A stretch of 64,000 bases of DNA. Origin: an uncultured Shimia sp. (GTDB lineage Bacteria; Pseudomonadota; Alphaproteobacteria; Rhodobacterales; Rhodobacteraceae). Below are positions 1 to 64,000 of this stretch, piece after piece. A program made the position numbers and the translations under genes. The notes beneath the pieces were generated by a model. The model had not been told where the DNA came from, did no database searches, and saw only the letters and a program-made list of their open reading frames with translations. Each line of letters opens with the position of its first letter. The stretch's first letter is position 1. Where the stretch lies: assembly GCF_947498095.1 (NCBI RefSeq), contig NZ_CANMJE010000003.1:372001-436000 (forward strand). The letters are read 5' to 3'.

Positions 1-1453
1 TGGGTTTGACAATGACGGTCGCATCGAAGCCGTCAAAGGCGATTTTGCGGCCCGTTGCGGCTGGAGTTCGGACCTATCCGGCCCCGTCACCGATCGCGCG
101 CTGTTTCATGCGGATAACGCCTATTTCTATCCGAATGTGAAACTCGTCAGCCAACCGATGAAGACCAACACGGTGTCAAACACCGCGTTTCGGGGCTTTG
201 GTGGCCCGCAGGGGGTGGTGGCGGCTGAACGTATGATCGAAGAGATCGCCTATGCGCTGGGCAAGGACCCGTTAGAGGTGCGCAAAGCCAACTTCTATGG
301 CGGAAAAGGGCGTGATCTGACACCATATCACCAAGAGGTTGAAGACAATATTCTCGACCGCCTGATTGGTGAGTTGGAGCAAAACTCAGACTATCAGGCG
401 CGGCGCAAAGCCATCATCGCGCACAACGCCAAGGGCGGCATCATCCGCAAGGGGATTGCCCTGACGCCTGTCAAGTTCGGCATCTCGTTCACCGCCACAT
501 GGTACAATCAGGCAGGCGCCTTGGTGCATGTTTACAATGATGGGTCTATCCATCTGAACCACGGTGGCACTGAGATGGGACAGGGGTTGAACACCAAGGT
601 GGCTCAGGTCGTTGCAGATGCCTTTCAGGTGGACTTTGACACCATCAAGATCACGAAGACCACGACTGAAAAGGTACCGAACACCTCGGCCACAGCGGCG
701 TCGAGCGGTTCAGACCTCAATGGAATGGCAGCTTTGAATGCCTGCGACCAGATCAGGGAACGTCTGATCGCCTTCGCGGTTGAAAACTGGGGTGTTGCCG
801 CGGATCAGGTCGCGTTCCTGCCCAATCAGGTTCAGGTTGGCGATCAGGTTTTTGCCTTTGGCGACTTTATCAAGCAAGCCTATATGGCACGCGTTCAGCT
901 GTCGGCGGCCGGGTTCTACAAAACGCCTAAGATTCATTGGGATCGTGCGGCAGGCAAGGGCCGCCCGTTTTATTACTTTGCTTATGGCGCGGCCTGCTCT
1001 GAGGTCAGCATTGATACACTCACCGGAGAATACCGCGTTGACCGTACTGATATCCTGCATGACGTCGGCAGATCGTTGAATCCGATCCTCGACAAGGGCC
1101 AAGTTGAGGGTGCCTTCATTCAAGGCATGGGATGGTTGACCACAGAAGAGCTGTGGTGGGACGACAAGGGCGCGTTGCGAACACATGCGCCCTCAACCTA
1201 CAAGATCCCGCTCGCCTCGGATCGCCCGCGCATTTTCAATGTGGACCTTGCCGATTGGTCCGAAAACCGCGAGCTGACCATCAAACGCTCCAAGGCCGTA
1301 GGTGAACCGCCCTTTATGCTGGGCATCGCCGTGCTCGAGGCGCTGTCGATGGCGGTGGCGTCTGTTGCGGATTACAAGGAATGCCCGCGTCTGGACGCCC
1401 CGGCGACGCCTGAACGTGTATTGATGGCCGTTGAACGGCTGCAAGGGGACTGA
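1..1453 (+). CDS. xdhB: Xanthine dehydrogenase large subunit, XdhB (5' end outside window)
   Basis: The reading frame is open from base 2, so the 5' part of the gene lies outside the window. About 483 C-terminal residues are visible, against roughly 780 for the family. This subunit carries the molybdopterin cofactor and oxidises hypoxanthine and xanthine to urate. Visible motifs are AFRGFGGPQG, GGTEMGQGLN (cofactor pocket), NTSATAASSGSD and, near the end, GEPPFMLG, which contains the catalytic glutamate of the family. xdhC follows after 4 bases, so the two are co-transcribed. The small subunit xdhA is expected just upstream of the window. Confidence 0.93.
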   Translation, partial: GFDNDGRIEAVKGDFAARCGWSSDLSGPVTDRALFHADNAYFYPNVKLVSQPMKTNTVSNTAFRGFGGPQGVVAAERMIEEIAYALGKDPLEVRKANFYGGKGRDLTPYHQEVEDNILDRLIGELEQNSDYQARRKAIIAHNAKGGIIRKGIALTPVKFGISFTATWYNQAGALVHVYNDGSIHLNHGGTEMGQGLNTKVAQVVADAFQVDFDTIKITKTTTEKVPNTSATAASSGSDLNGMAALNACDQIRERLIAFAVENWGVAADQVAFLPNQVQVGDQVFAFGDFIKQAYMARVQLSAAGFYKTPKIHWDRAAGKGRPFYYFAYGAACSEVSIDTLTGEYRVDRTDILHDVGRSLNPILDKGQVEGAFIQGMGWLTTEELWWDDKGALRTHAPSTYKIPLASDRPRIFNVDLADWSENRELTIKRSKAVGEPPFMLGIAVLEALSMAVASVADYKECPRLDAPATPERVLMAVERLQGD

Positions 1454-1457
1454 CCTG

Positions 1458-2348
1458 ATGGCCACCTGTGACTTCATCACCTTCCTGTCGCGGCATGACC
1501 GTATTGTGGAAGTGTGCCTGACCGACGTCCGGGGATCTTCTCCGCGCGAGGCAGGCACGATGATGTATGTCGCACCGGGCGGAATTTACGGCACCATTGG
1601 CGGTGGTCAGCTGGAATACATGGTCATTGATCACGCCCGCGCCATGCTGAAGCGTGGGGATATCAAGGGCGACATGGATGTGCCGTTGGGGCCCGAGATC
1701 GGCCAATGTTGCGGGGGGCGTGTCCAGGTTTCGTTGAAGCTCATGGGGGCGGCGGACCGGGCCGTCTCTCAAGCCGGCATCGAGACCGAAGACAAAGCCC
1801 TGCCGCATGTCTATGTGATGGGGGCAGGGCATGTGGGGCGTGCGTTGGCGGATCTCTTCCAGCACATGCCGGTGAAATGTATCCTGATCGACCAAAGGGC
1901 CGAAGAGCTGGGTCTGTCCGGTGCCAAGGTGGAAACCCGCCTGACGCCACTGCCCGAGGCAGACATCGCCAATGCCCCCGCGGGTAGCGCCTTTATCGTG
2001 CTAACCCACGATCACGCCCTTGATTTTCTGTTGTCATCCGCTGCGCTTGAGCGCGGGGATGCGGCCTATGTCGGGCTGATCGGCTCAAAAACCAAACGCG
2101 CCAAGTTCAAGAACTGGTGCAAAACCGAATGCGATGGCCTGTCCATCGACACACTAATCTGCCCCATCGGGGCAGGCGGTAGCCGCGACAAGCGGCCGTC
2201 CGTGATTGCCGCGCAAGTCGTGGCCGAAGTGATCACGGCATTGACCTCTGAACCTGCCGAAACCAGCGCCCCTTTGGGGGCAATTGAACCGCCTGAGGAG
2301 GGCGATCCAATGGTGAGGCAGAAGACATCCCGAAAGGACCGTGTCTGA
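1458..2348 (+). CDS. xdhC: Xanthine dehydrogenase accessory protein XdhC
   Basis: This 296-residue protein matches the XdhC/CoxI family, which binds molybdenum cofactor, helps load its sulfurated form and inserts it into XdhB. The N-terminal part has the family stretch DVRGSSPREAG and a Cys pair in GQCCGG. A Rossmann-like C-terminal half begins near YVMGAGHVGRAL. I chose ATG 1458 because AAGGGG lies about 9 bases upstream. A longer in-frame start at 1431 would overlap xdhB and lacks a ribosome site. The protein is cytoplasmic and part of the purine operon. Confidence 0.9.
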   Translation: MATCDFITFLSRHDRIVEVCLTDVRGSSPREAGTMMYVAPGGIYGTIGGGQLEYMVIDHARAMLKRGDIKGDMDVPLGPEIGQCCGGRVQVSLKLMGAADRAVSQAGIETEDKALPHVYVMGAGHVGRALADLFQHMPVKCILIDQRAEELGLSGAKVETRLTPLPEADIANAPAGSAFIVLTHDHALDFLLSSAALERGDAAYVGLIGSKTKRAKFKNWCKTECDGLSIDTLICPIGAGGSRDKRPSVIAAQVVAEVITALTSEPAETSAPLGAIEPPEEGDPMVRQKTSRKDRV

Positions 2349-2378
2349 GCCTCATCCAGTAACTGGAGGAGGTCCGTC

Positions 2379-3950
2379 ATGACGGAGTTAAGTTACACCT
2401 ACAAGCTGTTTCATCGCAGCGATTTCAGCGCGTTTTGGGCGCTGTTTACTGACAACCTGATCAACCTGATGGTTTTGGCCGGGGTGTGTCAGTTCGTATT
2501 TGGCATGCCAGCCGAGATCGTGTTTGGACGCATTGTTCCGGGCGCGGCGGTGGCCATTCTGGCCGGTATCGCGGTTTACGTGATGTTGGCCAAACGCGCC
2601 GCTGCACAACACGGGCGGGACGTGACCGCGTTGCCGTATGGCATCTCGACGCCGGTGATGTTCGTCTATCTTTTTGGCGTAATCGGACCGATCTACTGGG
2701 CGACAAATGACCCGGTTCTGGCGTGGCAGGTCGGGATTGGCGCCGGGTTCATGGGCGGTATCGTTGCGGCCTTTGGCGCCATCGTCGGCCCGTTTCTGAA
2801 ACGGGTCACGCCGCGCGCAGGCATGTTGGGAACGCTCTGTGGCATTGCACTTGTTTTCATCGGGACGGTGCCACTGGCCACCATCTTTGAAGATCCGTTC
2901 ATTGGTTTTGCTTCATTGATTATCATCCTCTGGGGCCTGGTTGGCCGGTTCAAACTGCCCTTCAACATTCCTGCAGGCCTTTTGGCGCTGATTATCGGGA
3001 CCGTGGTGGCGCTTTTGACAGGCAAAGCGTCTGTTGGCTTTGAGGGCGTTGGTGTCTACTTGCCAATGCCATACTTTGGCGACCTAATCGCGGGCATCCA
3101 GCACCTCTTTGCCAACCCGGAACTGTTCTTGGTTCTGGTGCCGGTGCAGATCTACAACTTCATCGAAACCATGAACAACGTGGAAAGCGCCGAAGCCGCT
3201 GGCGATCATTATCCGGTGGCAACCTGTCAGGTGGTCGATGGGGCGGGCACGATGATTGGCGCGCTGTTTGGTTCACCCTTCCCGACAACCGCATACATCG
3301 GTCACCCGGCCTATAAGCGCATGGGCGCTCATTCAGGCTATATCATCGGTGTGGGGATCGTGATCCCGCTGGCGGCGTTCTTTGGGCTTCTAGCCTTTCT
3401 CAACAACCTGATCCCCGTGGCCGCCGCCGCGCCGGTTCTGGTGTTTGTCGCACTCAGCCTGATCACCAACACGGCGCATTCGGTGAAAACCGATCACATG
3501 GCTGCCGTGACACTGGCGATGATGCCGCATGTCTCGGCGTTCCTGATGATCAAATGGGGATCATTGATGAACGCCCTTGGCGCCACGGGAGTCGAAGGCT
3601 TACCCCGCTTGGGTGATGAGGCCCTGACCGCAGCCCTGCTGCAGCAGGGCGCGCATTTCCAGGGGCATCTGGCGCTGTCTCAGGGTGCGATCATCACCGG
3701 CCTTGTCTGGGGCGCGATTGTGGCTTCGGTCATTGACGGCAAATTCAAAAACGCCGGGGGCTTTGCACTGGCGGGCGCAGTGATGTCATCCATAGGCATC
3801 GTGCATTCCGCCAGCCTGCAGCTGCCCACACTGGATGGTGTAACGGCAGGCTATCTGATCGCCGCAGGCTTCCTGTTCATCTATCCGATGTTCCACAAGG
3901 ACGATGAGTTGGAAAACCCGAACGTCGTCGTTGAGGAAGTTCCTGCTTAG
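2379..3950 (+). CDS. NCS2-like purine permease
   Basis: This 523-residue, strongly hydrophobic protein has about 12 membrane segments and resembles the nucleobase transporters of the NCS2/AzgA group (xanthine, uracil, guanine). Visible signs are a Q-N-E rich segment (VQIYNFIETMNNVESAEAAG) near residue 260 and the stretch GSPFPTTAYIGHPAYKRMG. GGAGGAGGT sits 6 bases before ATG 2379. It lies between xdhC and guaD, so guanine, hypoxanthine, xanthine or urate are the likely substrates. The exact substrate cannot be read from sequence. Confidence 0.8.
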   Translation: MTELSYTYKLFHRSDFSAFWALFTDNLINLMVLAGVCQFVFGMPAEIVFGRIVPGAAVAILAGIAVYVMLAKRAAAQHGRDVTALPYGISTPVMFVYLFGVIGPIYWATNDPVLAWQVGIGAGFMGGIVAAFGAIVGPFLKRVTPRAGMLGTLCGIALVFIGTVPLATIFEDPFIGFASLIIILWGLVGRFKLPFNIPAGLLALIIGTVVALLTGKASVGFEGVGVYLPMPYFGDLIAGIQHLFANPELFLVLVPVQIYNFIETMNNVESAEAAGDHYPVATCQVVDGAGTMIGALFGSPFPTTAYIGHPAYKRMGAHSGYIIGVGIVIPLAAFFGLLAFLNNLIPVAAAAPVLVFVALSLITNTAHSVKTDHMAAVTLAMMPHVSAFLMIKWGSLMNALGATGVEGLPRLGDEALTAALLQQGAHFQGHLALSQGAIITGLVWGAIVASVIDGKFKNAGGFALAGAVMSSIGIVHSASLQLPTLDGVTAGYLIAAGFLFIYPMFHKDDELENPNVVVEEVPA

Positions 3951-3974
3951 TAATCCCCGATTGCCTTTGAACGT

Positions 3975-4004
3975 GTCTGTGGGCGGCATCCTTCGCCCAC
4001 GGAC
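3975..4004 (+). terminator. Intercistronic hairpin before guaD
   Basis: An 11-bp stem with one T:G wobble (GTCTGTGGGCG paired with CGCCCACGGAC) closes an 8-base loop. A loose TATTTT follows 6 bases later. It ends about 18 bases before guaD, so it may be a leaky terminator or an mRNA-stabilising hairpin between the permease and guaD. Confidence 0.4.
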
Positions 4005-4021
4005 GGCCCTATTTTAACCGG

Positions 4022-5365
4022 ATGACCAAGATGACTGTTTCTGGACCCAAAAAACTGCTGCGCGGACGCGTGTTGAACTTTCACGCAGAACCCGTGGATG
4101 AAAACGACACGGATGCCTATGACTATTTCGAAGATGGTGCGTTGGTCGTTTCTGGCGGCAAGATCGAGGCCATTGGCGACTATGAAACGTTAAGGCAGCC
4201 CGGCTCGGTCGAAGTCGATCACCGCCCGCATTTTCTGATGGCTGGCTTCATCGACACCCACATCCATTTCCCGCAAGTGCAGGTCATTGCGAGTTGGGGT
4301 GACCAACTTTTGGACTGGCTGAACAACTACACCTTCCCCGAAGAGACACGCTTTGCCGATCACGGCCACGCCGCTGATATGGCGAGGGCGTTTTTTGATA
4401 TTCTCACTGGCCACGGCACGACCACGGCGATGTCGTTTTGTTCGGTGCATGCGGGCTCAGCTGAGGCCTATTTCACCGAGGCCGCCCGACGCAACATGTG
4501 TATGGTCGGCGGCAAGGTCATGATGGACCGAAACGCGCCCGACGGGCTGCGTGATACGCCGCAATCGGGGTATGACGACAGCAAAGCTTTGATTCAGCGC
4601 TGGCATGGACAGGGCAGGGCGCAATATGCGATTTCCCCGCGTTTCGCGATCACGTCGACTCATGAACAGATGGAGATGGCAGGGGCTTTGGCGTCCGAGC
4701 ATCCAGAGTGTTTCATCCAGACACACCTGTCTGAGAACAAGGATGAAATCGCCTATACCAAATCGCTCTATCCAGAGGCCCGTGATTATCTTGATGTCTA
4801 CGAACGTTATGGGTTGGTGGGGCCAAAGAGTTTTCTTGGTCATGCTATCCATCTGGAAGAACGTGAGATCGCAAGTATCGCGGAACGTGGAGCCCACCCG
4901 GTGTTTTGCCCGACATCCAACCTGTTCTTAGGCAGTGGTCTGTTTGATGACGGGGGGCTGCGCGCCGAAGGAATAGGCAACGCAATTGCCACGGACATCG
5001 GTGCAGGCACCAGCTATTCCATGCTGCAAACCCTGAATGAAGGCTACAAAATCCTGCAGTTGCAGGGGCAAAAACTGCACCCTTTGCGCGCCTTTCATTG
5101 GATCACCCGAGGCAACGCTGCCTCGTTGGGGATGGAAGACCGTATCGGCACGCTGCACGCCGGATCAGACGCCGATATTGTTGTGTTGAATGCCTCCGCG
5201 ACCGAGGCGACAGCCTTGCGATCCAAGCGCGCCGAAACCTTGTCGGAAGAGTTGTTCATCCTCCAAATCATGGGAGATGATCGCGCGGTTGAACAGGTCT
5301 ATGTGGCGGGCCAGGCGCAAAAGTCCGGTACGCGACCTGAAGCGGCCATTCTGCGATCCGCCTGA
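4022..5365 (+). CDS. guaD: Guanine deaminase
   Basis: This 447-residue amidohydrolase of the GuaD family converts guanine to xanthine and ammonia, feeding the xanthine dehydrogenase encoded upstream. The zinc motif DTHIHFPQ has His80 and His82. Later come HLSENKDE, GHAIHL, CPTSNLFLGSG and ATDIGAGTS (metal aspartate), all in the expected order. Length fits the family. The start is uncertain between ATG 4022 and ATG 4031, as neither has a clear ribosome site. It is the last gene of the xdh operon before the oppositely oriented bhcR. Confidence 0.93.
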   Translation: MTKMTVSGPKKLLRGRVLNFHAEPVDENDTDAYDYFEDGALVVSGGKIEAIGDYETLRQPGSVEVDHRPHFLMAGFIDTHIHFPQVQVIASWGDQLLDWLNNYTFPEETRFADHGHAADMARAFFDILTGHGTTTAMSFCSVHAGSAEAYFTEAARRNMCMVGGKVMMDRNAPDGLRDTPQSGYDDSKALIQRWHGQGRAQYAISPRFAITSTHEQMEMAGALASEHPECFIQTHLSENKDEIAYTKSLYPEARDYLDVYERYGLVGPKSFLGHAIHLEEREIASIAERGAHPVFCPTSNLFLGSGLFDDGGLRAEGIGNAIATDIGAGTSYSMLQTLNEGYKILQLQGQKLHPLRAFHWITRGNAASLGMEDRIGTLHAGSDADIVVLNASATEATALRSKRAETLSEELFILQIMGDDRAVEQVYVAGQAQKSGTRPEAAILRSA

Positions 5366-5369
5366 GGCG

Positions 5370-6197
5370 CTAATCTTCGGAGTTGGGGGTATCTGCCCCC
5401 AGCCCGCGCGACAACTCTTGCGCGGCCTCACTTACCAAGGCTGCCACCTCGGGTATCCGGTCAGTTGTTAGGCGGCTGACCGGTCCGGACACCGAAATGC
5501 CTGCAACTGCCTCTCCGTAGAAATTCACGATAGGTGCCGCGACACAGCGCATCCCCAGGTTTTTCTCTTCATCATCGACCGCATAACCCAGCGTCCGAGC
5601 CTTTGCCATCTCGGCGCGAATGGTGTCCGGATCACTGAGAGTTTTGTCGGTGAAGCGTGTAAGCTGCTGCTCTCGGAGAAACCGGTCCATGCGACGTTCA
5701 GGAAACAAGCTTAGCAGGGCTTTGCCAATCCCGGATGCGTGCATCTGCGATTGGGTGCCGGGTGGAAAAAACGCCCGGATGGATTCATGCGTTTCAACCT
5801 GGCTGACAAACATCACTCGATTGTCTTTTTCAATGCCAAGGTTGGCGGTCTCACCCGTTGCCTCCACCAGTTTTCGCATCACGGGGCGGGCGCGCTCGAC
5901 CACGCTCGACCGACGCAGGAAAGCCGACCCCAACCGGAAGGACACCGGACCAATATGCCACTCTTGCGTCTGTGGGTCGGTCTCAACAAAGCCGCGGGCC
6001 GATAGCGTGGACAAAACGCGGTACATGGTTGCCGGGGACTGGTCCAGCTCATCCGCCAGTTCTGACAAGGTCAGCCCCGAATGCATGCCAAGCGTTTCCA
6101 GCACGACCAACGCGCGATCCAGTGACTGAATCGGGTTTGTCGAGGCTTCCGAATTGAACGCCTTGGGGCGTCCTTTCTTGCGAAGGGGAGGTTGCAT
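5370..6197 (-). CDS. bhcR: IclR-family regulator BhcR
   Basis: This 275-residue IclR regulator is divergent from bhcABCD, as in Paracoccus denitrificans, where BhcR responds to glyoxylate. The N-terminal winged helix reads TLSELADELDQSPATMYRVL, and an IclR effector domain (GIGKALLSL; GMRCVAAPI) follows. Position and family support the name. I start it at the ATG read from 6197, where GAGG lies 6 bases upstream. A start at 6209 has no ribosome site. Its stop is 4 bases from that of the convergent guaD. Confidence 0.85.
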   Translation of the reverse strand: MQPPLRKKGRPKAFNSEASTNPIQSLDRALVVLETLGMHSGLTLSELADELDQSPATMYRVLSTLSARGFVETDPQTQEWHIGPVSFRLGSAFLRRSSVVERARPVMRKLVEATGETANLGIEKDNRVMFVSQVETHESIRAFFPPGTQSQMHASGIGKALLSLFPERRMDRFLREQQLTRFTDKTLSDPDTIRAEMAKARTLGYAVDDEEKNLGMRCVAAPIVNFYGEAVAGISVSGPVSRLTTDRIPEVAALVSEAAQELSRGLGADTPNSED

Positions 6198-6393
6198 TTT
6201 TGGCCTCATTCACGGTTGGAAAGACAATTTCTTGAATACTTTGAAAATCAAATTCACACAATGAAAAAACATAAATATATGAAAAAAAACGATAATACTG
6301 CTTTTTTATGTAAATGAAAAACGTTTTCAAAAAAATTTACCTTAGGAAGTTGAAAACCTAAAGTCTTCGAGACATTCCTAAAAGGAGGCCATC
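6198..6393. promoter_or_regulatory. bhcR/bhcA divergent promoter region
   Basis: This region is far more A+T-rich than its surroundings. It holds AAAACGTTTT (6318-6327, perfect palindrome, near-symmetric flanks) and TTAGG-N10-CCTAA (6342-6361). Either could be the BhcR operator (inference). AAAGGAGG lies just before the bhcA ATG. Confidence 0.5.
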
Positions 6394-7584
6394 ATGAGCT
6401 TTCAGAATCCTGTTTTTATCCCCGGCCCGACCAACATGCCCGAAGCGCTGCGTCGCGCGGCTGATATGCCGACGCTTGATCACCGCTCGTCGCTGTTTGC
6501 CGACATTCTGCATCCCGCCCTTGACGGCGTGAAGCAAGTTTTGAAAACCACAAGCGCTGAAGTGTTCGTGTTTCCATCGACCGGGACCGGTGGATGGGAA
6601 ACCGCACTGACAAACACATTGTCTGCTGGTGACAAGGTTCTGGCAGCCCGCAATGGCATGTTCAGCCACCGCTGGATCGACATGTGCACGCGCCACGGTC
6701 TGGACATGCAGGTCGTCGGGGCCGAGTGGGGTGCGGGCGTTCCGCTGGACCGCTACGAAGAGATTCTGCGCGCCGACAAGAACCACGACATCAAGGTTGT
6801 ACTTGCCACGCATAACGAAACGGCGACGGGCGTTAAGAGCGACATTGCCGGTGTGCGCCGCGCACTGGACGCAGCAAGTCATCCGGCACTGCTGTATTTG
6901 GATGGCGTATCGTCGATTGGATCGATGGATTTCCGCATGGATGAATGGGGCGTCGACATTGCAGTCACCGGCTCGCAAAAAGGTTTCATGCTGCCTGCAG
7001 GACTGGCCATCGTGGCGTTCTCGCCCAAGGCCGTTGCCCTGACCGAAACTGCTCAGTTGCCGCGCACGTTCTTTGACATTCGTGACATGCGTGCAGGCTA
7101 TGCCAATAACGCGTATCCCTACACCCCTGCCGTCGGGCTGTTGAACGGTCTGAAACTGGCCACCGAGATGCTTTTGGACGAGGGGCTAGAGAATGTCTTT
7201 GCCCGGCACAACCGCATCGCCAGCGGTGTGCGCGCCGCGGTGGAGGCTTGGGACCTGTCGCTCTGCGCCCAGTCCCCCGACCTCTACTCTGACAGTGTCA
7301 GCGCTATCCTTACCCCACAGGGGTTCAACGCAACCGATATCGTGACCCATGCCTCTGAGGTTTACGGCGTCGCCTTTGGTGTCGGCCTTGGCGAAGTAGC
7401 GGGCAAAGTGTTCCGCATCGGACACTTGGGATCGCTGACCGATGTGATGGCGCTTTCGGGCATTGCGACGGCTGAGATGTGCATGGTCGATCTGGGGCTG
7501 GATATCCAGCTTGGCTCGGGCGTTGCCGCTGCTCAGAACCTCTATCGCCAGTCCACCGGACATCCGATCAAAGCGGCTGCATGA
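6394..7584 (+). CDS. bhcA: L-aspartate:glyoxylate aminotransferase BhcA
   Basis: This 396-residue fold-type I PLP aminotransferase is close to serine-glyoxylate aminotransferases. The N-terminus has FIPGPTNMPE, and the likely PLP lysine is Lys196 in GSQKGFMLPAG. In the BHA cycle BhcA transfers the amino group of aspartate to glyoxylate, giving glycine and oxaloacetate. Assignment to BhcA rests on the ordered bhcA-B-C-D cassette and the bhcR neighbour. On its own the protein could be called a serine-glyoxylate aminotransferase. AAAGGAGG precedes the start. Confidence 0.9.
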   Translation: MSFQNPVFIPGPTNMPEALRRAADMPTLDHRSSLFADILHPALDGVKQVLKTTSAEVFVFPSTGTGGWETALTNTLSAGDKVLAARNGMFSHRWIDMCTRHGLDMQVVGAEWGAGVPLDRYEEILRADKNHDIKVVLATHNETATGVKSDIAGVRRALDAASHPALLYLDGVSSIGSMDFRMDEWGVDIAVTGSQKGFMLPAGLAIVAFSPKAVALTETAQLPRTFFDIRDMRAGYANNAYPYTPAVGLLNGLKLATEMLLDEGLENVFARHNRIASGVRAAVEAWDLSLCAQSPDLYSDSVSAILTPQGFNATDIVTHASEVYGVAFGVGLGEVAGKVFRIGHLGSLTDVMALSGIATAEMCMVDLGLDIQLGSGVAAAQNLYRQSTGHPIKAAA

Positions 7585-7601
7585 TGAAGGATCTGAGTAC
7601 T

Positions 7602-8555
7602 ATGACCCTGCCTACCTTTCAGGACATGTTGGACGCTCACAAGCGGATTGCCCCGCATGTCCGTCGCACGCCGGTGATGACCAGCGACTATCTCAATGAT
7701 CTGACCGGCGCGGATCTGTACTTCAAGTGCGAGAACTTCCAAGAGGCCGGCGCGTTTAAAGTGCGCGGTGCGTCCAACGCCGTCTTTGGTCTGAGCGAGG
7801 CTGAGGCAGAAAAAGGCGTGTGCACACATTCTTCGGGCAATCACGCGCTGTCGCTGTCTTACGCGGCAGGTCGCCGTGGCATCCCGTGCAACGTGGTCAT
7901 GCCGCGCACCGCTCCGCAGGCCAAGAAAGATGCTGTGCGTCGCTACGGCGGCACGATCACGGAATGTGAACCGTCCACGTCGTCGCGCGAGGCCGTGTTC
8001 GCTGAGGTACAGGCCGCGACCGGGGGCGACTTTGTGCATCCCTACAACGATCCGCGCGTTATCGCAGGGCAGGGCACCTGTTCGGCTGAGCTTCATGAAC
8101 AAACCGGCGGTCTGGACGCAGTTATCGCACCAATCGGTGGCGGTGGTATGATCTCAGGCACCTGCCTGACGCTGTCGAACATCGCGCCCGGTACAGAGAT
8201 TTTTGCAGCTGAACCCGAGCAAGCGGACGATGCCTATCGGAGCTTCAAGGCAGGACACATCATCGCCGATGATGCGCCGGTGACGGTGGCGGATGGGCTG
8301 AAAGTTCCGCTCAAGGAAAATACCTGGCACTTTGTGTCTAACCACGTGACCGACATCCTGACCGCCTCTGAAGAGGACATCGTCGAAGCGATGAAGATCA
8401 CATGGAAGTATCTGCGCGTCGTCATGGAACCTTCCAGCGCCTTGCCGTTGGCAACAATTCTCAAAAACAAAGACACCTTCGCGGGCAAGCGTGTGGGCGT
8501 CATCATCACCGGTGGCAATGTCGACCTCGACGCGCTGCCGTGGATGAAAAGCTGA
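7602..8555 (+). CDS. bhcB: Beta-hydroxyaspartate dehydratase BhcB
   Basis: This 317-residue fold-type II PLP enzyme resembles serine/threonine dehydratases. The PLP lysine is Lys53 in GAFKVRGASN, and the phosphate loop is IGGGGM. BhcB dehydrates beta-hydroxyaspartate to iminosuccinate. Of several starts I chose ATG 7602, which has AAGGA 10 bases upstream and gives the usual length. ATG 7581 would overlap the bhcA stop (ATGA) and add 7 residues. It lies in one operon with bhcA and bhcC. Confidence 0.9.
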   Translation: MTLPTFQDMLDAHKRIAPHVRRTPVMTSDYLNDLTGADLYFKCENFQEAGAFKVRGASNAVFGLSEAEAEKGVCTHSSGNHALSLSYAAGRRGIPCNVVMPRTAPQAKKDAVRRYGGTITECEPSTSSREAVFAEVQAATGGDFVHPYNDPRVIAGQGTCSAELHEQTGGLDAVIAPIGGGGMISGTCLTLSNIAPGTEIFAAEPEQADDAYRSFKAGHIIADDAPVTVADGLKVPLKENTWHFVSNHVTDILTASEEDIVEAMKITWKYLRVVMEPSSALPLATILKNKDTFAGKRVGVIITGGNVDLDALPWMKS

Positions 8556-8571
8556 CATCAGGAGCAAGACA

Positions 8572-9735
8572 ATGAATGCACAAACCAAATTCGACGAATT
8601 GATCGTTGGCTACGACGTTCCGGCCGTGCCCGGCATGGATGCCGCTGACATTCAAACCCCGGCCTTGGTGCTGGATCTGGATGCACTAGAGCGCAACATC
8701 AAGAAGATGGGCGAATATGCCAAAGCCCATGGCATGCGCCACCGCGTGCACGGCAAAATGCACAAGTCTGTAGACGTGGCCAAGCTGCAAGAGAAGCTGG
8801 GCGGCGCCGTAGGTGTATGCTGTCAGAAAGTATCCGAAGCCGAGGTTTTTGTGCGTGGCGGGATCAAGGATGTTCTGGTTTCAAATCAGGTGCGGGACCC
8901 GGTGAAGATCGACCGTTTGGCGCAGCTTCCCAAGCTGGGCGCGCGCATCATCGTTTGTGTTGATGATGTTGCCAATGTGGCAGACCTGTCTGCCGCCGCA
9001 CAGAAACACGGCACCACGCTGGAGACTTTTATCGAGATCGACTGTGGCGCGGGCCGTTGCGGTGTGAACACAACTCCAGCCGTGGTCGAAATCGCGCAGG
9101 CGATTGAGGCTGCCGATGGACTGAAGTTCACCGGCATTCAGGCTTACCAAGGTGCGATGCAGCACATGGATAATTTTGCAGACCGCAAAGCCAAATTGGA
9201 TACCGCGATTGCGATGGTCGAAGATGCCGTCAATGGCCTCAAGGCCGAAGGCATTGATTGCGAGTTGGTTTCAGGTGGCGGCACCGGGTCTTACTATTTT
9301 GAAAGTAATTCAGGGGTTTACAATGAGCTCCAGTGTGGATCCTACGCCTTTATGGACGCGGACTATGGCCGCATTCTGGATGAAAAGGGCAACCGGATTG
9401 ATCAGGGTGAATGGGAAAATGCGCTGTTTATTCTGACTTCGGTCATGAGCCACACCAAAGCAGACAAAGCCATTGTGGATGCAGGCCTTAAGGCCCAGTC
9501 GGTCGACAGCGGCCTTCCGGTGGTCTTTGGTCGCGACGATGTCGAATATCTGAAATGCTCCGATGAGCATGGGGTCGTTGGCGATCCGGACGGTGTCTTG
9601 AAAGTGAACGACAAGCTGCACCTGGTGCCGGGGCATTGTGATCCGACCTGCAATGTTCACGACTGGTACGTGGGTGTTCGCAACGGCAAAGTGGAAACCC
9701 TCTGGCCTGTGTCTGCACGCGGTAAGGCGTACTAA
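8572..9735 (+). CDS. bhcC: Beta-hydroxyaspartate aldolase BhcC
   Basis: This 387-residue member of the D-threonine aldolase-like, alanine-racemase-fold PLP enzymes condenses glycine and glyoxylate to beta-hydroxyaspartate, the C-C bond forming step. The PLP lysine is probably Lys62 in HGKMHKSVD. The C-terminal stretch VPGHCDPTCN carries the His/Cys metal ligands of this family. AGGAGC precedes ATG 8572. Third gene of bhcABCD. Confidence 0.9.
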   Translation: MNAQTKFDELIVGYDVPAVPGMDAADIQTPALVLDLDALERNIKKMGEYAKAHGMRHRVHGKMHKSVDVAKLQEKLGGAVGVCCQKVSEAEVFVRGGIKDVLVSNQVRDPVKIDRLAQLPKLGARIIVCVDDVANVADLSAAAQKHGTTLETFIEIDCGAGRCGVNTTPAVVEIAQAIEAADGLKFTGIQAYQGAMQHMDNFADRKAKLDTAIAMVEDAVNGLKAEGIDCELVSGGGTGSYYFESNSGVYNELQCGSYAFMDADYGRILDEKGNRIDQGEWENALFILTSVMSHTKADKAIVDAGLKAQSVDSGLPVVFGRDDVEYLKCSDEHGVVGDPDGVLKVNDKLHLVPGHCDPTCNVHDWYVGVRNGKVETLWPVSARGKAY

Positions 9736-9747
9736 ACGGGACAAGGC

Positions 9748-9767
9748 GCGAGGGGAAAGCCCCTCGC
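9748..9767 (+). promoter_or_regulatory. bhcC-bhcD intercistronic hairpin
   Basis: GCGAGGGG and CCCCTCGC form a perfect 8-bp stem with a 4-base loop. No T-run follows, so it probably protects the bhcABC mRNA or tunes bhcD level and does not end transcription. Confidence 0.45.
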
Positions 9768-9807
9768 CATTCCCATGACTTTTCTGAAGAACTAAAGGAG
9801 CAGATCT

Positions 9808-10773
9808 ATGTGGATCGTCCCCGAGCGTGAGATTGCGGATCTGATGACCCGCGAAGCTGCCTTTGCCGCGGTTGAAAATGTTTTTGCTGCCATGGCACGT
9901 GGTGATGCCTATAACTTCCCGGTGATCCGCGAAGCGATTGGCCACGAAGATGCCCTTTATGGTTTTAAGGGCGGTTTTGATCGGGCCGGAGGCGCCCTGG
10001 GTCTCAAGGCAGGTGGCTATTGGCCACACAACCTTGAACGGCGCCAGATCATCAACCACCAATCAACCGTGTTCCTGTTTGATCCGGATACCGGCAAGGC
10101 ACAGGCCATGGTCGGTGGCAACCTGCTAACCGCGCTCAGAACCGCGGCAGCGTCATCTGTTTCGATCCGCCACTTGGCACGAAAAGACGCAAGAATTCTG
10201 GGCATGGTCGGAGCCGGGCATCAGGCGACATTCCAGCTGCGTGCCGCCCTAGAGCAACGCGCGTTTGACAAGGTGATTGGCTGGAACCTGCATCCTGACA
10301 TGCTGCCAAACCTGGAAAAGGTCGCCGCAGAGTTCGGGCTGCCGTTTGAAGCCGTTGAGTTGGAGGGCCTGCGCGCAGCAGACGTCATCATCACCATCAC
10401 CTCGTCTTTTGATGCGATCCTGATGTCCGAGCATGTCAGCGATGGCACACATATTGCCTGCATGGGTACCGACACGGTCGGCAAACAAGAGGTTGAGCCA
10501 GCACTGATCGCGCGCGCAACCGTGTTCACGGATGAGGTTGCCCAGTCTGTGACACTTGGTGAATGCCAACATGCCGTCGCCGCGGGAACAAAGGCTCAGG
10601 CCGATATCACCGAGCTAGGAGCAGTGATCAACGGCACGCATGCCGGACGTCAGAGTGAAGCAGAAGTCACCTTGTTTGACGGCACCGGCGTGGGGTTGCA
10701 GGATTTGGCCGTTGCGGCATCCGTTGTCGATCTCGCCATCGAAAAAGGCGTTGCGATCGAGGTCGATTTCTAA
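9808..10773 (+). CDS. bhcD: Iminosuccinate reductase BhcD
   Basis: This 321-residue protein belongs to the ornithine cyclodeaminase/mu-crystallin family. Its Rossmann motif MVGAGHQATFQ has glycines at 135 and 137. BhcD reduces iminosuccinate to L-aspartate, regenerating the amino donor for BhcA. AAAGGAG lies 8 bases upstream. Last gene of the cassette, followed by a terminator-like hairpin. Confidence 0.9.
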   Translation: MWIVPEREIADLMTREAAFAAVENVFAAMARGDAYNFPVIREAIGHEDALYGFKGGFDRAGGALGLKAGGYWPHNLERRQIINHQSTVFLFDPDTGKAQAMVGGNLLTALRTAAASSVSIRHLARKDARILGMVGAGHQATFQLRAALEQRAFDKVIGWNLHPDMLPNLEKVAAEFGLPFEAVELEGLRAADVIITITSSFDAILMSEHVSDGTHIACMGTDTVGKQEVEPALIARATVFTDEVAQSVTLGECQHAVAAGTKAQADITELGAVINGTHAGRQSEAEVTLFDGTGVGLQDLAVAASVVDLAIEKGVAIEVDF

Positions 10774-10797
10774 AGTCACTTTGGTGCCATAAAGCTC

Positions 10798-10829
10798 AAA
10801 GGCCGGTCACTGTTGGTGGCCGGCCTTTC
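10798..10829. terminator. Terminator between bhcD and puuE-uraD
   Basis: AAAGGCCGG pairs with CCGGCCTTT around a 14-base loop and can serve both converging transcripts. The T-run is short on both sides. Confidence 0.65.
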
Positions 10830-10854
10830 TCGTTGTCATAAGATGTCATCCAGA

Positions 10855-12270
10855 TCAGGGCAGGATGTCTTTCAACCGGTGAAGCGCGATGCGTTCAACT
10901 TGCGTGCAGGCCGTATTGAGCTCGGTCTGAGTATCGTTGCCGATACGCGTCTCAAAGGCTTGCATAATGGACGTTTTGGTATTGTCCCGCACGGCGATGA
11001 TGAAAGGAAACCCATGTTTTTCAACATACTTTTCATTCAGTTGAGTAAAGGTGGCGCGTTCTTCGTCTGTTAACATGTCCAATCCGGCAGAGGCCTGTTC
11101 TGACGTGCTTTCGGCCGTCAGGCGACCGGCTGACGCCAGCTTGCCCGCCAGATCTGGGTGCGCGGTCAAAACCCCCAAACGCGCCTCATCAGAGGCAACG
11201 CGGAACACGCGGCAGAGCGCATTGTGCAAGCCGACCGCGTTGTCATGCGAGGCTCCAAGTTCCAGATCAAATGCCCCTTCGGCAATCCAGGCAGAGTGCT
11301 CAAAAATACCACCGTAGTTTTCCACAAATCGAGCGCGGTGCATCTGGCTGGGTCGCTCACGGCGCTGATGCGGGTGGGTCTTGGCCCAGTGGTCAGCAAT
11401 GTCAATCCGGCGCGCACACCAGACGTCGTCAAACCCTTGGATGTAGTCGATGAACCTTTTGAGCCCGGCGATCTTGCCAGGTCGTCCGATCAGACGGCAG
11501 TGCAGACCGATTGACATCATTTTGGCAGCACCCTCCTGACCCTCGACATAGAGCGTGTCGAAAGCATCTTTGAGATAAACAAAGAACTGTTCACCTGTGA
11601 TGTAACCGGGGGCCGTGGCAAAACGCATATCATTGGCCTCGAGCGTGTAAGGAATGACCAGTTGGTCGCGGTCACCTACCTCGATCCAATGCGGCAGGTC
11701 GTCGTCATAGATATCGCTGACATAGTCAAACCCACCCTCTTCCGCGACAAGCCTTACGGTGTTTTCAGAACAGCGGCCCGTGTACCAGCCACGCGGTCTT
11801 TCACCGGTCACTTCGGTGTGCAAACGCACGGCTTCGGCAATGGCTGTACGCTCGTCTTCTTCGGGCATATCCTTGTGTTCAACCCACTTCAGACCGTGAC
11901 TGGCGATTTCCCAACCGGCGTCTTGCATCGCGGCAACCTGAACAGGGCTGCGAGCCAGCGCCGAAGCAACGCCATAGATCGTGAGAGGAATATCCGCACC
12001 AGTGAACAGACGATGCAGACGCCAGAAACCGGCGCGCGATCCATAGTCGTAGATCGACTCCATGTTCCAATGTCGCTTCCCGGGCCAAGATGCGGCTCCG
12101 GCAATGTCGCTCAGAAAGGCTTCGCTGCCCGCATCTCCGTGAAGGACGCAGTTTTCACCGCCTTCTTCATAATTTAGAACGAATTGCACGGCGACTTTGG
12201 CGTTGCCTGGCCACTGCGGATCGGGCGGGGTGGCACCATAGCCAACCATATCGCGGACATATCTGCGCAC
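10855..12270 (-). CDS. Allantoinase (PuuE) - OHCU decarboxylase (UraD) fusion
   Basis: This 471-residue protein joins two purine enzymes. Residues 1 to about 305 form a polysaccharide-deacetylase-type allantoinase (PuuE): NYEEGGE, EIASHGLKW and GWYTGR are visible. Residues about 310-471 form the UraD fold: FVENYGGIFEHSAW, AHPDLAGKLA and HGFPFIIAVRDNTK. UraD decarboxylates 2-oxo-4-hydroxy-4-carboxy-5-ureidoimidazoline to S-allantoin, and PuuE opens allantoin to allantoate, so the fusion holds two consecutive steps. I saw no gene in the window for the intervening 5-hydroxyisourate hydrolase. Confidence 0.9.
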   Translation of the reverse strand: MRRYVRDMVGYGATPPDPQWPGNAKVAVQFVLNYEEGGENCVLHGDAGSEAFLSDIAGAASWPGKRHWNMESIYDYGSRAGFWRLHRLFTGADIPLTIYGVASALARSPVQVAAMQDAGWEIASHGLKWVEHKDMPEEDERTAIAEAVRLHTEVTGERPRGWYTGRCSENTVRLVAEEGGFDYVSDIYDDDLPHWIEVGDRDQLVIPYTLEANDMRFATAPGYITGEQFFVYLKDAFDTLYVEGQEGAAKMMSIGLHCRLIGRPGKIAGLKRFIDYIQGFDDVWCARRIDIADHWAKTHPHQRRERPSQMHRARFVENYGGIFEHSAWIAEGAFDLELGASHDNAVGLHNALCRVFRVASDEARLGVLTAHPDLAGKLASAGRLTAESTSEQASAGLDMLTDEERATFTQLNEKYVEKHGFPFIIAVRDNTKTSIMQAFETRIGNDTQTELNTACTQVERIALHRLKDILP

Positions 12271-12427
12271 GATGTTTCTCCTATGTGTTGTTCACTATGG
12301 TCTATAGCCAAACAATCGCTGAGACTTTCGCAAAATTCCAGAAAGACTTCTATAGGATAGCCGCCCCCTCATTGAACAGTTTCAAAAAGAGACGGTTGGA
12401 GGGAAGCCATCTGGATGCTAACAAAAT

Positions 12428-13597
12428 GTGAAGAGAATTCCGGGGGTAAAATTGTCTGAATATCCTAACGAACCGCGGCTGATTGTCGATCCATGCGTGA
12501 TCGTCCCAGAAGATTTGTTGAAGCCATCTGTCTGTGAACCTCAGGCAGCACAGGCTTTGCAAAGCATGGCGCGCACTGAAGATATACGGTTTTCCAAAGA
12601 CGGAAAAATGCTGGCTGTGTTGGGTTTTGCAAAACAATCCATCGCCATGTTTGAGATTGACTGGACAAACGACCAGGCCTGTAAGGGGATGCGGATCAAG
12701 CGGCACGTTTCTATCGTGTCGGACAGCTTTGTGAATCCTCATGGCATTGATTTTATTTATGATAAACGGTTTGTGGTTGCCAGCCGGAGCGGTGGAGCCG
12801 AGGTATATGAGTTGCCGACAAACGTGCCTTGGGGCAACACCATGCCCCTGATGCCAACGGCGGTGATAGACAAAATATCCGAGGATGATGCCGTGCACAC
12901 ACCAGGGTCGGTGGCCGTCATTCCCGAGGAAGGTGGAAGTGTCTAGGTTCTGTTGTGTAACAACTATGCCCATCGCGTCACCCGCCACAAACTTCATTGT
13001 TATCAGGATGCCAAGCCAGGTCATCCCAGTGTGGAAGTCGTCAATAGCGACATTGTTTTGGAAAAGGGACTAAAGATTCCGGACGGTGTCTCGCGCTGTC
13101 CTGTTTCTGGGACAATCGCCATATCCAATCACGAAACGCACGAGGTGTTCTTATACTCCAGCGTGGACCAGATGACGCCGGACAAGGACCCTGACGGGTA
13201 TCTCATGCGTTTGGCTTACCCTCATGGGCTCCGATTTACGGCCGATGGTCGTTACATGTTTGTTGCGGATGCCGGGCTGCCCTTTGTACATGTTTATGCC
13301 CGTGGTGCCGGCTGGGAAGGCAGAAGACCTCCGGTGGCAAATATCCGCATCATGAGTGATTTTGACTACCTCAAAGGCCGCTACAATACCCAAGAGGGAG
13401 GCCCAAAAGGGCTAGAGATTGATGCGCAAAACCACCTGCTGTTGGTCACGAGCGAGTTCCAGCCGTTGGCGGCCTTCGACCTTCAAGCCATCATAGGCCA
13501 GATCGAAGCAGCCGATCAGTCGGGCGTTGCAACCCGCAATGCTTCGCGCATCCGCTCGACCATGAAATCGATGAAAAGGCGGGTCTTTGGATCCTGA
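12428..13597 (+). pseudogene. Beta-propeller-like protein gene with internal TAG stop
   Basis: Two open frames, 12428-12946 and from 12947 to 13597, are in the same frame and separated only by one TAG at 12944-12946. Read through, they give about 389 residues with repeats typical of YVTN/SMP-30-like propellers (IRFSKDGKMLAVLG; GLRFTADGRYMFVADAG; NPHGIDF). The start is GTG 12428 with no strong ribosome site. The 3' end runs 82 bases into the opposing LysR gene, and its last about 27 residues look like that gene's antisense. This suggests both a nonsense mutation and an altered 3' end. A sequencing error at the TAG is possible. Function unknown. Confidence 0.65.
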
Positions 13598-14433
13598 TGT
13601 TTGCGGTGTGTGTAAAGACACGCCATCTGGATCGGGACGGGCGGTGTATCTTGCAACACGGGCACCAGCGCCCCTGATGCCAGATGTTCGGCGATCTCAA
13701 ACACTGGCTTGAGCACAACGCCATAGCCGTCGAGCGCCCAATTTGTCAGCACATCGCCATCGTCGGATTCAAAAGGGCCTTTGACGGCAAACTTCTGGAT
13801 ACCATTCACGGTGTTGAGCGCCCATTGAAACTCAGGTGCGCCGGGATATCGCAGGTTCAGGCTGTCATGTGTGCCGTTGCAAAGTTCGATGGGCGCGGTC
13901 GGTTCTCCGCGTTTCTCAAGATAATTGGGGGCCGCGCAAAGCACCCGATCGCAGTCTGCAATCTTGCGGATACGTAATGTGCTGTCCTCTGGCAGACCCA
14001 GAAAGAATGCCACGTCCAACCCTTCTGCGGTCAGGTCCAGTTTTCGATCCGAGAGCCTTAAGCGCAGATCAACTTGAGGATATTCATTTTTGAAATCAGG
14101 AACTTGCGGAGCGACAAGACGGCGACCTACGCCAAGCGGCGCGGCAACGCGCAGTGACCCACGCGGTGATCGTGTAACTGAGTTGACCGCCGCTTCGGCC
14201 TCTTCGATGGTTTCCAGGATTTTGCAGGCGCCGGTATAAAAAATCTCACCCTGTTCCGTGGCATTCAACTGCCGCGTCGTGCGCATGAATAACCGAACGT
14301 TCAGATAGTCCTCAAGCTGCGAAATCCGCGATGACGCCACTGCCGCCGAAATCCGCTGATCGCGGGCCGCGGCAGACATATTGCCCAATTCGTAGACGCG
14401 AACAAAGGTGCGGATGTTTTCAATATAGGACAT
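13516..14433 (-). CDS. LysR-family transcription regulator
   Basis: This 305-residue LysR protein has an N-terminal HTH (NMSAAARDQRISAAVASSRI) at about 18-37, then a substrate domain (GSLRVAAPLGVG; GLDVAFFLG). It is transcribed away from puuD with about 100 bases between, so it probably controls puuD and perhaps other purine genes (inference). The effector is unknown. Its 3' end overlaps the broken propeller gene. Confidence 0.85.
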   Translation of the reverse strand: MSYIENIRTFVRVYELGNMSAAARDQRISAAVASSRISQLEDYLNVRLFMRTTRQLNATEQGEIFYTGACKILETIEEAEAAVNSVTRSPRGSLRVAAPLGVGRRLVAPQVPDFKNEYPQVDLRLRLSDRKLDLTAEGLDVAFFLGLPEDSTLRIRKIADCDRVLCAAPNYLEKRGEPTAPIELCNGTHDSLNLRYPGAPEFQWALNTVNGIQKFAVKGPFESDDGDVLTNWALDGYGVVLKPVFEIAEHLASGALVPVLQDTPPVPIQMACLYTHRKHQDPKTRLFIDFMVERMREALRVATPD

Positions 14434-14536
14434 GGCGATTATTAGGTTTTCTTTGAAGCTGTTCGGGTTTTTTCTATTATGGAAGAAAATAGAGCGCCAA
14501 GCTAACCTGCGTCAACAACCGAATGAGGGCTGCGAA

Positions 14537-15766
14537 ATGGATGCGTTTTTTTTGATTGATTGGGCCGAGTTTGCACTGCGTTGGCTGCATGTGATCACCG
14601 CGATGGCGTGGATCGGATCGTCTTTCTACTTTATTGCACTGGACCTTGGATTGCGTCGTGACCGCGATCTAGGTGGCGCGGACGGCGAAGAATGGCAGGT
14701 TCATGGGGGTGGGTTTTATCACATCCAAAAATACCTCGTCGCACCTGAAAAAATGCCGGATCATCTGACGTGGTTCAAATGGGAGAGCTATTCTACATGG
14801 CTATCCGGTGCTGCGTTGCTGATGATTGTCTACTGGCTGGGTGGAGAGCTGTATCTGATCGATGCCAACAAGGTTGAGATGCCTCTGTGGCAGGGCGTGG
14901 TGCTGTCGGCTGTTTCCTTGACGATTGGCTGGTTGGTCTATGACCGTCTGTGCAAGTCAAAATTGGCTGAAAATCCTACCGTTCTGATGGTGCTATTGTT
15001 CGTGCTTCTTGTCGCCATGGGCTGGGGTTATACCCAAGTCTTCACCGGGCGTGCCATGATGCTGCATCTTGGGGCCTTCACCGCCACGATCATGACCGCC
15101 AATGTGTTCTTTATCATCATGCCGAACCAGCGCATCGTGGTGAAAGACCTGCAAGAGGGCCGCACGCCAGACCCGAAATACGGCAAGATCGCCAAACTGC
15201 GGTCGACGCATAATAACTATCTGACGCTGCCGGTCATCTTCCTGATGCTGTCGAACCACTATCCGCTGGCTTTTGCCACCGAATACAACTGGTTGATTGC
15301 TGCGCTGGTCTTCCTGATGGGTGTCACGATCCGGCATTTCTTTAACACCATGCATTCGCGTGGCGGCATGAAGTGGTGGACTTGGGCCGTAACCGTTGTC
15401 TTGTTCGTGGCAGCGATCATGCTGAGCCAGGCCGGGCCAGAGTACACGGACTACGACGAGGAAGAGGCACGGGCCTTTACACCTGCAGAGCAGGTCTATG
15501 CCAGTGCCGAAGGGTTTGAGGACGTGACAGACATCGTTCTCAGCCGGTGTTCCATGTGCCACACCCGCGAGCCGGGCTGGGACGGGATTACCCACGCGCC
15601 AAAGGATGTTCTGCTGGAAACACCGCAGGAAATCGCAGCGGAAGCAAAGCGCATTTTCCTGCATTCCGGCGTCAGTACCGCCATGCCGCCCGCCAACGTC
15701 AGCTGGATGGAGCGCGAAGAACGTGAAGCGATCGTGCGTTGGTTCAACGCAGCGCAAAAAGGCTGA
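14537..15766 (+). CDS. puuD: Membrane urate oxidase (urate hydroxylase) PuuD with cytochrome c domain
   Basis: This 409-residue protein has seven to eight membrane segments and a C-terminal periplasmic cytochrome c domain with one haem site, CSMCH at 338-342. PuuD oxidises urate to 5-hydroxyisourate and passes electrons to the respiratory chain. The N-terminal block (HVITAMAWIGSSFYF; GGGFYHIQKY) is typical of the family. I chose ATG 14537 with GAGGG 8 bases upstream. The frame is open back to 14432, but that would overlap the lysR start region. It works between XdhBC and UraD/PuuE. Confidence 0.9.
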   Translation: MDAFFLIDWAEFALRWLHVITAMAWIGSSFYFIALDLGLRRDRDLGGADGEEWQVHGGGFYHIQKYLVAPEKMPDHLTWFKWESYSTWLSGAALLMIVYWLGGELYLIDANKVEMPLWQGVVLSAVSLTIGWLVYDRLCKSKLAENPTVLMVLLFVLLVAMGWGYTQVFTGRAMMLHLGAFTATIMTANVFFIIMPNQRIVVKDLQEGRTPDPKYGKIAKLRSTHNNYLTLPVIFLMLSNHYPLAFATEYNWLIAALVFLMGVTIRHFFNTMHSRGGMKWWTWAVTVVLFVAAIMLSQAGPEYTDYDEEEARAFTPAEQVYASAEGFEDVTDIVLSRCSMCHTREPGWDGITHAPKDVLLETPQEIAAEAKRIFLHSGVSTAMPPANVSWMEREEREAIVRWFNAAQKG

Positions 15767-15928
15767 TCTCACAGGTCGGACAACCAAAAAGCCGACCCAA
15801 CTTCGATCTTTCTTTTTTTCACGACACTGATTTTGGGCTTGCCTGTTGACGCTCGAGGCCGGAATAACATGGCCTTATGTGCCAAACCCTCAAATCTTTA
15901 CGCATGATGTCACCCATACGGGGGCATC

Positions 15929-16993
15929 ATGTTTGATTTGGCGCTCTCTGTTCTGGTGAAGCTGGCCGTTGGGTTTGTCGGTGGGGTGATCGCATGGCAA
16001 CTTGGACTGCCGATGCCGTTCCTGACTGGGGCGCTGTTCATCACGGCCGCTGTAGCCCTAAGCCGGTCCAACACCCCAAAAACGGCCACGAGCTTTCCCC
16101 GCATTATCCGCCAGAGCTTTACCGCAATCATTGGCGTGATGATTGGGCAAAACTTCTCGCCTGAACTTTTTGGTATCCTCGACACGCTTTGGCTTTCGCT
16201 TGGGGCCATTCTGATCTTTGTGATTCTGTCGCACGGCATAGGATTTGTGATCTATCGCTATCTCGGGCGTTATGACCGTGAGACCGCGATTTTTGCCTCG
16301 GTTCCCGGTGGATTGATTGAGGCGATCACATTTGCAGAGCAATCCGGCGCCAAAGTGAACATCGTGACTGTTCAGCACTTTGCGCGGGTTATTCTGGTCA
16401 TAACGATTGTCCCGCTGTTGTTCTTTGCCTGGACTGGCGAAGTTGTTGGAAGCGCAGCCGGAGTCGAAATGGCCGGGGCGAGTTACTCGCTTTGGGACAT
16501 CGCTCTAACCGTTGTCGTGGCCGGTGTCGGCATGGTGGTTGGCAAGCGTCTGAAACTGCCAGCGGCAATCCTGATTGGCCCTTTGATCCTAAGCGCGGGC
16601 CTTCAATTGAGCGGTGTCCTACCCGCGCATGCGCCGACATGGCTGCTGACCGCCGCACAATTGGTGGTCGGTGTGGGGCTGGGAGCCGAATTTCAGGGGA
16701 TTGGGCGGGCTCAACTGGTTCGGTCACTGGGGTTGGGGTTGGTGGCCATGGTGGCCTATCTCTTGTTGGCGCTTGGCTTTGCGGCAGCCCTTGTAGTGGT
16801 CGTGGACATCCCGTTTAGCGCCCTGTTCCTCAGCTTTGCGCCCGGCGGCGTGACCGAGATGAGCCTTGTGGCCCTCAGCCTGAATGTCGGGCCAATCATT
16901 GTTGCGACGCATCACGTGTTTCGCATATCGGTGACGGTTGTGATGATGACATTTTTAGTCAAGCGCTTGGGTCTGACGTCCTCCAAGACCTGA
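15929..16993 (+). CDS. AbrB-family membrane protein
   Basis: This 354-residue membrane protein has an internal duplication typical of the AbrB (ammonia monooxygenase-like) membrane family. The two repeat cores read WQLGLPMPFLTGALF near residue 28 and KRLKLPAAILIGPLIL near 205. About ten membrane segments are present. The physiological role of the family is not settled. It sits downstream of puuD with a 162-base gap that holds only a weak inverted repeat (15774-15797), so co-transcription is uncertain. Confidence 0.8.
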   Translation: MFDLALSVLVKLAVGFVGGVIAWQLGLPMPFLTGALFITAAVALSRSNTPKTATSFPRIIRQSFTAIIGVMIGQNFSPELFGILDTLWLSLGAILIFVILSHGIGFVIYRYLGRYDRETAIFASVPGGLIEAITFAEQSGAKVNIVTVQHFARVILVITIVPLLFFAWTGEVVGSAAGVEMAGASYSLWDIALTVVVAGVGMVVGKRLKLPAAILIGPLILSAGLQLSGVLPAHAPTWLLTAAQLVVGVGLGAEFQGIGRAQLVRSLGLGLVAMVAYLLLALGFAAALVVVVDIPFSALFLSFAPGGVTEMSLVALSLNVGPIIVATHHVFRISVTVVMMTFLVKRLGLTSSKT

Positions 16994-17113
16994 GGCCGAA
17001 AACGCGGCGCCATGGCGCTTGATGCCTTTCAAAGATGGTGTAGGTTTCGCCAACCGTTCTCGCAGCCCAAACAGGACGCCTTTGTGCCCAGGTCAAGCGA
17101 TCAAATCCGCGCC

Positions 17114-19087
17114 ATGCCCAAGCCGCCCCTGATGTCTCAGGCGCTGTCGACACGGCTATGGGTTGCGGTCATCGGGCTATACTTGATCGTGACGCTTGTG
17201 CTTCCATTGGGGTTGATGCTGTCAAAATCGCTGACCACATGGCGGTTTGATCTCACGGTTTTTGAGTTTCAGGTCAGCGACGAGGCGGGGCAGTTTCAGG
17301 CCGCCCCTGAGAGCGCCTCGGACATTAATGCGCGTTTGAGGATCTGGTCCGACGAAGACCTTGCCAGCGGGTCGGGCGGGCGCCTTGCCGCCGTATCCCT
17401 GTTCCCCGAATTCAGCTTTCGCAGCCCGGTTCTCTATCGGGTGCGCGATACCTCCGGCACGGCGGGCTTTCTGGTTGGATCCAAGTTACATCAAACAACC
17501 GATTGGGTCGAAGTGGATTCAAATACGTTTCGAAGGGTTCAGCTGCGCCCGATGCAGGATGTCGGGTTGGATAACTTTGGCACCTACTTCAAGACCCCGG
17601 CGCTATCTGCATCCATTCGAAATTCGCTGATTGTGGCCCTGTTGAGCACGGCCATTACAGTGTCTTTGGCTTTTGCCTTGGCCTATGGGCTGCACCGCAG
17701 TTGTGTGCGGTTCAAGGGTTTGTTTCGGACCATCGCAATGGCGCCCATTCTGGTGCCGTCCCTGTTGCCCGGCATTGCGCTGATCTATCTGTTCGGCAAT
17801 CAGGGAGTGTTCAAGGAATTGCTATTTGGTGCCAGTATTTATGGGCCGATCGGAATTGTAATCGGGTCAGTGTTTTTCACCTTTCCCCATGCCTTCGTTA
17901 TCCTCTCAGCGGCCTTAGCCATTTCAGATTCCCGGCTTCACGAGGCTGCAATCAGCCTGCGTGCCTCGCCTTTGCGCGTGTTTCGAACAGTGACTTTACC
18001 GGGTGCACGCTATGGTTTGATCTCGGCGTGTTTCGTGGTGTTCAACCTTGTGATTGCCGACTTTGGCTTGCCCAAGGTGATTGGCGGACAATTCAATGTT
18101 TTGGCCGTGGATATCTACAAGCAAGTTATTGGCCAACAGAACTTCGAAATGGGGGCCGTGGTGTCAGTGGTGCTGTTGATCCCCGCCATTCTGGCCTTTG
18201 GCGTCGATAGTTTTGTGCGCCGCAAACAGGCGGCTCAGGTTTCGGCACAGACAGTTCCCCTACGGCCCCAGCCAGCGCCTCGTCGTGATCGTATCTGGCT
18301 TGCCTACTGTGCAGTAATCAGCCTGTTTATCGTCGGTATTCTGGCGGTGTGCCAATTCGCGGCTCTGGTCAAGTTCTGGCCCTATGACCTTAGCCTGACA
18401 CTGTCACACTATCAGTTTGATCTTGTAGATGGAGGCGGATGGCGCAGTTACCGCAATTCGCTAAAGCTGGGCTTGTTGACGGCCCTAATCGGGACTTTCG
18501 TGATCTTTTCCGGTGCCTATCTGGTCGAAAAATCCGCCGCGTCTCGTCCAGCGCGGGCTGGGTTGCATATGGCGGCCATGCTGCCGATGGCCGTGCCCGG
18601 GTTGGTTCTGGGGCTGGCCTATATCTTCTTTTTCAACGCGCCTGAGAACCCGATGAATGGTATTTACGGAACGATGGCCATTCTCGTGATCTGTACCGTC
18701 ACGCATTTCTATACGGTACCACATCTCACGGCTCTCACGACCCTGCGCCAGATTGATCCGACATTTGAATCTGTTTCGGACTCGCTGGCGCAGCCCCGGC
18801 GCAAAGTGCTCCTGGGTGTGACATTGCCCATTTGCCTGCCAACGCTTCTGGATATCTCGATCTATCTGTTTGTAAACGCCATGACGACGGTATCAGCAGT
18901 GGTGTTCCTGTATTCACCCAAGACGGCGCTGGCGTCCGTGGCCATCCTGAATATGGATGATGCAGGTGACATTGCACCCGCGGCAGCGATGGGAATGATG
19001 ATCTTTTACACCAACTTGCTGGCGCGACTATTCCATCTGTGGGTCAGCAAGGCGTTGCTGCGGCGCACGCAAGGCTGGCGCGGTTAA
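17114..19087 (+). CDS. Fused two-domain ABC transporter permease
   Basis: This protein of about 657 residues contains two binding-protein-dependent permease halves in one chain, as in ThiP, FbpB and 2-aminoethylphosphonate permeases. The two EAA-like loops read EAAISLRASPLRVFRTVTLP and SLAQPRRKVLLGVTLP. An unusually long extracytoplasmic segment of about 150 residues follows the first membrane helix. No binding protein or ATPase for it is nearby, so the substrate is unknown. The start is uncertain: ATG 17012 would add 34 polar residues and has no ribosome site. Confidence 0.78.
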   Translation: MPKPPLMSQALSTRLWVAVIGLYLIVTLVLPLGLMLSKSLTTWRFDLTVFEFQVSDEAGQFQAAPESASDINARLRIWSDEDLASGSGGRLAAVSLFPEFSFRSPVLYRVRDTSGTAGFLVGSKLHQTTDWVEVDSNTFRRVQLRPMQDVGLDNFGTYFKTPALSASIRNSLIVALLSTAITVSLAFALAYGLHRSCVRFKGLFRTIAMAPILVPSLLPGIALIYLFGNQGVFKELLFGASIYGPIGIVIGSVFFTFPHAFVILSAALAISDSRLHEAAISLRASPLRVFRTVTLPGARYGLISACFVVFNLVIADFGLPKVIGGQFNVLAVDIYKQVIGQQNFEMGAVVSVVLLIPAILAFGVDSFVRRKQAAQVSAQTVPLRPQPAPRRDRIWLAYCAVISLFIVGILAVCQFAALVKFWPYDLSLTLSHYQFDLVDGGGWRSYRNSLKLGLLTALIGTFVIFSGAYLVEKSAASRPARAGLHMAAMLPMAVPGLVLGLAYIFFFNAPENPMNGIYGTMAILVICTVTHFYTVPHLTALTTLRQIDPTFESVSDSLAQPRRKVLLGVTLPICLPTLLDISIYLFVNAMTTVSAVVFLYSPKTALASVAILNMDDAGDIAPAAAMGMMIFYTNLLARLFHLWVSKALLRRTQGWRG

Positions 19088-19089
19088 CG

Positions 19090-19332
19090 CTATTTGCGCC
19101 CGTCGGCTTCGTCCATCAGGCCGCGCATCCAGCGCGCAAAAAGCCACGTGGCCGGAATCCCCAAAGGCAAGGACCAAAGGATCGCGTCAATCGGCTGAAC
19201 CACCGGCCAGCCGATCGTTTGCCACATCAACCCGAGCAGAAACAGATTGAAGGCGACCGTCAGCGCACTGACAGGGTAGAGCCAAATCGCCAGCTTCAAC
19301 ACCGACCACGGTTCGTTCTCAGTTTCGGTCAT
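19090..19332 (-). CDS. Small two-helix membrane protein at the end of the nir operon
   Basis: This 80-residue protein has two predicted membrane helices (about 15-38 and 45-66), with charged ends RWMRGLMDEADGRK. Its start overlaps the stop of the CbiX-like gene by 4 bases, so the two are coupled. I do not recognise the family. Context suggests a role with nitrite reductase or haem d1, such as a membrane anchor (inference). Confidence 0.7.
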   Translation of the reverse strand: MTETENEPWSVLKLAIWLYPVSALTVAFNLFLLGLMWQTIGWPVVQPIDAILWSLPLGIPATWLFARWMRGLMDEADGRK

Positions 19333-20072
19333 GCGGCTTCTCTATCATTGATCTGCGTTTTCAGGGAGTTTGCGATGAGTTGCGGGATCGCTTTGGTTTG
19401 CCCCAAAGCCGGGAGGATTTCTCCCGCAAACCCAGCTTCGCGAAGGCCCTGCCGGACATCCTGTTTCATGTGATCCCCGTCCATCGCAAAGAACGGCAAA
19501 CACAGCGAAGGTTCGCGAAGATCCTCTAGAACTTCGGTCAGGAACGGTGCCTGCTCAACAAAGCCCGGAAACACGCCCGCCAAGGCGATTTCATGCGAGA
19601 GCGCGCGGGCAAAACGATAGGCTGACTTTGCGGCAAGCCGCCCTTTGGCCGATCCATGAGCCGCCAAGAGGATACGAACGTCTCGGGGATCTTGACCCTG
19701 ACTTTGCAAGGCATCCCGTATTACCTGTGCGGCCAAGCCGGGCAGGGCTGGTTCCAGTCCCAGCGGTGTCAGCAAGTGGCAGGGCGCGTCGCCCAAGCGT
19801 TTACGCAACGCGGTCTGGACGAACCAGCCATTCGCCATGAACAGCGGATACACCAACCCGCCTTTGCGCAGTGTTGCAACTGACTTTTCCAATGCATCAC
19901 CATTGGCCATCGTGGCGGATGTCAGTGACATGTCCGGCAACAGGGCCTGCACCCGCTCGCAGAGCGCCCCTAGGGCCGCCTCTGCCGGAAGCGGATCAGA
20001 CGGCTGACCATGCGCGACAATCAGCGCGTCAGTGGCTTGTGCCTTCGGAAAATGTGATCTTGTTCCAGACAT
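19329..20072 (-). CDS. CbiX/SirB-like sirohydrochlorin chelatase
   Basis: This 247-residue protein has two CbiX-like halves, each with a conserved His after a beta strand: His21 in LIVAHGQPSD and His139 in LLAAHGSAKGR. CbiX/SirB proteins insert cobalt or iron into sirohydrochlorin. Here it lies within the haem d1 operon, overlapping nirN by 44 bases. Haem d1 is made from sirohaem and NirE provides only the methylation steps, so a ferrochelatase role is the best guess (inference). The substrate metal cannot be told from sequence. Confidence 0.75.
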   Translation of the reverse strand: MSGTRSHFPKAQATDALIVAHGQPSDPLPAEAALGALCERVQALLPDMSLTSATMANGDALEKSVATLRKGGLVYPLFMANGWFVQTALRKRLGDAPCHLLTPLGLEPALPGLAAQVIRDALQSQGQDPRDVRILLAAHGSAKGRLAAKSAYRFARALSHEIALAGVFPGFVEQAPFLTEVLEDLREPSLCLPFFAMDGDHMKQDVRQGLREAGFAGEILPALGQTKAIPQLIANSLKTQINDREAA

Positions 20073-21621
20073 TGTACTTCCCGGATGGTTTGCGCATTGG
20101 CAACCGTTTCACGATTTCCAGCGTTTCGGCATCATATACTAGGACTTCGCCGTCGTCTTCCCAGACTGAAACCAGCGCATAACGCCCGTCCTTGGTAAAT
20201 TCAACGTGAGCCACGGTCTTGCCAATCGCCGGCTGCAGCGTTTTGACGATTTCAAGACTCTGCTTGTCGATGACGTGCATCAGGTCCCGGTTCGGGCCAA
20301 AGAAGACATCCGCCCAGATGTATTTAGAGTTCTCATGGCTGCGCACAAAGAACCCCGGTCCCATGGCTTCGATTTTCTTGATGGTTTTCCAAGTCGACAT
20401 GTCGATCACTGAAACCACGCCTCCGCGCATGTGCGGGGTTGCCATGACGGTGGTGCCATTGCGTTCCCATGTGGTGCCGGAACTGAGGTGCGGCATGCCG
20501 GGTAGGTCGAGGTCAGCAATCTTGTGACCGATCACCAGATCCACCACTTGACCACCGGTGCCTTCGGCCCCGTCGCGCGACGCGCCCATGATGTATTCAT
20601 AGGTCTGGTCAAAAAAGAAATCGTCCAGATAGTCGGGCAAGGTGATTTTACGCACCGGGAAGGGGATGTCGGTATGGGCCAGCCCCTCATCGCGCCAGTC
20701 ATGGGCAAAGCCGAATTTGGGCGGGTTGGCACCGTAAAAGATTTCCCAGATTTCCGGCACGTCCTTAAGTGCCAGAACAAAGCTTTCGCGTGGTGGCACC
20801 TGATAGACTGCAGACACCCGGCTCGGTGTGCCATCCTTGCCTTTGACCATTTGCACTTTGCCGACGGTCAGGTCTTCGGTGTTCAGGATGGTTACCATAT
20901 TGGGCAGATAACTTGCCACGGCAAGCCATTTGCCGTCACTGGACATGGCAATGTTGCGGCTGTTTAGGCCGGCGCGCACCTGACCGACGATTTGCAGGGC
21001 GTAGATGTCATACTTCTGCACCCAACCATCGCGCGACATGATGAACAGGTAGCGCCCCGTCGGGTCGTACTTTGGCCCACCATGCACAGCAAAGGGGGTC
21101 TGGAACCGATCCAGCACCTCAAAGGTGTCTCCATCCAACACACTCACGTGGTGGTCTCCGGTTTCCACCACCATGGTGATGTTCATGGGATCAGCATCCC
21201 AAACCGGTGCATCAACGGCGACATAATCGGGGTTCATCTCGCGGCTGGCGTTGATCTGGTCTTCGCCCCAAGGGGGAAGCACCTCAAGCGGGGTCTTCAG
21301 CAGCTCGACGATGGCGTCGGCGCCCTCCTGATCCAGATACTCGCTAAAACCGGGCATCTGTGTGGCGACGCGCCCATTCAGGATAACGTCTGCCAGATTG
21401 GGGCCGCGAATTTTGCGCAAGGTTTCAGGGATCAGGGCAGGGCCACTGCCGCCGAGACGGTCAGCACCGTGACAATCGGCACAGTGCTCGGCATAGGAGG
21501 CCGCAGGATCAGCTGCGGCCGATGTCACCAGCGACAGTGACATCAAGGCACCCGCCAGAGCCGCGCAAAGGATTTCACTCATTGGAAGGGAGCGTTCAGA
21601 AAAACTTGTGCTGCGGGTCAT
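20029..21621 (-). CDS. nirN: NirN, haem d1 dehydrogenase (cd1-like cytochrome)
   Basis: This protein of about 530 residues has a Sec signal, a cytochrome c domain (CADCH) and an eight-bladed d1-type propeller, similar to NirS but lacking its full active site. NirN carries out the last step of haem d1 synthesis, forming the acrylate side chain, in the periplasm. I start it at the ATG read from 21621 because GAGG lies about 11 bases before it. That overlaps the nirJ stop by 26 bases. A later start at 21582 has no ribosome site. Confidence 0.88.
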
Positions 21622-22810
21622 GGCTTTTGCCTCGAAACGGGGTGACATGCAGACGGTCGGCGTCGTCGATGCCGATCTCAGCATTAGAGAGGTAACAGGC
21701 CGGGTCTTCGGCCCAGGGGTTGCCGGTCAGCTGCAGGGCGCGGATGCGGGTGTTGCCGCCGCAGACATCTTTGAATTTGCAGGCACCACAGCGCCCTTCC
21801 AGTGGGCGGGGACGGGTGCGTAGCGTGGCAAGCATCGGATCGTCACCGGTCCAAAGCTCTGAAAATGCGTCATTTTTGACGTTTCCGATTGTGTAGTCAG
21901 ACCAATAGGTGTCGGGGTGCACATTGCCCAGAAAATCGATGTTGGCGACGCCAAGGCCGGAAGAGTTACCGCCCCATGCCGCCAGATGTTCGCGCACATG
22001 GGCCACATTTTCACTGTCAAAATTGCGACGGATCCAATCCAGAAAATAGACCGCGTCGGCGTCATTGTTTCCCGTGACGATTTCCAGAGGGTGGCCTCCG
22101 TTCACGGATTGCCACGAGCGCTCCAACAGCATGTCCAACCCGGCACGGGTGCGTTTGTGTTCCGAGTCTTCGCCACGGTTCTTGTCGCCACGTCCGGCAT
22201 AGACCAGGTGCGAAAGGTAAAACTTGTCCACGCCTTCGTCATCGCACAGCTTCAAGAGGTCGGGCAGATTGTGCTGCGTGCCTTCGGTCAGGCAAAACCG
22301 CAGGCCCACTTTGACGCCGCGCTTTTTCAACTCGCGAACGCCCCGCACGGCATCGTTAAAGGCGCCATCCACGCCGCGGAACCAGTCATTTGTGGCCCCA
22401 ATGCCGTCGATTGAGATACCGACATAATCATAGCCGATCTCGGCCACTTCATCCGCGGCAGCGCCGTGAATTTTTGTACCATTGGTGGACAGCGCCAAGA
22501 CACGCACCAGTTGGCGCGCGCGTTTTGCCAGTGGCGTCAAGTACTTGCAGTCCAGGGGTTCACCACCCGAGAGGATCAAGGCCGGGACGCGAAAGCGGCC
22601 AAGATCCTCAAGGGTTTCCATGGCTTGCTCGTGGCTGAGCTCGCCGGGGAAGTCGACATCCGCCGATACAGTGTAGCAATGCCGACACTTCAGATTGCAA
22701 CGACGTGTGAGGTTCCAGATCACGACCGGCTTGGTCGGACCTGTGCCGCGCCGGACCCGCACAGGGGTCGGGGTCACGAGCTGGTGCATGTATTCGGTTA
22801 GGCGGAACAT
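21596..22810 (-). CDS. nirJ: NirJ, radical SAM haem d1 synthesis protein
   Basis: This 404-residue radical SAM enzyme has its FeS motif CNLKCRHCY at Cys38, Cys42 and Cys45, and SGGEPL follows. A C-terminal SPASM-type cysteine set reads [12 protein letters not shown]. NirJ removes propionate side chains from 12,18-didecarboxysirohaem on the way to haem d1. It lies 4 bases after nirH in the same operon. Confidence 0.93.
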
Positions 22811-22814
22811 GGGA

Positions 22815-23300
22815 TTACCCCCGCTTGCGGAGCCGCAGCCCCGTTTTCTTCAGGATTCGAGTCGAAACCAGAACGTCACTGGCCCGCAACGCGTCGCCAA
22901 GGATATCTTTGATCCGTGCGCGCTTTTCCTCGACCTCTTCACGGGATGATCCGTGGACCATGGCAAAAAGGTTATAAGGCCATTCGGGCAGGGCGCGCGG
23001 GCGCTCGTAGCAATGGGTGACAAACGGCAGCGCACCGATCAGCGCACCAAGCTCTGTGATCTGGTCGTCAGCAACATCCCAGACGGTCATGCCGTTGGCC
23101 GTCATGCCCAGTTTGTAGTGGTTTGGTGCCGCGGCAATCCGGCGGATCACGCCAGAAGCTTTCATCGCGGCGAGCCGTTCGGTTAGAGCGTCTTCGGGCA
23201 GGTTCAACTGTTCGGCCACCGCCGCATAAGGGGCGGGCACAAGTGGCAGCCCCGCTTGCAGCGCTTCGATGATTTGGCGATCTGTGGCATCCAGTGTCAT
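22815..23300 (-). CDS. nirH: NirH, sirohaem decarboxylase subunit
   Basis: This 161-residue AsnC/Lrp-like protein has an HTH-like N-terminus and an AsnC ligand fold. The family motif is [17 protein letters not shown]. NirD, L, G and H together decarboxylate sirohaem to 12,18-didecarboxysirohaem. The start is ATG at 23300, overlapping the nirG stop by 4 bases. A longer frame to 23348 is not needed. Confidence 0.85.
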
Positions 23301-23749
23301 GCAGCAACCCGAAACCCGATATAGAACTCTTGCAGTTTTGGAAAACAATGGACCGTCAGCCCGGTTTCCCGCTCAATCGCGTCAGCCGTATTGGGGATGC
23401 CCTCGGGCTTTTCCGTTGCCAGAACAAACCACATGTTCAGCCTGTGCGCGCGCTCATAATTATGCGCAACCTCGGCGTGGGCATTGACTTTGGTTAATAC
23501 GTCATCGAATTTCTCGGCCGGAACAGCCATAGCGCAGAGACAAAAGGCGCCCCCCATGGCCGCGGCATCAAAAAACGGGCCAAAACGGGTGAGATACCCG
23601 TTTTCTTTCAATGCGTTGATCCGTGTCAGCACATCGGTTTCACTCAGCCCAACCTGGTCCGCAATCGCCTCAAACGGGCGATGTTCTAGCCCCAGATCAT
23701 TTTGCAGAATATTGATGAGATCACGGTCGATCTGGTCAAGCTCACTCAT
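23297..23749 (-). CDS. nirG: NirG, sirohaem decarboxylase subunit
   Basis: This 150-residue AsnC/Lrp-like subunit of sirohaem decarboxylase has the motif HNYERAHRLNMWFV. Four-base overlaps with both nirDL and nirH indicate translational coupling in the order DL-G-H. Confidence 0.85.
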   Translation of the reverse strand: MSELDQIDRDLINILQNDLGLEHRPFEAIADQVGLSETDVLTRINALKENGYLTRFGPFFDAAAMGGAFCLCAMAVPAEKFDDVLTKVNAHAEVAHNYERAHRLNMWFVLATEKPEGIPNTADAIERETGLTVHCFPKLQEFYIGFRVAA

Positions 23750-24744
23750 GCTGCCACCTCGGGTTTGGCTGCGATCATCGCGCCGGTCTGTTTGAAACAG
23801 CGGGTCGAAAACAACGCTTTGTGTGGAACCCCTTTGAGCTCGGGTAAACTAGCGGCATTGGCAAGATGCTTCAGAGCCTCAAGACGGCTGCGGGCATGGA
23901 TCATCGAGTACAAACGATACGGCCACATTCCGGCAACGGGGCGGCGCTCATAACAGAGCGTTACACCGGGTTGGTCAGCGAGAACCGGGCCAGCCCTGGT
24001 GATCCGGTCCGAGGGAAGGTCCCAGACCACCATTGCATTGGCGCGCCATCCAAGGGCGCGGTGGCGCACAATCACGCCAAAACGAGAGATGATGCCTGCG
24101 TCTATCAGGGACTGAACGCGCGCCAGAACCTCGTCTTCCTGACGCCCCAACCTCGCAGAAAGAACTGCGAAAGGTGATGCGACAATCGGCAGACCTTGGG
24201 TCAGGGCTTGCAACAGTTCTGAGTCTCCGGGGCGCAGTGCCTCGAGGTTCACAATGCGTGGTGTGGGGGGAATGCCCGGGGCATCGCCGCCATTCAGACG
24301 GAACCCCAGATCAACGTTGAAAGGGCGCTCGAGCCGCAAATCCATCACACGAAGCCCGCTTTGGGCCTCAATGCGGGTTAGTGTGCTATCGACAAATGCC
24401 CGATCGGGACCCGTGGCAACGAACCAAAGGTTCCAGTGATCTTCACGCTCATAAGAGTGGTTCACGCCTGGCTGTGCACCGATCAATGCTGCAACTTCCT
24501 CGAGCCTTTCGGCAGGTGCGGCAACGGCCGCCAACGTGCTGGCCGAAACTGTATTGGGTGCGCAGGTTGCCCCGACCCGTGTGATACGGCCGCTTTTACG
24601 CATCCGCTCAAGGCGTTCGATGACCTCGTCTTCTTCGATCTCCAACTGGGCGGCGAGGTCAGCAAAGGGCTGGGGCACGATGGGAAAGTCACGTTGCCAT
24701 TTGTCCAGCAGATGGCGGTCAATCGGATCAGCGACGTTCTTCAT
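23746..24744 (-). CDS. nirDL: NirDL, fused sirohaem decarboxylase subunits
   Basis: This 332-residue protein is made of two AsnC/Lrp-like halves (about 1-160 and 175-330), corresponding to NirD and NirL of other denitrifiers. Each half has its ligand-site motif: HSYEREDHWNLWFV and LCYERRPVAGMWPY. The linker near GGDAPGIPPTPR marks the junction. It decarboxylates sirohaem together with NirG and NirH. The D-L fusion also occurs in some other bacteria. Confidence 0.87.
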   Translation of the reverse strand: MKNVADPIDRHLLDKWQRDFPIVPQPFADLAAQLEIEEDEVIERLERMRKSGRITRVGATCAPNTVSASTLAAVAAPAERLEEVAALIGAQPGVNHSYEREDHWNLWFVATGPDRAFVDSTLTRIEAQSGLRVMDLRLERPFNVDLGFRLNGGDAPGIPPTPRIVNLEALRPGDSELLQALTQGLPIVASPFAVLSARLGRQEDEVLARVQSLIDAGIISRFGVIVRHRALGWRANAMVVWDLPSDRITRAGPVLADQPGVTLCYERRPVAGMWPYRLYSMIHARSRLEALKHLANAASLPELKGVPHKALFSTRCFKQTGAMIAAKPEVAA

Positions 24745-24747
24745 TGC

Positions 24748-25893
24748 TCAAAGCCCCGTTCTGTGCGCGCGCGCTGTGAAAAAGATGCCCGAGGGGCTAT
24801 CTGCGTCAATTTCGCGAATTTTTTCAAAGGTATGCGTGTCGTAGATCACGACTTTTCCGGCATCCCGAACGCTGATCCAGACTTCGTGACCGCGGGGTGT
24901 GAACTCCATGTGCAGCACGGCTGGGCCGGGTTTGAACTCGTGGATGATCTCTTTGGAAACCGAATCGATTACTTGGATGGTGTCGTTCAGCGGGTGAGCA
25001 AAGTTAACCCAAACATGCCGCCCATCCGGGCGCGCCATGGCAAAGACCGGTTGACCATATGTCTGGGTGCGGCCAGTTTCCGTCAGCGTATTGCCATCGA
25101 TCCACAGAACTTCGTGGTGACCAACGGCGGGCAAGACAAATTCCGCGCCTGTGTGCGCCCAGCCTTCGAGGTGGGGCATTTTGTAGACCGGCATTTCCTT
25201 TTGCCCACGCCCATAATTTGGCAAGACACGGATTGGTTGTGGATTCTCGTCCCACAGGTCCAAAGCCGTCAGGCCGTCTTCACCGAACAGGCCGGTAATA
25301 TAGGTGCGTCCATTGGATGTGATCAGCGCGTCATAAGGGTTATCGCCCATGTTGGGAATTTTGGTGATGTTCGGTGTGTCTCCGGACATATCGGCAATCC
25401 AGGTTTCACCGGTGTCCCACATGGTAAAGACGAACCGGCGGCCCGGCGCGTCGACGAGACCGATGGTTTTGCTGTCGGTGGGGATGTCCAGAACCATCTC
25501 CAGCGTGTCGGCGTCAAAGATCCGCACGCCACCGGGTTCATAGTTGGACACGGCAACCAGTTTACCATCATCCGAGATGGCACCACCAATTGCATTGCCT
25601 GCCTGAATGACGCGGTTCGCAATGGTACGCGTGACGATGTCGACCTTGGTGAGTCCGCCGTCACGGCCAAAAACATATGCAAAACGCTCATCCGGGCTAT
25701 AGACGAGGGATGCGTGGCTGAGATCTCCTAGGCCTTCGATCCGGGCTAGAGCCGCGCGGTCGGATTGGTCAACCAACAGAACGGTCCCATTGGCGCGTTC
25801 AATAATTAGACCAAGGTCACCAGTGGCAGTAGGTTCCGCTATAGCTGTTGAGACAAAGAGCGCAGCCGCGAGGGTGAGGGCGAGCGATTTCAT
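24748..25893 (-). CDS. nirF: NirF, haem d1 synthesis protein
   Basis: This 381-residue secreted propeller protein resembles the d1 domain of NirS but has no c-type haem site. A Sec signal is visible (LALTLAAALFVSTAIA, cleavage likely after AIA). NirF acts in the periplasm, late in haem d1 synthesis. The start is the ATG at 25893, overlapping the nirC stop by 4 bases. I see no lipobox. Confidence 0.9.
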   Translation of the reverse strand: MKSLALTLAAALFVSTAIAEPTATGDLGLIIERANGTVLLVDQSDRAALARIEGLGDLSHASLVYSPDERFAYVFGRDGGLTKVDIVTRTIANRVIQAGNAIGGAISDDGKLVAVSNYEPGGVRIFDADTLEMVLDIPTDSKTIGLVDAPGRRFVFTMWDTGETWIADMSGDTPNITKIPNMGDNPYDALITSNGRTYITGLFGEDGLTALDLWDENPQPIRVLPNYGRGQKEMPVYKMPHLEGWAHTGAEFVLPAVGHHEVLWIDGNTLTETGRTQTYGQPVFAMARPDGRHVWVNFAHPLNDTIQVIDSVSKEIIHEFKPGPAVLHMEFTPRGHEVWISVRDAGKVVIYDTHTFEKIREIDADSPSGIFFTARAHRTGL

Positions 25894-26243
25894 TCGGTGA
25901 TCTCCGGATTTAGCAGGTAGCGCGCGACCCATTCGGCTTCTTCTTCGCTCATGAGCGGACGCCAAGGGGGCATTGCTGTGTCGGGCATACCGTCAAGAAT
26001 GATGGTTTTTAGGCCTTCGACTTCGTAGTGGCTGATGGTGTCCGCCCGCAGGTCAGGCCCAAGCCCACCTTTGAGCGTCAACCCGTGGCAGGACCCGCAA
26101 TCCTGATGCACCAAACGCTTTAGCGCCTGTGGATCAAGGGTTTCTGACGCAAGTGACGCGGTGGCGGCCACAAGTGCTGCTGCAAAGACAGCGCGGCCCA
26201 GCAAGCCAGAGGTCGGTTGGGATTTTTGTTTCAGGTCAGCCAT
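25890..26243 (-). CDS. nirC: NirC, small cytochrome c
   Basis: This 117-residue secreted monohaem cytochrome c has CGSCH. The signal region is AVFAAALVAATASLASE, and a candidate Met ligand lies in MPDTAMPPW. NirC donates electrons to NirS or takes part in haem d1 maturation. I chose ATG 26243. A GTG two codons earlier (26249) is possible. It overlaps the nirE stop by 8 bases. Confidence 0.88.
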   Translation of the reverse strand: MADLKQKSQPTSGLLGRAVFAAALVAATASLASETLDPQALKRLVHQDCGSCHGLTLKGGLGPDLRADTISHYEVEGLKTIILDGMPDTAMPPWRPLMSEEEAEWVARYLLNPEITE

Positions 26244-27003
26244 TTGCACTCACCGCTTCCACGGCAAGGTCATGTGGGTTTTCGGCATAAAGCGAAACAA
26301 CCTTGCCTATGATGAACAGGGTAGGGGCCTCCAGACCAGAGTCGCGAGCATCTTGTGCGACGCGACCGATGGTCGAGACCATGCGCGTTTCCTCAGGTGA
26401 GGTTGCGCGTGACACCGCCATAACCGGGGTGCTGGAAGACAAACCTTCGGTCATCAGCCCCACGGCAATCTTACCGATGTTTGAGACGCCCATATAAATC
26501 ACAACCGTGGTGTCGGGATCCGCGAGGCGTTTCCAATCCAAATCAAGGGTTTTACCGGCCTGGCGGTGGCCGGTGACATATTGAACGCTGGTGGCCAGGC
26601 CGCGGTGGGTCAATGGCACGCCAGTTGAACAAGATGCGCCCTGTGCGGCTGTGATGCCGGGGGCGTAGACGACCTCAATACCGCGTTCGATCAAATAGGC
26701 TGCCTCTTCCGAGCCGCGCCCGAAGATCATGGGATCGCCACCTTTTAGGCGGGCAACCTTGCGGCCCATCATCGCCTGTTCATGCAGGATTTCGTTGATG
26801 CGGTCCTGAGTCACCAGATGGTTCTTGGGGCATTTCCCAACGGCAATCAGCTCTGCCTGATCGGGGCACAAAGCCATGATTTCATCCGAGACCAGACGGT
26901 CGTAGACCACAACATCGGCGTCTTTCAACATGCGCAAGGCGCGCAATGTCAAAAGATCCGGGTCACCGGGGCCTGCTCCTATCAAAAACACTTTACCGGT
27001 CAT
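26236..27003 (-). CDS. nirE: NirE, uroporphyrinogen-III C-methyltransferase
   Basis: This 255-residue SAM-dependent methyltransferase of the CobA/NirE family makes precorrin-2 from uroporphyrinogen III, the committed step toward sirohaem and haem d1. Motifs are GAGPGDPDLLT at the N-terminus, ARLKGGDPMIFGRG and TGVPLTHRG. It has no CysG oxidase/chelatase domain. I chose the ATG read from 27003. A GTG at 27051 would add 16 residues that fit the family poorly. An NNR box lies about 160 bases upstream. Confidence 0.9.
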   Translation of the reverse strand: MTGKVFLIGAGPGDPDLLTLRALRMLKDADVVVYDRLVSDEIMALCPDQAELIAVGKCPKNHLVTQDRINEILHEQAMMGRKVARLKGGDPMIFGRGSEEAAYLIERGIEVVYAPGITAAQGASCSTGVPLTHRGLATSVQYVTGHRQAGKTLDLDWKRLADPDTTVVIYMGVSNIGKIAVGLMTEGLSSSTPVMAVSRATSPEETRMVSTIGRVAQDARDSGLEAPTLFIIGKVVSLYAENPHDLAVEAVSANG

Positions 27004-27164
27004 GGGAAATCTCACTTGCTGTCTGATGGATATTTGGCTGGAGCTGACCACACATGGATAGCTGGCCCTCGGCTCGCGGGGCGCAGCACCTGTCGGGTGA
27101 AAACCGTGCTGGGGAATCCTTGCGTCTCATGAGCAGAGATTGCCCCGTCGCAAAGATCGTTGCC

Positions 27165-27178
27165 TTGACAAAAGTTAA
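27165..27178 (-). promoter_or_regulatory. FNR/NNR-type box upstream of nirE
   Basis: TTGACAAAAGTTAA matches the TTGAC-N4-GTTAA form seen at the other denitrification promoters here. If it activates from -41.5, nirE transcription would start near 27130. Its last two bases are shared with the hairpin at 27177-27203. Confidence 0.65.
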
Positions 27179-27203
27179 GGCGCGCCAGATTTTGACGCGC
27201 CTT
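27177..27203. terminator. Hairpin terminator between cupredoxin gene and nirE
   Basis: AAGGCGCG and CGCGCCTT form an 8-bp stem around an 11-base loop. The plus strand has a T-run directly after it (TTATTTTT). The minus strand, which the cupredoxin transcript uses, has a weaker TTAACTTTTG tail. Confidence 0.55.
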
Positions 27204-27228
27204 TTATTTTTAGAATAATTCTAGAGAG

Positions 27229-27645
27229 TTAGGGTTCAACCGTTACCATGCCAATCATGTTTTGGGTTTCCCAGTGTGGACCGCATAGATAGTCCTGAGG
27301 ACCAGGTTCAAGAAACGTGAATTCAATGACTTCTTCGGGAAACGCGCGGTCGGATTCAGGCTGGCCAGAGCCCTTGACCAGAACGCTGTGGCTGGTGCGT
27401 TTGTCGACATTGACCCAGCGCACGGTGGTGCCAACCGGAACAGTGATTTCAGCAGGGCAGAAATTGTATTTGTACATGGTGACAACAGTCACGCCCTCGG
27501 CCTCGGTCGACGCCGTTCCAAAGATCTCTACATAGCGTTCTTCGGCTTCTGCACAGAGCGCGGTTTGGTCTTCGTCACCTGCAAATGCGGGCAGGGCCAG
27601 CACAGCCGGAACCAATAGGGCGGGAAGGAATGAAGTTCTAATCAT
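27229..27645 (-). CDS. Secreted cupredoxin (type 1 copper protein)
   Basis: This 138-residue protein has a Sec signal of about 22 residues (cleavage after AFA). Likely copper ligands are His86 (RTSHS), Cys121, His124 (CGPHW) and Met130. The His-Met spacing is one residue longer than in pseudoazurin. Two further cysteines (31 and 63) could form a disulfide. Its place between nirT and nirE suggests an electron carrier to NirS (inference). I cannot place it as azurin or pseudoazurin. AAGG precedes the ATG. Confidence 0.82.
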   Translation of the reverse strand: MIRTSFLPALLVPAVLALPAFAGDEDQTALCAEAEERYVEIFGTASTEAEGVTVVTMYKYNFCPAEITVPVGTTVRWVNVDKRTSHSVLVKGSGQPESDRAFPEEVIEFTFLEPGPQDYLCGPHWETQNMIGMVTVEP

Positions 27646-27672
27646 ATCAGGGACCTTTCTACCAAAAGAATA

Positions 27673-27697
27673 CGGCGGCCGACAGGATCGGCCGCCG
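27673..27697. terminator. Hairpin between nirT-like gene and cupredoxin
   Basis: A perfect 10-bp stem (CGGCGGCCGA with TCGGCCGCCG) closes a 5-base loop. On the minus strand it is followed by a modest T-rich stretch (TATTCTTTT), so it may end or attenuate the nirT transcript. Confidence 0.6.
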
Positions 27698-27716
27698 CAA
27701 ATGTCATAGAACTGAC

Positions 27717-29516
27717 TTACTGACCGGTGACATTGATCTGGGCGTCAGCGCTGTCCAGAGCCATTGTCGTGTTCAGTGTCACGTGGTGGAACCGCGCATC
27801 GGCAAAGTCATCATGGATCGCAAAGCCAACCGTATAGGTCTTGCCTGCTTCCAGCGCGACATCACCGACCCCTCCGGCCAAGGGACGCGAGAAGACAATC
27901 GTCCACATCCCGGCTGAAAGCGTGGCCTCAGAGGCAAATGCGCCTTCGTTGTTCACCCGGTTCTCCAGAAGATAGCCATTTTCACCGCTACCATCAGCAT
28001 AGACACGCATCAGGTCCATAAAGGTTCCATCCGCGAGATACTGCGCGATTTCGTCTTCGCTCTTCAGCTGATCCCAGCCACCCTGAGCCTTACCACGGCG
28101 GCCTTTGACTTCAACCTTGGTCCGGCTTTCGGTGAGATACTTGGTGATCGTACCTTCTGCTTGCAGGCGTGCGGCCACATCTCCATTGGCAGCAATGGCT
28201 TCAGCACCTGGATCAAACGGCATGTAGGTATTGTCCGCGTGACAGGTGGCCCAGCAACCGGCCTGTTCGCCCATTTCGATACCGTTGCCGGTGATCATCA
28301 TTGCGACTTTGATCTGGTTGTCGGGATCCATCTTGCCGCCGTCCACGAAGGGTGCCGGCGAATGTGGCGTGTCTGGCCATTGCATGCGCACATAAAGGTT
28401 TTCACCGTCATGGGCCGCTTGCACGGTTGCAGCAATTGTGCCGCGCTTGCCGGGGATCGGGGTCGGCTCAAGCTCGTCCTCTTTGCCACCACCACCTGCG
28501 GCGATTTTAGTGCCGATGGCATCCAATTCCGCTGCGTGGCAAGTGGTGCAGGCGTCACCGCCTTTGGTCAAAGGACGGGCGCCGCCGTGCTGCTTGCCGT
28601 TTTGCACAAACTCGAATGATGCCTGACCCGGATAGAACAGGGTCATGTCAGCTTCGGGCACAGCGGCCCAATCGACATTTGGTGCAACCGTACCAGCGGC
28701 GCTGGCAGCTGCCGGGGCAGTGCCCGCGGCTTTGGCTTGCTCTTCAGCCACAGCCGCTTCAACCGCCGAGGCGATCTGTGCCTGCAAGGCCTCTTGCTGT
28801 GCTTTGGCGGCAGCCTTGGTCGCAGCGGCTTCTTCGGCCTCAATCGCCTCAATCTTGGCAAGACTTTCCAGATAGGCCTGCGGCACGTCACGCATAAACT
28901 TGGGGTTCGGCGCTTCCAGAGCTTCCAGATATTCCTCGTCCGCGCGATCACGCAGATCCGAGTGTGCAATACCCTTGTGGCAATCGATACAGGTCTGACC
29001 CGCTTTCATCGCGTTCAAGTGTTGTGCACGCGCACGCGGCTTTTGGAACTCGGGCAGCATGGAATCAAAGTGGTGACAGTTCCGGCATTCTACCGAGTCC
29101 GTCTTTTTCATCCGCTCCCATTCGTTCATCGCGAGTTGCAAGCGGTGCTTGTCGAACTTCTCAGGCGTGCTGATTTTGCCTGTGAGTTTGCCCCAGACCT
29201 CTTTCGAGGCCTTGATCTTGCGGATGATCTTATGCGTCCAGTCCTTGGGCACGTGGCAGTCAGAACAAACGGCGCCAACGCCGGATCTGTTCACGTCGTG
29301 AATGGTGCCCTTATACTCTTCGTACACATAGTCATTCATCTCGTGACACGAGATACAAAACTGTTTGGTGTTTGTGGCTTCCATTGCGGTGTTGAATCCG
29401 CCCCAGAAGATAATACCGGCGACAAAGGCCACCAGGACGCCTCCGATCGGCATGCCCCAGAGGACATAACGCCGCCAGAGGGGCTTTTTCTTTTCCGCTT
29501 CATTGGTCTGGGTCAT
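27717..29516 (-). CDS. nirT: NapC/NirT tetrahaem cytochrome fused to extra haem domain
   Basis: This 599-residue membrane-anchored multihaem cytochrome is about three times the length of ordinary NirT. A membrane helix lies at about 20-40. Four haem sites of the NapC/NirT domain follow: CISCH (54), CSDCH (84), CRNCH (144) and CIDCH (176). An Ala/Glu-rich, probably helical linker spans about 215-278. The C-terminal domain has CTTCH at 323 and a CWATCH (CxxxCH) at 421, and looks like the haem-binding domain of ethylbenzene/DMSO dehydrogenase gamma subunits. It probably carries electrons from ubiquinol to periplasmic partners such as NirS (inference). GGAG lies 7 bases upstream of ATG. Confidence 0.85.
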   Translation of the reverse strand: MTQTNEAEKKKPLWRRYVLWGMPIGGVLVAFVAGIIFWGGFNTAMEATNTKQFCISCHEMNDYVYEEYKGTIHDVNRSGVGAVCSDCHVPKDWTHKIIRKIKASKEVWGKLTGKISTPEKFDKHRLQLAMNEWERMKKTDSVECRNCHHFDSMLPEFQKPRARAQHLNAMKAGQTCIDCHKGIAHSDLRDRADEEYLEALEAPNPKFMRDVPQAYLESLAKIEAIEAEEAAATKAAAKAQQEALQAQIASAVEAAVAEEQAKAAGTAPAAASAAGTVAPNVDWAAVPEADMTLFYPGQASFEFVQNGKQHGGARPLTKGGDACTTCHAAELDAIGTKIAAGGGGKEDELEPTPIPGKRGTIAATVQAAHDGENLYVRMQWPDTPHSPAPFVDGGKMDPDNQIKVAMMITGNGIEMGEQAGCWATCHADNTYMPFDPGAEAIAANGDVAARLQAEGTITKYLTESRTKVEVKGRRGKAQGGWDQLKSEDEIAQYLADGTFMDLMRVYADGSGENGYLLENRVNNEGAFASEATLSAGMWTIVFSRPLAGGVGDVALEAGKTYTVGFAIHDDFADARFHHVTLNTTMALDSADAQINVTGQ

Positions 29517-29658
29517 CTCCAGGCTCCGTTTGGCTTATGTATTGCCTTGTTGTTCAAGGCTTTAGGTTTTTGGATTGTGAGGAGCGGGGGGCAATTTCCG
29601 GGTCTTCTTCGTTGGCCGGGTTGTCCCCCGGTCGCCACAATCCGGCACCGCGTTGAAA

Positions 29659-29687
29659 AGAAGGGCGGGCGCTGGGCCCGCCCTTCT
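29659..29687 (-). terminator. Terminator after nirS
   Basis: AGAAGGGCGGGC and its exact complement form a 12-bp stem with a 5-base loop. Read on the minus strand it ends in TTCTTTTC, starting about 22 bases after the nirS stop. nirS is therefore probably a largely monocistronic message with some read-through. The remaining bases 29517-29658 up to the nirT-like gene show no recognisable box. Confidence 0.75.
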
Positions 29688-29708
29688 AGAGGTCTATGAT
29701 GTCAAACC

Positions 29709-31385
29709 TTAGGTGACGTGGTTCGAACGGTTGTAGACGTTGAACTTACCGGTCGGAGCATACAGCCCTTTGACACGACCGATTTCTTCAAGAGTCTTGG
29801 CGTCGTAGATCACCATTTCACCATTTGGCTCTTTCGAAGTCGCACGGTTCCATTTCGAAACCCAAACTTCGGTGCCGTCTTTGTTGAACTCGAAGTGAAC
29901 AGCAACGTTGCCTTCTTCTTCAGTGATCTGGATCGTTTTCACGATTTCGCCGGTCTCTTTCGAGATGACTTGAACAGATTGCTGAACTTCAACTTCTGGG
30001 TGCTTTGTTTGGTCAGCCCAGTAGTAGTCCGAATTCGGGTGAGTCCGGATGAAGAGGCCTGCGCCGTCAGTTTCGACTTCGTAGCAGGTTTTCCATGCTT
30101 GATCAGGATGACCTTCTGGATCGTTACCCCAAACAGTTACAGTACCTTCACCAAGGTGAGTTGTACCGGCAACGGGGCCACAGTTAGGATCGTCCCAGTT
30201 CGCGCCGGGGCCGGGGTGCGGCAGCGGTGCGGTGTCGATCATGGCTTCCAGCTTGCGCTCTTTGGTGTCGACAACAACCATTTTGTTCGATGCGTTTGCA
30301 GCGATCTGGAAGTAACGACCTGTTGGGTCAAAGAACCCATCGTGCAGGAATTTTGCCGAGTTGATCTTGTCGATCCGCAGGTTGTCGAGATCCGAATAGT
30401 CAACTTGCCACAGTTGGCCAAGTTCTTTTACGGCTACGATCCAGCTGGTCTCATTAGGTGTTGTGTAGATGGCGGCCACACGGGCTTCTTCTACATAGTC
30501 ACCGTCAACGTTCACACCACGTGTCGAAACAACTTTCAGTGGTTCCATGGTCATCGCGTCAACGATGGCGAAGTGTGGAGGCCAGTAAGCGCCACCGATG
30601 ACATATTTACCGTCGCCGGAAACTGCCACGTCGCGGGCGTCATAGCCAATCGAGACTTCCGAAACCAACATCTTGTCTGGGGTTTGCCAGAGGTCGATTT
30701 TGGTCATCTTGCCGTCGCGACCCATGGTGTACCAGAAGCGGCCAGGGTTCTCAGGCTCGGTGACTTTGTGGTGCTCAGACGCTTTCAGAACGTGCACAGC
30801 ATATCCTGTTGGGATGTGTGCCAGAACTTCTTTGGTGTCGCCGTCGATGACAGCTACTTTACCTACGTCACGCTCGATGACGACGAAGAAGTTTTCCCAG
30901 TTGCGGCCATGCAGTGGCTCGGTTGGGTAGTCAGCTTCTTCAACATAGACCTTGCGGGTCTCTTTCATCTGAGCCAGCGACATTTCTGGTGGTTTTGGCG
31001 GATCCATCTGGATGTAGGTCGCCATGTCTTTGATTTCTTGCTCGGTCATAATGTCCGAGAAGTTGTTCATCCCGCCTTCGGTTCCCCAGGCGATGATTTT
31101 TTCAAGGCGTTCCTGACCCAGTTTCAGGGTGCCAGATTCGGTTACAGTACCGTCTGCGTTCTTGCTCTTAACGACAGGCTCAAGGCTTTTGCCGGTAGCG
31201 CCTTTACGCAGAACGCCGTGGCAACCTGCGCAGCGTTCAAAGTACAGCTGTTTGGACGCTTCGAAGGCTTCCTCACTCAAAGAGGGGCCTTCCGCGAGCG
31301 CGGGCGCGGCTGCCGAGCCAAGCAGGAGTGCGAATCCGACTCCTAGTGCCCGACGAGATTTTTTGTAGGTGATTCCAAGCGACAT
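29709..31385 (-). CDS. nirS: Cytochrome cd1 nitrite reductase NirS
   Basis: This 558-residue periplasmic enzyme reduces nitrite to NO. A signal peptide (GVGFALLLGSAAAPALA) is followed by a cytochrome c domain with CAGCH at 52-56 and the eight-bladed haem d1 propeller. Candidate d1-site histidines are in GYAVHVLKASEHH and LPHPGPGANW. I start at the ATG read from 31385, with GGAGAG 6 bases upstream. The frame stays open to 32123 but that would run into divergent nnrS. Two NNR boxes lie upstream and a strong terminator lies downstream. Confidence 0.96.
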   Translation of the reverse strand: MSLGITYKKSRRALGVGFALLLGSAAAPALAEGPSLSEEAFEASKQLYFERCAGCHGVLRKGATGKSLEPVVKSKNADGTVTESGTLKLGQERLEKIIAWGTEGGMNNFSDIMTEQEIKDMATYIQMDPPKPPEMSLAQMKETRKVYVEEADYPTEPLHGRNWENFFVVIERDVGKVAVIDGDTKEVLAHIPTGYAVHVLKASEHHKVTEPENPGRFWYTMGRDGKMTKIDLWQTPDKMLVSEVSIGYDARDVAVSGDGKYVIGGAYWPPHFAIVDAMTMEPLKVVSTRGVNVDGDYVEEARVAAIYTTPNETSWIVAVKELGQLWQVDYSDLDNLRIDKINSAKFLHDGFFDPTGRYFQIAANASNKMVVVDTKERKLEAMIDTAPLPHPGPGANWDDPNCGPVAGTTHLGEGTVTVWGNDPEGHPDQAWKTCYEVETDGAGLFIRTHPNSDYYWADQTKHPEVEVQQSVQVISKETGEIVKTIQITEEEGNVAVHFEFNKDGTEVWVSKWNRATSKEPNGEMVIYDAKTLEEIGRVKGLYAPTGKFNVYNRSNHVT

Positions 31386-31446
31386 GATCACTCTCCGTTT
31401 GCTGGTGAGGCAAGGGCGATATGATGGTCTTTCCCGATTCTGTTCC

Positions 31447-31460
31447 TTGACTTTCGTTAA
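31447..31460 (-). promoter_or_regulatory. FNR/NNR box of nirS
   Basis: TTGACTTTCGTTAA is centred about 68 bases before the nirS ATG. Activation at -41.5 would put the start of transcription about 27 bases before the ATG. It probably binds the Dnr-type regulator encoded at 38977-39684. Confidence 0.7.
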
Positions 31461-31509
31461 CTGCTCTCGCGATTTCGTGAAGTTCACTGCCGAAAATGCC
31501 TGCCAGCCT

Positions 31510-31523
31510 TTGACAAATGTTAA
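31510..31523 (+). promoter_or_regulatory. FNR/NNR box of nnrS
   Basis: TTGACAAATGTTAA lies 124 bases before the nnrS start and 63 bases from the nirS box. It could drive nnrS or act as a second site for nirS. The orientation is assigned by distance only. Confidence 0.6.
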
Positions 31524-31646
31524 GTTCACAAGTTCACGGGACTCTATTGTGTGTGCAAAGGGCGCGCGTGATCTGGCGAGTATTGTCGTCATTGCGCGCC
31601 CTTGATCCGGATCACCTAAGATCCAAAACATGGCGGAGGTCATACC

Positions 31647-32837
31647 GTGACGGTACTCAAGAGGGTTTTCGGAGAAGGCTTTCGCATCTTTTTCCTCAGT
31701 GCGGGCATATACGGTGTTTTGACTGGTAGCGTTTGGGCCTTGTGGTTGATGGCGCAGGATGGGTCCGGTTGGGATCCATTGGTCGCCGCCAATCCGCAGA
31801 TGTGGCACGCCCACGAGATGATCTTTGGCTACGCAACGGCTGCGCTGGGCGGTTTCTTCCTGACGGCAGTTCCTAATTGGACAAATACGCCCGCGGCACG
31901 AATAAACTATCTGACACTCGCCGCTTTGCTGTGGTTGATCGGTCGTGTGGCGATGTGGTTTTCGGGCCTCATCCCTGCCGGCGCGCTCGCGGTTTGTGAT
32001 CTGGCCTTTGTTCCGGTTTTGGGCGTGAAAATCGCGTCGCAGCTGGTTAAGCGCCCCAAACCGCAAAACATGATGTTCCTGGCGATACTCTTGCTGCTTT
32101 GGGCCAGCAATCTGATGGTTCATCTGGACCGGATGGGCGCGATCGAGGATGGCGAATCCGCAGGGCTGCGCGGTGGCCTATTCTCACTTTGTGCGATGAT
32201 TGCAATTCTGGGTGGGCGGATCACACCGGCCTTTACCCGAAATGCCATGAAGCGCGAGGGTGAACCCGAAAATCGCTGGCCAATGTCTTACAAACCTGTC
32301 GAGCGTGCGACAGTTGTCTTGGCGCTGGCATTGCCTGCTCTTGTGATCGCGCAAACGCCCGAAGCCTTGCCTGCCGTGGTAGCCATTGGCCTCGGCCTGC
32401 TTCAGGGCGCCAGGCTGCTGTCATGGCGTGGGGCATGGACACTGCGCCAACCGATTCTTTTTGCGCTGCACCTTGGTCTTGGCATGTTGGGCCTTGGGTT
32501 GTGTCTTTGGGGGCTCGCCGGGCTCGGGCTTGGGGATGAGGTCGCGGCCCTTCATCTTGTTGGAATTGGTGGCGTGGGCGGTATGACATTGGCTGTGATG
32601 AGTCGGGCTTCGCTCGGACATTCCGGACGCCCCCTGACGGCACCGCGTCCGGTGGCACTGGCCTATGGATTGCTGGCACTTACGGCAATTCTGCGCTGGT
32701 GGGGTGCTGGGTTGGAGGGAGACTCCTACCTGCCAGTTATGGCCCTAGTGTCCATCCTCTGGAGCCTCACTTTCCTGCTGTATCTGGTTGCCCTGTGGCC
32801 GACATGGTTGCTCCCGAAGCAACGCGGCGAGACCTAG
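31647..32837 (+). CDS. nnrS: NnrS family haem-copper membrane protein
   Basis: This 396-residue polytopic protein of the NnrS family has about 12 membrane segments. Family blocks seen are NPQMWHAHEMIFGYATAALG (His-rich) and GGRITPAFTRNAM. NnrS proteins are linked to NO stress and denitrification and are thought to bind haem and copper. The exact role is unclear. The start is GTG 31647 with GGAGG 7 bases upstream. It is divergent from nirS and separated from norC by a terminator. Confidence 0.9.
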   Translation: MTVLKRVFGEGFRIFFLSAGIYGVLTGSVWALWLMAQDGSGWDPLVAANPQMWHAHEMIFGYATAALGGFFLTAVPNWTNTPAARINYLTLAALLWLIGRVAMWFSGLIPAGALAVCDLAFVPVLGVKIASQLVKRPKPQNMMFLAILLLLWASNLMVHLDRMGAIEDGESAGLRGGLFSLCAMIAILGGRITPAFTRNAMKREGEPENRWPMSYKPVERATVVLALALPALVIAQTPEALPAVVAIGLGLLQGARLLSWRGAWTLRQPILFALHLGLGMLGLGLCLWGLAGLGLGDEVAALHLVGIGGVGGMTLAVMSRASLGHSGRPLTAPRPVALAYGLLALTAILRWWGAGLEGDSYLPVMALVSILWSLTFLLYLVALWPTWLLPKQRGET

Positions 32838-32864
32838 CCCAATCCCCTTGTTTTTAGCGCTTCT

Positions 32865-32887
32865 CGCCCCAATTTTCGGGGCGTTTT
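32865..32887 (+). terminator. Terminator after nnrS
   Basis: CGCCCC and GGGGCG pair around AATTTTC and are followed by TTTTGCGTTT. It lies 28 bases after the nnrS stop. Confidence 0.7.
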
Positions 32888-32916
32888 GCGTTTGAAACCC
32901 GCTTTCCCACCCTTGC

Positions 32917-32930
32917 TTGACTTTGGTTAA
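32917..32930 (+). promoter_or_regulatory. FNR/NNR box of norCBQDEF
   Basis: TTGACTTTGGTTAA is centred 70 bases before the norC ATG, giving a predicted transcription start about 29 bases before it. Confidence 0.7.
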
Positions 32931-32993
32931 GGAAGATCGGCGGTCTTCTGCCGATAACAGGTGCACTATTAACCTGGCGCAAAGGAGAGCCCA

Positions 32994-33446
32994 ATGCGCG
33001 AAGTCATGACAAAAAGCATGGCCCGAAATATTTTCTATGGCGGGTCCCTGTTCTTCATCATTATCTTCCTGGGACTATCGTTCCACTCACATCGCTATAT
33101 CGTCACAACCTCGACCAACGCGGAGACCCTCACTGAAGAGGTCGCTCTGGGTAAACGGGTTTGGGAAGATAAGGCGTGTATCAACTGTCATACGCTTATG
33201 GGCGAAGGCGCGTACTTTGCTCCTGAACTCGTGAACGTCATGACCCGCTGGGGCGTTGAAGACGACCCAGAGGGCGCTTTCGACACTCTGAAAGGCTGGA
33301 TGGAAGCTCAGCCCACAGGCATCGAAGGCCGCCGCCAAATGCCCAACTTCAATCTTAGTGACGAAGAAATCCGTCACCTGGCCGAATTCTTCCTGTGGAT
33401 CAACACGATCGATACTCAGGATTGGCCGCCGAATGATGCGGGTTAA
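32994..33446 (+). CDS. norC: Nitric oxide reductase subunit C
   Basis: This 150-residue membrane-anchored cytochrome c is the electron-entry subunit of cNOR. One N-terminal helix (about 12-30) leads to the haem site CINCH at 62-66, and the likely Met ligand is in RRQMPNF. AAAGGAG lies 8 bases upstream of ATG. First gene of norCBQDEF. Confidence 0.95.
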   Translation: MREVMTKSMARNIFYGGSLFFIIIFLGLSFHSHRYIVTTSTNAETLTEEVALGKRVWEDKACINCHTLMGEGAYFAPELVNVMTRWGVEDDPEGAFDTLKGWMEAQPTGIEGRRQMPNFNLSDEEIRHLAEFFLWINTIDTQDWPPNDAG

Positions 33447-33459
33447 GGAGGTCTGAACA

Positions 33460-34827
33460 ATGAAATATAAATCTCAAAAAATCGCTCTGGTCTATTTTGC
33501 AGTCGCAATGGGCCTGTTCGCGATCCAGGTTCTGGGCGGTCTCTTGGCTGGCTGGATCTACGTTTCTCCGAACTTCGTGTCTGAACTTCTTCCGTTCAAC
33601 ATCGTTCGGATGCTTCACACCAACTCGCTGATCGTCTGGTTGCTCTTGGGCTTCTTTGGCGCAGCATATTTCCTGATCCCGGAAGAGTCCGAGCGGGAAA
33701 TTCACAGCGAAAAGCTCGCCTATCTCCAACTGGCCATTCTGGTTCTGGGGACCCTCGGCGTGGTTGTCACCTATGTGTTCAACCTGTTCGAAGGTCACTG
33801 GCTGCTTGGTAAAGAGGGCCGCGAGTTCATCGAGCAACCCAAGTGGGTCAAAGCAGGTATCGTCGTTGCCGCGCTGATCTTCCTCTACAACGTCTCCATG
33901 ACGGTTCTGCAGGGTAAGAAAACCGCGATCACCAACATCCTGCTCTTGGGTCTCTGGGGTCTGGCCCTGCTGTTCCTGTTCGCGTTCTACAACCCGCACA
34001 ACCTGGCGCTCGACAAAATGTACTGGTGGTACATCGTGCACCTGTGGGTGGAAGGCACATGGGAATTGGTTATGGCCTCAATCCTGGCCTATCTGATGCT
34101 CAAGCTGACTGGTGTGGACCGCGAGGTCGTCGAGAAATGGCTCTATGTCATCGTCGCTGCTGCCCTGTTCTCGGGCATCCTCGGCACCGGCCACCACTAC
34201 TACTATATCGGCACCCCCGGTTACTGGCAGTGGATCGGCTCGATCTTCTCGTCGCTCGAAGTTGTTCCGTTCTTTGCCATGATGGCCTTTGCCTTTGTCA
34301 TGGTCTGGAAAGGGCGTCGTGACCACCCGAACAAAGCAGCTCTGCTGTGGTCGCTCGGTTGCGGTACGCTGGCCTTCTTTGGCGCAGGCGTCTGGGGCTT
34401 CCTGCACACTCTGCATGGCGTGAACTACTACACTCACGGTACTCAGATCACCGCTGCTCACGGCCACTTGGCCTTCTACGGAGCCTATGTCTGTCTGAAC
34501 CTTGCGATCATCAGCTACGCACTTCCAGTGCTGCGCAACCGTGATCCCTACAACCAGGTTCTCAACATGGTGTCCTTCTGGATGATGACTTCGGGTATGG
34601 TCTTCATGACCTTCGTTCTGACCTTTGCTGGCACCGTGCAAACGCACATGCAGCGTGTTCTGGGCGAATACTTCATGGACGTACAAGACTCGGTTGCCAT
34701 CTTCTACTGGATGCGTTTCGGCGCTGGCGCCGTGGTTGTTCTTGGTGCGATCCTGTTCATCTACGCGATGGCAGTACCGCGCAAAGAAATCATCGAAGCC
34801 GGCTCGGCTGAGACTCCTGCGGAGTGA
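33460..34827 (+). CDS. norB: Nitric oxide reductase subunit B
   Basis: This 455-residue haem-copper oxidase-like subunit with 12 membrane helices reduces two NO to N2O. Conserved haem and FeB ligand regions are visible: MLHTNSLIVWLL, YWWYIVHLWVEGTWE, LGTGHHYYYIG and AAHGHLAFYGAY. The usual glutamates of the FeB site lie in the WVEGTWE and SLEVVPF stretches. AAGGAGG precedes the ATG. norQ overlaps its stop by 4 bases. Confidence 0.96.
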   Translation: MKYKSQKIALVYFAVAMGLFAIQVLGGLLAGWIYVSPNFVSELLPFNIVRMLHTNSLIVWLLLGFFGAAYFLIPEESEREIHSEKLAYLQLAILVLGTLGVVVTYVFNLFEGHWLLGKEGREFIEQPKWVKAGIVVAALIFLYNVSMTVLQGKKTAITNILLLGLWGLALLFLFAFYNPHNLALDKMYWWYIVHLWVEGTWELVMASILAYLMLKLTGVDREVVEKWLYVIVAAALFSGILGTGHHYYYIGTPGYWQWIGSIFSSLEVVPFFAMMAFAFVMVWKGRRDHPNKAALLWSLGCGTLAFFGAGVWGFLHTLHGVNYYTHGTQITAAHGHLAFYGAYVCLNLAIISYALPVLRNRDPYNQVLNMVSFWMMTSGMVFMTFVLTFAGTVQTHMQRVLGEYFMDVQDSVAIFYWMRFGAGAVVVLGAILFIYAMAVPRKEIIEAGSAETPAE

Positions 34828-35645
34828 TGAAAATGGATGGTTCAATGAACCCCGAACTGAAGGGGGCGGCATCCGCCCCCTTCTATCTCGCCCAAAGCGA
34901 CGAATGCGATGTGTTCGAAGCTGCCTCATCCAATAACCTGCCGGTGCTTCTGAAAGGACCAACCGGTTGTGGTAAGACCCGCTTTGTTGCCCACATGGCC
35001 GCAAAACTGGGCCGTCCCCTCTATACAGTTGCCTGCCATGATGACTTGGCGGCTGCTGACCTGATCGGGCGTTATCTGCTGAAAGGTGGAGAAACTGTCT
35101 GGGTCGACGGACCGCTGACCCGCGCTGTGCGCGAAGGGGCGATCTGTTATCTCGACGAAGTGGTCGAAGCACGCAAGGACGTGACTGTGGTGTTGCACCC
35201 GCTCACCGATGATCGCCGCCTCCTGCCCATCGATCGCACTGGCGAAGAACTTGAGGCTGCACCCGGTTTCATGCTCGTCGCGTCGTATAACCCTGGATAC
35301 CAGAATATCCTTAAAACGCTGAAACCATCGACACGTCAGCGTTTCATCTCGGTCGAATTCGATTTCCCCGCACCCAATCTCGAGGAAAAAGTTGTCGCCG
35401 AAGAAAGTGGTCTGGACATTGAGCGGGTGAAACCACTCGTGCGTCTGGCCAACAAATTGCGCGGCCTTAAGGGGCAGGATCTGGAAGAGGGGGTTTCTAC
35501 CCGGCTCGTGGTCTATGCCGCCACCTTGATTGCGCAAGGCATGTCCGTTGATCGCGCCGTGCGCGCGGCGATGGTCGAACCGCTGACTGATGACGAGGAC
35601 ATCAAACGCGGCCTCTTCGATCTTGTCACTGCTGTCTTTGGGTGA
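34824..35645 (+). CDS. norQ: NorQ, MoxR-type AAA+ ATPase
   Basis: This 273-residue AAA+ protein of the CbbQ/NirQ/NorQ family works with NorD to activate NorCB, probably by inserting the non-haem iron FeB. Walker A is GPTGCGKT at 45-52, and Walker B is ICYLDEV. The C-terminal CbbQ domain contains EGVSTRLVVYA. The start overlaps the norB stop (ATGA). Confidence 0.93.
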   Translation: MMKMDGSMNPELKGAASAPFYLAQSDECDVFEAASSNNLPVLLKGPTGCGKTRFVAHMAAKLGRPLYTVACHDDLAAADLIGRYLLKGGETVWVDGPLTRAVREGAICYLDEVVEARKDVTVVLHPLTDDRRLLPIDRTGEELEAAPGFMLVASYNPGYQNILKTLKPSTRQRFISVEFDFPAPNLEEKVVAEESGLDIERVKPLVRLANKLRGLKGQDLEEGVSTRLVVYAATLIAQGMSVDRAVRAAMVEPLTDDEDIKRGLFDLVTAVFG

Positions 35646-35653
35646 GGCCGGTA

Positions 35654-37591
35654 ATGGCTAGGATCGAGTTTGAGCCATGGGAACCCGAAGAAACGGTCGG
35701 GAAACTGTGGCACAATTTTGCCAGTCGTCTTGATGCGCCACAAGCGCATGATGAGGCCGGAGTCGACCTTACTGAGGTTGGCGGGCGACTGGCAGTTCTT
35801 TTCCGGGGATTGGGGGGCAGTTCCAGCGTGGAATTGCGCCCCGTCTCCGACGAAGTTTCCCATCACCGCCTAAGCTGGCGCCGCCGCCTTGCGACCGAGG
35901 TCGAGGCGATGCCGCGCACCAGCTTTGACGGTGAAATTCTGCGCCTGCCATCGCGACTGGCCGTGTTGCCAAGCCGCGAAGCCAATGGCGCGATGTATGT
36001 TTGGCTGGCCGCCTCGGCCGCTCACGCTCCCGACCGGATTGACGAAGACGACGCCTTGCACGCAGACCTGCGGGCCCTGGCCGCTTCGCATCGCATGGTT
36101 CAGGCCACGTTGGAAGACGCGCCAGGCTTGGGCGAGCTTTATGCCGCTCTTTGTCAGGGTATCCTGCACTATCGTGCTGAATTGGACCTGCCCGAGGACG
36201 AGGCAGCTGTTGAGGCCATTATTCGCCATCTCTTGGGCGAAGACCTGCCCGGATTTGCCAAGCCTTATTGGGACGCGATGCAGTCCGGTGAGATGGGTGA
36301 TCTGGATGCGCCACGCAGTTATCAGACCTATCGACCCGTGCCACTTTGGCCCGAGTTGCGTCCGGTACAGTTCTCCGAAGGCCACGAGGTCGAGAACCGT
36401 GAAACCGAAGGCACGCCGGAAGAAGGCGACACCAACGAAAAAACTCACCGTGCTCGCCGCCGCAAGTCGGATCAGGCAGAGCGGACAGACAGTTTCATCC
36501 TGCATAAGTTTGAGGCCATTCTCAGCTGGGCTGAGTTCCTGAACCTGAACCGCCGCGTGGACGATGATGATCCGGACAATGCAAAGAAAGCCGCTGACGA
36601 TCAGGACGAGATTGGCTTGGGACAAATCTCCAAAGCTCCGCCAACCAAACTAAAGCTGCACCTTGACCTCGCACCCGAAGACGTCGACCGCGAACGCCTG
36701 TCAGGTAAAGTCATGTATCCCGAATGGGATGTGCGTTCGGGTCAATACCTGCAAGACCATGTGTGTGTGCTGACCAGCGATGCCGAAGCACTCGAAGAAA
36801 ACATGGCCTATGCGCAGGACCCTGCGGCAGCACGCCGAATTCGCGCGGTGAAACGCCAGTTCGAGGCACTGCGTCCGGGCCGTATCACAACGCGTGGCCA
36901 TTTGGATGGCGACGCCTTGGACATGGACGCCGCGGTGCGCTCGCAGGTTGATCGGATTGCCGACGGCGAAGGCTCAGACCGTGTCTGGCTTCAATCCCGC
37001 CCAGAGGCCCGTGATCTGGCGGTGTCAATCCTGTTGGATGTCAGCCGATCTACGGAAAGTGCGGTCTGCGGACGCGCCGTAATCGATATTGAACGCGAAG
37101 CCTTGGATGCCTTGGCATGGGGGCTGAATGCCTGTGGCGATGATTTCGCCATTCATGCTTTCAGCTCACTCAAGCGCGACCGGGTCTATATCCAGAAATG
37201 CAAAGGCTTTGATGAGCCGATGAGCCATCTGGTTGAGCAGAAAATCGGCTCGTTGCGCCCCGGGTTCTACACCCGGTTGGGTGCTGCGATCCGCCATGTG
37301 TCTGCCGACTTGTCCGAGCAGACACGTAAACGTCGCCTGCTTTTGGTGATCACGGATGGCAAACCCAACGATCTGGACCACTACGAAGGTCGTCACGGCA
37401 TCGAAGACACTGCAATGGCCGTGCGCGAGGCGCGCCGAGCCGGGCATTCGGTCTACGGCGTCACCGTGGATCGTGACGGAAAGTCATGGTTTGCCCGCAT
37501 GTTTGGGCAGGGGGCCTTTTCCATCGTGGCCGACCCGGACAAGCTGATCTACGCACTTCCGCAAATCTATAGGCAGTTGGTCACGGGATGA
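35654..37591 (+). CDS. norD: NorD, VWA-domain NO reductase activation protein
   Basis: This protein of about 645 residues has a C-terminal von Willebrand A domain with the metal-site motif DVSRS (Asp462). It is the partner of NorQ. The middle region is acidic and low in complexity (residues about 240-320). I chose ATG 35654, which has GAGG 9 bases upstream. A GTG at 35642 overlapping norQ is an alternative that adds 4 residues. norE overlaps its stop by 4 bases. Confidence 0.92.
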   Translation: MARIEFEPWEPEETVGKLWHNFASRLDAPQAHDEAGVDLTEVGGRLAVLFRGLGGSSSVELRPVSDEVSHHRLSWRRRLATEVEAMPRTSFDGEILRLPSRLAVLPSREANGAMYVWLAASAAHAPDRIDEDDALHADLRALAASHRMVQATLEDAPGLGELYAALCQGILHYRAELDLPEDEAAVEAIIRHLLGEDLPGFAKPYWDAMQSGEMGDLDAPRSYQTYRPVPLWPELRPVQFSEGHEVENRETEGTPEEGDTNEKTHRARRRKSDQAERTDSFILHKFEAILSWAEFLNLNRRVDDDDPDNAKKAADDQDEIGLGQISKAPPTKLKLHLDLAPEDVDRERLSGKVMYPEWDVRSGQYLQDHVCVLTSDAEALEENMAYAQDPAAARRIRAVKRQFEALRPGRITTRGHLDGDALDMDAAVRSQVDRIADGEGSDRVWLQSRPEARDLAVSILLDVSRSTESAVCGRAVIDIEREALDALAWGLNACGDDFAIHAFSSLKRDRVYIQKCKGFDEPMSHLVEQKIGSLRPGFYTRLGAAIRHVSADLSEQTRKRRLLLVITDGKPNDLDHYEGRHGIEDTAMAVREARRAGHSVYGVTVDRDGKSWFARMFGQGAFSIVADPDKLIYALPQIYRQLVTG

Positions 37592-38139
37592 GCACACAGC
37601 CTTCCTTGCTGGATGAAGTTCCCGGCGAGTTGATGATGTGGGTTCTCATCGTCAGCGAACTCTTGGTGTTCGGGGCCGGCCTTGCCGTGTTCTTGAGCGT
37701 GCGTCTGACCGATCCGACCATGTTTGCCGAGTCTCAGGACTATTTGCACCGCACAGGCGCTGCGCTGAACACCATCGTATTGGTCACCAGCGGTTTTCTC
37801 GCCGCCCGTGCGTTACATTGGCGCGAAACAGCGGACCGTTTCAAAGCGCGTGTCGCCCTGATCGCGGCTGCCGCACTTGGCGCGGTCTTTCTGGTCATCA
37901 AGGGCATGGAGTACGCGGATAAGGCGGCACAGGGCATAGGCCCGGAAACAAACGCTTTTTTCACCTTTTACTACCTGCTCACCGGGTTCCATGCTGCGCA
38001 TGTCGTGGCAGGGATTGTGATCCTGATGCTCGTCGCGTGGAAGGATGAGCCGCGCAATATCGAAACCGGCGCGCAGTTCTGGCACATGGTCGACCTTGTG
38101 TGGGTGCTGTTGTTCCCAGTTGTTTATCTATTGGGGTGA
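37588..38139 (+). CDS. norE: NorE, cytochrome c oxidase subunit III-like protein
   Basis: This 183-residue membrane protein has about five helices and resembles subunit III of haem-copper oxidases (YYLLTGFHAAHVVAG; FWHMVDLVWVLLFPVVYL). NorE is an accessory factor for full NOR activity. Coupled to norD by a 4-base overlap. Confidence 0.92.
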   Translation: MSTQPSLLDEVPGELMMWVLIVSELLVFGAGLAVFLSVRLTDPTMFAESQDYLHRTGAALNTIVLVTSGFLAARALHWRETADRFKARVALIAAAALGAVFLVIKGMEYADKAAQGIGPETNAFFTFYYLLTGFHAAHVVAGIVILMLVAWKDEPRNIETGAQFWHMVDLVWVLLFPVVYLLG

Positions 38140-38143
38140 TGTG

Positions 38144-38416
38144 ATGCCGTATGACGCCCTGACCAAAGCCTGGATCTGGCTTATTGCGCTCAGCGCCGGG
38201 TCGGCTGTCGTCGCCATGTTGGTGGCTCAGGGTATGGACCGACGTATCGCGGGGGCCGCGATCCTCGTGTTGGCACTGCTCAAGTCGCGCACGATCCTCA
38301 CCCGTTACCTTGGGTTGTCAGAAGCGCCGTCTTTGCGCCGCGGGTTCAACCTCGTCCTAACGCTTTACTGTGTCTTATTGCTGGGTTTGTACCTGATTGG
38401 CGGCACTAGTCTGTAA
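38144..38416 (+). CDS. norF: NorF-like small membrane protein
   Basis: This 90-residue protein has three hydrophobic segments and resembles subunit IV-like NorF, an accessory of NOR. I chose ATG 38144, four bases after the norE stop. The frame is open back to 38045 inside norE. The stop overlaps the convergent DUF4202 gene by 11 bases, and no terminator is visible between them. Confidence 0.8.
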   Translation: MPYDALTKAWIWLIALSAGSAVVAMLVAQGMDRRIAGAAILVLALLKSRTILTRYLGLSEAPSLRRGFNLVLTLYCVLLLGLYLIGGTSL

Positions 38417-38969
38417 AGACGGCGGCCAATTCGGCAGGCAAATCAAACTCTTGCAACACGCGCGCACGGGCAGATGCAGACATCTTGCGTGCGGTTTTCT
38501 CGACAATACGCAAAACCTTTTCAGGGCTGTGTTTGGCGGCAAAAGGCGCAAAATACCATTTTACAAAGGTCATGCAGATCACGTCTTCAAGCGCTTGCAC
38601 CAGATCATCGCGTTTGATGCCTTGCTTGCGCAACATGCGAGCAACCTGATCCACATCGTCTGTGCCATATCCCTGTTCGGTCATAAGCTCACCTACCCGT
38701 CCGGCATGGTGGTCTGCCAGATCGCGGCGCCACGTCAGATACCCGGTGCGCCCTTCTGGATAATCGGCACGTTTCAGCACCCAGCGCTCGATGTGTTGGC
38801 CCCGCGACGCGATTTGCAAAAGTGGATCGGCCTCAGGAAACAGACGGTCACATTCCGCGCCCATACGTTGGCCATAAAGCAGCGCTTCAGGTTGGCCTTC
38901 GTCCAAACGCGGATCAAGAGCATTGGCGGCATCGATTGCCGCGAGGGTCAGGGTCAGTTTGTTGGTCAT
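38406..38969 (-). CDS. DUF4202 family protein
   Basis: This 187-residue soluble, charged protein resembles DUF4202. It is rich in His/Trp/Arg motifs such as SRGQHIERWVLKR and GYLTWRRDLADHHAGRVGEL, which suggest an HD-like helical fold (inference). It starts 7 bases after the Dnr gene and is probably co-transcribed with it. I start it at the ATG read from 38969 (GAGG upstream). A longer frame to 39011 overlaps dnr. Function unknown. Confidence 0.72.
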   Translation of the reverse strand: MTNKLTLTLAAIDAANALDPRLDEGQPEALLYGQRMGAECDRLFPEADPLLQIASRGQHIERWVLKRADYPEGRTGYLTWRRDLADHHAGRVGELMTEQGYGTDDVDQVARMLRKQGIKRDDLVQALEDVICMTFVKWYFAPFAAKHSPEKVLRIVEKTARKMSASARARVLQEFDLPAELAAVFTD

Positions 38970-38976
38970 ATGGGCC

Positions 38977-39684
38977 TCAGGCTTCGTCTTCGACATAGGC
39001 GCGCAAGACATTGATATCTTTTATCAATGCGTGGTTCTTCTCAATCGTAACACCGACCTGCTTCAACCGTGAAAAGGCTCGGCTCAGGCTTTCAGGTTTC
39101 ATCCCCAGTTTTCCGGCGATGAGAACTTTGTCATAGGGCATCGTTACGGTGCAGCCCCCGGTTTCGCCTCGGCTGAGATCCAGTAAGAATTCGGCCACAC
39201 GCTGCGCGCCGGTTTGCGCCTTTAGCTGTTCCAGCTGCGCGACAAGCGAGTGTAGGTGGTTAAAGGTCGAAGACAGGATCGACAGGCCAACCTCGGCGTC
39301 GCGTTTGATCAGGTCGATCAATACGGAGGAGGGGATATGCATCACTTCGCTGGGCGTCGCGCTTTCCCCGGAGACCGGATAGGGCATGTTCCGCAAAGCG
39401 ACCGCCTCTCCAAAACTCTCGCCGCGGGTAAAGACACTCACCACCGCTTCGCTGCCGCTAGGGGTCATGCGATAAAGCTTGACCCAACCGTCCAGAACGA
39501 TGTGAATCGCGGTGGCTTCTTCGTCCTGCAAAAACAGGGTTTCACCACGATCATAGTGGCGCCAGATCGCCTTAGTGACCAAGAGGTCAACATGCTGCTC
39601 CGGCAAAGAGCGCATCAACAACGAGTTGCGTGCAATCGCTTTATGAATCTCATGTGGCACTCGGCAGCCCCCCAAAAAAACCAT
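38977..39684 (-). CDS. dnr: Dnr/Nnr-type Crp-Fnr regulator
   Basis: This 235-residue Crp/Fnr protein has an N-terminal cyclic-nucleotide-like sensor domain and a C-terminal HTH (VLIAGKLGMKPESLSRAFSRL). It lacks the N-terminal cysteine set of Fnr, as expected for NO-sensing Dnr/Nnr proteins that use haem. It is the likely activator at the TTGAC-N4-GTTAA boxes of nir, nor, nos and ubi (inference). ATG 39684 has no clear ribosome site. GTG 39660, preceded by GGGGGG, is an alternative. Confidence 0.87.
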   Translation of the reverse strand: MVFLGGCRVPHEIHKAIARNSLLMRSLPEQHVDLLVTKAIWRHYDRGETLFLQDEEATAIHIVLDGWVKLYRMTPSGSEAVVSVFTRGESFGEAVALRNMPYPVSGESATPSEVMHIPSSVLIDLIKRDAEVGLSILSSTFNHLHSLVAQLEQLKAQTGAQRVAEFLLDLSRGETGGCTVTMPYDKVLIAGKLGMKPESLSRAFSRLKQVGVTIEKNHALIKDINVLRAYVEDEA

Positions 39685-39882
39685 CCCCGACTGCGATCCC
39701 CACAGACACCGGGTTTGATGGTCCGATAGCCTTCTCTAGCCCAGACTTTACCGAGGGTCCATGTCCTTTCATCAAAGGTATGATTGCAAAAAATTGAATA
39801 TTTACGGTCGTTTGGTAACGGATCGACCTTTGGAACCCCTTCATTGGCAGACCGTGTATCTGCCTCAAGAAAGGTGTTCTTT

Positions 39883-40398
39883 TCAGGCCTTGCTCATCGC
39901 CTCCTGGCACCAAGTTTCGATCGCCTTGTTGTCGGGTGCGAGGGCTTGACCCAGCTCCGCGGTAAAACTGTTAAAGGCCGCGCGTGTTCCCTGCGTGACG
40001 CCAACCAATACGGGAATGCCCTGTTCAAGTGCGGCGGCTATCGCGTCGCGAAACCCGCGTCCCTCGGCCTCTTGCGGCCCGAATTTGTTCAAGACAAACA
40101 AGTCGGTTTTGCTCTTTGCAGACCGTTCAACCGCTGCGACAGCCTCAACAATGGCCTCAGGGTTCAGGCGGCATCCTTCTGAGCCATCTCCCAGCGACTG
40201 GGTGATCTTGATGGTCTCTTCCCCGGGCAGAACCCGCACGCTCATGTCGCAATGATGGCTGCCTTCGGGCTGGACCTCATCCAGCACCTTCACGATGCCG
40301 GAGAGCTGGGCGCCCTGCGCAACCAGCGACATCGCGGTTTCACTAATCAGCCGGTCGGTTTCTCCGCGCCCCTCGGCGCTGACAATCCCAATTTTCAT
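39883..40398 (-). CDS. DUF2478 family protein
   Basis: This 171-residue protein resembles DUF2478, a P-loop-like family linked to molybdenum and denitrification loci. Visible features are KIGIVSAEGRGETDRLI at the N-terminus, where a relaxed nucleotide-binding loop would be expected, and DLFVLNKFGPQEAEGRG. AGGAG precedes the ATG. It follows ubiV by 15 bases. The 198 bases between it and dnr show no recognised site. Function unknown. Confidence 0.72.
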   Translation of the reverse strand: MKIGIVSAEGRGETDRLISETAMSLVAQGAQLSGIVKVLDEVQPEGSHHCDMSVRVLPGEETIKITQSLGDGSEGCRLNPEAIVEAVAAVERSAKSKTDLFVLNKFGPQEAEGRGFRDAIAAALEQGIPVLVGVTQGTRAAFNSFTAELGQALAPDNKAIETWCQEAMSKA

Positions 40399-40413
40399 GT
40401 TGTGTCTCCTGTT

Positions 40414-41313
40414 TTACGCGGCTTTGCCGGACCAATCCGCACCACGCGCGCCGGTCAGAAGTCCGTCCGACAGACGCATGCCGCCCGAGACACTGACCAA
40501 TTCATCCGAGAGATGATCGGCGTCAATCTCGCCCTCAATGGCTTGCCGGTAGAGCGCGCACGTCTGAACAAACCCCTTTGATTGCGGAGAAAGCCGCAAG
40601 GCCGAAACTCCGGCCTGTGACAGGGCATCGATGTGATAGGCCATGCTGGCACAGCTGTCTGACAACGTCTGTACCCCGTTCATAGACAAAAACGGTTCGC
40701 CGTCTGATGTTGCGACTTCAAGGCCGTCGGGATCATCCTCGCAGGCAAACTGGCAATTGTCCTTTATGCGGCCATGAAGCCGCGCGTGATAGCACCGCCC
40801 CGAGATCGCCAATGGAATGCGACCGTGGCCCCAGACCTCGATCGCGACACCCGCTTCTTGGCCGGCTTTTGCCAGTGTTTCGACCGAGGCCAGTGGCAAT
40901 TCAGGGGGCAGGCAGATGCGCGTCGCACCCCGAGACACCAGCCATCGCAGCGTGCCTTCGTTATAGACATTGACCAATGGGCCAACCGAAAAGCTCATGC
41001 CTTTCGGCAGATGCGCAAGCACCGTTAGGTCGTTGATTTCCACCTCCACGCCAGCTTCGGCCAGATCATGGGTCATCTTGCTTTCGCGCTTGAGTGTGAC
41101 CAGAGCCAGCGAGGTTAGCGCGACCTCTTTGCCAGCGTTTACAAGGGTTTCGACGGCAGGAAGGATGGCGTCCTGATAAAACGGCAGGCGTTTTGAGCAC
41201 ACCAATTCTCCCAGCACCACGCGATTTACCGGCGCTTGGGCCAAATCGTCATAAAGCGTGCTCCAGTCTTCGGCTTTCCAGAAAAACTGATTGGGTCCAA
41301 CTGTGAGTTCCAT
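40414..41313 (-). CDS. ubiV: UbiV, O2-independent ubiquinone hydroxylation protein
   Basis: This 299-residue U32-peptidase family protein carries four cysteines, Cys39, Cys174, Cys187 and Cys191. Their spacing matches the 4Fe-4S ligands known for E. coli UbiV. UbiU and UbiV form a complex that hydroxylates the ubiquinone ring without oxygen. It lies three bases after ubiU. Confidence 0.92.
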   Translation of the reverse strand: MELTVGPNQFFWKAEDWSTLYDDLAQAPVNRVVLGELVCSKRLPFYQDAILPAVETLVNAGKEVALTSLALVTLKRESKMTHDLAEAGVEVEINDLTVLAHLPKGMSFSVGPLVNVYNEGTLRWLVSRGATRICLPPELPLASVETLAKAGQEAGVAIEVWGHGRIPLAISGRCYHARLHGRIKDNCQFACEDDPDGLEVATSDGEPFLSMNGVQTLSDSCASMAYHIDALSQAGVSALRLSPQSKGFVQTCALYRQAIEGEIDADHLSDELVSVSGGMRLSDGLLTGARGADWSGKAA

Positions 41314-41316
41314 GAC

Positions 41317-42294
41317 CTACCTCCACGTCTTTTTATAGGCGCCGCTGGTCACGGCTTGCCCTTCGGAGAGACGCGCGAGCATGCCTTCGGGCAGAGCGCG
41401 ACCTTGATCTACGGCTTCAACCGCGGCGCGGAAGTTTTTGACGACCTGCGCCACGTAAGACCGCGACCGCTGGCGGCCCTCGATCTTCAGCGCGGTCACG
41501 CCAGCTTTGGCCAGTTGGGGGATCAGGTGCTCAGCATTCAGGCTCACCGGGTCTTCGAACAAGTGAGCGGTTTTTTCCCCGGCGCTGAAACAGCCCTTGC
41601 ACAGGGTGGGGTAGGGGGCGGGTTCGCCTGCACCAACGGAATGGATCGTGTAGCCGCCCAGTTTGGCCGACAAGGCACCGTGATCTTCGACATATTCGAC
41701 ATGGCTGGCCGGAGAACATACGCCATTCATGTTGGGAGACAGACCGGTGGCATAGGACGACAGAGAACAGCGCCCTTCGGCCATCACGCAAAGCCCGCCA
41801 AAGACAAAGACTTCGGTCTCGATATCGGTCTCATTGTTGATTGCGGCAATCTCTGGCACCGACAGGACCCGAGGTAGCACCACCCGTTTCACGCCAAACT
41901 CGGCCCCATAAAAGTTGATGATGTCGGCATTGGCCGCGGCGGCCTGAACGGACAAGTGGCGGCGCAGATCGCTGTGATGCTCGGCGGCATAGGCCAAAAG
42001 GCCCGGGTCGGCGAGGATCACCGCATCGGCCCCTGCGATCTTGGCGTCGCGCACGGCAGCGTGCCATAAATCTTCGCTACCGGCACGTGGAAAGGTGTTG
42101 ATCGCCACCAAGACCTTGCTGCCGTGTTGGTGGGCAAAGGCTACGCCTTCGACCATTTCGTCACGGGAGAAATTCAGCCCCGGAAAGTTGCGCGCATTGG
42201 TTTCATCGGCAAAGCCACAATAGATCGTGTGCGCCCCGGCTTTGACCGCGGCCCGCAAGGCGGCCGGTGTGCCTGCCGGGCAGACAATTTCCAT
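41317..42294 (-). CDS. ubiU: UbiU, O2-independent ubiquinone hydroxylation protein
   Basis: This 325-residue U32-peptidase family protein is the partner of UbiV. With ATG at 42294 its cysteines fall at 169, 176, 193 and 232, the same numbers as the 4Fe-4S ligands I recall for E. coli UbiU. The ATG overlaps the ubiT stop (TAATG). A GTG two codons earlier (42300) has the better-placed GGAGG and cannot be excluded. Confidence 0.93.
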   Translation of the reverse strand: MEIVCPAGTPAALRAAVKAGAHTIYCGFADETNARNFPGLNFSRDEMVEGVAFAHQHGSKVLVAINTFPRAGSEDLWHAAVRDAKIAGADAVILADPGLLAYAAEHHSDLRRHLSVQAAAANADIINFYGAEFGVKRVVLPRVLSVPEIAAINNETDIETEVFVFGGLCVMAEGRCSLSSYATGLSPNMNGVCSPASHVEYVEDHGALSAKLGGYTIHSVGAGEPAPYPTLCKGCFSAGEKTAHLFEDPVSLNAEHLIPQLAKAGVTALKIEGRQRSRSYVAQVVKNFRAAVEAVDQGRALPEGMLARLSEGQAVTSGAYKKTWR

Positions 42295-42839
42295 TACCAC
42301 AACAGGTCCTCCTCGTGGCGGGTCAGGGCAACGCCTGTTCGGCGTTCGGCGATGTCGATCAGCTTGTGTAGCGGGCGGGCAAAGGGGCCGGAAAAGGCCT
42401 CGATCTCAGCGGCCATATCCAGTTCGGCATCATCCACCGCATTACGCAAGGCAAGGGCTGCGGCGGTGTCGCCTTCGATCACCAGATCACGTGAAAAGAA
42501 CAACGCGTCGCCGTCATAGGCTCCGTGCACAAGGCCGATCAGCGCTGCGAGTGGCCCGGCAATCCGGGCATCTGCTATCGGTGGGGTCCGATACAATGTC
42601 ACTTTCGGTCGACCCGAGCGGGGCTCAAGACAGAGCGTGACCGGGAGGTCTGTTGGGTTCAGTAGAAAGGTTGCATCCGCATGTGCGCCAAGGCGGCGGA
42701 ACATGGCCTCATGGCGCTTGGCCATGCTTTGTGTGAGCCGCGTGAGCGCCACAGACACAGGCATCAGCGGCAGATAGCGCAACGTGCGCGCCAGGGCGGA
42801 CGGAAAGCGCGGAATAGCTTGGGGGGTGTCGTGTTCCAA
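42294..42839 (-). CDS. ubiT: UbiT, SCP2-domain anaerobic ubiquinone accessory factor
   Basis: This 181-residue protein has an SCP2-type lipid-binding fold (SRDLVIEGDTAAALALRNAVD). UbiT binds quinone intermediates and is needed for anaerobic ubiquinone synthesis with UbiUV. First gene of the minus-strand ubiTUV unit, facing ubiD across a 137-base region with a perfect NNR box. Confidence 0.85.
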   Translation of the reverse strand: MEHDTPQAIPRFPSALARTLRYLPLMPVSVALTRLTQSMAKRHEAMFRRLGAHADATFLLNPTDLPVTLCLEPRSGRPKVTLYRTPPIADARIAGPLAALIGLVHGAYDGDALFFSRDLVIEGDTAAALALRNAVDDAELDMAAEIEAFSGPFARPLHKLIDIAERRTGVALTRHEEDLLW

Positions 42840-42905
42840 TCGGGACTCGTGAGGTTATGAGGCGCGGTCCATGATGTCTTCTAAGGTGCTTGCTGATTTC
42901 TCAAC

Positions 42906-42919
42906 TTGACCTTGGTCAA
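42906..42919. promoter_or_regulatory. Perfect FNR/NNR palindrome between ubiT and ubiD
   Basis: TTGACCTTGGTCAA is fully palindromic and lies 67 bases before the ubiT start and 57 before ubiD. It could activate both directions. Confidence 0.72.
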
Positions 42920-42976
42920 GCGGGCCTCGGCAATTGGGTGTTAGAGCCGGGCGGAAGCCAAAATAATGAGGCAGCC

Positions 42977-44485
42977 ATGCGCGACCTTCCAGAATTCGCC
43001 GATTTGCGGGACTTTCTCGCGTGGTGCGAAGGGCAGGGCAACCTGGCCACGATTTCCGAGCCCGTCCCACTGGCTCATGCGATGACAGCCGTGCATCGCA
43101 AGGTCCTGGAACAGGGTGGGCCAGTTTTACGGTTCACACAGCCGATTGATGGAGCTGGAAGACGGCTGAAAATGCCGGTTGTTTCCAACCTGTTTGGCAC
43201 ACCAGAGCGCGTCTGCGCGGGACTGGGTGTTACACTCGAAAAACTGGATGATCTCGGGGCGTTCCTGGCGGCTTTGCGCGCGCCGCAGCCACCGGAAAAT
43301 GCGCGTGACGCCCTCTCGTGCTGGCCGATGTTGAAAGCCGCACTGGCAACTCGTCCCAAGGTCATCAAACGCGCCGACGTACAGTCCGTCTGTCTTGAAG
43401 ACGACGACGTTGATCTGGCGCGTATCCCGGTGCAGACTCACTGGCCGGGAGATGCCGGACCTTTGATCACGTGGCCTGTGGTTCTGACGCGCCCGTTCGG
43501 AACGGATGCGGCTGACATGCATCGCTATAACGCCGGTGTCTATCGGGCGCAGGTGATCGAGCGGGATCGGCTGATCATGCGCTGGCTCGAACATCGCGGT
43601 GGGGCGGCCCATATGCGCTCTTGGCACAAGTCAGGAGAGCCCATGCCGGTTGCGATTGCGTTGGGCGCGGATCCTGCGACCTTGCTGTCCGCAGCGCTTC
43701 CCCTGCCGGAAACCGTGTCCGAGATCACCTTTGCCGGTGCACTGGCAGGTCGCCGCCCACGCATGACACCGGCAAGAACCGTCCCGATGATGGTGCCTGC
43801 CAATGCCGAGATTGTCGTTGAAGGCTGGGTTTATCCTGATGACGTGGCCCCCGAAGGACCCTTTGGAGATCACACGGGCTATTACAATTCGGTGGAACCC
43901 TTTCCGGTGATGCGGGTCACAGCGATCACGACGCGGAAAGACCCGATCTATCTGTCGACCTATACCGGGCGACCGCCGGATGAACCCTCGGCCATTGGTG
44001 AGGTGTTCAACCAGTTGAGCCTCCCGGTGATCCGGGCGCAAATCCCTGAAATTCGCGATCTGTGGTTGCCGCCTGCAGCTTGCAGCTACCGCATGGCCGT
44101 GATCTCAATCGACAAACGCTATCCGGGACAGGCGCGGCGGGTGATGATGGGGCTTTGGGGAATGCTGCCGCAGTTCAGCTATACCAAGATGATCGTCGTG
44201 GTGGATGATGACATCGATCCGCGTAATTGGGACGACATTGCCTGGGCGATGGCAACCCGCATGGACCCGGCGCGCGATGTCATGGTGCTGGATCGCACCC
44301 CCATGGATTATCTGGATTTTGCCGCACCCGAAGCGGGCCTGGCGGGCAAAATCGGCATTGATGCGACTAACAAGATCGGCTCTGAAACCATGCGTGAATG
44401 GGGAAATGTCATGAAAACCGCACCAGAAGATGCGGCCTTTGCCACGGACCTTGTCGCGCGCTGCTTGCCGGAGTTAGGTCGATGA
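42977..44485 (+). CDS. ubiD: UbiD family decarboxylase
   Basis: This 502-residue prenylated-FMN-dependent decarboxylase of the UbiD family has the signature stretches MHRYNAGVYRAQV, HRGGAAHMRSW and YTGRPPDEPSAIGEVF. UbiD decarboxylates 4-hydroxy-3-polyprenylbenzoate in ubiquinone synthesis. ATG 42977 with GAGG upstream was chosen over the longer frame from 42890, which would include the NNR box. ubiX overlaps its stop (ATGA). A related decarboxylation of another substrate is possible, but the ubi context favours ubiquinone. Confidence 0.9.
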   Translation: MRDLPEFADLRDFLAWCEGQGNLATISEPVPLAHAMTAVHRKVLEQGGPVLRFTQPIDGAGRRLKMPVVSNLFGTPERVCAGLGVTLEKLDDLGAFLAALRAPQPPENARDALSCWPMLKAALATRPKVIKRADVQSVCLEDDDVDLARIPVQTHWPGDAGPLITWPVVLTRPFGTDAADMHRYNAGVYRAQVIERDRLIMRWLEHRGGAAHMRSWHKSGEPMPVAIALGADPATLLSAALPLPETVSEITFAGALAGRRPRMTPARTVPMMVPANAEIVVEGWVYPDDVAPEGPFGDHTGYYNSVEPFPVMRVTAITTRKDPIYLSTYTGRPPDEPSAIGEVFNQLSLPVIRAQIPEIRDLWLPPAACSYRMAVISIDKRYPGQARRVMMGLWGMLPQFSYTKMIVVVDDDIDPRNWDDIAWAMATRMDPARDVMVLDRTPMDYLDFAAPEAGLAGKIGIDATNKIGSETMREWGNVMKTAPEDAAFATDLVARCLPELGR

Positions 44486-45048
44486 AGAAACGTGTTGTTC
44501 TGGGGGTGTCCGGTGCGTCCGGGGCCGCCTTGTCATTGGCCACCGCCCGGCATCTGCGCGCGCTTGAGGTCGAGGTTGATCTGGTGGTCAGCGCGTCGGC
44601 CCGGCGGACGCTGACCGAAGAATGCGGTGAAACGGCCTATGACACGTTGTCGGCGCAGGCATCCCGTGTCCACGACATCGCCGATATTGGTGCTGCCGTG
44701 GCTTCAGGATCCGTCCCAATTGCCGGGATGATCGTGGCCCCCTGTTCGATGCGCAGCCTTGCGGCCATTGCCCATGGGTTGGACGACAATCTGTTGACAC
44801 GCGCCGCCGGCGTTCAGCTGAAAGAGCGGCGACGTGTCGTCCTGATCGCCCGGGAATCCCCTCTGACCTTGGCGCATCTGCGCAACATGACGGCTGTGAC
44901 AGAGATGGGGGGAATCATCCTTCCTCCCGTGCCTGCGTTCTATTTGAACCCGCCCTCTGTCGCGGCGGCGGTGGATCAGATTGCCGCCCGCGCCGTGGAC
45001 CTTTTGAGCCTTGCAAACCCTGTTTCACAAGGCTGGAACCCCGCGTAA
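44482..45048 (+). CDS. ubiX: UbiX, flavin prenyltransferase
   Basis: This 188-residue flavin prenyltransferase makes the prenylated FMN cofactor of UbiD. Visible motifs are LGVSGASGAALSLA at the N-terminus, PCSMRSLAAIAHG and RRRVVLIARESPL. The start overlaps the ubiD stop by 4 bases. Confidence 0.93.
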   Translation: MKKRVVLGVSGASGAALSLATARHLRALEVEVDLVVSASARRTLTEECGETAYDTLSAQASRVHDIADIGAAVASGSVPIAGMIVAPCSMRSLAAIAHGLDDNLLTRAAGVQLKERRRVVLIARESPLTLAHLRNMTAVTEMGGIILPPVPAFYLNPPSVAAAVDQIAARAVDLLSLANPVSQGWNPA

Positions 45049-45079
45049 AGCGCCGCGTAACGCGTTTTCGAAGACCCCC

Positions 45080-45093
45080 TTAACAATAGTCAA
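45080..45093 (+). promoter_or_regulatory. FNR/NNR box of the nos operon
   Basis: TTAACAATAGTCAA is the inverted form of the TTGAC-N4-GTTAA box. It is centred 65 bases before nosC, which would put transcription start near 45128. Confidence 0.68.
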
Positions 45094-45151
45094 GTCGCCG
45101 CAACTAAGCCCGATTTAAACCCATTGGCATACTGCAACTTCGGAGTCGCGT

Positions 45152-45634
45152 ATGCCTGTCCATTGGACATCCCTTTTCCAAAGCAAGTGGAATGCGCCTT
45201 TGCGCAAACCACTGTTGCGTCGCTTTGCGGGGATTTTGGCCGTTCTGTCGCTGATGTTTCAAATGCTGGCCCCGTCCCTTGCCAGCGCATCACAAGGCGA
45301 TTGGATCGAGATCTGTTCGGAATACGGGACTGTTCTGAAACAGATAGACCTGTCCAATGGAGAGCGCCCCCCAGCCTCTGAGCATATCGATTGCGAAGAT
45401 TGTACGTTCTGCGCGTTTGCCGCGCCAATGAGCCCGCCCATCGGGCCGGAATTCGACCTACCTGATGCGTCTTTGGGTATGGCTGTCCGGTGGGCGGAGC
45501 TCATGTCTGATGGCGTCGAGCGCTATAAATGGCCCGAAAGCCGTGGCCCTCCAGCCGCGCCCCAAGATCACAATGCGATGCGCGAATGTCGCGCGTCCAC
45601 AGCGTTAACCAACTTTCAAGGAGGTGCGCTGTGA
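45152..45634 (+). CDS. nosC: NosC-like protein at head of nos operon
   Basis: This 160-residue protein has an N-terminal hydrophobic segment (about 25-47, signal or anchor). Its cysteine motif CEDCTFC (Cys81, 84, 87) resembles the CXXXCXXC motif reported for NosC of Paracoccus denitrificans, which is linked to copper-responsive control of nos expression. It sits in the same place, coupled to nosR by a 4-base overlap (GTGA). GGAG precedes the ATG. The name rests on position and the cysteine motif, as overall similarity could not be tested. Confidence 0.62.
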   Translation: MPVHWTSLFQSKWNAPLRKPLLRRFAGILAVLSLMFQMLAPSLASASQGDWIEICSEYGTVLKQIDLSNGERPPASEHIDCEDCTFCAFAAPMSPPIGPEFDLPDASLGMAVRWAELMSDGVERYKWPESRGPPAAPQDHNAMRECRASTALTNFQGGAL

Positions 45635-47814
45635 ACGCAAAGCGCGCAATCTTTTCATGGCTGAGTGCCGTGGTGTTTATTCTCTCCGCAATTACCGCGG
45701 TTGAAACACGTGCAGACAGTCTCGCCAGTTTCCTCACAGACCTGGAACCTTCTGAACTCGCGCCCGGTGCAGACGCGTTTGGTCCTGTGCGCGACGACGT
45801 TAAGGTCGCGCCGGTCCTAAAGGGTGGCGAGACCGTTGCCTGGGCTTTCCTGACTTCGGATTTTGTCGGCACGACCGGATATTCCGGCAAGCCGATCCAC
45901 GTTGTTGCTGCGATTGACAGCGACGCTGTCTTGACCGGTGTTCGTCTGGTCAAACACTCTGAGCCGATTGTTTTGATCGGTATTCCCAATTCCAAGATGG
46001 TCGCCCTGACCGAAAGCTATGCGGGGCTTGATCTCAAGATCGAAGCCGAGACAGGCGGCGAGGGCCATGACCTCGACATCATCTCGGGTGCCACGGTTAC
46101 GATCATGGTGATCGACGACAGTCTTGTGCGCGGTGGCATCAAAGTCGCGCGGGCGCTTGGACTTGGTGGTCTAGCACCTGTGCAGTTGGGTCCGAAACGC
46201 GAGTTGGACATGGCCCGCGACACCGTCGAAAGCTGGGAGAAATTGGCAGGTGACGGCTCAATTCGGCGCATGACGCTGGATGTTGGGCAGGTCAATCAGG
46301 CCTTTGCCGAAACCGGAGATGAACGCGCAATCGCGCGGCCCGAGCCGGGAGAGCCGGGAGATACCTTCATCGATATGCATATGGCCTTGGTGTCGGTGCC
46401 CTCTATTGGTCGCTCGCTTTTGGGGGATGCGGAATACAAGAACCTCGTGGAATGGCTGGAACCCGGCGAACACGCTATTCTGGTGCTGGGTCGTGGTGCC
46501 TATAGCTTCAAAGGCTCTGGCTATGTGCGGGGTGGCATTTTCGACCGCATCCAACTTATCCAAGGCGACAACTCGGTACGTTTCTTTGACAAGATGCAAC
46601 TGCGAGTCCGCGAAGTGGATGCCGCGGACAGCCCTGCGTTTGTAGAGCTGGACTTGTTCAAAATCCCCGTCGACAGCGAGTTTGATCCCGCCCAACCCTT
46701 CCGTCTGCAGCTTTTGGTGCAACGTGCGGTTGGCGCTCTGGATCGCGTGTTCCTGACATGGGACCTCGGCTACAAACTGCCCGAACACTACTTGTTGCCG
46801 CAACAGCCTGTGACAGTGCTGGATGATGCAACCGGTGAAGCGGCGGCCAAATCCGCCCTATGGAAGCGTATCTGGAAAGACAAAACCGTTGAGATCGGCG
46901 GCCTGGCGGCGATGCTTCTGGTGCTGACCGGCGTGTTCTTTTTTCAATTCCATGCCACTGCCAACCCTCGCACCTTCTTTTGGTTCCGAGTTGGGTTTCT
47001 ATCCGTGTCGCTGGTCTTTCTTGGCTGGCACACCAACGCGCAGCTTTCCGTTGTGAACCTGATGGCGTTGGCTGGCTCTTTGCGGTCAGGGTTTAGCTGG
47101 GATGCCTTCCTGATGGATCCCTTGGTATTTATCCAATGGTTTGCCATCGCGGCAGCGCTTTTGTTCTGGGGCCGTGGCGCCTATTGCGGTTGGCTCTGTC
47201 CCTTTGGGGCATTGCAGGAATTGCTGAACAAGGCCGCCAAAGCCCTGAAGGTACCGCAGTGGACCTTGCCTTGGGGTCTGCATGAACGCCTCTGGCCACT
47301 GAAATACATGATCTTTCTTGGGCTCTTTGGCCTGTCGATGGTGTCGATCCCGATGGCGGAAACCTATGCCGAGATCGAACCCTTCAAAACCGCGATCATC
47401 CTCAAGTTCGTGCGCGAATGGCCCTTTGTGGTCTTTGCTCTGATCCTGTTGCTGGCCGGTCTCTTTATCGAGCGCTTTTACTGCCGCTATCTGTGCCCAT
47501 TGGGCGCAGCACTGGCGATCCCGGCACGTATCCGCATGTTCGACTGGCTGCGTCGCTATAAGGAATGCGGCAGCCCCTGTCAGACCTGCGCAAACGAATG
47601 CCCCGTTCAGGCGATCCACCCCACAGGTGAGATTAATCCAAACGAATGCGTGAACTGTCTGCACTGTCAGGTTCTCTACCAGTCAGACACCAAATGTCCG
47701 GTCATCATCCGCCAGCTTAAGCGGCGGGAAAAAACCGGCTCGGCGGACATCAAAATACCGTCCAAAGCTCCGCCGAAAAACCACCCGAACTCTAAAACTT
47801 CAACGGCTTCTTAA
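45631..47814 (+). CDS. nosR: NosR, membrane iron-sulfur flavoprotein
   Basis: This 727-residue protein supports electron supply to, and expression of, NosZ. A periplasmic FMN-binding domain carries the flavinylation motif DIISGATVT (Thr155). It is followed by about six membrane helices with CGWLCPFGALQE and CRYLCPLGAALA. A C-terminal ferredoxin domain follows (CGSPCQTCANECP; CVNCLHCQ). The start is GTG 45631 with AAGGAGGT 5 bases upstream. The frame is open back to 45529 within nosC. Confidence 0.94.
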   Translation: MNAKRAIFSWLSAVVFILSAITAVETRADSLASFLTDLEPSELAPGADAFGPVRDDVKVAPVLKGGETVAWAFLTSDFVGTTGYSGKPIHVVAAIDSDAVLTGVRLVKHSEPIVLIGIPNSKMVALTESYAGLDLKIEAETGGEGHDLDIISGATVTIMVIDDSLVRGGIKVARALGLGGLAPVQLGPKRELDMARDTVESWEKLAGDGSIRRMTLDVGQVNQAFAETGDERAIARPEPGEPGDTFIDMHMALVSVPSIGRSLLGDAEYKNLVEWLEPGEHAILVLGRGAYSFKGSGYVRGGIFDRIQLIQGDNSVRFFDKMQLRVREVDAADSPAFVELDLFKIPVDSEFDPAQPFRLQLLVQRAVGALDRVFLTWDLGYKLPEHYLLPQQPVTVLDDATGEAAAKSALWKRIWKDKTVEIGGLAAMLLVLTGVFFFQFHATANPRTFFWFRVGFLSVSLVFLGWHTNAQLSVVNLMALAGSLRSGFSWDAFLMDPLVFIQWFAIAAALLFWGRGAYCGWLCPFGALQELLNKAAKALKVPQWTLPWGLHERLWPLKYMIFLGLFGLSMVSIPMAETYAEIEPFKTAIILKFVREWPFVVFALILLLAGLFIERFYCRYLCPLGAALAIPARIRMFDWLRRYKECGSPCQTCANECPVQAIHPTGEINPNECVNCLHCQVLYQSDTKCPVIIRQLKRREKTGSADIKIPSKAPPKNHPNSKTSTAS

Positions 47815-47826
47815 AAGGAGGAAACC

Positions 47827-49734
47827 ATGACAGAAGAAATCAAAAAGGGCCTGTCCATGACACGCAGAGGCGTGTTGGGCACGGCAGCGACCGGGGCCGT
47901 AGCGGCCACGGCCGGTGTTGGCTCGACCATGTTGGGTGCAAGCCCCGCGAAAGCATCAGGCGACTATGCCCTCGAACCAGGTGAACTGGACGAGTATTAT
48001 GGCTTCTGGTCTTCTGGCCAGGCTGGCGAAATGCGTGTTCTGGGCGTTCCGTCCATGCGCGAACTCATGCGTGTGCCGGTGTTTAACCGCTGCTCGGCAA
48101 CGGGTTGGGGTCAAACCAACGAGTCCAAGAAAATCATGACCGAAAACCTGCTGCCTGAAACCAAGGCTATGCTGGCAGCAAACGGTAAGGACAACTACGA
48201 CAACGGTGACCTTCACCACCCCCACATGTCCTTTACCGACGGGACCTATGACGGTCGCTTCCTGTTCATGAATGACAAAGCCAACACTCGGGTTGCCCGT
48301 GTGCGCTGCGACATCATGAAATGCGACCAGATGATCGAAATCCCCAACGCACATGACATCCACGGCCTGCGTCCGCAGAAGTTCCCGCGTACCGGGTATG
48401 TCTTTGCCAACGGTGAGCACGAAGCACCTTTGGTCAACGACGGTAAGATCCTCGACGATCCTTCCCAATACGTGAACATCTTTACCGCCATTGATGGCGA
48501 CGAGATGAAAGTGGCTTGGCAGGTGATGGTCTCGGGCAACCTTGATAACACCGACTGTGACTATCAGGGCAAATATGCCTTCTCGACCTCGTACAACTCG
48601 GAAATGGGTATGAACCTGGCCGAAATGACCGAAGCCGAGATGGACCACGTTGTTGTGTTCAACCTGAAAGAAATCGAAGCGGGTATCGCGGCTGGTGACT
48701 ATCAGGAACTGAATGGTGTCAAAGTGATTGATGGCCGTAAAGGTCAGAACAAAAACTACACCCGCTACATCCCGATCCCGAACTCGCCACACGGCGTGAA
48801 CGCGGCTCCGGATAAGAAACACATCATGATCGCCGGTAAACTGTCGCCGACCGTGTCTGTGATTTCTGTGGAAAAAGTCGACGCACTGTTCTCTGACAAC
48901 GCCGACGAGCGCTCGGCCATCGTGGCAGAGCCTCAGCTGGGTCTTGGCCCACTCCACACCGCGTTTGACAACAAAGGCAACGCCTACACCACGCTGTTCC
49001 TCGACAGTCAGGTGGTGAAGTGGGACATCGCAAAAGCCATTGAGGCTTATGCAGGCGCAGACGTTGATCCAATCCTCGACAAAGTGGACGTGCAGTATCA
49101 GCCGGGTCACAACTCGACTTCGATGGGTGAAACGGCGGAAGCCGACGGCAAGTGGCTGATTTCGATGAACAAGTTCTCGAAAGACCGCTTCCTGAACGTG
49201 GGTCCGCTTAAGCCGGAAAACGAGCAGTTGATCGATATTTCGGGCGACAAGATGAAGGTGGTCCACGATGGTCCAACCTTTGCCGAGCCGCACGACTCGA
49301 TCATCGTTCACCGCTCGAAAGTGAACCCTTCGGAAACCTATGATCGTAACGACCCAATCTGGGCCGATGCACGGGCACAGGCCGAAGCAGATGGCGTGGA
49401 CATCGATGACTATCAGGACACTGTCATTCGTGACGGCAACAAAGTCCGCGTCTGGATGTCGAGCCAAGCTCCCAGCTTCTCGCTGGAGCAGTTCACTGTC
49501 AAACAGGGTGATGAGGTGACCGTCTATGTCACCAACCTTGATGACATTGATGACCTGACACACGGCTTCTGCATGGCGAACTATGGCGTCGCGATGGAAA
49601 TTGGGCCGCAGGCGACCGCTTCGGTCACCTTCGTTGCCGAACGTCCGGGTGTACACTGGTTCTATTGCCAGTGGTTCTGCCACGCACTGCACATGGAAAT
49701 GCGCGGTCGTATGCTCGTTGAGCCTCGTGCGTAA
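47827..49734 (+). CDS. nosZ: Nitrous oxide reductase NosZ (Tat-exported)
   Basis: This 635-residue multicopper enzyme reduces N2O to N2 in the periplasm. The Tat signal TRRGVLG near residue 12 marks it as the clade I type. CuZ histidines are visible in [11 protein letters not shown] (His130, 131, 133). The C-terminal CuA site reads Cys614-x3-Cys618-x3-His622-x2-Met625. AAAGGAGG precedes the ATG. Confidence 0.97.
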
Positions 49735-49747
49735 CTAAGGAAGTCTC

Positions 49748-51004
49748 ATGAAACGGTTCCTGTCCCTACTGCTAATCCTCTCTGCCGCCTCTCTCCATGC
49801 GGAAGAATGGGATGTGCCTGTGCGGGCAGGGGCCATTTCTGAAACACTGGCCCAGACGGCGGATGGCGACATCCTTCGGCTGGGTGCCGGCATCTACACA
49901 GAAAACGTGGTGCTGGACCGTCCCGTAACCCTTGATGGCCAGGGACATGCCACGATTGACGCCCAGGGTTTTGGCAGCGTTATCACCGTCACCAGCGACG
50001 GCGTGACCGTAAAGGGCGTGACCACCATCGGGTCGGGGTCGTCCCATGACACGATCGACAGTGGCATCAAACTAACCAAGACGGCCTATGCGCCGCAAAT
50101 TCTGAACAATGTGGTTCTGGGCAACCTCTACGGGATTGATATCCACGGCGCCAAAGATGCGCTGGTGGCAGACAACCGTATCGAAGGTCGGCTCGATCAC
50201 CGCATGAACGATCGTGGCAATGGCGTTTACATCTGGAACGCCCCCGGCGCTATCGTTGATGGCAATGACATTCGCTATGGTCGAGATGGCATTTTCGTCA
50301 ACTCCAGTCGCGATAACGTATTTAAAAACAACGTTTTCCGGGAATTGCGCTTTGCCGTGCATTTCATGTACGCCAATGGTAGCACGGTCTCGGGAAATCT
50401 GTCGGTAGGCAACGATCTTGGCTATGCGATCATGTTCACGAAGAATGTGGAAGTGATCGGCAACGTCTCGATTGATGACCGCGAACATGGCATCGCGTTC
50501 AACTACACCAACAGCTCTGACATCCGTGACAACTATGTACGCGGCGCGAAAGAGAAATGCGCCTTTCTCTACAACAGTCACAAGAACGATTTCTCCGGCA
50601 ACTGGTTTGAGGGCTGCTCAATCGGTATCCACTTTACCGGCTCGGACAAGAACCGCATCGTCGGCAACAGCTTTATTGCCAATCGCACTCAGGTCAAACT
50701 CGTCACCACCAAATGGTACGAATGGTCCGAAGACGGCGCCGGTAATTATTACAGCGACAATGCTGCTTACGATGTGAACGGTGACGGCATCGCCGATGCC
50801 CCATACCGCCCCAATGACAGCATGGATCACGTGCTGTGGACTCAGCCCGCCGCCAAACTGTTGCTCGGATCACCCGCCGTGCAACTGGTGCGCTGGTCTC
50901 AATCTGCCTTTCCGGCGCTTCTGCCCGGAGGTGTGATCGACTCTCACCCCCTAATGAAACCCGTCAAACCTGACGTGAATGGAAAACTTCCTCATGACGG
51001 ATAA
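49748..51004 (+). CDS. nosD: NosD, periplasmic copper-site maturation protein
   Basis: This 418-residue protein has a Sec signal (LLLILSAASLHA) and parallel beta-helix repeats (GNGVYIWNAPGAIVDGNDI; GRDGIFVNSSRDN). NosD acts with NosFY in assembling the CuZ centre of NosZ. AAGGAAG precedes the ATG. nosF overlaps its end by 11 bases. Confidence 0.94.
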   Translation: MKRFLSLLLILSAASLHAEEWDVPVRAGAISETLAQTADGDILRLGAGIYTENVVLDRPVTLDGQGHATIDAQGFGSVITVTSDGVTVKGVTTIGSGSSHDTIDSGIKLTKTAYAPQILNNVVLGNLYGIDIHGAKDALVADNRIEGRLDHRMNDRGNGVYIWNAPGAIVDGNDIRYGRDGIFVNSSRDNVFKNNVFRELRFAVHFMYANGSTVSGNLSVGNDLGYAIMFTKNVEVIGNVSIDDREHGIAFNYTNSSDIRDNYVRGAKEKCAFLYNSHKNDFSGNWFEGCSIGIHFTGSDKNRIVGNSFIANRTQVKLVTTKWYEWSEDGAGNYYSDNAAYDVNGDGIADAPYRPNDSMDHVLWTQPAAKLLLGSPAVQLVRWSQSAFPALLPGGVIDSHPLMKPVKPDVNGKLPHDG

Positions 51005-51887
51005 CATCCTCAACATTGAAGGCCTGTGTAAGGATCGCGGTAAAACGCGCGTTCTGCATGACGTCTCGCTGACCGTTTCCCCGGGCGAGCGCGTGGCACT
51101 TCTGGGCCACAACGGCGCGGGGAAATCCACACTTATCAAAATCGTTCTGGGACTGACACCCGGCAACGGCGGCACGATCTCGGTCGCGGGCCATAAGCCC
51201 GGCTCTGGTGCGGCGCGTTCGGCCACGGCGTTTCTGCCCGAAGCGGTCAGTTTTCACCCGGCTTTGACAGGGCGCGAACAGATGAAACTGTTTGCCAGCC
51301 TTTCCGGCGAAAAGGCGGACATTCCCGGTCTCTTGGACCGTGTTGGTCTGGGCGATGCCCTTGATCGCCGGATCGGCACATATTCCAAAGGGATGCGCCA
51401 GCGCCTCGGCCTGGCACAGGTGTTGCTGGGCAAGCCGCAAGTTGCGCTGCTCGACGAGCCCACCAGTGGTCTTGACCCCATCTCGCGGCAGGACCTCTAT
51501 GCCATCATCGATGAATTGGCCGACGGCGGTTGCGCTGTCCTGATTGCCAGTCACGCCCTGACCGAGGTTGAGGCCCGCACCGACCGCATCGCCATCATGC
51601 GCAAGGGCCACCTCGTCGCGAATGACACGCTCGAGGGACTTAGCGCTAAGGCGGGCCTCAAGACTCGCCTGCGCGTGCGAGCCACTCAGAATGCTGACGA
51701 GATCGCTAGCCAGATCGGCGGCACCCGGATCAACGGCGCCTCGGTCGAGATCCTCTGTGGTCCCGACGAAAAGATGGCCGAGTTGCGCCGCATCACTGCG
51801 CTGGGCGAGGCCGTGGCTGATCTTGAGATCACACCACCGCGTCTGGATGATCTCTATCGCCACTACGCAAAGGAGGGCGTCCAATGA
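50994..51887 (+). CDS. nosF: NosF, ABC transporter ATPase
   Basis: This 297-residue ABC ATPase has Walker A GHNGAGKST, signature YSKGMRQRLG and Walker B ALLDEPTSGLD. It pairs with the membrane protein NosY for CuZ assembly. I chose ATG 50994 (GGAA upstream) over ATG 50979. Confidence 0.93.
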   Translation: MTDNILNIEGLCKDRGKTRVLHDVSLTVSPGERVALLGHNGAGKSTLIKIVLGLTPGNGGTISVAGHKPGSGAARSATAFLPEAVSFHPALTGREQMKLFASLSGEKADIPGLLDRVGLGDALDRRIGTYSKGMRQRLGLAQVLLGKPQVALLDEPTSGLDPISRQDLYAIIDELADGGCAVLIASHALTEVEARTDRIAIMRKGHLVANDTLEGLSAKAGLKTRLRVRATQNADEIASQIGGTRINGASVEILCGPDEKMAELRRITALGEAVADLEITPPRLDDLYRHYAKEGVQ

Positions 51888-52705
51888 CCCGTTTCTTTGC
51901 CGTCGCTCGCGCCGAAATGCGCATTCTCCAGCGCAATCGCTGGCTATTAATGGCAACGTTGATCATGGTGCTCTTTGCGCTGGCTCTGACCTTTGCAGGC
52001 AGCGCGCCCACGGGATCTCTGGGCGTTGACATGCTGACTGTCTCGGTCGCCTCAATGACCACGTTGTCGGTTTACCTCGCACCGCTGTTGGCTCTGATGA
52101 TCTCGTTTGATGCCGTGGCCGGTGAGACCGACCGGGGCAGTCTGGGCCTTCTCCTGTCCTATCCGGCAGGACGGGGTGAAATCCTGCTGGGCAAATTCGC
52201 CGCCCACCTCGCGGCACTGGCTTTTGCCATGTTGATCGGGTTCGGCTGTGCCGGAGCCGTGGCCGCATGGTCCGGCGGCGCTGGCCCTGACAGCCTGATC
52301 GCGCTGGCCCGCCTGATTGCGACATCGATCCTCTTGGGGGCCGTGTTCCTGACATTTGGCTACCTCGTGTCTTCTTTGGCACGCTCTACCACGGCCGCCG
52401 CAGGGATGAGCGCTGGTCTCTGGTTGATTTTTGTTGTGCTCTACGATCTCGGCCTTCTAGGGGCCGTCGTCGTGGACGCCGGTGGCAGCTTTACCCGCCA
52501 CGTCTTTCCTTGGGTCATGGTGGCCAATCCGGCCGACGCCTTTCGTCTCTGGAACATCGCTGCTTCTGACAGCGTCGCCCTTAGCAGTGGCATGACCGGC
52601 GCGGCGCAGGCCCTGCCGATTTGGGCCGCGCCCCTGTCGCTGTTGATCTGGCCATTGATCGGCTTTGCTGCAGCACGAGGCGCCTTTCGGAGGGTAGAAC
52701 CATGA
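51884..52705 (+). CDS. nosY: NosY, ABC-2 type membrane protein
   Basis: This 273-residue permease has six membrane helices and is the partner of NosF. A typical block reads DRGSLGLLLSYPAGRGEILLG. Both ends overlap their neighbours by 4 bases. Confidence 0.93.
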   Translation: MTRFFAVARAEMRILQRNRWLLMATLIMVLFALALTFAGSAPTGSLGVDMLTVSVASMTTLSVYLAPLLALMISFDAVAGETDRGSLGLLLSYPAGRGEILLGKFAAHLAALAFAMLIGFGCAGAVAAWSGGAGPDSLIALARLIATSILLGAVFLTFGYLVSSLARSTTAAAGMSAGLWLIFVVLYDLGLLGAVVVDAGGSFTRHVFPWVMVANPADAFRLWNIAASDSVALSSGMTGAAQALPIWAAPLSLLIWPLIGFAAARGAFRRVEP

Positions 52706-53223
52706 GGCCGTTTTTGATCCTCGCCCTCGCGTTTGGGCTCATCGCCTGCAAAGAAGACACTGCCAAGGCTCCGCCACCACCCGTTGATCTGACCGAAGAG
52801 GCGCTGAGCTATTTCTGCCAGATGAACATTGCCGATCACGGCGGCCCCAAAGGGCAAATTCACCTTGAAGGGCTGCCAGCACCTATCTTTTTTGCGCAGG
52901 TGCGCGACATGGTGGCCTACCTCAAAAGCCCCGAGCGTGATGCCGAAGTTGTGGCGATTTATGTCAGCGACATGGGTCAGGCGACCACGTGGGAAATGCC
53001 CGGTCAGTCCAATTGGATCGACGCCAATGACGCCGCCTTTGTGGTTGGGGCTCCCGTGGCCGGGGGTATGGGCGCGCCAGAGATCGTGCCTTTCGCTCAA
53101 ACAGCTGATGCAGAAATCTTCATAGCGCAATACGGCGGCACATCCATGCCGCTGACGGACATTCCTGACGATGCTGCCATTGGTGCAGTCGACCTTGATT
53201 TGAAACTGGAGACACCTTCATGA
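52702..53223 (+). CDS. nosL: NosL, copper-binding lipoprotein
   Basis: This 173-residue outer-membrane or periplasmic lipoprotein has the lipobox LIAC at residues 13-16. The Cu(I) motif reads FCQMNIADHGGPKGQI, with the Cys-Met pair of the family. NosL delivers copper to apo-NosZ. AGGGTAGAACC precedes the ATG. Confidence 0.93.
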   Translation: MRPFLILALAFGLIACKEDTAKAPPPPVDLTEEALSYFCQMNIADHGGPKGQIHLEGLPAPIFFAQVRDMVAYLKSPERDAEVVAIYVSDMGQATTWEMPGQSNWIDANDAAFVVGAPVAGGMGAPEIVPFAQTADAEIFIAQYGGTSMPLTDIPDDAAIGAVDLDLKLETPS

Positions 53224-54113
53224 CCGTATTGACGCGTCGCCGTTTTCTAAGCATCACCGCTGCCTCTGCGGCGTTGCCTGCGATGGCCGCCACGCCGCTG
53301 ACCGCGACATGGCGCGGGAATGCGATGGGCGCAAAAGTCTCAATGAAACTTGCTGGTCTCTCACAAGAGGCTGCCGCGCCGATTTTTCACGCGGTCGAGG
53401 CCGAATTGTCCCGCCTCGAAGGGATCTTTTCGCTCTACAGAACCGAGTCTCAGCTCAGCCAATTGAACCGCGAAGGCATTTTGCACGTTCCGGCACCCGA
53501 ATTGTTGCAAGTTCTCAGCCTGAGCGACCGTCTGAACACAGCGAGCAACGGCGCCTTTGATCCAACCATCCAAACCCTTTGGATGGCAACAGCGCGCGGG
53601 GAAACAGGCAAAGACCTCGACGCCGCACGCAAGCTTGTCGGTTGGCAAGAGGTGCAGTTCGACACCTCTGCAGCCCGACTGTCCAAACCCGGCCAGGCTT
53701 TGACCCTGAACGGCATCGCGCAAGGCTACATCACGGACCGCATTGCTGCGCTGCTCAAGCGCCACCAATTGCAGAACGTGCTGCTGGATATGGGCGAAGT
53801 TGCTGCTTTGGGCCAATCGAACACCGGCGTTTGGTCGGTTGGTATCGCAGCACCCGACGGCGCGATCGTCAAGCGTCTGCAGATGCAGGATCGCGCGTTG
53901 GCGACCTCGGCGCCTATGGGCACACCACTTGGGTCCGCAGGCCATATCCTTAGCCCACAAGGGCAGGGAACACAGCGGGCGCTGGTGTCGGTGTCTGCCG
54001 ATCAGGCGGCTGTTGCCGATGGTCTGTCCACAACGCTGTGCCTGCTGGATGAAGAAGCTGGAGCAAGCCTTGTCGCCAGCTTCCCAAATGCCAAAGTCGA
54101 GGTGTCCGTGTAA
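53220..54113 (+). CDS. nosX: NosX, ApbE-type FMN transferase (Tat-exported)
   Basis: This 297-residue flavin transferase of the ApbE family covalently attaches FMN to the SGAT motif of NosR. A Tat-like signal (TRRRFLSITAASAALPA) sends it to the periplasm. GNTG-type motifs seen are ARKLVGW, LNGIAQGYITDRI and LLDMGEVAALG. Last gene of nosCRZDFYLX. Confidence 0.92.
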   Translation: MTVLTRRRFLSITAASAALPAMAATPLTATWRGNAMGAKVSMKLAGLSQEAAAPIFHAVEAELSRLEGIFSLYRTESQLSQLNREGILHVPAPELLQVLSLSDRLNTASNGAFDPTIQTLWMATARGETGKDLDAARKLVGWQEVQFDTSAARLSKPGQALTLNGIAQGYITDRIAALLKRHQLQNVLLDMGEVAALGQSNTGVWSVGIAAPDGAIVKRLQMQDRALATSAPMGTPLGSAGHILSPQGQGTQRALVSVSADQAAVADGLSTTLCLLDEEAGASLVASFPNAKVEVSV

Positions 54114-54170
54114 GTCTGAACGGCTTGGACAAGGGTTGCGTATGCGTGCCAATCGCGGCACGTTCAAGCG

Positions 54171-54542
54171 ATGAGCACACCCGCCAATAATCCGCGCTTT
54201 CGTCTGCGCCTTGTGTTCGGACCCGAAGACTGGATGGGTCCGGGCAAGGCCGAACTATTGGAACATATCGAAGAGACAGGCTCAATTTCGGCGGCGGGTC
54301 GGGCCATGGGCATGAGCTATAAACGCGCGTGGCAGTTGGTCGATACGATGAATGCCATGTTCCGCGCACCCTTGGTGCAAAGCTCGCGCGGCGGCGCCAG
54401 CGGAGGCGGAGCCGTATTGACCGAAGATGGCCATGCGGTACTGGCGGAGTATCGCGCGCTTGAGGAAAAAGCCCAAGAGGCCGGGGCTGACAACATTGCA
54501 AGGTTGCAATCGATGCTGGTCGATATTCCTGGCGGGAAATAA
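54171..54542 (+). CDS. modE: ModE-type molybdate-responsive regulator (HTH only)
   Basis: This 123-residue protein matches only the N-terminal winged-helix domain of ModE (GSISAAGRAMGMSYKRAWQL). The molybdate-binding TOBE domains of E. coli ModE are absent, as in several alphaproteobacteria. A ModE-like operator follows immediately, before modA. The ribosome site is weak. Confidence 0.85.
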   Translation: MSTPANNPRFRLRLVFGPEDWMGPGKAELLEHIEETGSISAAGRAMGMSYKRAWQLVDTMNAMFRAPLVQSSRGGASGGGAVLTEDGHAVLAEYRALEEKAQEAGADNIARLQSMLVDIPGGK

Positions 54543-54566
54543 CGGTTGTCAGGACCCGCGGAACTT

Positions 54567-54590
54567 CGTTATATCCAACAGGGAATAACG
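54567..54590 (+). promoter_or_regulatory. ModE-like operator before modA
   Basis: CGTTATAT and ATAACG form an inverted repeat, CGTTAT-N12-ATAACG, similar to known ModE boxes. It lies 15 bases before the modA ATG, a position suited to repression by molybdate-loaded ModE. Confidence 0.7.
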
Positions 54591-54605
54591 ATTGGAGCAC
54601 AGGAC

Positions 54606-55385
54606 ATGATCCGCCATTTGGGCAGAGGGATGATCGGGGCTTTTGCTCTGTGCGCGGTCTTGGCTGGCCCCGTTTCTGCCCGCGCCGACACGATCACGGT
54701 CTTTGCCGCCGCGAGCCTGAAAACTGCGTTGGACCAGATTGCGGATCAATTCACCAAAGACACAGGGGACGACTTGCGTCTGTCTCTGGCGGGATCTTCG
54801 GTGCTTGCGCGTCAGATTCAGCTGGGCGCCCCGGCGGATGTGTTTATCTCGGCCAATCCGGGGTGGATGGATCTGCTGCAGGCCGAAGGGCTGCTCTACG
54901 ATGAGACACGGTTTGATATGATCGCTAACCAATTGGTGGTGATCGCGCCGGTGGACAACCCGACGCCCGTAGACCTCTCCAAACCCGGTGCAGTGGCAGA
55001 ACGCCTCACCGACGGCCCTTTGGCGATGGGGCTTGTCTCGGCTGTTCCGGCCGGAATTTATGGTAAAGAGGCCATGGAATCTTTGGGCCATTGGGCCGAG
55101 GTTGCTCCGAAAGTGGCCCAGACCGACAACGTGCGTGCCGCCTTGGCCTTGGTCTCGGCGGGCGAGGTGCCATTGGGGGTGGTCTATGCTTCTGATGTGC
55201 GCGCCGATCCGGATGTTGTCGTGGTTGCCGAGGTTCCCGATACGGCCCACAGCCCAATCCTTTATGCTGCGGCCGCCCTTCAAGGTGGCAATCGCGCCGT
55301 TGCATCAGAGTTTTTGGACTATTTGCGGCGGCCGAATAGCCAATCTATCCTAACCCGGCAGGGTTTCCTGCCGCTCGGAGAGTAG
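54606..55385 (+). CDS. modA: Molybdate-binding protein ModA
   Basis: This 259-residue periplasmic binding protein for molybdate has a Sec signal (GAFALCAVLAGPVSARA). Ligand-site blocks are VFAAASLKTALDQ and SLAGSSVLARQIQLGAPAD. I chose ATG 54606. The frame is open upstream to a TTG at 54546, but that would contain the operator. Confidence 0.93.
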   Translation: MIRHLGRGMIGAFALCAVLAGPVSARADTITVFAAASLKTALDQIADQFTKDTGDDLRLSLAGSSVLARQIQLGAPADVFISANPGWMDLLQAEGLLYDETRFDMIANQLVVIAPVDNPTPVDLSKPGAVAERLTDGPLAMGLVSAVPAGIYGKEAMESLGHWAEVAPKVAQTDNVRAALALVSAGEVPLGVVYASDVRADPDVVVVAEVPDTAHSPILYAAAALQGGNRAVASEFLDYLRRPNSQSILTRQGFLPLGE

Positions 55386-55388
55386 CTG

Positions 55389-56081
55389 ATGGATTGGCTT
55401 GGACCCGAAGAATGGCAAGCGGTGGCGCTCTCGCTCAAGGTGGCGCTTTGGGCGACGCTTGGTGGATTGCCGCTAGGCCTGTTCGTGGCCTATGCGCTCG
55501 CGCGCTGGACCTTTCCGGGCAAGCAATTGCTCAATGGGATCGTGCATTTGCCGCTGATCCTGCCTCCTGTCGTGACTGGATACTTGTTGCTGTTGACCTT
55601 TGGCACGCGCGGTCCGGTTGGCGGATTTCTTCAGGACTTGGGGCTTGTCTTTGCCTTTCGCTGGACTGGCGCGGCGCTGGCCGCAGGCGTGATGGCGTTT
55701 CCTTTGATGGTGCGCGCCATGCGTCTGTCTATTGAGGCGGTGGACCCCAAGCTGGAAGAGGCTGCCGCAACACTGGGCGCTTCGCGTCTTTGGGTGTTCG
55801 TGACCGTAACGTTGCCGATGATCCTGCCCGGTGTGATCGCGGGCGCGATCCTCGCCTTTGCGAAAGCCATGGGCGAGTTCGGAGCGACGATCACCTTTGT
55901 CTCGAACATCCCCGGCCAGACGCAGACGCTACCGTCGGCGATCTACGCCTTTCTGCAAGTGCCGGGCGGTGAAAACTCGGCCATGAAGCTGGTCTTGATC
56001 TCAGTCGCTGTAGCCATGTCTGCGCTGTTGCTGTCGGAACTGCTCGCGCGCCGGATCAGCAAGCGGATGGAGGGGGGCTGA
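55389..56081 (+). CDS. modB: Molybdate ABC permease ModB
   Basis: This 230-residue permease has five membrane helices and the EAA loop EEAAATLGASRLWVFVTVTL. It lies three bases after modA. Supplies molybdate for Moco enzymes such as the XdhB encoded in this window. Confidence 0.93.
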   Translation: MDWLGPEEWQAVALSLKVALWATLGGLPLGLFVAYALARWTFPGKQLLNGIVHLPLILPPVVTGYLLLLTFGTRGPVGGFLQDLGLVFAFRWTGAALAAGVMAFPLMVRAMRLSIEAVDPKLEEAAATLGASRLWVFVTVTLPMILPGVIAGAILAFAKAMGEFGATITFVSNIPGQTQTLPSAIYAFLQVPGGENSAMKLVLISVAVAMSALLLSELLARRISKRMEGG

Positions 56082-57160
56082 TGCTGTCTGTTGATGTCTC
56101 TCATCCGATGCAGGGTTTTGACCTGAACGTCGCCTTTGAGGCCCCTCCGGGGCTAACCGTGCTGTTTGGGCGTTCGGGGTCGGGAAAGACAACGGTGATC
56201 AATGCCGTGGCCGGGCTTTTGCGGGCCGAACGCGCGCGTGTTGCGGTCAATGGCCAAGTCCTGAGCGACACGGATCAAGCGCTCTGGCAACCCCCTCACA
56301 AGCGCCGCCTGGGTTACGTGTTCCAAGAGGGACGCCTGTTCCCGCACTTGTCGGTCAAACAGAACCTGCGATTTGGCCAGTGGTTCGCACCCAAGGACGC
56401 ACCGCAAGAAGATATGGCCCGCGTGGTTGAAATGCTGGGGATCGGGGATCTGCTATCCCGCCGACCGGCCAGCCTGTCGGGGGGAGAAAAACAGCGTGTT
56501 GCCATTGGCCGAGCGCTTCTGGCCAGTCCACGCCTGATCCTTGCCGACGAACCGTTGGCTGCTCTGGACGAGGCCCGCAAGGCCGAGATCCTGCCTTACT
56601 TTGAGCGGCTCCGGGACGAGACAGGTGTTCCCATCCTCTATGTCAGCCACTCACCGACAGAAGTGGCGCGATTGGCGACCACCCTTGTGGCTCTGGACGA
56701 AGGCAGGGTGGTTCAACAGGGGCCAGCCATCGAAGTGCTGGGTGACCCATTGTTCACCCCATCCGGCGTGCGCTCGGTTGGTGCTGTGATCGAAGCCCGC
56801 ATCGCGCAGCATCATGATGATAGCCTCAGCGAATTAGAGGCGGGTGGCATTCCGCTTTTTCTGCCGCATGTCGGTCTGGATCTAGGCACACCCTTGCGGG
56901 TTCGGATCGCAGCACAGGATGTGATGTTGTCCCTTGAAAAGCCCACCGGCATCTCGGCGCTCAACATCCTTGAAGGCCGCATCGATCAGGTGCGCAGCGG
57001 CGAAGGTCCGGTGGCTATCGTGTCGCTCGATACCTCTGCGGGCCGCGTGCTGGCCCGTGTCACCCGCCGATCGGTCGAGGCGATGGGGCTGGCCCCGGGC
57101 CTGAAGGTCTATGCCGTGGTTAAGACGGTCTCAATCGCGCCGCAGGACGTTGGAGGTTAG
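56081..57160 (+). CDS. modC: Molybdate ABC ATPase ModC
   Basis: This 359-residue ATPase has Walker A GRSGSGKTT, signature LSGGEKQR and Walker B LILADEPLAALD. A C-terminal TOBE domain (about 290-357) binds molybdate. The start shares one base with the modB stop. Followed by a strong terminator. Confidence 0.93.
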   Translation: MLSVDVSHPMQGFDLNVAFEAPPGLTVLFGRSGSGKTTVINAVAGLLRAERARVAVNGQVLSDTDQALWQPPHKRRLGYVFQEGRLFPHLSVKQNLRFGQWFAPKDAPQEDMARVVEMLGIGDLLSRRPASLSGGEKQRVAIGRALLASPRLILADEPLAALDEARKAEILPYFERLRDETGVPILYVSHSPTEVARLATTLVALDEGRVVQQGPAIEVLGDPLFTPSGVRSVGAVIEARIAQHHDDSLSELEAGGIPLFLPHVGLDLGTPLRVRIAAQDVMLSLEKPTGISALNILEGRIDQVRSGEGPVAIVSLDTSAGRVLARVTRRSVEAMGLAPGLKVYAVVKTVSIAPQDVGG

Positions 57161-57186
57161 ACTGGTGTTTTGCCAGTGGCTGACAA

Positions 57187-57214
57187 AAAAGGGCGCCGAA
57201 GAAGGCGCCCTTTT
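57187..57214. terminator. Terminator of mod operon
   Basis: AAAAGGGCGCC and GGCGCCCTTTT form an 11-bp stem with a 6-base loop. Flanking A and T runs let it work in both directions, so it may also end the minus-strand 12-haem operon. Confidence 0.85.
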
Positions 57215-57234
57215 CTATGCTTTGTTTCCGTGGT

Positions 57235-57612
57235 TTAGTTGCAAGGGAACTCATCTTTCAGGGTTCCCAAGACGGCCTCATCCGCAGGCATCGCTCTGCG
57301 GGCGGAATAGTCTTTGTACACCCAGCGGATGAAGGCCCAGCGAACTTCGTCCGCCGTGTTCACCTCGGGGGCGCAGATGCCCATTGTTGCTTTCGCGTCG
57401 ACTGCTTTTAGGGCCCCGACAAAGCCGAGCATGTATTGCTCACACTCCAGTTCGGGAACCTCGCCGTTGCGGGCGTCACTGTCGGCTTCCTGGCAGGGTG
57501 CCATGAGTTCGCCAGCCAGATAAGGCGTGCCGCCGTGGCCATCGGCAAACGCCGGGGCTGCCGCGATTGCGCCTGCGAGGGCCAATGGTGCGATAGTTAG
57601 AAAAGCGCGCAT
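57235..57612 (-). CDS. Small secreted Rap1a/Tai-like protein
   Basis: This 125-residue protein has a clear Sec signal (LALAGAIAAAPAFA). The mature part has four cysteines (PCQE, LECEQY, GICAPE, EFPC) and the helix stretch YMLGFVGA, which resembles the Rap1a/Tai fold. Rap1a is a type VI immunity family, but no secretion genes are present here, so a structural or chaperone role toward the neighbouring cytochrome is as likely. I start at the ATG read from 57612. The longer frame to 57735 overlaps the cytochrome gene. Confidence 0.72.
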   Translation of the reverse strand: MRAFLTIAPLALAGAIAAAPAFADGHGGTPYLAGELMAPCQEADSDARNGEVPELECEQYMLGFVGALKAVDAKATMGICAPEVNTADEVRWAFIRWVYKDYSARRAMPADEAVLGTLKDEFPCN

Positions 57613-57641
57613 ATGTGTGTGCTCCTCGTTGAATTGGTGGG

Positions 57642-57667
57642 GTCCGGCGACCGATTGGCCGCCGGAC
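57642..57667. promoter_or_regulatory. Hairpin between 12-haem and Rap1a-like genes
   Basis: GTCCGGCG and CGCCGGAC form an 8-bp stem around a 10-base loop. No T-run follows on the minus strand, so it probably affects mRNA stability and does not end transcription. Confidence 0.45.
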
Positions 57668-57679
57668 TGTGGCTTTGGC

Positions 57680-60019
57680 TTACTCGCCTGCAAGCGAGTG
57701 GATGGCCTTGTCCATGACTTCCTTGTGCTGCTCATTGGTCAGGAACGCCGGAGTGTTCACTTTGTTCCAAAGAGTTTCATCAGTCATGTTCTGGTGACAT
57801 CCCATACACAGGCCAGTGCGTTCCATCTTCTCGCGCATGTCCTGCGGGAGAGGACCGGTCAGATCCCAGTGGGAGCCGACGGTGACCAGCTGCTCGCCGT
57901 CTTCGGTGACGATGCGGCTAAGGTCGTGGTCCAAGGTCGGAACAGGCTGCGACTGATACTGATACTGGTCAGGCAGGATGGTGCCGTCCGCAGCTTTCAG
58001 ATCGATCACAAAGCCTTTGTCGTAGCCTTGCAGGAAGCGACCGCCAGAGATGCCGTAGCCCAATGCTTTCGGGTTGTTATGGCAGCTCTCGCAGGTGCGG
58101 GCTTCGCGGCCAGCAGTGTGCGGTTGCACGGCTGCATGGTCGAGGCCCTTGGTGCCGCCTGCGTCCGGTGTCATCCAGGTCTCGTTGTGGACGATGGTAT
58201 TGCCGTCCTTATCGATTACCGTGGTGATAACCTGACAGCCTGGCATCAGCGGGCTGACGCGGCCTTCACCGTTGATCCCGAGGGTCGGCTCTTCCCAACG
58301 CAGGTAAGAGCGTGTCTCGGACACTTTACCGGCAGAGGTCAGACCATTGGTGCCAAGCGGGGCATCACCTGTGAGACCATTGTCCTCGCGGGCATTGGCG
58401 TTGGTGATCCAGTCGACATCGGTTTTGCCTTCGGAATAGTCCACGGTGATGTGGCAGCCATAGCACTGCGGTGCCCAGTCAGCGTGACAGGCATAGCATT
58501 CCATGCTTTCCATGTGCTGGCCAACTGATTGCATCGCAACCTGTGCATCAGGCGATTTCCACGTGCCGTTGTCGGCGATGGTTTTCAGAACCGGGATTTC
58601 AAAGTCCAGACCCGAAGCCGAGTGCAGGATGACCTTGTCGCCATCTTTCACAACGTTACCCAGCGGGTTGCCGCGTGCCGACAAGAGGAAGCCATCGCGG
58701 GCCTCATAGTCGGTGGCAAACATCACGGTTTCATCCTGAGCGTCTTCGCTCAAACCCCGCGCTGGCCAGTCAGACGTATCGGCCTGGAATTCCTCACCAT
58801 ACCCCAGCGGAAGATCCCAAGGTGCTGCCGAAACAGTCCCGTGACAGTCTTCACACTCGATTTCCACCTGTGCAAGCGTGGTGCCCGGCAAGTTGCCGTC
58901 GCCGTGCATGTCGATGGTGGTGTGGCAGTCCTGACAGAGCAATCCACCTTCGGGGTTGCCCGGACGCGATTCCGTCGCGTGGTGCAGGTCTTCCTTGATG
59001 TACAGGTACTTTTTGGTGTGCAGCTTAGGTTGCTTGCCACCTGTTGGGCTGTACGGAGAGCCATAGGGGAATTCCATGATACCCTGATAGCTGACGCCAA
59101 TCCGCTTGCCGCGGTTGTGGCAGCTCACGCAGGATTCAGTCGGGATACCGGACCATTCCTTGTCACCATGCACAACTTTCGACTTGCGTGTCGCCTGCAT
59201 CTGGTGAGTCAACAGCTTGCCGGGTTGCTCTTTTGAGATTGTGGGGTCGCCACCTTCATAAAGACCTTCGTTCGAGTAGGGCACGTGACAGGACGAACAG
59301 CCTGCACCGCGATAATCACCGCGTTTCTCACGACCATTTACACCAACATGACAGCGCTGACATTGCTGACGCGAATAGGTAATACCGGCCAGGTTCGGGT
59401 GTTCTGAGATGGCGTCGACATCAACTTCCGGTACTTGCTCCATCGAGTCGACCAACTGGTCGGGATGGGCCGCGGCATAAGCCACCATGTACTCTTTATA
59501 GGCGTCGGTCCCGATCTGAGGCTCAAAGCCATCTTCGTCGACCAGATCGTAGTTGCCGTAAACGGACCGGCGCGTGTCGATCACACCCCAGCTCCAAAGG
59601 TTGCCCTGCAGTTTACCGGCTTCGGTGTTCATCAGCGACAGTTTCAGACGTTCCGCATAACCATCGTGACATTGGCCACAGGACTTGTCGGCAATCCACA
59701 CCGCACCCGGATCCGGATAGAAGGTGTGTGGGCCGTCGGCTTCGGCCAGATCAGCGACCGTGCCTGAGTGGGCTTCTTCTGCGGTGAGACCCGTAGGGGT
59801 ACCACCGTGGCAGATCACGCAGCCAGCGGGATCGCCGTAATCAGGCCCGAGGGCCTCAATCTGTTCCATCATGATGCCGCCGGTGAATTTTTCAATTCCC
59901 TCGTGGCAGCTAAGGCAGCCTTTTTCGTTGGCTACCGCCTCATCGACCGTCTCTGGAACACCTTCGGCATAAGCTGCCGTTCCAAAGAGAATCGAGAGCA
60001 AGAAAACGAGTTTTCTCAA
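57680..60019 (-). CDS. Secreted 12-haem cytochrome c of unknown function
   Basis: This 779-residue protein has a Sec signal (LVFLLSILFGTAAYA) and twelve CXXCH sites: CLSCH (35), CVICH (67), CGQCH (114), then CQRCH, CSSCH, CVSCH, CQDCH, CEDCH, CYACH, CYGCH, CESCH and CMGCH near the C-terminus. No CXXCK or other special catalytic haem site is visible. No membrane helix follows the signal, so it should be soluble in the periplasm or bound to a partner. I could not match it to NrfA, octahaem tetrathionate reductase, hydroxylamine oxidoreductase or MtrC. Neighbours (Rap1a-like protein, Crp/Fnr regulator, ccmFHI) suggest an anaerobic respiratory role. Confidence 0.88.
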   Translation of the reverse strand: MRKLVFLLSILFGTAAYAEGVPETVDEAVANEKGCLSCHEGIEKFTGGIMMEQIEALGPDYGDPAGCVICHGGTPTGLTAEEAHSGTVADLAEADGPHTFYPDPGAVWIADKSCGQCHDGYAERLKLSLMNTEAGKLQGNLWSWGVIDTRRSVYGNYDLVDEDGFEPQIGTDAYKEYMVAYAAAHPDQLVDSMEQVPEVDVDAISEHPNLAGITYSRQQCQRCHVGVNGREKRGDYRGAGCSSCHVPYSNEGLYEGGDPTISKEQPGKLLTHQMQATRKSKVVHGDKEWSGIPTESCVSCHNRGKRIGVSYQGIMEFPYGSPYSPTGGKQPKLHTKKYLYIKEDLHHATESRPGNPEGGLLCQDCHTTIDMHGDGNLPGTTLAQVEIECEDCHGTVSAAPWDLPLGYGEEFQADTSDWPARGLSEDAQDETVMFATDYEARDGFLLSARGNPLGNVVKDGDKVILHSASGLDFEIPVLKTIADNGTWKSPDAQVAMQSVGQHMESMECYACHADWAPQCYGCHITVDYSEGKTDVDWITNANAREDNGLTGDAPLGTNGLTSAGKVSETRSYLRWEEPTLGINGEGRVSPLMPGCQVITTVIDKDGNTIVHNETWMTPDAGGTKGLDHAAVQPHTAGREARTCESCHNNPKALGYGISGGRFLQGYDKGFVIDLKAADGTILPDQYQYQSQPVPTLDHDLSRIVTEDGEQLVTVGSHWDLTGPLPQDMREKMERTGLCMGCHQNMTDETLWNKVNTPAFLTNEQHKEVMDKAIHSLAGE

Positions 60020-60084
60020 GGCTTAGCTCCCTTCCAATTAGAGTTATCCTCGCGAGAAGGGTAGCGACGGGGGCAGAGTCGTTC

Positions 60085-60100
60085 CCTGATAATTATCAGG
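60085..60100. promoter_or_regulatory. Perfect 16-bp palindrome in divergent promoter region
   Basis: CCTGATAATTATCAGG is an exact palindrome about 66 bases upstream of the 12-haem gene and 198 bases upstream of the Crp/Fnr gene. It differs from the NNR boxes and may bind another regulator. The rest of the 278-base region shows only a weak FNR half-site (60187-60200). Confidence 0.5.
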
Positions 60101-60297
60101 AAAACGTGATTTGGCCTTTTTGATTTGCGGTCGGAATTATTGTTTCCCGTGTCTCAGAAACTCGTGAACATATTCCAAACCTGGATTTGATCTGGCTCAT
60201 TTGATGACCCTAAAATACCCTTTATAATCAGCGACAACACTAGAAATGAATCCTTGGGACGCACTGCGCGGCATCGCCGCCGCAGAGGGGTGAAGCT

Positions 60298-61080
60298 ATG
60301 TATGACGCAAACACGAGGCCAAGTTCGGCCTCGGCTTGCCCCTTGCGGGCAAACCTATGCAAGAACCCTGTTTGTGGCAGTGTTCCTGAGATTGCCAAAC
60401 GGTCTAACCAAGACATGATTGCGCTCAAACGCGGTGAGCGACTGACCGTGCGAGACGGGGCGTGTCAAAGGATTTGGGTGGTCATCTCCGGCGTTGCGGC
60501 CACATGCGCGGGGATGGAGGATGGTCGCCGCCAGATCATCGGCCTTGAAACGCCCGGCCATGTGGTCTGCGGGCTGGCATCCGTAACAAATTCCGAAAAC
60601 TGGCTTGAGGCGCTGAGCGACTGCAACATCTGCGAGTTAAGCCTCGAAGGGGTAACCGGACCGCTTGATGACTACCCCGAACTGGTCTCCAGTCTGTTTT
60701 GGCTGATCCACGGTCGACTGCAGGCCGGAGCTTCGCAGATGGTGATGTTGGGGCGCCTCGATTCCGTTGAAAGGGTGACCCTGTTCCTTTTGGAAATGGC
60801 CATGCGCATTGGGACAGCCGCAGTTGGCGGCGTACGGGTCGACCTGCCCATGACCCGCGAAGATGTGGCCGACTACCTTGGCCTCAACACCGAAACCGTG
60901 AGCCGTCTCTTTACCAAGTTGAAAAAACGCGGCCTCGTGAGTTTTCCCAACCGAAGCACCTTTGTCGTGCCGGAAATCGAGGCACTGGAACGGCGTTTGC
61001 CGGTGCAATACGCCCAGCCCCAATACACGCTGCCCCCTCAGGTGGTTGCGGCAGCCCAGGAGCATTACAATGTACGCTGA
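60298..61080 (+). CDS. Cysteine-rich Crp/Fnr-family regulator
   Basis: This 260-residue protein has a Crp-like sensor domain and a FixK/Fnr-type HTH (MTREDVADYLGLNTETVSRL). The N-terminus has cysteines at 14, 21 and 26 in CPLRANLCKNPVCG, with further cysteines in the sensor domain (such as SDCNICEL). In Fnr the cluster is C-x2-C-x5-C plus one more, so this spacing (x6, x4) is unusual. It may bind an FeS cluster or a thiol signal (inference). GAGGGG precedes the ATG. Its 3' end overlaps ccmF by 11 bases. Confidence 0.85.
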   Translation: MYDANTRPSSASACPLRANLCKNPVCGSVPEIAKRSNQDMIALKRGERLTVRDGACQRIWVVISGVAATCAGMEDGRRQIIGLETPGHVVCGLASVTNSENWLEALSDCNICELSLEGVTGPLDDYPELVSSLFWLIHGRLQAGASQMVMLGRLDSVERVTLFLLEMAMRIGTAAVGGVRVDLPMTREDVADYLGLNTETVSRLFTKLKKRGLVSFPNRSTFVVPEIEALERRLPVQYAQPQYTLPPQVVAAAQEHYNVR

Positions 61081-63049
61081 GATTGGGCACTTCGCCCTTA
61101 TTCTGGCGCTCGTCGCCGCCGTTTTGCAATCTGTCATCCCGATCTGGGGTGTGCGCGCCGAAAATGCCGCCGCCATGCGCTTTGCCGATAATGCCGCACA
61201 GATTCAGTTCCTTGGGGTGGCTGTCGCCTTTGCCATGCTGACGCGCGCCTATGTGGTGTCGGACTTCAGCCTTGTGAACGTGGCGATGAACAGTCACTCG
61301 GCGAAACCGATGCTCTACAAAGTCACCGGCGTCTGGGCCAATCACGAAGGCTCTATGCTGCTCTGGGTGCTGATCCTGACGCTCTTTGGCGTGTTGATCT
61401 CGATCTTTGGCCGCTCGGTGCCGGTGACGATGCGATCTGTGGTTCTGGCCGTACAGGCGATGATCGGCGTCGCCTTTCTTCTATTTATCCTGTTGACTTC
61501 TAACCCCTTTGACAGGCTGCCCAATCCACCGCTGGACGGGCAAGGCATGAACCCCTTGCTGCAAGACATCGGCGTCGCGTTGCACCCACCACTTTTGTAC
61601 TTGGGCTATGTCGGTTTCTCGACGGCCTTTTCCTTTGCGGTTGCGGCGCTGGTCCGGGGTCAGGTCGACCCAAGCTGGGCGCGCTGGATGCGTCCCTGGG
61701 TGCTTTTGGCTTGGGCGGGCCTGACGGCAGGGATCGCTCTAGGGTCCTGGTGGGCTTATTACGAACTTGGCTGGGGCGGGTTCTGGTTCTGGGATCCGGT
61801 CGAGAACGCCTCGTTCATGCCGTGGCTCTTGGGGACGGCGCTGTTGCACTCGGCCATCGTGGTTGAGAAACGCGCCTCACTTCTGGCCTGGACCATTCTC
61901 TTGGCCATTCTGACCTTTGCGCTCTCGCTTATTGGAACTTTCCTTGTGCGCTCGGGCATCCTGTCGTCCGTGCACGCCTTTGCCAATGATCCCGAGCGCG
62001 GCGTCTTTATCCTCTTGATCCTGTGCATCGCCATCGGTGGCGCGCTTACGCTCTTTGCCGCGCGCACCAACAAACTGACCGAGGGCGGGTATTTCGCAAT
62101 GGTCAGCCGCGAAGGTGGGCTGTTGTTGAACAACGTCCTCTTGTCTGCAGCCACAGCCATTGTCTTTGTTGGCACGCTTTACCCTTTGGCGCTGGAATTG
62201 GTGACTGGTGACAAAATCACGGTCGGCGCGCCCTACTTTAATCAGGCCTTCCTGCCTGTCTTTGGCTTTGCCATGATGTTTGCGGCCATTGGCCCGTTCC
62301 TGTCGTGGAAACGCGCCAACAAGACCCGGGCGGCGCGGCTCACGACGCTGGCTGCGGTCACAACCGCGACCCTTGGCGTTGTCATCATCGCCATATTTGG
62401 CGTGCCAGACGTGGTCAGCCTATTCGGCATCGCTGTTGCCCTGTTCCTTGCTGTTGCGACGCTGATTGACCTTGGTCAGCGTATCGGCATCGGAAAATCG
62501 CCCTTTGCCACGTCGCTGCGCCGCATGGTCGGTCTGCCGCGGTCTGCTTGGGGGCTGTATCTGGGACACCTCGGTCTTGCCATCGCCGCGGCAGGAGTTG
62601 TGGCCGCAGGTCTTTGGAAAGTCGAAGAAATTCAGGTCACCCAGATCGGAACTCCGGTGTCTGTCGGAGCCTATGAATTCACGTTGACAGGTGTTGAGAG
62701 TGCCAAGGGCCCCAACTATCAGTCTTCGCTTGCCACGGTCACGGTCACGCGTGGTGGTGACTTTGTCACCAACCTGCACCCCGAGCGCCGCTGGTATCCA
62801 GTTGAGAAAAAACCGACCACCGAGGCGGGCATCGTCACCGTCTGGCATGGCGACTACTACGCCGTGCTCGGCGACCCTGCCGCGGCAGGCGGCTTCGTGA
62901 CCCGCTATTACTACAATCCGGGCGTGCCGTGGATGTGGCTTGGCGCTGTCATTATGACCCTTGCCGGTTTGATATCTCTGGCAGATCGCCGCCTGCGCGT
63001 GGGCGTGCCTTCGGCACAGCGCCGCTTGGCAGCGCAACCGGCGGAATGA
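61070..63049 (+). CDS. ccmF: CcmF, haem lyase for cytochrome c maturation
   Basis: This 659-residue membrane protein with about 15 helices has the haem-handling WWD motif (WGGFWFWDPVENASFMPWL) and external histidines. CcmF with CcmH and CcmI attaches haem to CXXCH motifs. I chose ATG 61070 with AGGAG 8 bases upstream. The frame is open back to 60962 inside the regulator gene. ccmE, which often precedes ccmF, is absent here. Confidence 0.94.
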   Translation: MYAEIGHFALILALVAAVLQSVIPIWGVRAENAAAMRFADNAAQIQFLGVAVAFAMLTRAYVVSDFSLVNVAMNSHSAKPMLYKVTGVWANHEGSMLLWVLILTLFGVLISIFGRSVPVTMRSVVLAVQAMIGVAFLLFILLTSNPFDRLPNPPLDGQGMNPLLQDIGVALHPPLLYLGYVGFSTAFSFAVAALVRGQVDPSWARWMRPWVLLAWAGLTAGIALGSWWAYYELGWGGFWFWDPVENASFMPWLLGTALLHSAIVVEKRASLLAWTILLAILTFALSLIGTFLVRSGILSSVHAFANDPERGVFILLILCIAIGGALTLFAARTNKLTEGGYFAMVSREGGLLLNNVLLSAATAIVFVGTLYPLALELVTGDKITVGAPYFNQAFLPVFGFAMMFAAIGPFLSWKRANKTRAARLTTLAAVTTATLGVVIIAIFGVPDVVSLFGIAVALFLAVATLIDLGQRIGIGKSPFATSLRRMVGLPRSAWGLYLGHLGLAIAAAGVVAAGLWKVEEIQVTQIGTPVSVGAYEFTLTGVESAKGPNYQSSLATVTVTRGGDFVTNLHPERRWYPVEKKPTTEAGIVTVWHGDYYAVLGDPAAAGGFVTRYYYNPGVPWMWLGAVIMTLAGLISLADRRLRVGVPSAQRRLAAQPAE

Positions 63050-63060
63050 GGAGCGAACCG

Positions 63061-63531
63061 ATGTTGAAGTTTCTTTGCTCAGCCCTTGTCGCCCTGACCC
63101 TCGCCACACCGGCGTTTTCGATCAATCCCGGCGAGATGTTCGAAGACCCCGCCCAAGAGGCCCGCGCGCGCGAGATTGGTCGCCAACTTCGGTGTATGGT
63201 CTGTCAGAACCAATCGATCTTTGACTCTAACGCAGGCCTCGCCAACGACCTGCGCGTCTTGGTGCGCGAGCGGATGCTCGAGGGTGATACGGACGACGAA
63301 GTGCTTTCCTATGTGGCCGACCGCTATGGCGACTACGTGTTGCTGGAACCTACCAAGTCCGCCAAAAACGCGATCCTGTGGCTGACCCCGGCTGGTGCTC
63401 TCATTTTTGGACTACTGGGCTTTGCCCTCTACATTCGGCAGCGCAAAGAGCCTCAGGCCGTTGAGGCTCTGACGGACGCGGATCGGGCCGCTGCCAAGCA
63501 CCTTCTCAAACAAAGGGATTCTAAGCCATGA
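63061..63531 (+). CDS. ccmH: CcmH, apocytochrome c thiol reductase
   Basis: This 156-residue periplasmic protein has a signal peptide (ALVALTLATPAFS) and the redox motif CMVC at Cys45 and Cys48 (LRCMVCQNQSI). A C-terminal membrane helix lies at about 100-122. It reduces apocytochrome thiols before haem attachment. GAGGAGC precedes the ATG, 11 bases after ccmF. Confidence 0.94.
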   Translation: MLKFLCSALVALTLATPAFSINPGEMFEDPAQEARAREIGRQLRCMVCQNQSIFDSNAGLANDLRVLVRERMLEGDTDDEVLSYVADRYGDYVLLEPTKSAKNAILWLTPAGALIFGLLGFALYIRQRKEPQAVEALTDADRAAAKHLLKQRDSKP

Positions 63532-64000
63532 TCTGGGCCGTTCTTTCCCTCATCGCCTTGCTTGCCGCCCTCTGGCTGGCATTGCCCTTCCTGCGCAAAC
63601 GCCAGATGGAAACGCTTGAAAGCGACTCGATCCTGTCCGTTTACCGCGATCAAGCCGAAGAGGTCGAACGCGATCTAGAAAGCGGCATGATCACCGAGGC
63701 CGAGTTTGACGCCGCCCAGGCTGAGATCGAAGCCCGCACCCTCAAGGCTGCCCGCCGCATGGACAGTGGCCTCTCGGTCTCGGGCCAGATGCCGGTGATG
63801 GCAGGCAGTATCATCGCTTTCACACTCGCCGCCGGTCTCGCGGCCTATTCTCAATTGGGCCGACCACAAATCCCTGACATGGCCTTGGCAGACCGCAAGG
63901 AAGAAGTGTTGATCCGGCGCGCTGAAGGTGGTGACATCAAGAGTCGCATTACTCTTTTGGAAGAAGCAACGGAAGAAACCCCCGACGATTTTGATACTTG
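63528..64000 (+). CDS. ccmI: CcmI (CycH), 3' end outside window
   Basis: The frame opens at ATG 63528, overlapping the ccmH stop by 4 bases, and runs to the window end (157 residues visible). The N-terminal helix (WAVLSLIALLAALWLALPF), a helical segment rich in Glu and Arg, and a second membrane helix fit CcmI, the apocytochrome chaperone. The TPR part is expected beyond the window. Confidence 0.85.
   Translation, partial: MIWAVLSLIALLAALWLALPFLRKRQMETLESDSILSVYRDQAEEVERDLESGMITEAEFDAAQAEIEARTLKAARRMDSGLSVSGQMPVMAGSIIAFTLAAGLAAYSQLGRPQIPDMALADRKEEVLIRRAEGGDIKSRITLLEEATEETPDDFDT

Follow-up and report, generated by a model that had tools for sequence, protein, structure and literature searches.

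The gene at 57680–60019 of the window (the whole 64,000-nucleotide stretch of DNA analysed) encodes a 12-haem c-type cytochrome. Its sequence points to a soluble periplasmic multihaem enzyme that would most likely serve an anaerobic or micro-oxic respiration as terminal reductase, a reading to which we give an even chance. Terminal reduction is the best fit because of the conservation of the protein, its Fnr-type neighbour, its private maturation genes and the quinol-dehydrogenase neighbours. A first-pass annotation of this DNA had proposed either a terminal reductase or an electron store; the former is plausible, if unproven, and the latter is retained as the main rival. In alphaproteobacteria the cytochrome forms a unit with a Rap1a-fold secreted protein, a divergent Fnr-type regulator and a CcmF from a separate clade. 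The features of the locus are as follows.

57187–57214, strand not assigned: 11-pair stem-loop beyond the end of the Rap1a-like gene, trailed by TTTTTT when read on the minus strand; may act as terminator for the gene pair
57235–57612, minus strand: Rap1a-fold secreted protein of 125 residues (Pfam PF18602, E = 1.2e-11; alignment; fold)
57680–60019, minus strand: 12-haem c-type cytochrome; open frame of 779 residues with a TTG start
58235–58237, minus strand: codon of Cys595, the sole cysteine outside the haem motifs, present in all 75 of the aligned sequences
60087–60098, strand not assigned: Fnr/FixK-type box TGATAATTATCA, located 5' of the cytochrome gene
60298–61080, plus strand: divergent Crp/Fnr-family regulator (Pfam HTH_Crp_2, E = 3.8e-17)
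60962–63049, plus strand: CcmF/NrfE-family haem lyase (CcmF_C, E = 1e-101; TIGR00353, 618.7 bits, over cut-off)
62929–63531, plus strand: CcmH/NrfF-like subunit (TIGR03147, 84.9 bits, below the cut-off of 159.2)

The cytochrome gene and its product

The sequence GGAAGGGAG, which by eye resembles a ribosome-binding site, lies just upstream of the TTG start. CXXCH motifs occur at residues 35, 67, 114, 220, 241, 297, 362, 389, 508, 519, 643 and 738, and, when the residues were shuffled 20,000 times, an average of 0.029 motifs and at most two arose; the twelve canonical sites in 779 residues claimed by the first-pass annotation are thus borne out. The N-terminus carries a single hydrophobic stretch (Kyte–Doolittle mean of 1.6 from residue 4), signal-like as that annotation had it, and no comparable second membrane-helix-like stretch occurs in the protein (maximum of 1.03 elsewhere), in agreement with its view that an anchor is absent. 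In our reading, the signal would be cleaved after the sequence AYA (residue 18), giving a mature protein of 82.6 kDa without haem, or 6.9 kDa per haem, with a computed pI of 4.8. The gene is present in a single copy in its genome, and a tblastn search of 72,556 plasmid records gave no match to it.

Four stretches are poor in haem: 119–219 (between motifs 3 and 4), 394–507 (8 and 9), 524–642 (10 and 11) and 648–737. The first three had already been named as possible non-haem domains, and the fourth had been overlooked. An AlphaFold2 model of the protein chain without haems (53 sequences; mean pLDDT 70.2, pTM 0.74) places helices at many haem motifs and β-strands at 443–475, 516–535, 561–630 and 670–714. 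The first stretch is predicted to contain helices with one short strand, and the other three β-strands with some helix.

Family, conservation and Cys595

A pattern-based scan across 84,980 species genomes yielded 145 relatives, of which the best 80 were kept and weaker ones left outside; these 80 are 53–85% identical to the cytochrome in the best segment. Members are labelled as Alpha- and Gammaproteobacteria, as Chloroflexota and as a handful of further phyla. The alignment comprises 75 distinct near-full-length rows of 89 homologous ORFs, window included; the omitted rows are the window itself twice (for which the query row stands), seven truncated sequences and six identical copies. A tree of 79 rows separates Chloroflexota from a mainly proteobacterial group and from a small group of Planctomycetota with two alphaproteobacteria. 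Rows labelled Deinococcota and Dehalococcoidia that fall within the mainly proteobacterial group are possibly mis-binned. The gene is found in four of 25 genomes of the window's genus, and within the window's family ten genomes out of 394 match the cytochrome, eight of them strongly; the carrier contigs in the family are titled as genera of the Rhodobacteraceae, Paracoccaceae or Roseobacteraceae. Such identity across phyla in a gene that is rare and patchy suggests a specific, useful reaction.

All twelve haem sites are kept in the 75 distinct homologues, with CX4CH instead of CXXCH in 12 rows (motif 3 in nine, motif 1 in three), and identity reaches 97% or more in 261 of the 779 columns. Histidines 84, 272, 334, 346, 347, 372, 466, 502, 634, 717 and 765, none of which belongs to a haem motif, are kept in 73–75 of the 75 rows. 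Cys595 lies in the haem-free, invariant block NGEGRVxPLxPGCQV (residues 583–597). The eleven histidines and Cys595 would make a possible set of twelve distal ligands, which is arithmetic and not proof, and conserved Met or Lys residues could be alternative haem ligands. Our best reading is that Cys595 would lie at or near the active site of an oxygen-controlled terminal reductase. Neither this invariant non-haem cysteine nor the distant relation to ExtM discussed below had figured in the first-pass annotation, and the same holds for the likelier start of the Rap1a-like gene given below.

A divergent relative (L125:8539–10827, genome G590) is about 41% identical to family members, carries ten haem motifs and adjoins frdABCD and an alanine-racemase-like gene. 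It has lost haem 10 (CYGCH to YLGYT) and haem 12, and Ile replaces Cys595; the other ten haems are kept and the block around position 595 is otherwise recognisable. Since all three vanish together, haem 10, haem 12 and Cys595 may work as one unit. With just one such relative, and that one on a long branch, this is only a hint, and, because His334, His347 and His765 are also missing, the loss does not single out Cys595. Separately, two ten-haem proteins of 1368 and 1290 residues (L129:6494–10600 and L130:7464–11336, respectively), both encoded beside other multihaem genes, share short haem stretches with the cytochrome family; that of L129 carries an LVIVD repeat.

The alphaproteobacterial gene unit

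Neighbourhoods were counted in 81 distinct loci, window excluded, with matches accepted anywhere in the fetched flank; as the 90 loci searched for nos and mod genes include six copies, short loci and three loci of weak relatives, those genes were counted by flank among the 81. Lineage groups were drawn from record titles, in which the labels of metagenome-assembled genomes (L038 and L040, for example) may be in error. Among 46 alphaproteobacterial loci, a Rap1a-like gene is present in 45, an Fnr match in 40 and CcmF in 37, the last two counts being limited by short contigs; the locus lacking the Rap1a-like gene (L054) ends inside the cytochrome gene. The corresponding counts for nine gamma- or otherwise proteobacterial loci are six, three and one, and none of the three genes was found in 23 Chloroflexota loci. 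The survey for these neighbours that the first-pass annotation had suggested thus gives a strong association in alphaproteobacteria, a weak one in gammaproteobacteria and none in Chloroflexota.

The start of the Rap1a-like gene was re-assigned from 57735, which overlaps the cytochrome gene, to the ATG at 57612, in accord with the alignment. Its four cysteines are kept in 58–60 of 60 rows. The AlphaFold2 model of the protein has a mean pLDDT of 86.7, and the seven best Foldseek matches to it are Tai4/Rap1a chains (probability 0.99–1.00, E = 0.02–0.10), with no match at E = 0.001 or better. The gene is co-oriented after the cytochrome gene and is followed by the stem-loop, so the pair is probably one operon; a stem-loop consensus scan found seven such sites in the region against 3.0 expected, with the site at 57187–57214 listed on the plus strand. 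The protein shares Pfam PF18602 and its fold with the Rap1a/Tai4 type VI immunity proteins. Unlike them, it is encoded directly after a respiratory cytochrome in all but one of the alphaproteobacterial loci, which makes an immunity role unlikely; it would escort or bind the cytochrome.

For the regulator at 60298–61080, the FixK and FnrL models scored below cut-off. Its N-terminus is cysteine-rich in the listed ORF (Cys14, Cys21 and Cys26), a feature that may provide iron–sulfur sensing of its own. The window contains two Fnr/FixK-type boxes of this kind, with 1.02 expected. When copies and truncated rows are excluded, 12 of 44 loci that have an Fnr match (window included) carry a perfect box in the 350 bases 5' of the cytochrome gene, as do three of 33 loci lacking such a match; among 380-base stretches drawn at random from these loci, 199 of 8800 do. 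The box is therefore enriched at loci with an Fnr neighbour, yet most of these (32 of 44) have no perfect box. At low oxygen, the Fnr-type regulator would switch the operon on.

The CcmF gene is the second copy in the window's genome, and its listed start overlaps the Fnr ORF, so that the true start is probably later. Each of the eight family genomes that carry the cytochrome encodes two or three CcmF proteins, one of which belongs to the cytochrome locus, whereas ten genomes of the family without the cytochrome have one (eight genomes) or two (two genomes). Three carriers outside the family (G407, G493 and G625) and the genome of the divergent relative (G590) have one only. In a CcmF tree (n = 42) of 18 sequences from cytochrome loci and 24 from elsewhere ('housekeeping' in that sense only), 17 of the 18 group apart, the exception being L053; the support for this group, 94/86, is below the starred threshold. 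A third type of CcmF (L153, L154 and L155, from G241, G005 and G013) forms a supported clade of its own, separate from the cytochrome-locus group and from the rest. CcmF and CcmH would attach the haems of the cytochrome. An odd haem site as the reason for the lyase was rejected, as every CH in the 75 rows lies within a CXXCH or CX4CH motif. The gammaproteobacterial and Chloroflexota cytochrome loci are mostly without CcmF.

Neighbours in other lineages and electron donors

The nine gamma- or otherwise proteobacterial loci also contain TorC-like pentahaem genes (two), TPR proteins (two), histidine kinases (two) and response regulators (four), some of them several kilobases away. In the 23 Chloroflexota loci we found TPR proteins (19), histidine kinases (nine), response regulators (ten), cytochrome b (three), Rieske proteins (three) and COX1-like proteins (five). 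A C-terminal membrane-helix-like stretch, defined by a simple threshold, is present in 17 of the 23 Chloroflexota cytochromes and suggests a membrane anchor. Two of the remaining six are cut by a contig end, and no other assessed row passes the threshold (L041, L050 and L054 lying outside the assessment). By our reading, the stretch appears to be preceded by a coiled-coil-like tail in the five Chloroflexota proteins inspected.

A COX1-like protein is encoded two genes downstream of the cytochrome in L063 (11983–13572) and also in L055, L060, L062 and L064. Its helix-VI CuB histidine is replaced in four of the five (kept in L062), HH reads VH in all five and the haem a3 histidine is replaced in four of four (L064 is cut short), while the haem a histidine positions are kept; these are the roles that we take the residues to have. 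In L063, this gene is followed by a QrcA-like pentahaem gene (80.6 of 180 bits) and then by what we read as an ActB-like start.

A TorC-like pentahaem gene adjoins the cytochrome in three gammaproteobacterial loci: L045 and L126, where the models gave 334 and 298.6 of 478 bits, and L051, which was assigned by similarity. L126, whose pentahaem gene comes in addition to the two counted above, has genes for cytochromes b and c1, and by similarity for a Rieske protein, on the other side of the cytochrome. L067 has an ExtP-like cytochrome b (283 bits, cut-off 290) with a Rieske protein, and homologues occur in L070 and L079. Genes of the bc1, bc-like or alternative-complex-III-like kind adjoin the cytochrome in L126, L067, L070, L079 and L063, the assignment to alternative complex III being partly our reading. 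NapC/NirT was rejected as a general donor within the window's family: it is absent from four of the eight carriers, so no single donor is common to all. The window's genome encodes two NapC/NirT proteins, and a quinol donor is therefore available there. One of the two, a possible quinol donor of 599 residues (27717–29516, minus strand) about 28 kb from the cytochrome, has an N-terminal NapC/TorC-like domain (TIGR02161, 266 of 310.6 bits); the adjacent 804-residue ORF at 29709–32123 has no NCBIfam match at 1e-20.

The bc-type neighbours also suit the main rival, in which the protein is no enzyme but serves as an electron hub or store, its twelve haems carrying electrons in the periplasm from bc-type quinol oxidases to several reductases. 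The lack of NapC/NirT in half of the carriers favours it as well, as does the position of ExtM in a cluster earlier called a bc complex, in which the role of the extra cytochromes was described as novel and open (excerpt of PMC2825233). The proportion of near-invariant columns and the long invariant haem-free blocks such as 583–597 are, however, more than would be expected of a carrier, and the private maturation genes and the partner in alphaproteobacteria argue in the same direction. The ratio of 6.9 kDa per haem, which also counts against a carrier, falls in an ambiguous range: an excerpt of PMC7096707 gives less than 5 kDa of protein per haem for pure electron carriers, more than 7 for catalytic proteins and 6.1 for octahaem tetrathionate reductase. 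We regard the hub as possible, if doubtful.

Denitrification and sulfur oxidation

A role in denitrification had been suggested by the first-pass annotation from the neighbouring nos, mod and ccm genes; in the window, nosR, nosZ, nosD, an apbE/nosX-like gene, modA and modC lie near the cytochrome. Among the other distinct loci with a downstream flank long enough to cover the corresponding position, nosZ relatives are found in none of 31 and modA in none of 62. Searches for modB and modC at other loci returned only 33–40% matches of the ABC-transporter type, and the fetched flanks stop short of the nosR position. Full-length NosZ is encoded by four of the eight carriers in the window's family (G000, G210, G005 and G007). 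Of the others, G029 and G359 (77% complete) give short weak matches and G126 gives none; G241, which does not appear among the matches listed, is scored as lacking NosZ. The four carriers without full-length NosZ are also those without NapC/NirT. The nos adjacency therefore looks like a local accident, and the cytochrome as a denitrification partner was rejected on the neighbourhood and the distribution of NosZ and NapC (n = 8 carriers); that it serves denitrification is highly improbable.

Alternatively, the protein could work in the oxidative direction, as a dehydrogenase passing electrons from a reduced sulfur or nitrogen compound to the c-type pool and on to a bc complex, alternative complex III or an oxidase. 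Thiotrichales, Chromatiales and lucinid symbionts are lineages with sulfur oxidisers. The best 80 of 145 relatives include carriers titled Thiotrichales, Chromatiales and a lucinid symbiont, and oxidase-like genes lie downstream in five of the 23 Chloroflexota loci, but catalytic ligands have been lost from the oxidase-like subunit. SoxB is over cut-off in six of the eight family carriers and equally common without the cytochrome (eight of ten non-carriers), and sulfur oxidation via SoxB was set aside as uninformative. With the Fnr-type neighbours and TorC-like quinol dehydrogenases pointing to reduction, we consider the oxidative direction unlikely.

Proposed function

As a terminal reductase, the cytochrome would receive electrons from quinol through whichever c-type donor the host provides (a TorC-like pentahaem protein, bc1, a bc-like complex or alternative complex III). 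These would run along the haem chain to a small oxidised substrate, at a reduction site that would include Cys595, near haems 10 and 12. Kinship with ExtM, together with Cys595, makes oxyanions of selenium, tellurium or sulfur our first guesses at the substrate. More tentatively, the family may represent an undescribed class of respiratory reductase, with the Cys595 thiolate at or on the catalytic haem, its own CcmF-type lyase in alphaproteobacteria, a soluble form in Proteobacteria and a mostly tail-anchored form in Chloroflexota, different quinol-oxidising complexes in each phylum and spread by gene transfer. No paper naming the family was found by title or abstract start among the listed matches from open-licence papers. 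Were the protein a terminal reductase, an anaerobic respiration for which no name was found would exist in marine alphaproteobacteria and in Chloroflexota.

Comparison with known systems

The HMM and structure searches that the first-pass annotation had proposed returned no close match to a characterised enzyme family. Its statement that the protein matches no multihaem enzyme holds insofar as no PDB match was obtained by phmmer or profile at E = 1 or by Foldseek (best E = 1.3; the model's mean pLDDT of 70 leaves room for a fold that was overlooked) and no NCBIfam model scored over cut-off; it needs qualifying for a distant relation to ExtM. This nearest named family (NCBIfam NF040943) gives 231.6 bits against a curated cut-off of 800 (E = 1.5e-68), from which the cytochrome would be a distant sister of ExtM and not an ExtM; no genome among 398 of the phylum sample has a match to the model over cut-off. 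ExtM (GSU2935) of the Geobacter ext cluster has 12 haems, as does the cytochrome (count from an excerpt of PMC5877670). The match spans residues 185–656 and an N-terminal stretch, and the model has 599 positions compared with 779 residues here. Nearby bc-type genes are common to the ExtM cluster and some cytochrome relatives. The window locus has CcmF, Rap1a-like and Fnr-type neighbours instead, and ExtI, ExtKL, ExtN, ExtO and ExtP were not recognised among the neighbours scanned there; the ExtP-like protein noted above occurs at L067 (homologues in L070 and L079).

The ext cluster encodes the porin ExtI and has been linked to selenite and tellurite through the phenotype of an extI mutant (excerpt of PMC5877670). 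This kinship, a putative porin encoded by the second gene downstream of the cytochrome in L053 and a weak, below-cut-off match to an MtrC-type domain are what would speak for a place in a conduit for extracellular electron transfer, as with the porin-linked Geobacter cytochromes. A porin was recognised nowhere else among the chosen neighbours scanned, the OmcA/MtrC model (TIGR03507) reaches only 15.5 of 209.3 bits and the C-terminal stretch of the Chloroflexota proteins suggests an anchor, all of which make a conduit very unlikely.

The terminal reductase reading invites comparison with the periplasmic reductases fed by TorC, NapC or NirT, and TorC-like genes do adjoin the cytochrome in the three loci named above. 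The cytochrome differs in being all-haem, with no molybdenum-enzyme domain found, and in lacking NapC/NirT in half of the family carriers. NrfA with NrfEFG and SirA/MccA with SirEFG are likewise periplasmic multihaem reductases that in some species have their own CcmF-type lyases, dedicated to their atypical haem motifs (excerpt of PMC6976685). In contrast to NrfA, CXXCK occurs in none of the 89 homologous ORFs; in contrast to MccA/SirA, none of the 75 rows has a free CH for a long-spaced CXnCH site, and there is no family match. A separate CcmF group that travels with a cytochrome of ordinary motifs would call into question whether such lyases are dedicated to odd motifs only.
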